DNA from: an uncultured Verrucomicrobia subdivision 3 bacterium | Lineage (GTDB): Bacteria > Verrucomicrobiota > Verrucomicrobiia > Limisphaerales > UBA11358 | Direction of reading: 5' to 3' | NCBI GenBank assembly: GCA_903835255.1 | Contig: CAILMI010000039.1 | Span: forward strand, 1 to 32,277 | Length of the DNA: 32,277 nt | Shown here: positions 1 to 32,277 of the stretch, in pieces | Layout: the number at the start of each line of letters is the position of its first letter | Position numbering within the stretch: position 1 is the first letter of the stretch | Position numbers and translations under genes: made by a program | The notes under the pieces: generated by a model | Told to the model about the DNA's origin: nothing | The model's database searches: none | Seen by the model: the letters and a program-made list of their open reading frames with translations, nothing else

Positions 1-10
1 CCCTACCTGG

Positions 11-210
11 TTTTAACACGAACGCCGAAAGAGGAGTTTGTGCCAGGGTGGTATGGACAGCCGCGCTGCGGCGTCCCCGTCGCCGAGCGCAGCGTCAGGC
101 GACGGAAAGCAATCAGGCGAAGCGTGGCGTCTTACCTCGTTCGTTCCGCCCTCCCGGGTGGGGGCATCGCAGCGCGATGCCCCTACCGTTGCTTCGGCGT
201 TCGGTTTGAA
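11..210. repeat. Multi-hairpin interspersed repeat, copy A (MITE-like)
   Basis: A segment of about 190-200 bp that recurs, diverged, at 7905-8098. Its ends are inverted repeats: CGAACGCCGAA at 19-29 pairs perfectly with TTCGGCGTTCG at 193-203, and partial pairing continues outward. Inside are CGCTGCG (64-70) with CGCAGCG (88-94), CGGAA (103-107) with TTCCG (144-148), and a perfect 10-bp hairpin GGGGCATCGC/GCGATGCCCC at 161-183 with a 3-base loop. Blocks shared with copy B include GAAGAGGAGTTT (written AAGAGGAGTTT here), the GCGCTGCG-CGTCC block, GACGGAA, and the right-hand block GCGATGCCCCT through CTTCGGCGTTCGG. I see no convincing reading frame that both copies share. It could be a non-autonomous mobile element or a REP-like structured repeat. 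No clear target duplication is visible. Confidence 0.7.
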
Positions 211-457
211 TACGGCAGTCAACCTTGGCACATCGGCGGGTAGGGCGGGCAGTCCCCTGCCCGCCGCGGTTGCCAACCCACGCGTCTGGATTTACCACGA
301 TGGCGCACCCATCCAACGCCTCCCCACGGAACACCTCCCCACAGGATTGGCGGTTGAAAATGAGAAACCAACATCACGGATAAAAAGGGATCCAAGCGCT
401 TTCACCCGCGAAGTGACACCGGCAATGATGTTGAATCCCCCGGCATCCGGGCCAGGA
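211..457. other. Intergenic stretch downstream of the acyltransferase, with hairpins
   Basis: No gene is supported here. The long plus-strand frame crossing it continues antisense through the acyltransferase and looks like a shadow. The visible structure is a perfect 9-bp hairpin, GGCGGGCAG/CTGCCCGCC with loop TCCC (244-265), plus a short CCCGG/CCGGG hairpin at 439-451. Neither has a T-run after it on the minus strand, so no standard terminator for the acyltransferase operon is visible. Confidence 0.5.
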
Positions 458-1204
458 TCATTTCAAAGCCGATACGGCGGAATGGAGCTGCAGGGCCAGC
501 GCCTTCCGGTCGGGAACGGGCTCTGTCACAATTCCAAATCGGACGGTGGACTGGACCCGGTCCCGGCTCAGCAGATTCAGCAGATGCGGAAAAAACGTCG
601 CGTCGCCCCAATAAGCCACCTCCTCATCCGGCGAACCGTCCGCAAGCGTGTACTGCAGTCGGGCCACCGTAAGCGGCTGATCCAGGCGCGTGGCCGGCTC
701 CAGCAGCGGGGATCGGAACGGCAATACAGCGCGTCCATCGGAACTGGTGCCCTCGGGAAAGATGGTCACCAGCGCGCCGTCGTCGAGCGCATTCCGGATG
801 TCGTCGTTCACCTCGCCCACATGGGTGCGGCGCTGGCGGTCGATGAAGACGGTCCCGCCGAGCTGAGCCAGCAGACCCATGACCGGCCAGAATTTAACCT
901 CGCGTTTGGCGACGAAAAGGGCGGGCGCCAAGGAGACCAGCACAAGGATATCGACGTAGCTGACGTGATTGGAAATGAGGAGGCCGCGATGGGGAATCTC
1001 CCCGAGGGAGCGAATCTGCAGATTTAAAACGCGGCCCACCCTTTTTCCGGTGCGCTGCAGCCAGAGGGCGCGCGCGCGCCGCCGGGAGGCTTTGGAACAA
1101 AAAACGCAATGGAATAAAAAGTCAAAAAGGGAGACGACCACTTCCAAGCCGAACCAAAGCAGCCGGAAGGAGACTCGAAACGGGTGCTGCCGGAATCCTT
1201 TCAT
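458..1204 (-). CDS. 1-acyl-sn-glycerol-3-phosphate acyltransferase family protein (PlsC/OlsA-like)
   Basis: A membrane-associated acyltransferase that moves a fatty acyl chain onto a lyso-lipid. From the ATG at 1204 it is 248 aa; a TTG at 1210 is also in frame but less likely. The family's HX4D motif is present as NHVSYVD (about residues 79-85) and the substrate-binding block as FPEGTSS (about 149-155). A hydrophobic N-terminal segment (about 12-36) probably anchors it. It lies 31 bp downstream of an OlsB-type N-acyltransferase on the same strand. That arrangement matches olsB-olsA, where OlsA acylates lyso-ornithine lipid. The alternative is an ordinary phosphatidic-acid-forming PlsC. The family is secure; the ornithine-lipid role rests on the neighbour. 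Confidence 0.85.
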   Translation of the reverse strand: MKGFRQHPFRVSFRLLWFGLEVVVSLFDFLFHCVFCSKASRRRARALWLQRTGKRVGRVLNLQIRSLGEIPHRGLLISNHVSYVDILVLVSLAPALFVAKREVKFWPVMGLLAQLGGTVFIDRQRRTHVGEVNDDIRNALDDGALVTIFPEGTSSDGRAVLPFRSPLLEPATRLDQPLTVARLQYTLADGSPDEEVAYWGDATFFPHLLNLLSRDRVQSTVRFGIVTEPVPDRKALALQLHSAVSALK

Positions 1205-1235
1205 CCGCAATTTTCAAACGGAGCGGGCCCGAGGG

Positions 1236-1994
1236 TCAACCTAAAAACCGCTGGCGCGCCAGGGCCGGCATCGCCTCCAGATCCAGCAGCGTGAGAAAAT
1301 CAATGGTCTTGAAACTGCGATCCAGGGCCGGCGGCGCGCAGATTTTGGCGCCAACGCTGAGATAGGCGCGCAGGAGCTTTGGAATCTTGACCGTGTCCGC
1401 AGCTATCCGGTCCAGAGGGCAGTCGTATTCCGGGTGCGGCCGGGTCAGCCAGGGCGGCGAAGCCAGATGCTTGCGGCACAGCTCCGAATAGGCCGAGGCG
1501 CCATCCGCCGGGTCCTGGGAAGTAAGCGAACTGCAGCCGAGCAGATACCGCGCACCCCGCTTTTGGGCGTAATCCGCAATGCCCTTCCACAGCATGCCGA
1601 GGACGATGAGGTTGCGGTGCTGGATATGAACGCAGGCGCGGCCCAGCTCGATGATCTCCGACCGACGCGCCTCAAAAGGCGAAAAGTCAAACTCCTGCGC
1701 GCTGTAATACCCCAGCTTGGAGGCGGCGTTCACACCGGTCTGCAGCCGATAGGTGCCGACAATCTGGCGCGTCGGCACATGTTCGATCAGCAGATGGTCG
1801 CACACCGCGTCAAAGGGATCGGCGTCCAGCCCGCTGGTGTAGGACTGTTCCAGACCCTCGTTGAGCTCCACATTGAAGATTTCAAAGCGCAGCGCCTGCG
1901 CGGCGCGCACATCGTCGACATGGCACGCCAGGCGCGCCGCATAACTGGTTGGAGCGCTAACAATGAGCCGGGCGGATTGAAGCATCGCAGTCAC
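1236..1994 (-). CDS. GNAT-type N-acyltransferase, OlsB-like (ornithine-acyl-ACP N-acyltransferase / 'hemolysin' family)
   Basis: About 252 aa from the GTG at 1994; an ATG three codons downstream (1985) is an equally possible start, and neither has a Shine-Dalgarno sequence. The pattern is that of the acyl-homoserine-synthase-like/OlsB family: an RFEIFNVELNEGL block near residue 37, DAVCDHLLIE near 62, VGTYRL near 79, ELGRACVHIQHR near 116, and a later YLLGCSSL segment. OlsB enzymes move a 3-hydroxyacyl group from ACP to the alpha-amine of ornithine, the first step of ornithine lipid synthesis. The next gene is a PlsC-type acyltransferase that could do the second step. The family also includes proteins annotated as 'putative hemolysin', so the substrate is inferred. 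Confidence 0.75.
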   Translation of the reverse strand: MTAMLQSARLIVSAPTSYAARLACHVDDVRAAQALRFEIFNVELNEGLEQSYTSGLDADPFDAVCDHLLIEHVPTRQIVGTYRLQTGVNAASKLGYYSAQEFDFSPFEARRSEIIELGRACVHIQHRNLIVLGMLWKGIADYAQKRGARYLLGCSSLTSQDPADGASAYSELCRKHLASPPWLTRPHPEYDCPLDRIAADTVKIPKLLRAYLSVGAKICAPPALDRSFKTIDFLTLLDLEAMPALARQRFLG

Positions 1995-2076
1995 ACGCTA
2001 AAGGTTCTAAAATCACGTGTCAATTCCATGACTGCTCTGTGACGTTTGAGTGACAATCGGCTGGACAAGAAAACGT

Positions 2077-3066
2077 TCACAAAACGCATCCGCCATTCTG
2101 CAGCAGTTTTTTTGCAGAGCGCCGCACCATCTCGGCCAGTTCGGCGGGCTTGAGCACCGTCGCCCCCCCGCCCCAGCTCAGTACCCACCGGGCGATCTCG
2201 TCCAGGCTGGAAAGCTCCAGGGCGAGTTCCACCCCCCCGCCCTTCAGTTCCCGCAGCCGCTGCGACTCGTGCCATTTTTTTTCCCGGACATAATCGGCCG
2301 CCCGGGCATCGAAGCGGAGGAGCACCTGGTGCCGGTCCTTCCCGGAATGGACGCCGAAGCTGTCGCGGAGGCGTTTCTCAAGTGAGAATTTTCGGGGCCG
2401 GGCAAACGTTTTTCCCGTGAGGCGGACGGAACGGATGCGGGCGGGGGCGAAGGTGCGGACATCCTGGCGGGCATGGTCGAAGGCGAAGAGGTACCATTCG
2501 CCGTTGATGTTGGCGAGGTGATAGGGATCAACCACCCGGGCTTCCGCCTGCGACTGGCCAGGCTTACGATATTCGAGGGTAATCTGTTCCCGCCGGGCGG
2601 CCGCCTTGGCCAGCACGTCAAACACCTTCAGGTCCAGAATCTGTTCCGCGCGCGTCCGGAAGGAGATGGTCTGTTCAATGTCGGCGAGGTTAAGCGAGAT
2701 GGTGTCGGGCAGCGCCTGCTCCATCTTCCGGAGGGCGCTCAGGAGCGGCTTCTCAAAACTGGTGCCGCGATACTGCTGCAGGGCTTTTTCCGCCACCACC
2801 AGCGCGAAGAGTTCGCCCTCGGTGATCTGCAGGGTGGGAAAGGCGCTGACTTCGCCGGTGTAATGATAGCCGTTGCGGACGGCGTCATATTCAATCGGCA
2901 GGTTCAACCGGTCGCGCATGAAACCGATGTCGCGCTGGATAGACTTGGTGCTGACCTCCCGCTCGCGCGCCAGCGTGCGGGCATTGGGAAAGCTGCCGGC
3001 CTGGATGGCCTGATGGATGCGCAGCATGCGCTCCAGCGGCGGCCGCGAATGGGGCGAGTCGTTCAT
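2077..3066 (-). CDS. HTH/WYL-domain transcriptional regulator
   Basis: 329 aa. The N-terminus carries a DeoR-type helix-turn-helix (about residues 10-70, with ALAREREVS-type recognition region near 28-40). A middle WYL domain (about 155-245) contains the signature tripeptide in EWYLFAF, and a WCX-like C-terminal region follows (about 250-320). WYL domains sense small molecules or nucleic acid ends and switch the attached DNA-binding domain; the ligand cannot be told from sequence. It lies 73 bp downstream of rho and about 80 bp upstream of the olsB-like gene, all on the minus strand, so it may be cotranscribed with either. No Shine-Dalgarno sequence precedes the ATG. Confidence 0.85.
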   Translation of the reverse strand: MNDSPHSRPPLERMLRIHQAIQAGSFPNARTLAREREVSTKSIQRDIGFMRDRLNLPIEYDAVRNGYHYTGEVSAFPTLQITEGELFALVVAEKALQQYRGTSFEKPLLSALRKMEQALPDTISLNLADIEQTISFRTRAEQILDLKVFDVLAKAAARREQITLEYRKPGQSQAEARVVDPYHLANINGEWYLFAFDHARQDVRTFAPARIRSVRLTGKTFARPRKFSLEKRLRDSFGVHSGKDRHQVLLRFDARAADYVREKKWHESQRLRELKGGGVELALELSSLDEIARWVLSWGGGATVLKPAELAEMVRRSAKKLLQNGGCVL

Positions 3067-3139
3067 AGGGGGCCACTGTCACCCGCTTCCAGTTGGTCGG
3101 ACATGCCGCAGCGGGTTCCCTGCCGGCCCGTTCCCGGAG

Positions 3140-4306
3140 TCAGGTGCCGACGGACAACTTTGCGAGCAGCTCGTCGTTGGTCTTGTGCTTCTTGAGCGCG
3201 GCGGTGAGCGTCTCCATCGCCTCGATGGGGTTCAAGTCCACCATCGTCCGGCGGAGCTTGCGGATGGCCTCCAGATTCTTGGCCGCGAAGAGTTTTTCCT
3301 CCTTGCGCGTGCCGCTCTTGGGAATGTCAATCGCCGGATACAAGCGACGATCCGAGAGCTTGCGGTCCAGGATCAGCTCCATATTACCCGTGCCCTTGAA
3401 TTCCTGGAAAATGAGCTCATCCATGCGCGACCCCGTGTCCACCAGCGCCGTAGCCAGAATGGTCAGCGAGCCGCCGTTCTCAATCTTGCGCGCCGAGGCG
3501 AACATCTTGCGAGGAATCTCTAGGGCGCGCGCGTCCACGCCGCCGGTCATCGTGCGGCCGCTCCCGCCGTGGACGCTGTTGTAAGCGCGGGCCACCCGGG
3601 TAAGCGAATCCAGCAGCACAAACACATCCCGACCCGCCTCCACCATGCGGCGGCAGCGCTCAATCATGAAGCGGGACAGGCGGACGTGGGTTTCCAGGTC
3701 CATATCGTTGGAGGAGGCGACGACCTCGGCCTTGACCGAGCGCTGGAAATCGGTGACCTCCTCGGGGCGCTCGTCAATCAGCAGCACCATCGCGTGCACC
3801 TCGGGATGGTTGGTGGTGATGGCGTTGCAGATCTGCTTGAGGATGGTGGTTTTGCCGGTGCGCGGGGGGGCGACGATGATCCCGCGCGTGCCCTTGCCGA
3901 TGGGGGTCACCAGATCAATCACGCGGGTCTCGATCAGGTCGGGCGTGGTCTCGAGCTGAAACTTCTCAACCGGGTCAATGCTCGTGAGGTTCTCAAAGCG
4001 GACGACTTTCGTGTAATCCTCGAAGGACAGGTCGTTTACTTTTTCCACGGTCTTGAGCTGCGGGCTGGTGCCGCGGTGGGGCGGCTGCGTGGTGCCGACC
4101 ACATGGCTGCCCTCGCGCAAAAAATTACGGCGGATGGTGTCGGGCGTGACAAATATGTCCGTGGGCTTGGGATGAAAATGGTTGGCGGAGGTGCGGAGAA
4201 ATCCGAAACCTTTCTCAGAAATTTCCAAGTGACCGGAACCTTGATTGGGGGCTCCGGAGGCTGATGGATTAGGGGATTTATCCCCGCTGCTGTCTGGGTT
4301 GCTCAT
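3140..4306 (-). CDS. rho: Transcription termination factor Rho
   Basis: 388 aa hexameric RNA helicase that ends transcription at Rho-dependent sites. Visible parts are a Ser/Pro/Gly-rich N-terminal tail of about 24 residues, a cold-shock RNA-binding domain with the RNP-type motif GFGFLR (about 33-38) and DIFVTPDTIRR, the P-loop APPRTGKT (about 146-153), Walker B with LLDSLTRVARAYN (about 231-243), the Q-loop region ALVDTGSRMDELIFQEFKG and the R-loop region RLYPAIDIPKSGTRKEE. Compared with the 419-aa E. coli protein it lacks the N-terminal helical domain, which is a known variation. The P-loop reads PPRTGKT where E. coli has PPKAGKT. The gene appears to stand alone, with a hairpin-containing leader upstream. 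Confidence 0.97.
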   Translation of the reverse strand: MSNPDSSGDKSPNPSASGAPNQGSGHLEISEKGFGFLRTSANHFHPKPTDIFVTPDTIRRNFLREGSHVVGTTQPPHRGTSPQLKTVEKVNDLSFEDYTKVVRFENLTSIDPVEKFQLETTPDLIETRVIDLVTPIGKGTRGIIVAPPRTGKTTILKQICNAITTNHPEVHAMVLLIDERPEEVTDFQRSVKAEVVASSNDMDLETHVRLSRFMIERCRRMVEAGRDVFVLLDSLTRVARAYNSVHGGSGRTMTGGVDARALEIPRKMFASARKIENGGSLTILATALVDTGSRMDELIFQEFKGTGNMELILDRKLSDRRLYPAIDIPKSGTRKEEKLFAAKNLEAIRKLRRTMVDLNPIEAMETLTAALKKHKTNDELLAKLSVGT

Positions 4307-4375
4307 AATTTGTGCGTGTGCGAAGGCCGGAATTTTTCCCGAAAACCTGTTTTGAATTTTAGAACTGGGGAAGCC

Positions 4376-4392
4376 GTCCCGAAAAACGGGAC
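4376..4392 (-). promoter_or_regulatory. Hairpin in the rho leader
   Basis: A perfect 6-bp stem, GTCCCG and CGGGAC with a 5-base loop, lies about 70 bp upstream of the rho start codon within a 175-bp leader. It has no T-run after it on the minus strand, so it is not a simple terminator. Rho genes are autoregulated through their leaders in E. coli. A role here is only an inference. Confidence 0.3.
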
Positions 4393-4481
4393 TAACAAAA
4401 CCTTCGACTGGCCCTTAACTACGCGGAAACGGGCGGGAACGCAATAAGTATTTTTAATCCAGATTCTCCCGGACCCGGATG

Positions 4482-4516
4482 AAAAAAGGAAGGGGCAGCG
4501 CGCGCTGACCCTTCCC
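4482..4516 (-). terminator. Intrinsic terminator of cysK
   Basis: Read on the minus strand, a long stem pairs GGAAGGG with CCCTTCC and CAGC with GCTG around a GCGC loop, with one mismatch, and is followed directly by six T. It starts about 36 bp after the cysK stop codon and separates cysK from rho. Confidence 0.9.
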
Positions 4517-4551
4517 TTGCGAGACGGACGATGGAATGCGATCTCCGCAGG

Positions 4552-5535
4552 TCAGCCGCCCACGGCCGCGCGGGCCTCAGCGGCGAGGGGGGTGCTCAAA
4601 TAGCGTTCGCCCGTCGAGCACGCGATCGTGACAATGGTCTTACCCTTGTTTTCCGGGCGATTGGCGACCTCGAGAGCGGCGACGACATTTGCGCCGGTGG
4701 AAATGCCGACCAGGATGCCCTCCTCCTTCGCCAGACGCCGCGCCATGGCAAAGGCGTCGTCGTTGGAAACCTGGACGCACTCGAGAATCTGGGGACGGCC
4801 CGCGCTGTCTTTCAAATGGAGGTTCTGCGGGACAAAGCCGGCGCCGGTGCCTTGGATTTTATGCGGACCGGGCTTGACGGGCTGCCCGGCGATCGTCTGC
4901 GAGATGACGGGTGAATCTTTGGGCTCCACCGCGATGGCTTGGAACGAGGGCTTCTTCGGCTTGATCACCTCGGTGACGCCGGTGAGAGTACCGCCGGTGC
5001 CCACTGCAGAAACGAAAATATCCACCTGGCCGTCGGTGTCCTCCCAGATTTCCACCGCGGTGGTTTTGGAGTGGATGGCTGGGTTCGCCGGATTATTGAA
5101 CTGCTGGGGAATCCAGGAGTTGGGCGTTTCCTGGGCCAGGGCTTCGGCACGGGCAATGGCGCCCTTCATGCCTTCCGCGCCCGGTGTCAGCACCAGCTTG
5201 GCGCCCAGCATCGCCAGCAGGGTGCGGCGTTCGACCGACATGGTTTCGGGCATCGTGAGAATCAGGGAATACCCCTTGGCTGCTGCCACGAAGGCAAGAG
5301 CGATGCCGGTGTTGCCGCTGGTGGGCTCAATAATGACCGTGTCCTTTTTGAGAACGCCGCGCTTCTCGGCGTCCTCAATCATCGCCATGCCGATGCGGTC
5401 CTTGACGCTGCCGAGTGGGTTAAAAAACTCACACTTAAGAAGAATCGTCGCACCGGCGCCGGCGGTGACCTTGTTCAGTTTGACCAGCGGCGTGCGGCCG
5501 ACCGTTTCGATGATGTTATTATAGATGCGCCCCAT
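4552..5535 (-). CDS. cysK: Cysteine synthase A (O-acetylserine sulfhydrylase)
   Basis: PLP enzyme that makes L-cysteine from O-acetylserine and sulfide. The start is placed at the ATG at 5535, giving 327 aa that begin [18 protein letters not shown] as the family does. An upstream TTG at 5601 would add 22 residues with no family likeness. The PLP lysine sits in NPLGSVKDR (K45), the substrate loop is PTSGNTGI (about 71-78), the PLP-phosphate loop is [12 protein letters not shown], and the late GTGAGFVP segment is typical of CysK. No cysE is adjacent. An A/T-rich tract instead of a Shine-Dalgarno sequence precedes the start, and an 18-bp palindrome lies about 125 bp upstream. Confidence 0.95.
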
Positions 5536-6070
5536 ATTTTTTGCGGTTCGGTTGTTTACTAAAGCGGGGTTAAAGTTGGGCGGAAGAGCGCACTCGGGCA
5601 AGTATTTTTATCTGAAAATACAAAAACAAACTTCCCACCTCCACCTCCAACACCCCCTGAAACACCGACCGGTGTTTGTTCATAGGACGAATTCAAGCGG
5701 CGGGGATTGAATGTCCCATGTTTTCCAGTTCCTCAGACAACAACCCCTGCCGGACCTTTCGGTCAGACAGGTAAAAACGCGTCTCGCCACCCGGACAACG
5801 AATGATTAGGCACAGCTTATTCACCGCGTGACACCCCACCGAACCGCAGTCGCCGCCCCACTGAACCCTTTAAATCCGGCTTGTTTCCGCTTTGTGTCCA
5901 AAAATTATCCACCCGCCACCCAATTCCGCTTTTATCCCGGTGAATAACTTTTGGCGATTTTTCGTTCGAAGAAAATGACCGCGGAAATTGCTTCGGAAGG
6001 GCCGCCTTCCCTCCCATGCTGGAACACCTCTTGGGCAGTTGGGGCGGCAAAACAAGAGATGGCGGTGTGA
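5536..6070. other. Non-coding region upstream of cysK
   Basis: About 530 bp without a supported gene. Short minus-strand frames at 5817-6115 have low-complexity, non-protein-like composition and are not called. The region probably holds the cysK promoter: an A/T-rich stretch lies at about 5605-5632. It also contains the inverted repeat listed at 5660-5677. Nothing else is recognised. Confidence 0.5.
5660..5677. promoter_or_regulatory. 18-bp palindrome, candidate operator upstream of cysK
   Basis: The sequence AAACACCGACCGGTGTTT has two perfect 8-bp arms around a 2-base centre. It lies about 125 bp upstream of the cysK ATG, and only cysK is oriented away from it. Its size and symmetry suit a dimeric repressor or activator site, but the binding protein cannot be named. 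With a 2-base loop it is unlikely to act as an RNA hairpin terminator, and it has no T-run. Confidence 0.4.
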
Positions 6071-6100
6071 AAATAAAAAAGGCCGTCCTTGCGGACGGCC
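6071..6100 (-). terminator. Intrinsic terminator of the 37-aa basic protein gene
   Basis: On the minus strand GGCCGTCC and GGACGGCC form a perfect 8-bp stem with a 4-base loop, followed by TTTTTTATTT. It starts 18 bp after the stop codon of the small gene at 6119-6232. Confidence 0.9.
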
Positions 6101-6118
6101 CTGATTGAATCTCAAACC

Positions 6119-6232
6119 TTACTTCTTCGATTTCGCTTTAGAAGCCTTTTTCGTTTTCACGATGGCTTTTTTGCGTTTGATGTAGGCCTTGCGGCGTTTC
6201 TTGTGTTCGGCTTTGTTGAGTTGTTTGCCCAT
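6119..6232 (-). CDS. Small, very basic protein (37 aa) of unknown function
   Basis: An ATG at 6232 opens a 37-codon frame ending in TAA at 6119-6121. The product begins MGKQLNKAEHKKRRKAY and is about half Lys/Arg (17 Lys and 3 Arg by hand count), with no hydrophobic stretch and no cysteine. A strong terminator follows immediately, and the gene diverges from the lipoprotein gene with 45 bp between the two starts, so it looks like an independent transcription unit. The composition resembles small ribosomal or nucleic-acid-binding proteins such as bL36 or Thx, but I recognise no motif of a named family. A similar short basic protein is, as far as I recall, annotated as hypothetical in other Verrucomicrobia; this needs a search. 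Confidence 0.7.
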   Translation of the reverse strand: MGKQLNKAEHKKRRKAYIKRKKAIVKTKKASKAKSKK

Positions 6233-6277
6233 AAGTGTCTTTACTTTAATCGCGTGTTGCGGTTTTGTGGACGCACT

Positions 6278-6805
6278 ATGAAAGTTTATGGGCGGCGATT
6301 CAACATCTTTTTAGCATTGGCGGCGGCGGCGGTCCTGGCAGGCGGCTGCCAGACGGACAAAAAAAAAGGCGATATCAGCGCCATGCGCGTCCATTTGCAG
6401 GCCAATAAGAACACCGTGGGATCCACCGTGCCCGTCACCCTGCTCCGCTCCAATCCGGTGAGCGTGACCATTGCGCATGACCCGATTTTGACGGAGGCCA
6501 ATCTGGTGACGGCTCAGGTCATTGAAACGCCCGGGGGATTCGCTATTGAAGTCCAGTTTGATCAAACCTCTTCCCTGATGCTCGAACAATATTCCTCCGC
6601 CAATCCCGGGCTGCACTTCGTCATCTTCGGCCAATGGGGCGAAACCGCCGCCGACGGCCGCTGGCTGGCCGCTCCGCTGATCACCCGTCGCATTCCCAAC
6701 GGAAAACTGGCGTTCACGCCGGACATCACCCGCGACCAATCCGACCGTTTCGTTTCCGGACTGAACAATGTCGCTAAAAAAGTGAAGAAGGGCATTTTCA
6801 AATGA
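6278..6805 (+). CDS. Hypothetical lipoprotein
   Basis: 175 aa from the ATG at 6278. The frame is open further upstream, but that part is antisense to the small basic gene and lacks protein character. The N-terminus is a lipoprotein signal: positive MKVYGRR, a hydrophobic alanine-rich core, and lipobox LAGGC with the acylated cysteine at residue 24. The mature part is mostly beta-like and has no motif I recognise. Its last codon and stop overlap the start of the M23 peptidase (ATGA), so the two are translationally coupled. This suggests an envelope role alongside the peptidase, such as an anchor or partner, but that is inference. Confidence 0.8.
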   Translation: MKVYGRRFNIFLALAAAAVLAGGCQTDKKKGDISAMRVHLQANKNTVGSTVPVTLLRSNPVSVTIAHDPILTEANLVTAQVIETPGGFAIEVQFDQTSSLMLEQYSSANPGLHFVIFGQWGETAADGRWLAAPLITRRIPNGKLAFTPDITRDQSDRFVSGLNNVAKKVKKGIFK

Positions 6806-7827
6806 AGCGGGGAGCCATGTATCGCGCCGGGGCCGCCGCGGCCGCCCTCTTTTTTTTCGTGATGCGCCTGTGTGCTCAGGCCCCGTTCCAGTTTCCCACC
6901 GCCAATCATTCGCTTTACCAGGTCGGGGATGAACTGAAGTTTTTCGCCCCCACCGCTCCGGACAAGCCGTGGACCAGCGGAAGCTTCGGCTGCGAGCGGA
7001 ACGGAGGATGGCGGATGCACGAGGGGCTGGACATCCTCCACCGGCAGACGGACCGGCGCGGGGATCCGACCGATCCGGTGCTGGCCACCGCGGACGGGAC
7101 CGTGGTCTATTTCAGCCGGAAGCCCTCGCTCTCCAACTACGGCAACTACATCATTCTCCGTCATAACATTGAGGGCCTGGAAATTTATTCGCTCTATGCG
7201 CACCTGAGCGAGGTCCGGGCGGATTTGAAAATCGGCGCGCCGGTGAAGGCCGGCGAGGGGATTGGCACGATGGGGCGCACGTCCAACGCCGAAGGCATTG
7301 CCCGGGAACGCGCGCACCTCCATTTCGAGCTCAACGTCCTCGCAAATGAGAATTTTGCAGCCTGGTTCAAGAAGAAAAATCCCGGCGAGCGCAACGACCA
7401 CGAGGGCTGGAACGGCCAAAACTTCTTCGGCCTGGATCCGCGGGAGATCCTGATTCGCGAACGCAATCCGGTCAAAAAATTTAGCCTGCTGGAATTCGTG
7501 CGCGGCCAGACGGAGCTTTACCGGGTGCAGGTGCGGGCGGTGAACTTTCCCTATCTGAAACGCTACCGGGGGCTGATCCTGAAAAACCCCGTGGCGGAAA
7601 AGCAGGGGGTGGCCGGATATGAGCTGGTGTTGAATTACAACGGCGTTCCCTTTGCCCTGCTGCCGCGCGCCGCCTCGGAAATGAAGGGCGCTGCCAAAGT
7701 CCAGCTGCTCTCGGTCAATGAAAAAGAATATCGCGCCAACCCCTGCCGCAAACTGGTCGCCCAGCGCGGGTCCCGCTGGCAGCTGACCGAGGCCGGCCTG
7801 CGCGAACTGGATCTGCTGACCTACTGA
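6802..7827 (+). CDS. Secreted M23-family metallopeptidase (peptidoglycan endopeptidase-like)
   Basis: 341 aa. A signal peptide is visible (hydrophobic run about residues 10-24, probable cut after LCAQA). The peptidase M23/LytM domain lies at about 70-180, with zinc ligands H73 and D77 in HEGLD, a supporting histidine at H134 (YAHL), and H172/H174 in the HLHFEL motif. Such enzymes cut peptide cross-links in peptidoglycan, and all metal and catalytic residues of an active enzyme seem present. The C-terminal 150 residues have no clear domain. The start codon overlaps the stop of the preceding lipoprotein gene by ATGA, so the two probably act in the same envelope process. Confidence 0.88.
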   Translation: MKRGAMYRAGAAAAALFFFVMRLCAQAPFQFPTANHSLYQVGDELKFFAPTAPDKPWTSGSFGCERNGGWRMHEGLDILHRQTDRRGDPTDPVLATADGTVVYFSRKPSLSNYGNYIILRHNIEGLEIYSLYAHLSEVRADLKIGAPVKAGEGIGTMGRTSNAEGIARERAHLHFELNVLANENFAAWFKKKNPGERNDHEGWNGQNFFGLDPREILIRERNPVKKFSLLEFVRGQTELYRVQVRAVNFPYLKRYRGLILKNPVAEKQGVAGYELVLNYNGVPFALLPRAASEMKGAAKVQLLSVNEKEYRANPCRKLVAQRGSRWQLTEAGLRELDLLTY

Positions 7828-7835
7828 TTTGACGT

Positions 7836-7863
7836 TTGACAAAACTCGGTTTCCGACTTTAGT
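7836..7863 (+). promoter_or_regulatory. Candidate sigma70-type promoter upstream of repeat copy B
   Basis: A perfect -35 TTGACA (7836-7841), a 16-bp spacer, and a -10-like TTTAGT (7858-7863). It lies just after the M23 peptidase gene and about 45 bp upstream of the repeat. If used, the transcript would carry the whole repeat in its 5' part before the prepilin-like gene. Confidence 0.35.
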
Positions 7864-7904
7864 TCAGACCGTCTCTCGCAAACGATTTCATGAACATGAC
7901 CGGC

Positions 7905-8098
7905 CTAAACCCGAACTCCGGAAGAGGAGTTTTCGCCCGCGTGGCAGGGTTAGCGCGCTGCGCCGTCCTCGCCCGCGGTCAGCGCGCGTCAGGAAGGGTG
8001 ACGGAAGGGACGTCCGCAAAAGTTCCTTCCGCGCCGGATACGGCGCGGGGTCATCGCTGCGCGATGCCCCTGCCCGCTTCGGCGTTCGGCTTAAAACG
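7905..8098. repeat. Multi-hairpin interspersed repeat, copy B (MITE-like)
   Basis: Second copy of the repeat at 11-210. The ends pair: CCGAACTCCGGAAG (7911-7924) against CTTCGGCGTTCGG (8077-8089), with one mismatch and one bulge. Internal hairpins are GCGCGCTG (7953-7960) with CAGCGCGC (7980-7987), CGGAAGG (8002-8008) with CCTTCCG (8025-8031), GCGCCG/CGGCGC with loop GATA (8031-8046), and GGGG-T-CATCGC with GCGATGCCCC (8047-8070). Several stems differ in sequence from copy A yet still pair, so structure seems to matter. It sits immediately before the start codon of the prepilin-like gene, and it is open in that gene's frame back to an ATG at 7890. Confidence 0.7.
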
Positions 8099-8111
8099 TA
8101 GCTCTCCCGAA

Positions 8112-8891
8112 ATGGCGGGCCGCCGTCATACCGGCTTCACGCTGATCGAGCTGCTCGTCGTGATTGCCATCATCGCCATTCTCGCCGCCCTGCTGCTCCC
8201 GGCGCTGAATCGGGCCAAGCAGCGAGCTTATATGACTGCCTGCCTGAACAACCTCAAACAGCTGCAGCTTTGCTGGCTGATGTATGCCCAGGACAACGAG
8301 GAGGTGATCCCCCCCAACAACTATGTGTATCAAGTCACTCTGGGCAGCACCAATAACCCCACCCTGGGCGAGGATGAAATGACCTGGTGCCGGGGATTGG
8401 CACCCCTGGAAACGAATGAAATCAGCGAGGCCACCTCGCTGCTCTTCCCCTACAATCGCAGCGCGGGGATCTACCATTGCCCGTCGGACCGCTCGACCGT
8501 GGCGGGGGCTCCGCAGATGCTCCGCAAGCGCAGCTACAACATGAGCAACAGCGCCAACTGCGCCACGGACAGCCACTTCAGGAAAACCTCGGAGATCCGG
8601 GTTCCCACCGGCCTTTTCATCTTCATCGACACGAACGAAAACGACATTTGGGATTCCACATTCGGGGTCATCCCCGCCGACTACCGCTACTGGTCGGACT
8701 TCTGGCTGGACATCCCGGCCGATCGCCATCTGAGGGGAGGCAACTTCACCTTCGCGGATGGCCATGTGGAACACTGGAAATGGCGGGCGCCCAAGGGCGA
8801 TCTGTCGCTCGGACAGCCCGCCTACAGCGCGGAGGATTTACAGGACTTGCGCCGCTTGCAGCAGTGCATCAAGGGCGCAGGGGGCAATTGA
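8112..8891 (+). CDS. Prepilin-like protein with N-terminal methylation motif and H-X9-DG domain (DUF1559-type)
   Basis: 259 aa from the ATG at 8112. Seven residues later comes the type IV prepilin signal [18 protein letters not shown], so a prepilin peptidase would cut after the glycine, and the hydrophobic helix continues to [11 protein letters not shown]. Near the C-terminus the H-X9-DG motif is complete (the histidine of RHLRG, nine residues, then DG in FADGH). Proteins of this kind are abundant in Planctomycetes and Verrucomicrobia and resemble type II secretion pseudopilins; their role is poorly known. ATGs at 7890 and 7896 are in frame and would add about 74 residues encoded by repeat copy B. 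I prefer 8112 because prepilin leaders are usually short. Confidence 0.85.
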
Positions 8892-9035
8892 AATTCAGCC
8901 CGGCGCCACGCTGCTGCGCCCGGCGAGAAATCAAGTCGGCCCGCCCACCCCTGCCGCTCATGCGGAGCCCGCCTCGGTGATCGGACTGGAAATATCGCGG
9001 CTTGGTTTTGGAGGGAAAGGCCTTTAAACTGGCGC

Positions 9036-10196
9036 GTGCCGATCGACATCAAATCCCAGTCCCGCGAGGAACTCCAAGCCCGGTTTCAATCCTGGGAACA
9101 GCCCGTTTACCGGGTCACGCAACTGCTGGAATGGCTTTACGTGCGCCGCGCCACGAGTTGGGACGCGATGACGAATCTGCCAAAAACGCTGCGCGCGCAG
9201 CTGGCGGAGGCTTTTTCACTCCAGTCGCTCGAGCTGGTCCGCAAACAGGGTTCGCGGGACATCACACAAAAATTTCTCTGGAAATTGGCCGATGGCGCGT
9301 TGATCGAAAGCGTGCTGATCCCCGCCAATCCGGCCCTGTACGGGGAAGCCAGCGACCGCCACACGCTCTGCGTCTCCACCCAGGTGGGCTGCGCCTACGG
9401 CTGCAAATTCTGCGCCAGCGGGCTGGACGGATGGAAGCGCAACCTCACCCCCCACGAAATCGTGGAGCAAGTCCTCGCCACCGAACGCTGGAATGAGACC
9501 GAGACCAAAGCGGCACGCCCTTCCGCGGGAGGCGCCCCTGCTGCCGCGCCCGAGACCGAGGCTGCTGAATCCCGGCTGATCAACAATCTGGTCATCATGG
9601 GCATGGGCGAACCGCTTTCGAATTACGACAACCTGCTCCCGGCGCTGCGCCTCCTCAATGCCCCGTGGGGAGGCGGCATCGGCGCGCGGAAGATCACCAT
9701 CTCCACCAGCGGCCTCGTGCCGCAGATCCGCCGGCTCGCGGATGAGCCGGAGCAATTCCGCCTGGCCATCTCCTTGCACGGCGCAACGGATGAGGTCCGC
9801 CAGCGCATCATGCCCGTTAACCGTAAATACCCGCTCAAGGAGCTCACCGCGGCGCTCGAATATTATCAGGAAAAAAAGGACCGGATGATCACGTTTGAAT
9901 ACATTCTGATCGCCGGCGTGAACGATGCCTTGGAGCAGACCCAGCCTCTGGGCGCGCTGGCGCGACATCTGCGCGCCAAGGTGAATCTGATCCCCTATAA
10001 CAAGGTCGAGGGGCTGACCTGGCAGCGTCCCAGCGAGGAGGTTTGCGAGGGGTTTCTCGCCGCACTCGAGAAACAGCGGATCCCCGCCACCCTCCGCCGC
10101 GAAAAGGGCGGAGACATTGACGCCGCCTGCGGACAATTGCGACTGAAGACGGAGCGGGAACTGGCCCCGCCGCTGGGCACCATGGCGCCCGCCTGA
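9036..10196 (+). CDS. rlmN: 23S rRNA (adenine2503-C2)-methyltransferase / tRNA A37 methyltransferase
   Basis: 386-aa radical SAM enzyme that methylates C2 of A2503 in 23S rRNA and of A37 in some tRNAs. The start is a GTG. The radical SAM cluster motif is CAYGCKFC (C119, C123, C126). The two further cysteines of the RlmN mechanism are present: C112 in LCVST and C365 in AACGQL. Also typical are the NLVIMGMGEPLSNYDN block and ISLHGATDEVRQRIMPVN. An Ala/Pro/Glu-rich insert at about residues 160-182, inside the barrel domain, is extra compared with the family and is probably a surface loop. A purine run (GGAGGGAAAGG at 9010-9020) lies upstream but 15 bp or more from the GTG, farther than a normal Shine-Dalgarno sequence. 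Confidence 0.95.
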   Translation: MPIDIKSQSREELQARFQSWEQPVYRVTQLLEWLYVRRATSWDAMTNLPKTLRAQLAEAFSLQSLELVRKQGSRDITQKFLWKLADGALIESVLIPANPALYGEASDRHTLCVSTQVGCAYGCKFCASGLDGWKRNLTPHEIVEQVLATERWNETETKAARPSAGGAPAAAPETEAAESRLINNLVIMGMGEPLSNYDNLLPALRLLNAPWGGGIGARKITISTSGLVPQIRRLADEPEQFRLAISLHGATDEVRQRIMPVNRKYPLKELTAALEYYQEKKDRMITFEYILIAGVNDALEQTQPLGALARHLRAKVNLIPYNKVEGLTWQRPSEEVCEGFLAALEKQRIPATLRREKGGDIDAACGQLRLKTERELAPPLGTMAPA

Positions 10197-10242
10197 GAAA
10201 TGGATGCTGAGCCGTCACGGGAATAACTGGATCAGACGGTGT

Positions 10243-10270
10243 TTTACATTTTCAATTATTCACTTTTAAT
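10243..10270 (+). promoter_or_regulatory. Candidate promoter giving a leaderless hisH mRNA
   Basis: TTTACA (10243-10248) and TTTAAT (10265-10270) with a 16-bp spacer form a good sigma70-like pair in a notably A/T-rich stretch. Six bases downstream is the GTG start of hisH at 10277, so the expected transcription start falls on the start codon itself. Confidence 0.45.
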
Positions 10271-10276
10271 ATCCCT

Positions 10277-10897
10277 GTGATCGCCCTACTCGACTACGGC
10301 TCCGGCAACCTGCGCAGCGTCCATAAATCGCTGCTCCAGGTCGGCGCCGACGTGCGCCTGGTGAGCCATCCCGAAGAGATCGGCGACGCGGCGGCGCTGG
10401 TTCTGCCCGGGGTGGGCGCGTTCGACGATTGCATCGGCGCGCTTCGCAAACGGGCGATGCTGGAGGCCGCGCGCGATTTCATCCGGACCGGCAAGCCGTT
10501 CCTCGGCATCTGCGTCGGCTATCAGGCCCTGTTCGAGCGGAGCGATGAATTCAACTCCTGCGCCGCCGGACTGGGTGTTTTCAAGGGCAGCGTCGTCCGT
10601 TTCACCGAACGGCCTGGGCTGAAAATCCCCCAGATCGGCTGGAACCAGCTCGAGATCGTCCGCCCCGATTGCCCGCTCTATCGCGGCATCCCCAACGGCA
10701 GCCACGTCTACTTCGTCCACAGCTTTTATCCCCAGCCGGCGGAGGAAGGCATCGTCGCCACCCGCACGGATTACGGCGACACCTTTGCCTCGTCCGTCTG
10801 GCGCGACAATGTGTTCGCCACGCAGTTTCACCCGGAAAAAAGCCAGAAGATCGGACTGCAACTGCTGAAGAACTTTGTCGATCTTTCAAAAAAGTGA
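10277..10897 (+). CDS. hisH: Imidazole glycerol phosphate synthase, glutaminase subunit HisH
   Basis: 206-aa class I glutamine amidotransferase subunit. It releases ammonia from glutamine and passes it to HisF in histidine synthesis. The start is a GTG with the family opening MIALLDYGSGNLRSV. The oxyanion region PGVGAF is at about 44-49, the nucleophile C79 lies in GICVGYQ, and the other triad members H185 and E187 lie in FHPEKS. The usual nucleophile block GICLGMQ is varied at two positions. No other his gene is in the window, so it is unlinked from hisF here. The probable promoter sits so close that translation may be leaderless. Confidence 0.95.
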   Translation: MIALLDYGSGNLRSVHKSLLQVGADVRLVSHPEEIGDAAALVLPGVGAFDDCIGALRKRAMLEAARDFIRTGKPFLGICVGYQALFERSDEFNSCAAGLGVFKGSVVRFTERPGLKIPQIGWNQLEIVRPDCPLYRGIPNGSHVYFVHSFYPQPAEEGIVATRTDYGDTFASSVWRDNVFATQFHPEKSQKIGLQLLKNFVDLSKK

Positions 10898-10971
10898 CGC
10901 CTTGTGCGGCGACCCTCTTTTTGTCATTCTTTCCCCTAGTTAGTTAACAATTCAATCATCACATCATCATT

Positions 10972-11580
10972 ATGGCTCACGAACTCCCCCCCCTGCCCTA
11001 CGACAAGGCTGCCCTGGAACCGCACTTCGATGCGTTGACCATGGAGATCCACCACGACCGCCACCACAAGGCGTATGTGGACAACCTGAACAAGGCTATT
11101 GCCGGCAACGCCGCGCTGGAAGCCAAGTCGCTCGAACAGATCCTCCGCGACTTGAGCGCCGTTCCTGATGCCATCCGCGGCCCTGTCCGCAACAACGGGG
11201 GCGGTCACTGGAACCATTCATTCTTCTGGAAAATTCTCAGCCCCGCCGCCGGCGGCGCGCCCACCGGAAAGCTCGCTGCGGACATTCAGGCCGCGTTCGG
11301 CAGCTTTGAGGATTTCAAGGCGAAGTTCGAGGCGGCGGGCCTCGGCCGTTTCGGCAGCGGCTGGGTCTGGCTCGTTTCCAACGGCGGCAAGCTGGAGATC
11401 GTCTCCACCCCCAACCAGGACAACCCCCTCATGGGCAAGGCCGTGGCCGGATGCGAAGGCACGCCGCTCATCGGCTGCGATGTGTGGGAACACGCCTACT
11501 ACCTCAAGTACCAGAACAAGCGCGCCGATTTCCTCAAGGCCTTCTGGAATGTTCTGAACTGGAACGCCGTCCAATATTGA
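10972..11580 (+). CDS. sodA: Superoxide dismutase, Mn-type of the Fe/Mn family
   Basis: 202-aa cytoplasmic enzyme (no signal peptide) that converts superoxide to oxygen and hydrogen peroxide. Metal ligands are H27 (EIHHDRHH), H82 ([10 protein letters not shown]), D170 and H174 (DVWEHAYY). The NNGGGH context and the glutamine of TPNQDNPL (Q149) follow the pattern of manganese enzymes rather than iron enzymes, which keep their active-site Gln in the NH2-terminal half. Cambialistic activity cannot be excluded. The ATG has no Shine-Dalgarno sequence; the leader reads as repeats of ATCA. A strong terminator follows the gene. Confidence 0.95.
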
Positions 11581-11610
11581 ACCGCACGGCAAAACGCCGC
11601 ACCCTCCTTA

Positions 11611-11650
11611 AAACAAAAACGCGCCGACTCAATCGGCGCGTTTTTTGTTT
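11611..11650. terminator. Bidirectional intrinsic terminator between sodA and panD
   Basis: A perfect 8-bp stem, CGCGCCGA (11620-11627) with TCGGCGCG (11633-11640), has a T-run on its right and an A-run on its left. It can end transcription of sodA from the left and of pabA-panD from the right. Confidence 0.92.
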
Positions 11651-11668
11651 TCTAAAATGAATCCCTTT

Positions 11669-12031
11669 TTAGATCCCGCGTTTATCCACGATCTTGTTTC
11701 CTTTGCCGAGGACGATGACCCGCGGCTTCCATTTTTTTGCCTTACGGGCGCTCACGGCGGCGAAGCCCATGATGGTCAGGGTATCGCCCTTTTTGCCGAG
11801 GTGGGCCACCGCGCCGTTCATGACGATCTCGCCGGAACCGCGCTTGCCTTGGATGACATAGGTTTCCCAGCGGTTGCCGTTGGCCATGTTGCCGCACAGG
11901 ATTCTCTCATATTCCTGCAGGCCACATTTCTCCATCAGATCAGCAGCGATGGTCAGGCTGCCTTCGTAATTCACATCCCCGCCGGTGACGGTGGCGCGAT
12001 GGATTTTGGATTTGAGCAAAAAAACTTCCAC
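11669..12031 (-). CDS. panD: Aspartate 1-decarboxylase (pyruvoyl enzyme proenzyme)
   Basis: 120 aa. It decarboxylates aspartate to beta-alanine for pantothenate and coenzyme A. The proenzyme self-cleaves between G24 and S25 in YEGSLTI to form the pyruvoyl group. KIHRATVT near the start and the NGAVAHLGKKGD segment match the family, and the length is normal. The start is a GTG. It begins 7 bp after the stop codon of the pabA/trpG-type gene, so both are probably on one transcript ending at the shared terminator. No panB or panC is in the window. Confidence 0.95.
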   Translation of the reverse strand: MEVFLLKSKIHRATVTGGDVNYEGSLTIAADLMEKCGLQEYERILCGNMANGNRWETYVIQGKRGSGEIVMNGAVAHLGKKGDTLTIMGFAAVSARKAKKWKPRVIVLGKGNKIVDKRGI

Positions 12032-12038
12032 AGGTGGG

Positions 12039-12608
12039 TTATTTGAGTTTTAAAAAGTTCTGCAAAATGGTCCGGCCGTTCTCGGTGAGGATGCTTTCGG
12101 GATGGAATTGCACCCCCCAGATGGGCAGCGTCTTGTGCCTCACGCCCATGATCTCCCCCTCCTCGGTCTCGGCGGTGATCTCCAGGCAGTCCGGAAGGGT
12201 CTCGCGCCGGATCACGAGCGAGTGATACCGCGTGGCGAGAAATGGATTGGGCATGCCGGCAAACAAATCCCTGCCGTTGTGCTGAATGGGCGAGGTCTTG
12301 CCGTGCATCATGCGGTGGTTCACCACCACCTCGCCGCCGAACGTGTGGCCGATGCACTGGTGCCCGAGGCACACGCCAAAAATGGGGATGCCCTCGGCAG
12401 AGAAAGTGCGGATGACGTCGTTGGATAGCCCGGCCTCGCGCGGCGAACACGGTCCGGGCGAGACGAGGATGCGCTCCGGCTGGAGCGAGCGAATCTGGTC
12501 GAGGGTGATTTCGTCGTTGCGCCGCACCTGCAAATCCGCCCCCAGCTCGCCTAGATATTGCACCAGGTTGTAGGTGAACGAATCGTAATTGTCCAGGACC
12601 AGAATCAT
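12039..12608 (-). CDS. pabA: Glutamine amidotransferase of anthranilate/aminodeoxychorismate synthase (PabA/TrpG)
   Basis: 189 aa. It supplies ammonia from glutamine to the chorismate-using partner subunit, for tryptophan (TrpE) or p-aminobenzoate (PabB). It opens with the typical [19 protein letters not shown], and the SPGPCSP block is at about 50-56. The nucleophile C80 lies in GVCLGHQ, and H169/E171 lie in QFHPES. Length and motifs do not separate PabA from TrpG, and many bacteria use one protein for both. Neither trpE nor pabB is in the window. The next gene, 7 bp downstream, is panD, which makes a cofactor-synthesis role (PabA) attractive but unproven. Confidence 0.85.
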
Positions 12609-12845
12609 GTCGCGGCGGGAAAACTACACGATGCCGTTGAAAATAAAAGAGGAAACCATTCAGGCCAGCATTCACACTCACAGGTTTCCAATGAGTACCC
12701 CGTCCAGAAATAAACTTCTAAAACAAACTCACTGCGGTCTGCTTCTGCCACCTCTTCAGAAATTCGCATTGCATCCGGTCCCAAGCCCGATACCAGCGAT
12801 CCGCCTGAGCCGGATCTTCCAAGAGGAAGGAGATGGGATGGCGCG

Positions 12846-13832
12846 CTATCGGGCCTTCACATCCCAAGCATCGCGCAGACCGTCCCCAAGAAAGTTCAGG
12901 GCGAGCAGCGTCGTCACCAGCACGCCGCCTGGAAAAAGGATCAGCCACCAATAGACGCGGAGCGGGTTGATCTGCCCGACCCCCTCGGCAATCAGGGTCC
13001 CCCAGCTGGCCATGGGCGGCTCAACGCCCAGTCCGAGAAAGCTTAAAAAGGATTCATAAAGAATGATCGCCGGCATGGTGAGGGCAAGGTAGGTGATGAC
13101 GACTCCAAAGATGTTCGGGAGAATATGACGCGTCAGAATCCGCCAGGGGCGCGCGCCCAGAACCCGGCTGGCTTCGACGAAGGCGCGGGTCCGGAGCGAC
13201 AATACTTGTCCGCGAACGATTCGGGCCATGGTGAGCCAGGAGATTGCCCCGAGGCCCACAAACAGCAGCAGCACCCGGATCTGCTTGGCGAGCGCCGGGG
13301 AATGAGCCACCAGCGGTGCATGCTTCATCAGCTCCCCGAGGGTGGTGATGAGGACGATGACGAAAATCACCGAGGGCAGCGAATAGAGCACATCGACGGT
13401 TCGCATTAAAAATCCGTCCAGACGCCCCCCCGCATATCCGGCGACAGCCCCCCACAGGACCCCGATCACCAGGCTCACCAGCGTTCCGACCAGGCCCACT
13501 AGCAGCGAAATCTGCGCACCAAAGAGCACGCGGGAAAAAACGTCACGTCCGTGCACGTCGGTGCCGAACCAGTGGAGAGAGCCCGGCGGCAAAAACTGGC
13601 CGTCGGACAACCAGTTTGGATCATGGGTCTGCGCGAAGCCCCCTCCGGCGACTTTCAATGCCAGAGGCCAGGCGAGGATGGCCAGCAAAAGCGCCGCCAG
13701 ATACCAGGCACTTGCCAGCGCCGGCCGGTTCCGCTTGAACCGGAGCCAGGCCGCGGAGGAAACGGCCGCAGGCGATTGCGGGACGGGCGGATCCCCTGCC
13801 CCTTGGGAAACGCTGTTGAGGAGGTCACTCAT
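12846..13832 (-). CDS. Oligopeptide/dipeptide-type ABC transporter permease (OppC/DppC-like)
   Basis: 328-aa inner-membrane protein with about six hydrophobic segments and a long first periplasmic loop. Family features are the N-terminal WLRFKRNRPAL block, HWFGTDVHGRDVFSR (typical of OppC/DppC), and the ATPase-contacting EAA region EASRVLGARPWRILTRHILPN. It overlaps the preceding permease gene by 8 bp (ATGAGTGA), so the two are coupled. No transporter ATPase (OppD/OppF) follows; 237 bp without a confident gene separate it from pabA. It must use an ATPase encoded elsewhere if functional. Confidence 0.92.
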   Translation of the reverse strand: MSDLLNSVSQGAGDPPVPQSPAAVSSAAWLRFKRNRPALASAWYLAALLLAILAWPLALKVAGGGFAQTHDPNWLSDGQFLPPGSLHWFGTDVHGRDVFSRVLFGAQISLLVGLVGTLVSLVIGVLWGAVAGYAGGRLDGFLMRTVDVLYSLPSVIFVIVLITTLGELMKHAPLVAHSPALAKQIRVLLLFVGLGAISWLTMARIVRGQVLSLRTRAFVEASRVLGARPWRILTRHILPNIFGVVITYLALTMPAIILYESFLSFLGLGVEPPMASWGTLIAEGVGQINPLRVYWWLILFPGGVLVTTLLALNFLGDGLRDAWDVKAR

Positions 13833-14739
13833 ATTTCACGCGCGGGTCCAGCCAGGTGTAGGCGGCGTCCACGAGCAGATTGAGCCCGACGAGGAGCACC
13901 GCGTAAAGCAGGGCCAGACCAACAACAACGGTGTAATCGCGGTTGAGCGAACTGTTCACTAGAAAGACACCGATGCCGGGGATCTGGAAAATGTTTTCAA
14001 TGATGAAGGAGCCGGTCAGCAGGTCAGCGAGCATCGGGCCCGAATAGGAAACGACCGGCAGCACCGCAAGCCGGAAAGCGTGCCGGAAGAGAAGGGTGTT
14101 TTCGCCGAGGCCCTTGGCGCGGGCGGCGGTCACGCATTCGGACTGCATGGCGCTAAGCATGCCTTCGCGGGTCAATCGAGCGACTTTTCCGGCAAAATAC
14201 AGGCCGAGGGCGACCACCGGCAGAACCATGTGCCACGGGGAATCCCAGAGAGCCACCGGCAGCCATTTTAATTTCACGGCAAAGACCAGCACCAGCAGCG
14301 GCGCGAGGACAAAGCCCGGCACGCACACGACCAGCATCGACAGAAAGCTTCCGACGTAATCCTCCCACCCCCCGCGCCGGGCGGCGGTGATGAAGCCCAC
14401 CGTTAAGCCGACTGCCAAGGCGAATCCAAACGCGAGCACGCCCAGCGTCATGGAAACGGGCAACCCCTGCGCGATGATGTCGTTGACGGTGTGATTGCGG
14501 TATTTTAGGGAGACCCCAAAGTCGCCGTGTGCCAGATCCCCCACATAGCGGGCGTACTGTTTCCAGATGGGTTCATCCAGATGGTATTTGGCCCTGAGAT
14601 TGGCTTCGATCTCCGGGGAGGCGGGCGCTCGATCGCGGTCGAACGGCCCGCCAGGCGCAAGACGCACCAGGACAAAGGCCAGCGCGCTGATGACGAGCAG
14701 CAGCGGAATCGAAAATGCGAGGCGTCGGAGAAAATACAT
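13825..14739 (-). CDS. Oligopeptide/dipeptide-type ABC transporter permease (OppB/DppB-like)
   Basis: 304-aa inner-membrane protein. It starts with a transmembrane helix (MYFLRRLAFSIPLLLVISAL), followed by LAPGGPFDRDR and YHLDEPIWKQYARYVGDLAHGDFG, which are characteristic of OppB/DppB. Several more hydrophobic segments and an EAA-type loop (VTAARAKGLGENTLLFRHAF) follow. It ends with DPRVKYE, usual for the family. It lies 85 bp after the solute-binding lipoprotein gene and overlaps the next permease gene. The substrate is probably a peptide, but related systems carry nickel or sugars, so this is not fixed by sequence. Confidence 0.92.
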   Translation of the reverse strand: MYFLRRLAFSIPLLLVISALAFVLVRLAPGGPFDRDRAPASPEIEANLRAKYHLDEPIWKQYARYVGDLAHGDFGVSLKYRNHTVNDIIAQGLPVSMTLGVLAFGFALAVGLTVGFITAARRGGWEDYVGSFLSMLVVCVPGFVLAPLLVLVFAVKLKWLPVALWDSPWHMVLPVVALGLYFAGKVARLTREGMLSAMQSECVTAARAKGLGENTLLFRHAFRLAVLPVVSYSGPMLADLLTGSFIIENIFQIPGIGVFLVNSSLNRDYTVVVGLALLYAVLLVGLNLLVDAAYTWLDPRVKYE

Positions 14740-14753
14740 CTCAGATCAGAGAG

Positions 14754-14816
14754 CCCTCACCCCTGGGGGAGGAAACTCGCGGTTTTGGCAGGAGGGGCCG
14801 ACAGCCCCGCTGGTTT
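14754..14816. repeat. Possible degenerate fragment of the multi-hairpin repeat
   Basis: The gap between the binding-protein gene and the first permease gene holds a GAGGA...TTTTGGCAGG...CGACAGCCCCGCTGG block. It resembles the left part of repeat copy A (GAGGAGTTTGTGCCAGG...GGACAGCCGCGCTGC at about 31-68). It also contains a GGGGC/GCCCC hairpin. The likeness is short and gapped and could be chance. Confidence 0.25.
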
Positions 14817-14824
14817 TTTTACGT

Positions 14825-16468
14825 TCATGGTTTGTGGATTTTCCGAATGGATTGCAGGGGATGACTATCCAATAAATTCTGGTAGACGCCCTGAATCCGG
14901 TTCGTATCAAAATAATTTATGCCGACGTAGAAAATGAGGGGGACGATGGGCGCCTCGTCGCGCACCAGCAGGGCCTCGGCCCGTTGAAACAAAGAGGCTC
15001 GAAGATCCTGATCGGGCTGTTCGCCAGCCTCCCGGATCAAAGCATCGTACGTCTGGTTTTTCCAGCCTGTCCGATTGTTGCCGTCGCCGCTGGTGAACAT
15101 CCCCAAAAATGTCTGCGGGTCGTTGTAATCCCCGACCCAGCTGGAGCGCGAGGCGTCATAATCCAGGCGGGACTGTGCGCCCAGGAACACCTTCCATTCG
15201 AGCTGCTTTAATTCCATCTCCACACCCAGTGTGTCGCGCCACATCTGCTGCAATTCGATGGCGACGTTCTCATGAATCTTGGCCGCTCCGCCCGCGGCGG
15301 CATTAAAGATATAATTGAACCGTGGAAAATTTCGCCCCCCCGGGTACCCCGCTTCTGAAAGCAATTGCCTGGCTTGCTCCGGATCATACTCCAACCCGAC
15401 GGGCGATGTGTAATGGGCCACGCCATCTGGCACCAGATGGGATGCGGGCCGCTCACCCGCCTTCGTGATTTTCCGGACGAGCCGATTCTTGTCGACGGCC
15501 ATGGCGAGAGCGCGCCGGACGCGCGGATCGTCAAATGGTTTGCGGGTCACATTAAAACGGATGAAATAGGTGCCCAGATAGTTGAAAGAATGGAAATCAG
15601 GCCGATGCTGCAGCACATCCAGCAGTTCGACTGGCACCAGATCCTTGTCCCAAATGATATCGACCTGGCCGTTTTCATAGAGATTCAGCGAAGTGATGGG
15701 CGATCCCACCGGCAGCAGGTCGATGATCTCCGACTGGGTGTTCGCGGCATCCCAGTAGCGGGGGTTTTTCTTCAGACGGATTTTATCATTGAGCCGCCAG
15801 GCGGCGAGTTCGTAGGGACCGCTGCTGGGGAGGGGCCGCACCATCAGCCATCGGTCACCGTGCGATTCAATCGTCTGGCGCGGCACCACATAAAGGGTCG
15901 GAAAGGCGCACAAATCCAGAAAGAAGGCCGTGGGATGATTCAGCTCCACGCGGACGGTGAATGGATCCACGGCGTGGACGCCCACCCGGGCAGGATCTTT
16001 GATTTTCCCGGCGTTGAAATCCTCCGCGTTCTTAAGATAAAAAAGCTGCCCGGCATAATCGGAACCCGTCGCCGGATTCAAGGCGCGGATCCACGAATAC
16101 ACCAGATCATCCGACCGGATGGGCTCGCCCGTGGACCAGACCAGATTCGTCCGCAAATGGAAGAGATACACCAGGCCATCCGGGGAGATCTCCCAGCGTT
16201 CCGCCAAGCCCGGGATGGGGCGGGCGGTTTTGGGATCCAAGCGGGTCAGGCCTTCAAACAAGCCCTGCACCGCGCGCAACTCCGGCTGGCCGGTGATGAT
16301 GGCCGGGTCCAGGGATTCAGGCTCCGCCCCATTAATGATGGTCAGGTCTGCGGGCGGCTCGTGACGGACGCAGCCGGAAAGGCAGAGCCAAACCGACACC
16401 CAGCCGCAGCTGAAAAGACAAAAACGCGCCAGCGAACCGAATCGCCTGGCGCGCTTTGAAAAAGTCAT
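14825..16468 (-). CDS. Peptide-type ABC transporter solute-binding lipoprotein (SBP family 5, OppA/DppA-like)
   Basis: 547 aa. A signal peptide ends in lipobox LSGC with the acylated cysteine at residue 33, so the protein is membrane-tethered instead of free in the periplasm. The mature part has the family-5 pattern: EPESLDPAIITG near the start, LAERWEISPDGLVYLFHLR, the DPRVRRALAMAVDKNRL region, and the late SSWVGDYNDPQTFL segment typical of OppA/MppA-like proteins. It begins only 4 bp after the secG stop codon, which places it in the pgk-tpiA-secG transcript, and two matching permease genes follow. The ligand is probably oligopeptides, including possibly recycled wall peptides; this is inferred from family likeness only. 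Confidence 0.92.
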   Translation of the reverse strand: MTFSKRARRFGSLARFCLFSCGWVSVWLCLSGCVRHEPPADLTIINGAEPESLDPAIITGQPELRAVQGLFEGLTRLDPKTARPIPGLAERWEISPDGLVYLFHLRTNLVWSTGEPIRSDDLVYSWIRALNPATGSDYAGQLFYLKNAEDFNAGKIKDPARVGVHAVDPFTVRVELNHPTAFFLDLCAFPTLYVVPRQTIESHGDRWLMVRPLPSSGPYELAAWRLNDKIRLKKNPRYWDAANTQSEIIDLLPVGSPITSLNLYENGQVDIIWDKDLVPVELLDVLQHRPDFHSFNYLGTYFIRFNVTRKPFDDPRVRRALAMAVDKNRLVRKITKAGERPASHLVPDGVAHYTSPVGLEYDPEQARQLLSEAGYPGGRNFPRFNYIFNAAAGGAAKIHENVAIELQQMWRDTLGVEMELKQLEWKVFLGAQSRLDYDASRSSWVGDYNDPQTFLGMFTSGDGNNRTGWKNQTYDALIREAGEQPDQDLRASLFQRAEALLVRDEAPIVPLIFYVGINYFDTNRIQGVYQNLLDSHPLQSIRKIHKP

Positions 16469-16472
16469 CGCG

Positions 16473-16898
16473 TTATTTAGCTGGAGCAGGAGCGGGAGCG
16501 GCCGGCGCCGCGCTGACCGGTGCGGGCGGGGCCGTTAGCTGGGTGCTCTTCGGGGCCGCCGCCGGCAGGGTCGCCGGAGCGGGTGCGGTTCCCGGCGCCT
16601 GCGACTGAATCTGCAGGGTGTCCACCTGCTTTACAAACGCAGAGGCGTCACCCCGATGCGTCCGGTCCTGTATCACGCCAATGGCCAAAGACAGGCCAAA
16701 GAAAATCACCGTCGCATATTTTGTGATTTTGGTCAGGGCATTGCCGGAGCCGGCGCCAAACAGCGCATCGGCAGCTCCGCCGCCGAACGCCAACCCCGCG
16801 CCGGCATCCTTTTTGGGCAGCTGCACCAGGACCAGCAGAATCAACACCGCACAATTGATGACCAGAAAAAAAGTCAGTACGCCAATGAAAAAGCTCAT
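16473..16898 (-). CDS. secG: Protein translocase subunit SecG with Ala/Pro-rich tail
   Basis: 141-aa inner-membrane subunit of the SecYEG channel. The start is the ATG at 16898; the frame is open upstream, but those codons are antisense-like and overlap the end of tpiA. Two transmembrane segments are visible (about 3-25 and 58-78), joined by the SecG loop with VQLPKKDAGAGLAFGGG and LFGAGSGNAL. After about residue 85 there is an extra tail dominated by Ala and Pro, lacking in ordinary SecG proteins of 75-110 aa. It follows tpiA by 13 bp. The pgk-tpiA-secG order is common in bacteria, which supports the call. Confidence 0.92.
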   Translation of the reverse strand: MSFFIGVLTFFLVINCAVLILLVLVQLPKKDAGAGLAFGGGAADALFGAGSGNALTKITKYATVIFFGLSLAIGVIQDRTHRGDASAFVKQVDTLQIQSQAPGTAPAPATLPAAAPKSTQLTAPPAPVSAAPAAPAPAPAK

Positions 16899-16911
16899 AT
16901 GAAGTGAAATG

Positions 16912-17679
16912 TTATACGGAATTCTTGATGATGTCAGCAAAACTTCTTGATTCCAGCGCCGCGCCGCCCACCAGCGCGCCATCCACATCCGGCTGGCTCA
17001 TCAGCTCCTGAGCGTTGTTGGGTTTCACGCTGCCGCCATATTGGATGCGGACCTTCCGGGCCGTGGCCTCATCAAACATCTTCGCCAGTTGCGCCCGAAT
17101 GAACGCATGCGCGTCCTGCGCCTGCTGCGTCGTTGCCGTCTTGCCCGTCCCGATGGCCCACACGGGTTCATAGGCGATGACGGTTTCCACCATCTGTTCC
17201 TTGGTGAGACCTGCTAGGCTGCCGCGCACCTGGGTTTCCAAAACCTGCTCCATCTGCCCCCCCTCGCGCTCCGCCAGGGTCTCGCCCACACAGACGATCG
17301 GCTTCAGGGACGCCGCATGGGCCGCAGCGGCTTTCCGGGCGATGAGCGCGTCGGACTCCTTCTGGAACTGGCGCCGCTCGCTATGGCCGAGAATGACATA
17401 GCGCACCGAGAACTCCTTGAGCATGCCCGCGCAGATCTCCCCGGTGAACGCGCCGAAATGGTTCTCGCTCATGTTCTGAGCCCCGAGCTTGATATTTTTG
17501 GATTCCAGAATCGCACGGGACACCGATTCCAGCGCGGTGAACGGCGGGCACACCACGATGTCCACTTCCTTCACAGAGGCGACGGCACGGGTGAGGTCCT
17601 CCACCAGGGACAGGGCCTCGGCGACCGTCTTGTTCATCTTCCAGTTCCCGGCAATGATTAGTCTTCTTTCTTTGTTCAT
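16912..17679 (-). CDS. tpiA: Triosephosphate isomerase
   Basis: 255-aa cytoplasmic TIM-barrel enzyme that interconverts dihydroxyacetone phosphate and glyceraldehyde 3-phosphate. Active-site residues are N12 and K14 (GNWKMN), H99 (GHSERR) and E171 (YEPVWAIGTG). The phosphate-binding GGSVKPNN and the final VGGAAL segment are also present. The length is normal. It lies 27 bp after pgk and 13 bp before secG. The start has an A/T-only tract (AATAATTTTTTAA) instead of a Shine-Dalgarno sequence. Confidence 0.97.
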   Translation of the reverse strand: MNKERRLIIAGNWKMNKTVAEALSLVEDLTRAVASVKEVDIVVCPPFTALESVSRAILESKNIKLGAQNMSENHFGAFTGEICAGMLKEFSVRYVILGHSERRQFQKESDALIARKAAAAHAASLKPIVCVGETLAEREGGQMEQVLETQVRGSLAGLTKEQMVETVIAYEPVWAIGTGKTATTQQAQDAHAFIRAQLAKMFDEATARKVRIQYGGSVKPNNAQELMSQPDVDGALVGGAALESRSFADIIKNSV

Positions 17680-17706
17680 TTAAAAAATTATTTCGGTTGT
17701 TAAAAA

Positions 17707-18951
17707 TTACTTCTCCGACAGCGCCGCCACGCCGGGCAGCACCTTGCCCTCGAGGAATTCCAGCGAGGCGCCGCCCCCGGTCGAGGTGTGTGACACCTTC
17801 TTGTCCGCACCGAACTTTTTGGCAGCCGTCGCGGTGTCGCCGCCGCCGACAACCGTGGTGGCACCGGCGGCAGTGGCCGCCACGATGGCATCCGCCATGG
17901 CCCGGGTGGCTTTTTCGAAAACGGGGAACTCGAACACTCCGGGGGGACCATTCCAGATGATGGTCTTGGCGCGTGCGATGACCGCAGCGAACAACTTGGA
18001 GGATTCCGGGCCGGCATCGAGGCCTTCCCAGCCGGCGGGAATGCCCCCCTGCAATGTGGCATTGGCCACGTTCGCATCCGGACCATATTTGTCGCCAATG
18101 ATCCAGTCGACCGGCAGATGGATTTTCTTACCCTTGTCGGCAGCCTTTTTGAGCAGTTCGGGAACAATCTTTGCGCCTTCCGCATCAAAGAGCGATTTCC
18201 CAATCTCCATGTTGTCCTGAACCTTGCGGAACGTGTAGGCCATGCCGCCGCCGATGATGATTTCATCGGCCTTGTCCAACAGGTTATTGATGAGTTGAAT
18301 CTTATCCGCCACCTTGGATCCACCGAGGATGGCCAGCAGCGGCCGCTTCGGATGGTCAAGAACCGCCCCGAACGCGTCCAATTCCTTCTTCATCAGGTAA
18401 CCGCAGGCCCGCTCGGGCAGCTGCACGCCGGTCATCGAACTGTGGTCGCGATGGGCCGTGCCAAAGGCGTCATTGATGTAGACATCCCCGAGCCGGGTCA
18501 GGCTGGCCCGGAACGCCTTCACCTTGTCAGCATCGGCCTTGAGCTTAGTGCCGTCTTCCAGCTTTACCTTCCCTTCTTCCTCGATATGAAACCGGAGGTT
18601 CTCCAGCAAAATCACGTCCCCGGGCTTTGCCTGGGCGCACGCGGCCTCCACGTCGGCACCGACGCAATCATTGAGAAACTGCACCGGTTTTCCGAGCAGT
18701 TTCGCCAGCGCGTCCGCCACCGGCTTCAGGGAAAACTTCTCGATGCGCTTCCCGTCCGGACGACCCAGATGGCTCATCAGGACCACGGAAGCCCCTTGGT
18801 CGAGCGCGTAGCGAATCGTCGGCAGCGCTGCTTCAATGCGCTTGGTGTTGGTGATGGCGCCAGTGACTTTGTCCTGGGGCACGTTAAAGTCCACGCGGAT
18901 GAGGGCGCGCCGGCCCTTCAATGCGACCTCTTCAATAAAAAGTTTGGCCAT
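17707..18951 (-). CDS. pgk: Phosphoglycerate kinase
   Basis: 414 aa from the ATG at 18951. An upstream in-frame start at 19002 would add 17 unlikely residues. The enzyme transfers phosphate from 1,3-bisphosphoglycerate to ADP in glycolysis. Family blocks are [18 protein letters not shown], the CVGADVE region, the hinge and nucleotide region [39 protein letters not shown], and [13 protein letters not shown] near the end. It is the first gene of the pgk-tpiA-secG group and is followed by tpiA after 27 bp. The gap upstream (18952-19132) should hold its promoter, but no strong one is evident. Confidence 0.97.
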
Positions 18952-18971
18952 AAAATAAAAAGTGTGCGTTT

Positions 18972-18987
18972 GCCTTGCAAACAAGGC
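18972..18987. promoter_or_regulatory. Hairpin in the pgk leader
   Basis: GCCTTG and CAAGGC form a 6-bp stem with a 4-base loop, 21 bp upstream of the pgk start codon. On the minus strand a T-rich tract (TTTTTATTTT) begins about 10 bases further on, directly before the ATG. It is too far off for a standard terminator, but it could act as a weak attenuator or block ribosome access. Function unknown. Confidence 0.25.
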
Positions 18988-19132
18988 GGAAGAGCCTACC
19001 ACAGGTCGTCTTCCAGTAAAGTGAATTCAATCCATTCTCTCGGCTCCGGACTTGCAGTCACCCGTGTCCGCCGGACTGGATTCCGTGCGCAGAAATTCGT
19101 AAAAAAAGTCTCGCACGCCCAACGGGTTGGAT

Positions 19133-20092
19133 TTAGGAGGGCCTGGTAATTTTACGCGCCGCGCGGTTTTTAAGGATTTGATCGGCCAGGACGCCGAACA
19201 GCACCACCGCTCCCATGACCGCGAAGTTGAGCGAACTGGGGATTCCAAGCAAGTTCACCAGGTTTTGCAGGACGAGCAGCAGAGCGGTGCCGATGACGAT
19301 GCCGACGACCGATCCTTCGCCGCCGCGCAGACTACATCCGCCCAGCACGGCGGCGGCAATGCCATAGAGCTCATAGAAGTTGCCGTGATTGGACGGCCCC
19401 ACGGAATTGGTATAGAACGCGATCAGGATACCGGAAACGCCCGTGAGCAGGGCGGCGATAACATAAGCGCTGGCGACGACGAGCGGGGTGTTGATGCCGG
19501 AAAAGCGTGCGGCCTGCTCATTGCGGCCCACGGCCAGCAGGTAGCGCCCATAGATTGAGCGGTGCAGCACAAACCACATCACCACAGCCAACACCAGGAG
19601 AATGACGAAGGGCATCGGCATGCCCAGAAACTTTCCGCTGGCGAGATGACGAAGGGGTTCGATGCCTTCCGCGCCGGAAAATCCCTTGGTCCCGTCACCG
19701 GCGATAAAGCGGGCGAGGCCCCGATAGATCAGCAATCCGCAGAGGGTGACGATGAACGGCTGCAATTTGCCGCGCGTGATCAGGAGGCCATGGGCCAGGC
19801 CGAGCAGCGCAGAAATCCCCAGGACCATCGCCGCGGCGAGCGGCCAGGCCCAGTGCCATTCCGTGAGAGCCATCGCGAGCAGCACGCCCGTCAGCGCGCA
19901 CAGGGAACCGACCGACAAATCGATTCCGCCGGTGATGATGACCAGCCCGAGGCCGAGGCTGAACACGCCGTACAATCCGATCAGATTGGCGGTGTTGAAT
20001 AAGTTGACGGCGGACAGGAACTTGGGATTCAAGATCGCCGTGACCGCGCATAGCAAAAATAATAGGACGGAAATACCGAGTTCTTTTTTCAT
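19133..20092 (-). CDS. Sugar ABC transporter permease (RbsC/AraH/XylH family)
   Basis: 319 aa from the ATG at 20092. It is a polytopic inner-membrane protein of the ribose/xylose/arabinose permease family, with typical segments LGLGLVIITGGIDLSVGSL, GLLITRGKLQPFIVTL, the AVGRNEQAARFSGI cytoplasmic loop that contacts the ATPase, and VLGGCSLRGGEGSVVGI. It is the last gene of the pentose locus, after the ATPase (97-bp gap) and the binding protein. Arabinose or xylose is the likely substrate given the operon, but the family alone does not tell which. Confidence 0.93.
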   Translation of the reverse strand: MKKELGISVLLFLLCAVTAILNPKFLSAVNLFNTANLIGLYGVFSLGLGLVIITGGIDLSVGSLCALTGVLLAMALTEWHWAWPLAAAMVLGISALLGLAHGLLITRGKLQPFIVTLCGLLIYRGLARFIAGDGTKGFSGAEGIEPLRHLASGKFLGMPMPFVILLVLAVVMWFVLHRSIYGRYLLAVGRNEQAARFSGINTPLVVASAYVIAALLTGVSGILIAFYTNSVGPSNHGNFYELYGIAAAVLGGCSLRGGEGSVVGIVIGTALLLVLQNLVNLLGIPSSLNFAVMGAVVLFGVLADQILKNRAARKITRPS

Positions 20093-20189
20093 GATGCAAT
20101 TCAATCGCTCAGGTCCGGTGGGGTTCTCTCAAAACAAGAGGCGGAGAGACTTTTGTCAGCGGCACCAGAGCGGACAATTTATCAGGCTT

Positions 20190-21716
20190 TCAAACCTTCA
20201 CCGCAGGCTTTGCCGCCGCGAGGGTCTTGCCCACGGCGAGGTTCATGACATTCTCCTCATTGCAATCCGGGCGTTCAAGGATTCCAGAAATCTTCCCTTC
20301 ATGCATCACCGCCACACGATCGCTGACATTCAAAACTTCTTCCATGTCGCTGCTGATCATCAGAATCACGCCGCCGCGATCCGCGAGCTCGCGCATGAGC
20401 CGGTAGATTTCCGCCTTGGCTCCAACATCAATTCCGCGCGTGGGTTCGTCCAGGATCATCACCTTGGGGGCCATGGAAAGCCATTTGCCGAGGACGACTT
20501 TTTGCTGATTTCCGCCGCTCAAGTTCACGACGAGCGCTTCGCCGCCGGGGGTTTTGATCTTCAGCGAAGCAATCTGCTCGTCCGTCACCTTGCGCTCGCG
20601 ATCACGGCGGATGAGGTGGAGCGTGGAATATTTTTTAAGCGATGGCAGGGTGGTGTTCTCGCGCACCGTCATGCCGGTCACGAGCCCTTCGCCACGCCGG
20701 TCTTCCGGCACTAGATAAATCCCGTGCCTAATGGCATCGGCGGGAGAATGGATAGCCACGCGATCTTCGCCGATGGAGACTTCCGCCCCACCCGCCGCAT
20801 CCAGACCCACGATGGCTTTGACTATCTCCGAGCGCCCTGCCCCGACCAGTCCGGCGAAGCCCAGGATTTCGCCGCGGGAGGCGTCGAACTCCACCGTGCT
20901 GGCCGGGTAGCGGCTGGAACGGGCATTGCGGACCTTGAAAAAACCGGGCGTTTTGGCCGCCGTTGAACCGGTGTAGGAACTTTTGATTTCGCGCCCGACC
21001 ATGAGATTCACGATGCGATCGTGGGTAATTTCCGAACGGCTCAGCTCGCCAGCATTCTTGCCGTCCCGCAGCACCACCACCCGATCCGCGATGCGGTTAA
21101 CCTCGCCCAGGCGGTGCGAAATATAAACCACGCTTACCCCCTGCCGGCGCAGCGACACGACTAGATCCAGCAAACAATCGGTCTCCGTCAACGTGAGACT
21201 GGACGTCGGTTCGTCCATGATGATCAGGCGAGAATGCAGCGAGAGGGCCTTGGCAATTTCGACCATCTGCTGGTGCGCAATGGAAAGCCGGTCCAGCCGG
21301 GTGCGGCTGGAAACTTCCAGGCCGAGCCGCTGGAGCAGAGGCGCGGTGTCGGCGTGGATTTTCCGGTTGTCAATCAGGCCGAAGGCATTTTTGGGTTCGC
21401 GCCCGAGAAAGACATTCGCCGCCACGTCCAGATTGTCCAGCACGTTGAGTTCCTGGTGGATGAACGCCACCCCCGACTTCATCGCGTCGGTGACGTTATG
21501 GATCTTGACGGGCTGACCCTCGAGCAGGAGCTCGCCGCCGTCCGGCTGGTACACGCCGCCGAGAATTTTCATAAGCGTGGACTTGCCCGCGCCGTTCTCC
21601 CCGCAAAGCGCAAGGACCTCGCCCCGGCCGACGTCCAGACTGACGTTGTCCAAGGCGATGACGCCGGGGAATCGTTTTGAAATCCCCCGCATGGAAAGAA
21701 GCGGTGCCGTGCTCAT
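20190..21716 (-). CDS. Sugar ABC transporter ATP-binding protein (RbsA/AraG/XylG family, two nucleotide-binding domains)
   Basis: 508 aa with duplicated ATPase domains. The first domain has Walker A GENGAGKST (39-47), signature-like LSIAHQQ (about 144-150) and Walker B LIIMDEP (164-170). The second has a degenerate Walker A, GLVGAGRSE (about 289-297, Arg in place of Lys), then LSGGNQQ and MILDEPTRGIDVGAK. A degenerate second site is usual for monosaccharide importers of this class. It lies between the binding lipoprotein gene and the permease gene. Likely substrates are L-arabinose and/or D-xylose, inferred from the operon. Confidence 0.95.
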   Translation of the reverse strand: MSTAPLLSMRGISKRFPGVIALDNVSLDVGRGEVLALCGENGAGKSTLMKILGGVYQPDGGELLLEGQPVKIHNVTDAMKSGVAFIHQELNVLDNLDVAANVFLGREPKNAFGLIDNRKIHADTAPLLQRLGLEVSSRTRLDRLSIAHQQMVEIAKALSLHSRLIIMDEPTSSLTLTETDCLLDLVVSLRRQGVSVVYISHRLGEVNRIADRVVVLRDGKNAGELSRSEITHDRIVNLMVGREIKSSYTGSTAAKTPGFFKVRNARSSRYPASTVEFDASRGEILGFAGLVGAGRSEIVKAIVGLDAAGGAEVSIGEDRVAIHSPADAIRHGIYLVPEDRRGEGLVTGMTVRENTTLPSLKKYSTLHLIRRDRERKVTDEQIASLKIKTPGGEALVVNLSGGNQQKVVLGKWLSMAPKVMILDEPTRGIDVGAKAEIYRLMRELADRGGVILMISSDMEEVLNVSDRVAVMHEGKISGILERPDCNEENVMNLAVGKTLAAAKPAVKV

Positions 21717-21802
21717 GATCTAAAAATTATTTTACCGCGAACCACTCCAAGCCGACGCGGTCAACAGTCTGCGGGGCTCAGGTGTTTCGCCAACAGAATT
21801 CC

Positions 21803-22798
21803 CTACTTACCTAGAATCGCCGCAAGGTCCGTCTGGAAGGCTGCGATGTCGTTCTTCTTAAGGCTGCGCGTGGGCACAATCTGCTTGCCGCCCGCGAGCG
21901 CTTCTTTATCACCGCTGAGATGTTTGGCCATCTTAGTGATGGACTGTTTGCCGAACTGAAAGGGCTGCTGCACGACCGTGCCGTAGATATCACCGCTGGC
22001 GACGCCGTCCAGCGTCTCGGCGTTTTCGTCGAAGCAGACGATCTTAACCTTGCCCGCCAGGCCGGCGCTGCGGACGGCATTCAAGATGGCCGGCCCGTTG
22101 TAGCTGTAGAGGCCAACCAGCATGGAGACATCGGGGTATTTCACCAGCGTGTCCTCGGCATTTTTCTGGGCGCGCACCGTGTCCGTGTCATCCGTACGCA
22201 AGTCCAGAATCTCGATCTTCGAACCCTCGAGCTCTTTTTTGATGCCGCCAAAACGATCCTTGGAATTCTGCGCATCGGCGTAGCCGACAAACACCATGAT
22301 CTTGCCTCCGTTCGGCAACGCTTCCTTGATTAACTTGCCGGCTTCCTGACCCGCGGCAAAGTTGTCCGTTCCGATGTAGCAGACGCGCTTGCTGTCCGCC
22401 GCATCGCTGTCGCAGCACACCAGCAGCGTCTGGGCGGAAATCTTGTTGAGAAAATCAATCTGGTTCTTCGGGTCAATCGGGCTCACCGCGATGCCGTCCA
22501 CGCCCTTGGCCACGAGATCATCCAGAATCTGCTGCTGCTCCGCAGCGCTGCCGGTGGAGGGGATGCGGAAATCGACCTCGACATTGCCGAGCTCCTTCTG
22601 GGCGGACTCACAGCCGCTGCGGGCGATGGTCCAGAATGTCGCCGCGTTGTTGGAGACGAACGCGAGCTTGAGTTTTTTACCAGAGGCCGCACCGGCGCCG
22701 CCCGCGCCTGCCGGAGGGACTTCCGTTTTGCCGCAGCCGGAAAGGAGCGCTCCCAGGCTTAGCGCCAGGAGAAGAGAGGGGATTTTTTTTAGGATCAT
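21803..22798 (-). CDS. Sugar ABC transporter substrate-binding lipoprotein (RbsB-like, periplasmic binding protein type I)
   Basis: 331 aa from the ATG at 22798. The signal peptide ends in lipobox LLSGC, with the acylated Cys at residue 22, followed by a Gly/Ala/Pro linker. The mature protein follows the ribose-binding-protein pattern: KLAFVSNNAATFWTIARSGCE, EQQQILDDLVAKGVDGIAVSP, CYIGTDNFAAGQEAGKLI and LVGLYSYNGPAILNAVR. It delivers a monosaccharide to the permease and ATPase encoded next. Its position 31 bp after galM in an ara/xyl operon makes arabinose or xylose the best guess. Confidence 0.93.
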   Translation of the reverse strand: MILKKIPSLLLALSLGALLSGCGKTEVPPAGAGGAGAASGKKLKLAFVSNNAATFWTIARSGCESAQKELGNVEVDFRIPSTGSAAEQQQILDDLVAKGVDGIAVSPIDPKNQIDFLNKISAQTLLVCCDSDAADSKRVCYIGTDNFAAGQEAGKLIKEALPNGGKIMVFVGYADAQNSKDRFGGIKKELEGSKIEILDLRTDDTDTVRAQKNAEDTLVKYPDVSMLVGLYSYNGPAILNAVRSAGLAGKVKIVCFDENAETLDGVASGDIYGTVVQQPFQFGKQSITKMAKHLSGDKEALAGGKQIVPTRSLKKNDIAAFQTDLAAILGK

Positions 22799-22829
22799 AA
22801 TGCGTGGTTTGGGAGAGTGCTTTTCTAAG

Positions 22830-23978
22830 TTATTCGGCTCCAAATTTGTAAATAATGGTGTTGCGATAGGTTTCGTCCGGCTTCAGCTCGGTCGAAGGGA
22901 ACGCGGGATGGTTGGGGGAATCGGGATAATGCTGGGGCTCAAAACAAAACCCATTGCGCTTCTGATACGTCCACCCGCCCTTGCCCACCAGGGTTCCGTC
23001 GAGAAAATTACCTGTGTAAAACTGTGTCGCAGGCTCGGTGGTCCAGACCTCCATCGTCCGTCCCGTCATCGGCTCGTGAACTTTCGCCGCCAGCGAGAGC
23101 TCGCTGCCCCGCTTGTTCAACACCCAGTTGTGGTCGTAGCCCTGGCCGAGCACAATCTGCTCATCCTGGGTCTGTCCGATCCGCGCGCCAATGGCGCTGG
23201 GCGTCGTGAAGTCAAACGGCGTTCCCGCCACCGGCCGCAGTTCCCCAGTCGGAATCAATCCGCTGTCCACCGGCGTGAATTTGTCCGCATTAATAGTGAC
23301 AATGTGGCCCAGCACATCGCCGCTGCCGCGCAGGTTGAAATACGAGTGGTGCGTCAGATTGACGACCGTTTTCCGGTCGGTGGTCGCAGTGAACTCCACC
23401 TTCAGGGCGTTGTCCTCCGTGACGCTGTAGACCGCCGTCACCAGCAGGTTGCCCGGATACCCCTCCTCGCCGTTCCGGCTCACATAGGTCATAATCAGCG
23501 AGGGACCGTTCGCGGTCGGCAGAGGCCGGGCTGTCCAGACCACCTTGTCAAAGCCCTTCAAGCCGCCGTGCAGCGCGTTCACTCCGTTGTTGGTGGCCAG
23601 CGTGTAGGTCACGCCGTCGAGCGAAAACTGGCCTTTGGCGATGCGGTTGCCGTAGCGGCCGATGAGGGCGCCGAAATAAGGTGTGCTTTTCAAGTAAGCG
23701 TCCAAAGTGTCGTAGCCCAGGACGACGTCGTCCAATTTTCCGCGCTTGTCCGGCACCTTAAGCGAGGTGACGATGCCGCCATAAGTCATGATCTGCGCCT
23801 CCATGCCGTGGCTATTGCGCAGGGTGTAAAGTTCGACCGGCGTGCCGTCGGGCAGCTGACCGAAACGCGAGTGGGTGAGGGTGCCCTTGGGATTCTGTGA
23901 CATAAAAGCGCAACCGGTAAAGCACGCCGCGCTGACACTGATTAACGCAACGGTGAGGAGGAAGTTGGATTTTTTCAT
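22830..23978 (-). CDS. galM: Aldose 1-epimerase (mutarotase), predicted lipoprotein
   Basis: 382 aa. It interconverts alpha and beta anomers of aldoses. The N-terminus is a lipoprotein signal (MKKSNFLLTV, hydrophobic core, lipobox FTGC with Cys at residue 23), so the enzyme should sit in the envelope. GalM-family features are FGALIGRYGNRI (about 102-113), NALHGG with H137, NLTHHSYFNL with catalytic-type H211, the GYDHNW segment, and FCFEPQHYPDSPN with the likely catalytic Glu. It is 20 bp after araD and 31 bp before the sugar-binding lipoprotein gene. Placement outside the cytoplasm would let it equilibrate sugar anomers before import. Confidence 0.9.
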   Translation of the reverse strand: MKKSNFLLTVALISVSAACFTGCAFMSQNPKGTLTHSRFGQLPDGTPVELYTLRNSHGMEAQIMTYGGIVTSLKVPDKRGKLDDVVLGYDTLDAYLKSTPYFGALIGRYGNRIAKGQFSLDGVTYTLATNNGVNALHGGLKGFDKVVWTARPLPTANGPSLIMTYVSRNGEEGYPGNLLVTAVYSVTEDNALKVEFTATTDRKTVVNLTHHSYFNLRGSGDVLGHIVTINADKFTPVDSGLIPTGELRPVAGTPFDFTTPSAIGARIGQTQDEQIVLGQGYDHNWVLNKRGSELSLAAKVHEPMTGRTMEVWTTEPATQFYTGNFLDGTLVGKGGWTYQKRNGFCFEPQHYPDSPNHPAFPSTELKPDETYRNTIIYKFGAE

Positions 23979-23998
23979 TTTGCTGAAAAGGGGTGTTC

Positions 23999-24697
23999 TT
24001 ATTGCTGCCCATAGTACGCACCGGGGCCGTGTTTGCGAAGAAAATGTTTATCCAAAAGAACCGGCTGCATCGGCCGGAGCCGGGGATTGATCTTCAGCGT
24101 CTCGCTGGCGAGCTGCGCGATGAATTCCAGCACGCCCGCATTGTGGACCGCATCGGCCACATCCCTGCCCCAGGTGAAAGGGCCATGGCTGGCCACCAGC
24201 ACCGCCGGATGCTGCATCGGATCAAACTTAAGTTTCTGAAACGTCTCCACAATCACTTCGCCGGTGTTCGCCTCGTAATCTTTTTTGATCTCCGCGGGCT
24301 TCAGCAACCGAGTGCAAGGCACGTCGCCGTACCAATAATCCGCCTGCGTCGTGCCGTAGCTCGGCAGACCGCGCTGCGCCTGCGCCCACGCCGTCGCATA
24401 CAGGCTGTGCGTGTGCACCACGCCGCCCACCTTCGGGAAGGCACGGTACAAAACCCGATGGGTGTCCGTGTCCGAACTCGGCTTGAGCTTGCCGTCCACA
24501 ACCCGCCCCGTCGCAAGCGACACCACAGCCATGTGCCCGGGCTTCATCCCGTCGTAGGGGACGCCGCTGGGCTTGATGACCAGCAGGCCCCGCTCGCGGT
24601 CGATGCCGCTGGCATTGCCCCACGTTTCAATCACCAGCCCCTTGCGGACCAGATCCAGATTGGCCCGACAGACCTCCGCTTTTAATTTTTCCAGCAT
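23999..24697 (-). CDS. araD: L-ribulose-5-phosphate 4-epimerase
   Basis: 232 aa from the ATG at 24697; a GTG at 24715 overlapping araB by 14 bp is an alternative. The class II aldolase-like zinc enzyme converts L-ribulose 5-phosphate to D-xylulose 5-phosphate. Key segments are TWGNASGID, KPSGVPYDGMKP, SSDTDTHRVLYRAFP, the zinc-binding HTHSLYATAWAQ and SHGPFTWG. It begins 4 bp after the araB stop codon, so the two are coupled. GGAAA lies 10 bp before the ATG and is one of the very few purine tracts that could act as a ribosome site in this window. Confidence 0.95.
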   Translation of the reverse strand: MLEKLKAEVCRANLDLVRKGLVIETWGNASGIDRERGLLVIKPSGVPYDGMKPGHMAVVSLATGRVVDGKLKPSSDTDTHRVLYRAFPKVGGVVHTHSLYATAWAQAQRGLPSYGTTQADYWYGDVPCTRLLKPAEIKKDYEANTGEVIVETFQKLKFDPMQHPAVLVASHGPFTWGRDVADAVHNAGVLEFIAQLASETLKINPRLRPMQPVLLDKHFLRKHGPGAYYGQQ

Positions 24698-24701
24698 AAA
24701 T

Positions 24702-26378
24702 TTATTTCCGGACACGGCTGCGAATAGCGATCAGTCGCTTCATTACCCCCTGCAGATTTCCGCCGCCCGCAGCCGTGCCGAACGCATCGTGCAACTGTTT
24801 ATAGAGCGCATAGAGCTCCCGGTAAGTCGCGTGCGCCCTGGCGTTGGGCTTGAACACCTTCGGCTTGAGCCCGGTCATCCGCCGCTGGGCCGCGGTATAA
24901 TCCTTGTGCGCCCCCGCCACCACCGCCGCCGCGATCGCCGCCCCCAGCGCACAGGTCTGCGCCGAACGCGAGACCTTCATCGGACGCCCCGTCACATCCG
25001 CGTAAATCTGCATGACCAGCGGGCTTTTTTCGGCAATGCCGCCGCAGTTCACCACCGAGGAAATCTTCACGCCATATTCCTCAAATCGATTGATGATAGT
25101 CAGCGCGCCAAACGCCGTCGCCTCGATGAGAGCCCGGTAAATTTCCGCGGGGGTGGTGTACAGCGTCTGGCCGATGAGCAATCCAGTCAGCTGTTGATCC
25201 ACCAGAACAGTGCGGTTGCCGTTGTTCCAATCCAGCGCCAGCAGCCCGCTCTCGCCGGGCTGCAGCTTTAAAGCGCCCGCCGTCAGCGCCTCGTGCGACC
25301 CGGCTTTCACGCCCCCGGGCTGCAGATAATTCACGAGCCAGTTGAACAGATCGCCCACCGCGGATTGACCCGCCTCAAGACCGAAGTAGCCCGGCAGCAC
25401 GCTGCCATCCACGATGCCGCAGACGCCCGGCACATCGGCCAGTTTCTGGTGATTCGCCCGCACCGCGATGTCGCAGGTGCTGGTCCCAATGATTTTCACC
25501 AGCGTTCCCGGCGCCACTCCCGAACCGACCGCGCCCAAATGGGCGTCGAAGGCCCCGACCGCCACGGGGATTCCCTCCGGCAACCCCGTTTTCCGGGCCC
25601 ACTCCTTCGTCAGTCCTCCGACCGCCCGATCGATGGAATGAACGCGAGAGGTGAGCCGCTGGCGCAGCTGCGCGAGTTTCGGGTTCAACTTGGAAAGAAA
25701 GGCGGCGTCGGGATAGCCCCCCCACCGGGCGTTCCACATGGCCTTGTGGCCGGCGGCGCAGACCCCCGCAATAAAAACCTCCGGATGCTCCGTGCCCGTG
25801 AGCGCTGCGGGGACGAAGTCGGAAAGCTCCACCCAGGAATGGGCGGCATTAAACACTTCCGGTGCCGTGCGCAGGCATTTGAGCACTTTGCTCCAGAACC
25901 ATTCGCTCGAATAGGTGCCGCCGCACTTGGCGAGATACTGCGGGCGCATCTTTTTGGCGAGCGCCGTGATTTCGGCGGCCTCGGCGATAGCGGTGTGATC
26001 TTTCCAGAGCCACGCCAGCGCCGCCGGATGCGCTGCGAATTTTTTTTGGAACGCCAGTGGCTGGCCCTCCGCATCCACCGGCAGCGGCGTGCTGCCGGTC
26101 GTGTCCACGCCGATGCCGATGACGTGGCTGGCGTTAAATCCTTTCACGGTTTTCCTGGCCGTGGCGAGCGCCTGCCGGAGGGTGATCTCCGCGCCCTTCA
26201 GATAATCGGCGGGATGCTGCCGGGCTAGGTTGGGGTCACGGGCGAGGACGACTCCCTGCGTGCCATGGGAATAAATCCAGACGGCGGCGGCCACTTCCGC
26301 GCCATTGGCGACATTGACAATGAGGGCGCGAACCGAATTCGTGCCGTAGTCCAAACCGATCGTGTATTGGGTTGCCAT
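24702..26378 (-). CDS. araB: L-ribulokinase
   Basis: 558-aa FGGY-family sugar kinase that phosphorylates L-ribulose with ATP. The N-terminal phosphate-binding block is GLDYGTNSVRALI; next come GVDTTGSTPLPVD, the catalytic-base region VAVGAFDAHLGAVGSG, GTSTCDIAV typical of AraB, and the C-terminal NCGGIAEKSPLVMQIYADV with CALGAAIAA. Length is normal for AraB (about 560). It follows araA after 75 bp and precedes araD by 4 bp, as expected for an arabinose operon. Confidence 0.96.
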   Translation of the reverse strand: MATQYTIGLDYGTNSVRALIVNVANGAEVAAAVWIYSHGTQGVVLARDPNLARQHPADYLKGAEITLRQALATARKTVKGFNASHVIGIGVDTTGSTPLPVDAEGQPLAFQKKFAAHPAALAWLWKDHTAIAEAAEITALAKKMRPQYLAKCGGTYSSEWFWSKVLKCLRTAPEVFNAAHSWVELSDFVPAALTGTEHPEVFIAGVCAAGHKAMWNARWGGYPDAAFLSKLNPKLAQLRQRLTSRVHSIDRAVGGLTKEWARKTGLPEGIPVAVGAFDAHLGAVGSGVAPGTLVKIIGTSTCDIAVRANHQKLADVPGVCGIVDGSVLPGYFGLEAGQSAVGDLFNWLVNYLQPGGVKAGSHEALTAGALKLQPGESGLLALDWNNGNRTVLVDQQLTGLLIGQTLYTTPAEIYRALIEATAFGALTIINRFEEYGVKISSVVNCGGIAEKSPLVMQIYADVTGRPMKVSRSAQTCALGAAIAAAVVAGAHKDYTAAQRRMTGLKPKVFKPNARAHATYRELYALYKQLHDAFGTAAGGGNLQGVMKRLIAIRSRVRK

Positions 26379-26453
26379 AAATTATGAGAGCATCGAACAC
26401 TTGAGCCACACCGCCGTGAGCGCATTTTCCCGATAGGCTGCCGGGTTATTGGA

Positions 26454-27968
26454 TCAGGACACCCAGCCGCCTTTCAATCCGTAGGCGGCATCGTTCCAGG
26501 CCAGCTCCTGCTTGAAGCGGCGCAACTGGGTGTCCGCATCGATCACAACCACCTCGAGCCCGGCGATCGCCCCGAAATCTTCCATCATCTCGGTAGTGAC
26601 AGCCTGACTGAATCCCGTGTGATGCGCCCCGCCCGCATAAATCCAGGCGGCACAGGCATCCTCGAAATTCGGCCGGCATTTCCACACTGCCTGCGCCACC
26701 GGCAAACGGGGCATGGACTGTTTCGGCGTTACCACGTCTACCTCGCTGATGAGCAGGCGGAAGCGGTTCCCGAAATCCATCAGGGAAGCGTTCAACGCCG
26801 GGCCGGCGGGCGTGTTGAAAACCAGCCGGGCGGGGTCGGCCTTGCCGCCGATACCCAGCGGATGGACCTGGAGAGAAACCCGGCCGTCGGCGATGCTCGG
26901 GCAGATTTCCAGCATGTGCGACCCGAGAACCAGCGGGTTGCCGGACTGCATGTGATAGGTGTAGTCCTCCATGAACGAAGTGCCGCCCGGGAGACCGCTG
27001 GCCATGACTTTCATAGCCCGAACCAAAGCCGAGGTTTTCCAGTCCCCTTCCCCGCCAAAGCCAAACCCAGCCGCCATCATGCGCTGCGATCCTACCCCCG
27101 GCAGTTGCGCCAGTCCGTGCAGATCCTCAAATGTGTCGGTATAACCCTTGAAACCGCCCGCCGTCAGGAATTGATGAATCCCCAATTCGATGCGCGCGGC
27201 GTCTCGGACCGACTTGTGACGCTTGCCGCCTTTCTTCAAGTCGCCAGTCATCTCATAGGCGTCGGCGTAGATCTTGCAAAGCGCATCCACTTCCTTCTCA
27301 GTGACTGCATTCACGACTTTTACCAGGTCGCCGACGCCGTGGGTGTTCACGGAAAAACCAAACTTCATCTGCGCCGAGACCTTGTCCCCCTCCGTCACTG
27401 CCACTTCGCGCATGTTGTCGCCAAAGCGGACAAATCTCGCACTCTGCCAGTCGGCCCAGGCAGCGGCAGCCCTCGCCCACGCTCCGATTTTTTTCTGGGT
27501 GGATACTTCCTGCCAGAAACCGACCACCACTTTGCGGGCAATGCGCATCCGGCTCATGATAAAACCATGCTCGCGATCGCCATGCGCCGCCTGGTTCATA
27601 TTCATGAAATCCATGTCTATCGTGGCCCAGGGCAGGTCGCGGTTGTATTGCGTGTGCAGATGGCAAATCGGCTTGCGCAATTGCTTCAGGCCGTTGATCC
27701 ACATCTTCGACGGCGAAAAGGTGTGGCACCATGTCACCAGACCGATGCACCGGGGCGCATTGTTGGCCGCCATGCAAAGCGCGGTGATGGCGTCGGGCGA
27801 GACCATCACGGGCTTGAACACCACTTTGACGGGAATCGCGGCGGCCGCATTGAGCGTCCTAGCGATTTCCTGGGAATGGCGGGCGACGGCTTTGAGAGTT
27901 TCCGGGCCGTAGAGATGCTGACTGCCGGTGACAAACCAGACTTCAAACTGCTTTAGGTTGATGCTCAT
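26454..27968 (-). CDS. araA: L-arabinose isomerase
   Basis: 504 aa from the ATG at 27968; codons upstream overlap the end of xylA and are not family-like. It isomerises L-arabinose to L-ribulose with a divalent metal ion. Typical blocks are [71 protein letters not shown] and FMEDYTYH with the metal-binding glutamates, [12 protein letters not shown], and [10 protein letters not shown] with the histidines. It starts 19 bp after xylA on the same strand. Confidence 0.97.
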
Positions 27969-27987
27969 AGTTTTTAAAATGGCTAGA

Positions 27988-29301
27988 TCAGATGAATTCG
28001 TTGATGAGATTTTCCAGAAACTCCTGACGGCCGCTGGCATTGGCAGCCGCGTCGCCTTTCTTCAGGCTGTACGCCTCCAGTTCTTTCAGGGTCGCTTTCC
28101 CCGACTCAATCCGCGCGCCAATGCCCGAGTCCCAGGAGGCATACCGCTGCCTGACAAATTCATCCAGCCGTCCGTCACGGCGGATTGCCGCGGCAATCTT
28201 CAGCCCGCGCGCAAAGGCATCCATGCCGCCAATGTGGGCGTGGAACAGGTCGGCCGGCTCGAAACTCTCGCGCCGGACCTTGGCGTCAAAATTCACGCCT
28301 CCCGTCGAAAGGCCGCCATACTTCAAGATGGCCAGCATGGAATAAGTGGTCAGATAAATGTTGGTCGGGAACTGGTCCGTGTCCCAGCCCAGCAGCTCGT
28401 CGCCCGTGTTGGCGTCAATCGACCCGAGGGCGCCCGCCGCACCGGCGACTTCGAGTTCGTGCTGCATGGTGTGTCCCGCCAGGGTGGCGTGGTTGGTCTC
28501 GATGTTGAGCTTGAAATGCGGGAGCAGTCCGTACTGGCGCAGGAAATTCAGGCACGCGGCGGCGTCGGAATCATATTGATGCTTGGTTGGCTCCTTCGGC
28601 TTGGGCTCAATGTAGAACTGCCCCTTAAACCCGATCTGCTTTTTGTAAGCCACGGCCAGATGGAGCAGTTGGGCCAGATGCTCCTGCTCGCGCTGCATGT
28701 CCGTGTTGAGCAGGGTCATGTAGCCTTCGCGACCGCCCCAGAAGGTGTACCCTTCCCCGCCCAGCTCGTGCGTCACCTCCATCGCCTTCTTGACCTGGGC
28801 CGCGGCATAGGCAAACACCTCGGCGTTGCAACTGGTGCTGGCGCCATGGACATAGCGGGGATGGGAAAATAAATTAGCGGTCCCCCAGAGCAGCTTGATC
28901 CCCGTCCGCTTCTGCTCCTCTTTTAAAACCTTGGCCACGGCGTCGAAATTCCGGTTGGACTCGGCCAGCGTCCTGCCCTCCGGCGCCACGTCGCGATCAT
29001 GCCAGCAATAATACGGCGCCCCCAGCTTTCCAATGAACTCAAAGGCCACCCGCGCCCGCTTCTGCGCGTTGGCCACGGAATTGGAGCCATCGTCCCACGG
29101 CCGCTGCATCGTCCCGGCCCCGAACGGATCCGAACCCGTGCCGCGAAAAGTGTGCCAGTAGACGACAGCAAACCGCAGGTGATCGCGCATCGACTTGCCC
29201 TCGACCCGCTCGGTGGCGTTGTAATGCTTGAACGCGAACGGGTTCCGGGAGCTTGACCCCTCGAACTTGATTTCAGGGATGTCGGAGAAAAAAGATTTCA
29301 T
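27988..29301 (-). CDS. xylA: Xylose isomerase
   Basis: 437-aa enzyme that isomerises D-xylose to D-xylulose. Catalytic H101 and D104 lie in [13 protein letters not shown]. Metal-binding segments are [54 protein letters not shown] and [13 protein letters not shown], and [15 protein letters not shown] is also conserved. Length and motifs fit the longer class II form. It is the first gene of the pentose locus, with araA 19 bp downstream. No xylulokinase gene follows, so xylulose made by it must be phosphorylated by an enzyme encoded elsewhere, or the isomerase has a broader role. Confidence 0.97.
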
Positions 29302-29332
29302 ATTCGATTTAAACAGATTTTAGACGGACAGA

Positions 29333-29361
29333 ATAATACAAATCCCCCGCCCCCACACCAA
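29333..29361 (-). promoter_or_regulatory. Candidate promoter of the xylA-ara operon
   Basis: On the minus strand, -10 TATTAT (29333-29338) lies 17 bp from a weak -35 TTGGTG (29356-29361). The -10 is about 31 bp upstream of the xylA ATG. The spacer is G-rich. No araC-, araR- or xylR-type regulator gene is in the window. Confidence 0.35.
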
Positions 29362-29572
29362 CCCTCTTTGCAAAAAATAAACACCCCAGCGGTGGAATAA
29401 TGCGCAGGACCAGACGGCAGGGAAATTAAACATGACTTCGACGAAGACCCGCTCCAGCCCTGCGTTTCAAAAGAATAACACCCGTGCGCCGAGTGAGGAC
29501 ACAAGGCACCCCACAATGGACGCCCGGATTTTACTAACGGCTATGCAAAGCCGCCGCCGCTTGGCATCCAGG

Positions 29573-32277
29573 TTAAGGAGTCACCGTTCGGTAGAAACGC
29601 ACCGGATGATTGGTGGCATTCACGTCATTGTACGGAGGCAACCCATTGGTTCCAGCCACGTTTGTGGCCAGAGTGCTCCACGCCGTGCTCAGATCATTGT
29701 TGACCTGAATGCGATAGCTAATGCCCGCACTCCCCCCGTTGAAGGTCAGACGGACGCTTCCGTCGGACAGGAGGATCGGATCATTAAGCGTCACTGGCGT
29801 GGCCGCTGCCACAGTCAAGGTCCCTGCAACATAGCTGACGATATAGTTGCCGAGGCCGTTTCCAACGGCATTGGTCACCGTAATCCCATAACTGCCCACC
29901 GCAGCCGTATTCGTCGCCCCCGCACTGGCCAACGTCACAGAGGTCACCGTGTCTGAATTTGTCAGACCGGTGGCCGTGAACTCGTTGCCCATGAAGACAA
30001 AGGTCTGACCATACACCTTGAGCTGGTTGTTGGCCGTGATGCCCAAGGCCCTGGCATTGATTGTCAGCGTGCTGTTGGTGGTCGATACCGTGTAGTTGGG
30101 ATTCACGCCTACCGTCACCGTGATGTTGGAAGTGCCCACCCCCGAGTACTGCGTCGCATCCGTCGCAAGGGTTACGTTAATCACATCCCCGTTCACGGCG
30201 CCGTTGGTCACCGCCGTCAGGATGGGGTTCGCATCGCCGTAAACCTTGGCTTTTGCGACCGCCGTCACTGATGCCGCTTTGGCGCTAATGCTAAACACCT
30301 GACTGTTAGTCGCACCCAGATAGTTGATATCCGATGCCACCGTGTTGGAAACCGTATAGACGCCCGCATTAGTCGGCGCATAACCGCTTGCATAACCGCT
30401 TCCCACATAGTTAGTCGTACGGACACCGGTCGATCCGCTAACCCCCATAGTCGGGCCCTGGGCGGTGCCGTCATAAGTAAAGCTCGCACCCCCGTAATTC
30501 ACCGCAGTCACTGCCTTGGAGATCACAAAGTCACCCGCCCCAACTCCCGTCAACCTCGCGTAATTGGTGTCGTTGGGCACATAGTCCGCCGTCACCGCAT
30601 ACGTGCCCGCATTGGTTTGGCCCGCCGCACCCCCCGTCAGGATGTTCGCCACCGCACCCGGCGTGTTGCTGGAGGTCACACTCACCGTCGCCGCATGACC
30701 GGCTCCCGTGTAAACCTCCGGAGAGTTACCCACCGCCAGCACCGCCGTCGCCGTCGCCTTTGCAATCACCAGCGTGTTAGTCGCAGCCCCCTGGTAATTG
30801 TTATCCACCACGGTGGCAATCACCACATAGCTGCCGGAGTTGGTCGGCGCCGCACCCGTCCCGCTGTACGTCAGAACCACATTCAGATTCGTCGGACTGG
30901 TCACCGCCGTCACCGGCTTGCCCGCGCCATCATAGGTCTGGCTCAAATTCGTCAGCGTCACCGTCGCCGCCGTCTTCGCCGTGTAGCTGAGAACGATGTT
31001 CTGACCTTGGGTGCCCACCGTGAAATAAGCTCCGCCGCGCACCGCCGCCAGCGCCAGCCCATTGGCATCCACTCCCACCGTTCCCAGCTCGAACACCCCG
31101 CTGCGGGAACCCGCCGACGCCGCGTCTATCACCGTCCACACCCGGTTGCTGCTCCAGAAACTGTCCGACCAATCCACCGTCGACGGCAATCCATTCGTGA
31201 AGAACAAGTTGATCACCGCATTGCTCCCGATGACCAAGTTGCCACCGGTCACATTCACCCGGTCGTAATTCACACCCGCGCCGCCCGTCGTGTTCGCCGC
31301 CAGTTCCCAGTCCAGCGCCGAACCCGATGCATACGTCAATCCATTGGTGAAGGTCTGAACCCCGGGCGAATTCCCGGGCGAATGCGTCCCCCCGTCATTG
31401 ATAGCAACCAGGTCCCTGAAGGTGGTCCCGCTGCCCTTGAGCGTGCCCCCGTCCTGCACCGTCACCGGCGCCGTAAACTCGCTGTTACTGCCTCCAATCA
31501 CACCCCCATCTTCGACAGTCACCGGACCTGCAAAGGTGGTTTCATCCGCCGTCACCGTGGATCCCTGCAGCGATACCGTGTTCGAGAAGGTGCTCCCCGA
31601 TGTGTTCAATTCCCCGCCGGACTGCACCACCACCGGCGCATTAAATACCGAGTTGGACACCGTCAGCGTGCCCCCATCCTGCACCGTCACCTCCGCATTG
31701 AACGTGCCATTGGACACCGTCACCGACCCGTTCGGGGCGACCACCACCGGACCTGCCACCTCGCCCGTGATCTCCGTGGATCCCGAGATGGTCTGGGTAT
31801 TGGTGTACGTGCTGTCCGCCTGGCCAATTACAAACGTGTTGGTCACGCGGCCCGTATAATTGCCCTGCAGAGCCGCGATCACCGTGTAGGTGGCGATGTT
31901 TGTCGGCGCCGCCGTCATGCCCTCGTAGACATAATTGGTGTCCACGCTCAGCGGCAGAAAGTAGGTCACGCTATTGGAGAGCCCGGAAGGCACCGTTATC
32001 ACCGTCGGAGCCAGCGCCCCGCCCGTGAACGACTGCGCCAAATTGGTCAGGCTGATCCCGCCCGACGCCGGGTTGATCGTCAGCGTGCTGTTATGGGTCG
32101 TCACGCTGTAATTCACATTGCTCTCCAAGTTGACCGCAATGTTCGATACGCCCACACCCGAAGACTGCGTCGCATCCGTCGCCAGCGTGTAATGAATCAC
32201 ATCGCTGCCAAGAGTACCCGTCACCGTCGCGGTCAACGCCGGATTGGCTTCCCCGTATAATTTGCTCTTGGCATCCG
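29573..32277 (-). CDS. Large MBG-repeat / beta-helix surface protein, 5' end beyond the window
   Basis: At least 900 codons are open from the window edge to the TAA at 29573; no real start is visible. Counting from the in-frame TTG at 32236, about residues 1-140 are MBG-type immunoglobulin-like units. Six to seven 18-20-residue repeats follow (about 169-286: GGTLTVSNSVF, a short turn, then PVVVQSGG and similar), ending in the autotransporter-associated motif SPGNSPGVQTF. Further MBG-type modules carry TYDG, KVYGDANP and YGQTF motifs (about 425-810). A C-terminal module of about 75 residues includes ISYRIQVNNDLSTAWSTLATN. There is no sortase or PEP-CTERM anchor. It is probably an exported adhesin or structural surface protein; substrate binding is unknown. 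Confidence 0.85.
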   Translation of the reverse strand, partial: DAKSKLYGEANPALTATVTGTLGSDVIHYTLATDATQSSGVGVSNIAVNLESNVNYSVTTHNSTLTINPASGGISLTNLAQSFTGGALAPTVITVPSGLSNSVTYFLPLSVDTNYVYEGMTAAPTNIATYTVIAALQGNYTGRVTNTFVIGQADSTYTNTQTISGSTEITGEVAGPVVVAPNGSVTVSNGTFNAEVTVQDGGTLTVSNSVFNAPVVVQSGGELNTSGSTFSNTVSLQGSTVTADETTFAGPVTVEDGGVIGGSNSEFTAPVTVQDGGTLKGSGTTFRDLVAINDGGTHSPGNSPGVQTFTNGLTYASGSALDWELAANTTGGAGVNYDRVNVTGGNLVIGSNAVINLFFTNGLPSTVDWSDSFWSSNRVWTVIDAASAGSRSGVFELGTVGVDANGLALAAVRGGAYFTVGTQGQNIVLSYTAKTAATVTLTNLSQTYDGAGKPVTAVTSPTNLNVVLTYSGTGAAPTNSGSYVVIATVVDNNYQGAATNTLVIAKATATAVLAVGNSPEVYTGAGHAATVSVTSSNTPGAVANILTGGAAGQTNAGTYAVTADYVPNDTNYARLTGVGAGDFVISKAVTAVNYGGASFTYDGTAQGPTMGVSGSTGVRTTNYVGSGYASGYAPTNAGVYTVSNTVASDINYLGATNSQVFSISAKAASVTAVAKAKVYGDANPILTAVTNGAVNGDVINVTLATDATQYSGVGTSNITVTVGVNPNYTVSTTNSTLTINARALGITANNQLKVYGQTFVFMGNEFTATGLTNSDTVTSVTLASAGATNTAAVGSYGITVTNAVGNGLGNYIVSYVAGTLTVAAATPVTLNDPILLSDGSVRLTFNGGSAGISYRIQVNNDLSTAWSTLATNVAGTNGLPPYNDVNATNHPVRFYRTVTP
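31379..31732 (-). repeat. Tandem ~57-bp repeats encoding a beta-helix segment
   Basis: Six consecutive 18-20-residue units share the pattern G-(T/E/V)-L-x-x-S-x-S-x-F-x-x-P-V-x-V-x-D/S-G, ending at SPGNSPG. They are diverged at the DNA level, so this is an old protein repeat, not a recent slippage array. Confidence 0.75.

Follow-up and report, generated by a model that had tools for sequence, protein, structure and literature searches.

Repeats of a Limisphaerales bacterium that probably combine a REPIN-type core with IS1380-type ends

REPINs are usually described as tied to their own RAYT gene, the RAYT being a Y1/HUH single-strand transposase which recognises GTAG plus a hairpin. In E. coli TnpAREP, the residues W-Q-x4-E-H-x2-R read the GTAG tag (PMC6006769). 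REP units have also been described in larger assemblies, as in the double inverted repeats of P. putida and P. fluorescens, where degenerate GTAG-1 units are joined to unrelated stem-loops (PMC3733652). Among DDE insertion sequences, IS1247 of the IS1380 family generates a 5-bp target duplication (PMC3281130), and the Tn3-derived TIMEs are miniature elements that make mosaics (PMC4133298). Here we describe two repeats of an uncultured Verrucomicrobia subdivision 3 bacterium which are, in our strong expectation, two-layer hybrids of such systems: a RAYT-type REPIN captured in IS1380 ends, and subsequently mobilised in trans by an IS1380 transposase.

The window analysed is a stretch of 32,277 nucleotides of this genome. 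The first-pass annotation had reported two repeats, copy A within 11-210 and copy B within 7905-8098, and both were located there; the ends of each copy are mutually inverted repeats, as it had also proposed, those of A reading CACGAACGCCGAAA ... CTTCGGCGTTCGGT. The features of the two copies, and of the gene that follows B, are as follows.

12-16, no strand: left target-site duplication of A, TTTAA, with one mismatch against the right copy (consensus TTNAA)
17-205, forward strand: copy A, IS1380-type miniature element, 189 bp
17-30, forward strand: left terminal inverted repeat of A, CACGAACGCCGAAA (consensus CCCGAACTCCGAAA)
50-187, forward strand: REPIN-type core of A, comprising H1, H2, a spacer, H3, H4 and a CTACC end; the hairpins lie at about 57-78 (H1, GTAG-tagged), 78-104 (H2), 144-163 (H3) and 160-182 (H4)
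192-205, reverse strand: right terminal inverted repeat of A
206-210, no strand: right target-site duplication of A, TTGAA
7905-7909, no strand: left target-site duplication of B, CTAAA, with one mismatch against the right copy
7910-8090, forward strand: copy B, IS1380-type miniature element, 181 bp
7941-8075, forward strand: REPIN-type core of B, belonging to a diverged subfamily and homologous to the core of A; the A-core model scores it at 49.5 bits
8091-8095, no strand: right target-site duplication of B, TTAAA
8112-8891, forward strand: gene for a prepilin-like protein with an N-terminal methylation motif (PF07963)

The repeat is not confined to the window, and the possibility that no further copies would be found has fallen away: BLAST returned 61 matches to A and 50 to B in the host genome (a draft, 97.5% complete), and the end motif AACCCGAACTCCGAA matched 182 times with up to two mismatches, against nine matches for its reversed control. 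A covariance model built from A-type cores also recovers B (49.5 bits, E 8.5e-10), which shows that the two copies belong to the same family and have diverged within it. Mapping the modules of the host loci read revealed the order end, core, end recurring throughout, with three core subfamilies (A, B and C), tandem composites such as end-B-A-end, and neighbouring elements separated by a few bases; the elements span 181-300 bp and contain no transposase gene. Many core copies are found no more than a few hundred bases away from contig ends (contigs C2, C8, C33, C43, C44, C48, C57 and C70), from which we suspect that the repeat probably breaks the assembly, and that its copy number is underestimated. 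Copy A is itself located at one contig end, where it adjoins another repeat. This second repeat, GTAGGGCGGGCAGTCCCCTGCCCGCC with its flanks (222-279), stands directly beside A; the host loci read contain 41 copies of it, often adjoining or within the IS1380 ends. Hairpins resembling it also occur in another genome (L367 of G009), where a Y1 transposase lies a few hundred bases away.

The outer layer consists of the terminal inverted repeats CCCGAACTCCGAA and a 5-bp TTNAA target duplication. When inward-facing ends 40-420 bp apart were paired, identical 5-mers flanked 22 of the resulting 76 host pairs, some of which are certainly spurious, compared with a mean of 5.9 and a maximum of 14 after shuffling. 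This identity is specific to five bases, as lengths of 3, 4 and 6-9 gave between zero and one match among the same 76 pairs. Duplications that depart from the consensus yet match on both sides, namely TTAAG, CTGAA, ATAAT, TTTAG and ATAAA in the host, are hard to explain otherwise, and elements of other genomes likewise carry five-base duplications: TTTAA, TTGAA, TTCAA, CTTAA, TTCAG and TTTAC. For many of the 76 pairs no convincing duplication is evident, which would be expected if many were old or mispaired.

The ends also identify a likely parent. When public genomes were searched for the end motif, 31 stretches matched, nearly all labelled as Verrucomicrobia or subgroups thereof, and one of these (L255) holds a transposase gene between two such ends. 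Its product matches PF13701, which we take to be the IS1380 family. Similarly enclosed PF13701/IS1380 transposase genes are found at L258 130-1651, with TTAAA on either side; at L261 841-2351, where a 474-aa frame has the same ends on both sides; and at L259 1437-2966. Close homologues of this transposase are scattered among genomes of the order, and none of its kind was found in the host assembly, a draft that is 97.5% complete. Because the same ends flank IS1380-family transposase genes in related Verrucomicrobia, we interpret the outer layer as a non-autonomous IS1380-type element, which an IS1380 transposase would presumably mobilise in trans; the elements and the insertion sequences have only their inverted ends in common, and differ in subterminal sequence. 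Other parents were considered and rejected. The flanks do not bear out a 3-bp TNA duplication of the IS5/IS1031 kind, their duplication being the 5-bp TTNAA; no IS5/IS4 transposase (PF01609) with matching ends was present in the host or its relatives; and for IS982 (PF13612) there were weak matches alone in relatives, and none in the host. In other Verrucomicrobia the same IS1380 ends surround quite different palindromic interiors (L230:921-1084, L251:4765-4929, and loci L233, L242, L249 and L254), with L249 and L254 carrying an identical element in two assemblies. One IS1380-type end, on the reverse strand at L247:1743-1756, borders a CRISPR array whose repeat is GGACCATCCCCACGCGGGTGGGGAGAAC.

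The inner layer is a core of 135-150 bp, in which a GTAG-tagged hairpin marks each end and two further hairpins lie between. It bears the mark of a REPIN, two inverted hairpins tagged GTAG (or GYAG, GTRG), with some variation in the window, where A reads GTAT at one end, and B reads GCAG instead. With no more than 55 places per genome scored, the core model matched in at least 28 of 59 relatives, including the core-rich genomes G004, G020, G022 and G023, in which the end motif has no match. Among 41 cores read in relatives, sharp edges (GGTAGGG and CCCTACC) abut unrelated DNA directly; of the 41, L358 of G005 is bordered left and right by degraded IS1380 ends, and in three more a single end matches weakly, with three mismatches. 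Identical flanks of 4 bp or more surrounded none of 37 stand-alone cores, which thus show no target duplication. One genome (G019) contains both stand-alone and wrapped cores.

A tblastn search, using as query a RAYT found in G024, located RAYT genes beside cores in five genomes of two families (G004, G014, G044, G007 and, from the other family, G052). In G004 (L389) and G014 (L314) a core stands on either side of the gene; in G044 (L419) its neighbours are a core and, at a contig end, a partial core; and in G007 (L295) and G052 (L353) it adjoins a single core. These proteins resemble E. coli TnpAREP (PDB 4er8), and the three tested score 89-97 bits with NF047646, above its cut-off of 80. Their HxH and Tyr positions are conserved, as are the W-Q-x4-E-H-x2-R residues. 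That the core stands alone beside RAYT genes leads us to regard it as a REPIN that exceeds the usual size and encloses two internal hairpins; a RAYT may cleave it, or transfer its strand. No RAYT was seen near host cores or end motifs when their neighbourhoods were searched with the matching RAYT protein, and a genome-wide search of the host with PF01797 found none; as RAYTs of this clade fall short of the PF01797 cut-off, the host may nonetheless encode one. The Y1 transposases that PF01797 did find in relatives do not adjoin cores of this type. A RAYT gene of G024 (L388:896-1620), whose score also falls under the PF01797 cut-off, has short GTAG REPINs (GGTAGGGACGGCTCGCCGAGCCGTCC...) on either side and a prepilin-like gene downstream.

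These findings bear on two rival accounts. The family might be a plain IS1380 MITE whose interior is palindromic by chance, its likeness to a REPIN being irrelevant. The ends and 5-bp duplications would indeed suffice for spread in the host, and the disparate interiors found within the same ends elsewhere in Verrucomicrobia are congenial to this reading; but it leaves unexplained why the same core occurs alone in relatives, without these ends and beside a RAYT in five genomes of two families, and we consider it improbable. Conversely, a RAYT might have moved the whole unit throughout, the outer repeats being extended REPIN ends comparable to the TIRs of a 'TIRtron' (Di Nocera 2013). RAYT genes flanked by long inverted repeats other than REPs are known (PMC3733652), and the core is RAYT-linked; however, a Y1 transposase would not be expected to leave 5-bp target duplications, and in other genomes the outer repeats enclose an IS1380-family DDE transposase, so that this account seems to us scarcely tenable.

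Structure is conserved within the core. Both copies fold better than all of 200 dinucleotide shuffles (z of -5.5 for A and -3.5 for B), and the first-pass annotation's suggestion that stems vary by paired changes is borne out beyond chance: across 38 host copies, 36 double-change cells were counted against 13.7 after shuffling, a value reached in none of 500 shuffles, and across 40 cores from several genomes the count rose to 128 against 40.5, with 16 of 32 pairs changed on both sides. Relatedness inflates such counts, but a control in which partners were slid, which retains relatedness, yielded at most 11 double-change cells in the 40 cores; the signal is weaker within host copies than across genera, although present. 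The first-pass annotation was right that the ends pair and enclose conserved hairpins, of which four local ones are supported, but the main helices of A are not the stems it named: CGCTGCG/CGCAGCG links the tips of two adjacent hairpins. The paired changes fit a history in which the hairpins were maintained when the core served a RAYT as substrate; copying of one arm from the other would yield the same pattern, and could add to the effect of such maintenance.

Paired changes could instead record selection on an RNA fold, were the repeat a dispersed structured RNA or cis-regulatory element, as the first-pass annotation had entertained. In favour of this reading, the changes are strong, and B sits between an M23 peptidase-like gene and the prepilin-like gene, so close upstream of the latter that B plus its duplication stops 16 bp before the likely ATG. 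An effect of B on expression of this gene is possible. Against it, host copies occur in both orientations and varied contexts, many of them in clusters, and no Rfam family matched the window above its gathering score. As precise mobile-element ends and RAYT linkage account for both copies and hairpins, a structured RNA is unneeded as an explanation, and very improbable. The longest frame over the prepilin-like gene (7890-8891) starts upstream of B, and crosses the whole element without a stop.

Taken together, we propose that the core arose as a RAYT substrate, a large REPIN with two opposed GTAG-tagged hairpins around two more; that in the host lineage the ends of an IS1380-family insertion sequence came to enclose it; and that the resulting non-autonomous cassette would have been copied around the genome by an IS1380 transposase in trans, leaving 5-bp TTNAA duplications. 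The common ends, the duplications, the enclosed cores of the host, the duplication-free lone cores, the adjacency of RAYT genes and the paired changes can each be read from sequence; the order of events, core first and then capture, is presumed. Under this model, two of the origins offered by the first-pass annotation each hold for one layer: 'MITE-like' suits the outer, with its inverted ends, 5-bp duplication and IS1380-family parent with the same ends, while 'single-strand transposition substrate' suits the inner, as the REPIN of a Y1/HUH RAYT in relatives. In the wrapped type of G019, the IS1380 end abuts the opposite side of the core from that in the host A type, which suggests that there may have been more than one capture event; the orientation of the wrapped core is likewise reversed between G019 and the host A/B type. 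More broadly, IS1380 ends might constitute a general shell which repeatedly captures REPINs in Verrucomicrobia, allowing spread that is RAYT-independent and horizontally transferable. Two more wrapped elements, L250 and L252 of other genomes, do carry GTAG-tagged hairpin pairs, but because both sides are tagged in just two of 13 other wrapped elements, we hold this generalisation only tentatively, and rather doubt it.

On our reading, one and the same REPIN occurs both by itself next to a RAYT and within DDE insertion-sequence ends, in the latter case with target duplications. This makes it testable whether a REPIN can escape RAYT dependence by hitch-hiking on another transposon, and whether selection on its hairpins continues after such a switch. 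The RAYT/REPIN system is also extended by an unusually large form with four hairpins in Limisphaerales-type Verrucomicrobia, and RAYTs of this kind are missed when PF01797 is used alone.

The claim that no described family matches the repeat stands for the element as such, which was not found in the literature searched, but not for its layers, both of which are of known kinds (REPIN or GTAG-REP, and IS1380 MITE). With REPINs and GTAG-tagged REPs served by RAYT/TnpAREP (PMC3116915, PMC3733652, PMC6006769), the core shares two inverted GTAG-tagged hairpins, high copy number, lack of duplications when alone, and position beside a RAYT carrying GTAG-reading residues; it differs in its length of 135-150 bp and its two extra conserved internal hairpins, the second nearly invariant (CGTCGCCGAGCGCAGCGTCAGGCGACGG), and host cores differ further in being mostly enclosed by IS1380 ends. 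With IS1380-family elements and their derivatives, A and B share a PF13701 parent transposase, inverted repeats starting CC, and a 5-bp duplication as in IS1247 (PMC3281130), whereas elements of their type differ in having 181-300 bp, no transposase, an interior of REPIN origin and a preference for TTNAA targets. TIMEs (PMC4133298) are alike in that transposon ends alone mobilise the unrelated DNA between them, but those ends are of the Tn3 family rather than IS1380, and TIMEs have no REPIN core. A REPIN within DDE insertion-sequence ends and duplications, with a RAYT-linked form in relatives, was not found in the open-access literature searched, and the combination of the two layers looks new. 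The nearest description is of the REP/stem-loop structures of P. putida (PMC3733652): there, as in P. fluorescens, REP units are likewise fused with other inverted repeats in hundreds of copies, but the joined repeats flank RAYT genes, whereas here the partner is a DDE insertion-sequence end with target duplications.

Follow-up and report, generated by a model that had tools for sequence, protein, structure and literature searches.

The window analyzed here is the whole 32,277-nucleotide stretch from an uncultured Verrucomicrobia subdivision 3 bacterium. The small gene considered in this study and the features around it are the following:

6119..6232 (-): gene of the small basic protein, 37 codons plus stop (open reading frame list, conservation, permuted-profile controls, purifying selection)
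6079..6102 (-): intrinsic terminator hairpin with a T-run, 16 bp 3' of the stop codon (folding and terminator scan)
6239..6244 (-): GTAAAG motif, candidate weak ribosome-binding or promoter element, 6 nt 5' of the start (present in 52 of 147 leaders)
6251..6261 (-): weak lead, a short CGC-loop-GCG inverted repeat within the leader (p 0.075 for the window's own leader)
6278..6805 (+): divergent neighbor, a lipoprotein-like gene (lipobox seen by eye; match to SecDF_P1_head sub-threshold only)

The small gene is read as an ATG frame at positions 6232-6122 of the minus strand, with the stop codon at 6121-6119, and encodes the protein MGKQLNKAEHKKRRKAYIKRKKAIVKTKKASKAKSKK (37 aa). The original prediction of a tiny, strongly basic protein gene is borne out by its 37 codons, composition and conservation; however, the earlier value of about 54% Lys/Arg has to be lowered, as the count gives 18 of 37 residues, or 49% (15 Lys and 3 Arg). 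The gene indeed diverges from its neighbor, the ATG of the lipoprotein-like gene at 6278 (+) being 45 bp from its start. On the plus strand, the lipoprotein-like gene and an M23 peptidase gene occupy positions 6278-7827 with overlapping stop and start. Near the window's lineage this pair is often retained beside the small gene. Positions 7890-8891 (+) encode a protein whose N-terminus carries a methylation (pseudopilin) motif, matched by Pfam N_methyl.

The strong terminator ascribed to the gene is present as a hairpin at 6102-6079 (-) with a 10-pair stem, a 4-base loop, and a T-run, although at 16 rather than 18 bp from the stop codon. The folding energy of the segment 6066-6125 is -22.1 kcal/mol, and that of its shuffles averages -10.4 (z -4.3; one of 200 shuffles was equally good). 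The number of terminator-like sites in the region 5500-6900, three against a shuffle mean of 2.6, is itself at chance level, and it is its length that distinguishes the terminator of the small gene from the other sites of the scan. No sigma-70-like promoter was found in the scan of the same region. By the criterion of our own script, 82 of 148 related loci have a terminator-like site no more than 75 nt past the stop, versus 3 of 740 shuffles.

The GTAAAG motif was found in 52 of 147 leaders, which are non-redundant but related (shuffle mean 0.84, maximum 4), and in 41 of these 52 it is located 5 or 6 bases ahead of the start codon. The strings AAGGAG, AGGAG or GGAGG occur in 15 of the 147 leaders (shuffle mean 2.7), and no leader has both GTAAAG and such a Shine-Dalgarno-like string. 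The conservation of GTAAAG in alignment A6 arises by selection, since its 56 leaders were chosen for this motif or a variant of it, and the usable count is that of 52 in 147. The motif may be a weak pairing site for the 16S tail, or the -10 element of a leaderless mRNA. When 51 leaders chosen for GTAAAG were folded singly, 16 were better than shuffles at p<0.05; RNAalifold, applied to 32 aligned leaders out of the 56 of the GTAAAG type, gave no consensus pair. The mean folding z-score of the leaders is disregarded, as the underlying energies are skewed in distribution. The inverted repeat just 5' of GTAAAG could be an operator or an autoregulatory element.

The small gene has a wide distribution. 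Of 40 genomes close to that of the window, which is counted among them, 38 contain matches at E<=1; taken individually, the weakest of these are non-significant. A profile of 24 members matched 170 of 236 genomes of the class at E<=0.01, and a broader profile matched 173 of 288 genomes of the phylum at the same threshold. With divergent members added, the iterated profile matched 225 of the 288 phylum genomes at E<=0.05 and 217 at E<=0.01; at most 45 of the 225 positive genomes could have contributed rows to it. Exactly one match was found in 218 of the 225. The same alignment with permuted columns, made from the 43 gap-free rows out of 45, matched only 4 of these 288 genomes at E<=0.05, and a permuted version of an earlier profile matched 2 of 145. 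A chance open reading frame is rejected by this conservation together with the column-permuted controls, and the 37-aa Lys-rich frame is a true protein gene, representative of a basic micro-protein gene that is mostly single-copy and widespread in Verrucomicrobiota. Thus the suspicion that such a short gene is easily missed proved well founded: it is real by conservation and has neither an NCBIfam match nor a significant Pfam match. No match was obtained in 63 phylum genomes. Some of these, from families f37 and f42 (in the latter, two genomes of 0.9 Mb), are near-complete, and hence the protein appears to be lost or too diverged in some lineages.

A scan of genome contigs with a pattern for the first ten residues produced 373 pattern matches, 122 of which were confirmed. 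Among the best 80 of the 122 confirmed loci, most titles name Verrucomicrobia (subdivision 3, Limisphaerales, and others), in addition to Opitutae, Victivallis, and Lentisphaerae; the genera named there belong to Verrucomicrobiota or Lentisphaerae. The exceptions among these 80 are three loci titled only 'bacterium' (L043, L044, and L049) and one titled Omnitrophota (L055), and no clear member outside the phylum was seen among the best 80 of 122 loci of this single scan. Locus L055, labeled Candidatus Omnitrophota, has the succession lipoprotein, M23, small gene, cysK, and rho, which is the gene order of the window's lineage, and is probably a mislabeled or misbinned Verrucomicrobiota contig. 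Viral copies were also considered and rejected, none of 87 pattern matches in viral contigs being confirmed.

The genomic neighborhoods were surveyed at 150 non-redundant loci. Near the window's lineage, the divergent lipoprotein gene accompanies the small gene at 34 loci and the M23 peptidase gene at 56; the former is a frequent companion there, separate from the small gene. Close same-strand neighbors number 87 and fall into 56 clusters. Within 180 nt downstream on the same strand, a YacP/NYN gene was found at 11 loci (confirmed by Pfam for three), cysK at six, lpxA at four (named by eye), and rimO at three, and within the same distance upstream leuS was found at two loci and the EF-Ts gene at one. 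The EF-Ts neighbor exceeds the Pfam cut-off; the rimO and leuS labels come from the N-terminal 260 residues of a single member each and denote best matches that stay under the full-length cut-off. Translation genes (leuS, EF-Ts, rimO, and YacP/NYN) are neighbors in some lineages and unrelated genes in others, and since the neighborhoods are so varied, gene context gives weak support apart from YacP/NYN, with many of its 11 loci coming from related lineages. The synteny comparison suggested by the original prediction thus yielded varied neighbors, with distant members devoid of the lipoprotein neighbor, and from the different neighbors in different lineages it follows that the small gene moves as its own unit.

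Another open reading frame, TTG-initiated and extending over 6089-6805 of the plus strand, traverses the small gene on the opposite strand, codon-aligned with it, and several relatives likewise have long open antisense frames. This would be expected if what is conserved were an N-terminally extended lipoprotein encoded antisense to the small gene, or an RNA element, and not the peptide. However, changes at the first, second, and third codon positions of the small gene amount to 7626, 5466, and 17632 in core pairs; its third positions, which change most, are the first positions of the plus-strand frame, so that selection acts on the small gene. Moreover, some of the distant members, where the lipoprotein is missing, have Shine-Dalgarno sequences, and the window contains no Rfam match at the gathering score. 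This explanation can hardly be credited. The TTG frame as an N-terminal extension of the lipoprotein was rejected on the codon-position counts and synteny, and an RNA element on the Rfam result.

The ratio of nonsynonymous to synonymous changes, also suggested for comparison in relatives, is in line with purifying selection. For 148 distinct coding cores of 27 codons, the median dN/dS is 0.157 over 668 pairs with at least 70% protein identity and usable dS (98.5% are below 0.5, and none is at or above 1), the pairs being mutually non-independent and the identity limit lowering the ratio to some degree. Between the window gene and its nearest relative, the 27-codon core differs by six synonymous codons and no others. 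Absence of amino-acid conservation in relatives, the outcome by which the gene was to be dismissed, was looked for, and what was found is a peptide kept phylum-wide under purifying selection.

The conserved part of the protein is the core M[GS]xQxNKxxKRxRRxxYxKRKK, followed by a variable tail. Residues M1, Q4, N6, K7, R13, and R20 are invariant in 24 rows of relatives that were fetched without the motif. The same residues are invariant in the 52-row set (alignment A2), where Q4, N6, and K7 are so partly by selection, as a part of this set was fetched or read by the N-terminal motif. In the most divergent set, three residues (Q4, K7, and R20) are still invariant and four others (K10, R13, R14, and Y17) reach 90%; N6 is kept outside the most divergent members. 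An AlphaFold model based on 35 aligned sequences predicts, at fair confidence, one long helix at residues 7-36 (mean pLDDT 88.6, pTM 0.48).

Over the 150 loci, members of at most 45 aa were found at 127 loci and members of at least 60 aa at 17, the longest having 156 residues. Reading by the motif with a length limit gave no member at four loci (L041, L090, L108, and L110), which were retained by profile rereading. Several long members, such as those of L077, L105, L107, and L151, have Ala/Lys/Pro-rich, histone H1-like C-terminal tails; L152, with a member of 90 aa, and L153 are also among the loci with members of at least 60 aa.

None of the family libraries and solved structures searched contains a match to the family. 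None of the NCBIfam families matched the 24 and 45 members tried; Pfam gave nothing significant for the same members, with scattered matches only, at E 0.025 or worse. Profile searches of PDB chains gave no significant match, the best being CCDC124 at E 0.06 and, in an earlier search, a helix of S15 at E 1.2; no PDB match is to be expected if the structure of a Verrucomicrobiota ribosome is still unsolved. Six N-terminal heptamers of the family were found in no paper of the full-text literature searched, and topic searches of titles and abstract beginnings gave no description of such a small-protein family. The protein belongs to a new family, of a generally known kind, with wide occurrence in Verrucomicrobiota.

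Composition, the helix prediction, the near-single copy, and the analogy to bS22 make binding to RNA or to the ribosome plausible. According to the Borrelia ribosome paper, bS22 is an unannotated protein with 61% Lys/Arg that was recognized from ribosome cryo-EM density and missed by routine tryptic mass spectrometry; it occupies a pocket formed by the 16S helices h2, h27, h44, and h45 and touches H68 of 23S (PMC10618245). The same source attributes the discovery of the small ribosomal proteins bS22 and bL38 to solving of the ribosome rather than to annotation (PMC10618245), and two small ribosomal proteins are likewise reported in a paper on Mycobacterium smegmatis (PMC5876184).

As judged from the sequence, the small protein most likely binds ribosomal RNA, and we are somewhat inclined to regard it as an accessory protein that is ribosome-bound and lineage-specific. 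We infer that its partner is RNA, that it is located at the ribosome, and that it may affect translation. The protein would consist of an extended M-G-K-Q N-terminus and one long Lys/Arg-rich helix and would lie in an rRNA groove, as bS22 does, as a lineage-specific ribosomal or ribosome-associated protein. The protein bTHX, too, lies in an rRNA groove. In such a position the small protein could steady rRNA helices or a subunit contact, performing a job of the bS22 kind at another site. The gene is near-single-copy and lacks a fixed operon, and the protein is conserved from its first Met onward, has conserved uncharged residues among the charged ones, and by prediction forms a helix after an extended N-terminus; this is the pattern of small rRNA-binding proteins. 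In addition, traits of the ribosomal-protein type are present, namely a single copy (218 of 225 positive genomes), wide occurrence (225 of 288 genomes, 63 being without a match), and purifying selection. A more specific proposal, for which the chances seem slightly short of even, is that of an undescribed Verrucomicrobiota-specific ribosomal protein, a helical micro-protein located in an rRNA pocket, additional to bS22, in most of the phylum.

The main rival to the ribosome-bound accessory protein is a DNA- or nucleoid-binding peptide of the histone H1 type or similar to AlgP, whose core helix and longer tails would neutralize and compact DNA. It is suggested by the high Lys content and by the members of at least 60 aa at 17 of 150 loci, several of them with the H1-like, Ala/Lys/Pro-rich tails described above. 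However, members at 127 of the 150 loci have at most 45 aa, no histone-like Pfam match was obtained, and the N-terminal core is kept (Q4, K7, R20, and mostly N6 and Y17). A specific RNA pocket would account better than charge alone for the invariant or near-invariant Q4, N6 (outside the most divergent members), K7, R13, R14, Y17, and R20, and the DNA-binding role is considered unlikely.

A free RNA-binding helper, that is, an RNA chaperone or an assembly or hibernation factor with transient ribosome contact, would be consistent with the same sequence evidence as the ribosome-bound protein. The YacP/NYN neighbor at 11 loci and the weak profile similarity to the helical segment of CCDC124 (E 0.06) point in this direction as well. 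CCDC124 is a eukaryotic ribosome-binding protein and the human counterpart of yeast Lso2. The latter is reported to be a conserved ribosome-bound protein needed for translational recovery (PMC6135351). At the same time, the CCDC124 match is non-significant and restricted to the charged helix, and no stress- or hibernation-specific neighbor was recognized in the neighborhoods surveyed. A helper of this type appears rather improbable, even more so than the DNA-binding peptide.

The small gene is a sequence-defined ribosomal-protein candidate for a whole phylum, ahead of a ribosome structure. The gene also exposes a gap in family models, as NCBIfam recognizes neither the small-protein family nor the bS22-like gene of the same genome.

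Several known systems can be compared with the small protein. CCDC124 resembles it in having a charged helix, with a weak alignment over 22 positions, but the E-values of 0.06 and 0.24 are non-significant and the chains have 73 and 223 residues. Histone H1-like and AlgP-type proteins are bacterial Lys-Ala-rich proteins, similar to some members in the Ala/Lys-rich tails; in contrast, the window protein and most members are short, and the conserved part is the N-terminal core. Membership in the histone H1-like class is not supported, a Lys/Ala/Pro-rich repeat tail not being a conserved feature of the family. The bS21 identity (PF01165) was rejected, since all 59 of 59 genomes have bS21 as a gene of its own, located at G000:C55:74078-74227 in the window's genome.

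The protein bTHX has an MGK start and is basic and lineage-restricted, all of which, as well as its shortness, is shared by the small protein. It differs in that no NCBIfam family matches any member of the small-protein family, and the bTHX model TIGR04560 itself matched 0 of 59 Verrucomicrobiota genomes and, among 14 control genomes, Thermus only; on these grounds bTHX was rejected, with the reservation that this is a 26-position model and such short models can miss divergent members, as the COX24 case described below illustrates.

The closest parallel is bS22 (AURKAIP1/COX24-like; mS38; analogous to eL41), a helical protein of about 30 residues with an MG start in clade members and Lys/Arg making up about half or more, present in one copy in nearly all genomes and readily left unannotated. 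The Pfam model COX24_C (PF08213) matched 24 of 59 genomes, and the 20 matches inspected are proteins of the type MG[SN]xKKxRRxKMxKHKRRKR. For the 24 and 45 members of the small-protein family that were tried, COX24_C does not appear among the Pfam matches. A clade profile built from 12 bS22-like sequences matches solved bS22/mS38 chains and was found in 282 of 288 phylum genomes, the window's own included, against the 24 of 59 reached by the Pfam model. The bS22/mS38-like gene of this genome, G000:C2:15751-15837 (+), encodes 33 aa within locus L211 (G000:C2:14251-17337) and is followed by a terminator-like hairpin seen by eye.

The small protein could in principle be a fast-evolved bS22 itself (AURKAIP1/mS38-like), given the shared length class, MG start, and Lys/Arg richness, and hhalign does align 11-12 residues of the two. 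However, the hhalign probability is only 8.2% and 3.5%, the latter against the 12 bS22-like sequences, and a separate bS22-like gene exists in nearly all of the phylum genomes, this one among them. This identity is very improbable, and the small gene was rejected as the bS22 gene of the genome. Its conserved residues are also other than those of bS22, without significant profile similarity. The bS22-like gene nevertheless resembles the small gene: the two belong to one size class, share the MG start, and are alike in composition and stand-alone arrangement. Thus, as follows from the separate bS22-like gene and the unlike profiles, the genome carries a pair of small basic genes similar in style, of which one is recognizably bS22-like and the other new.
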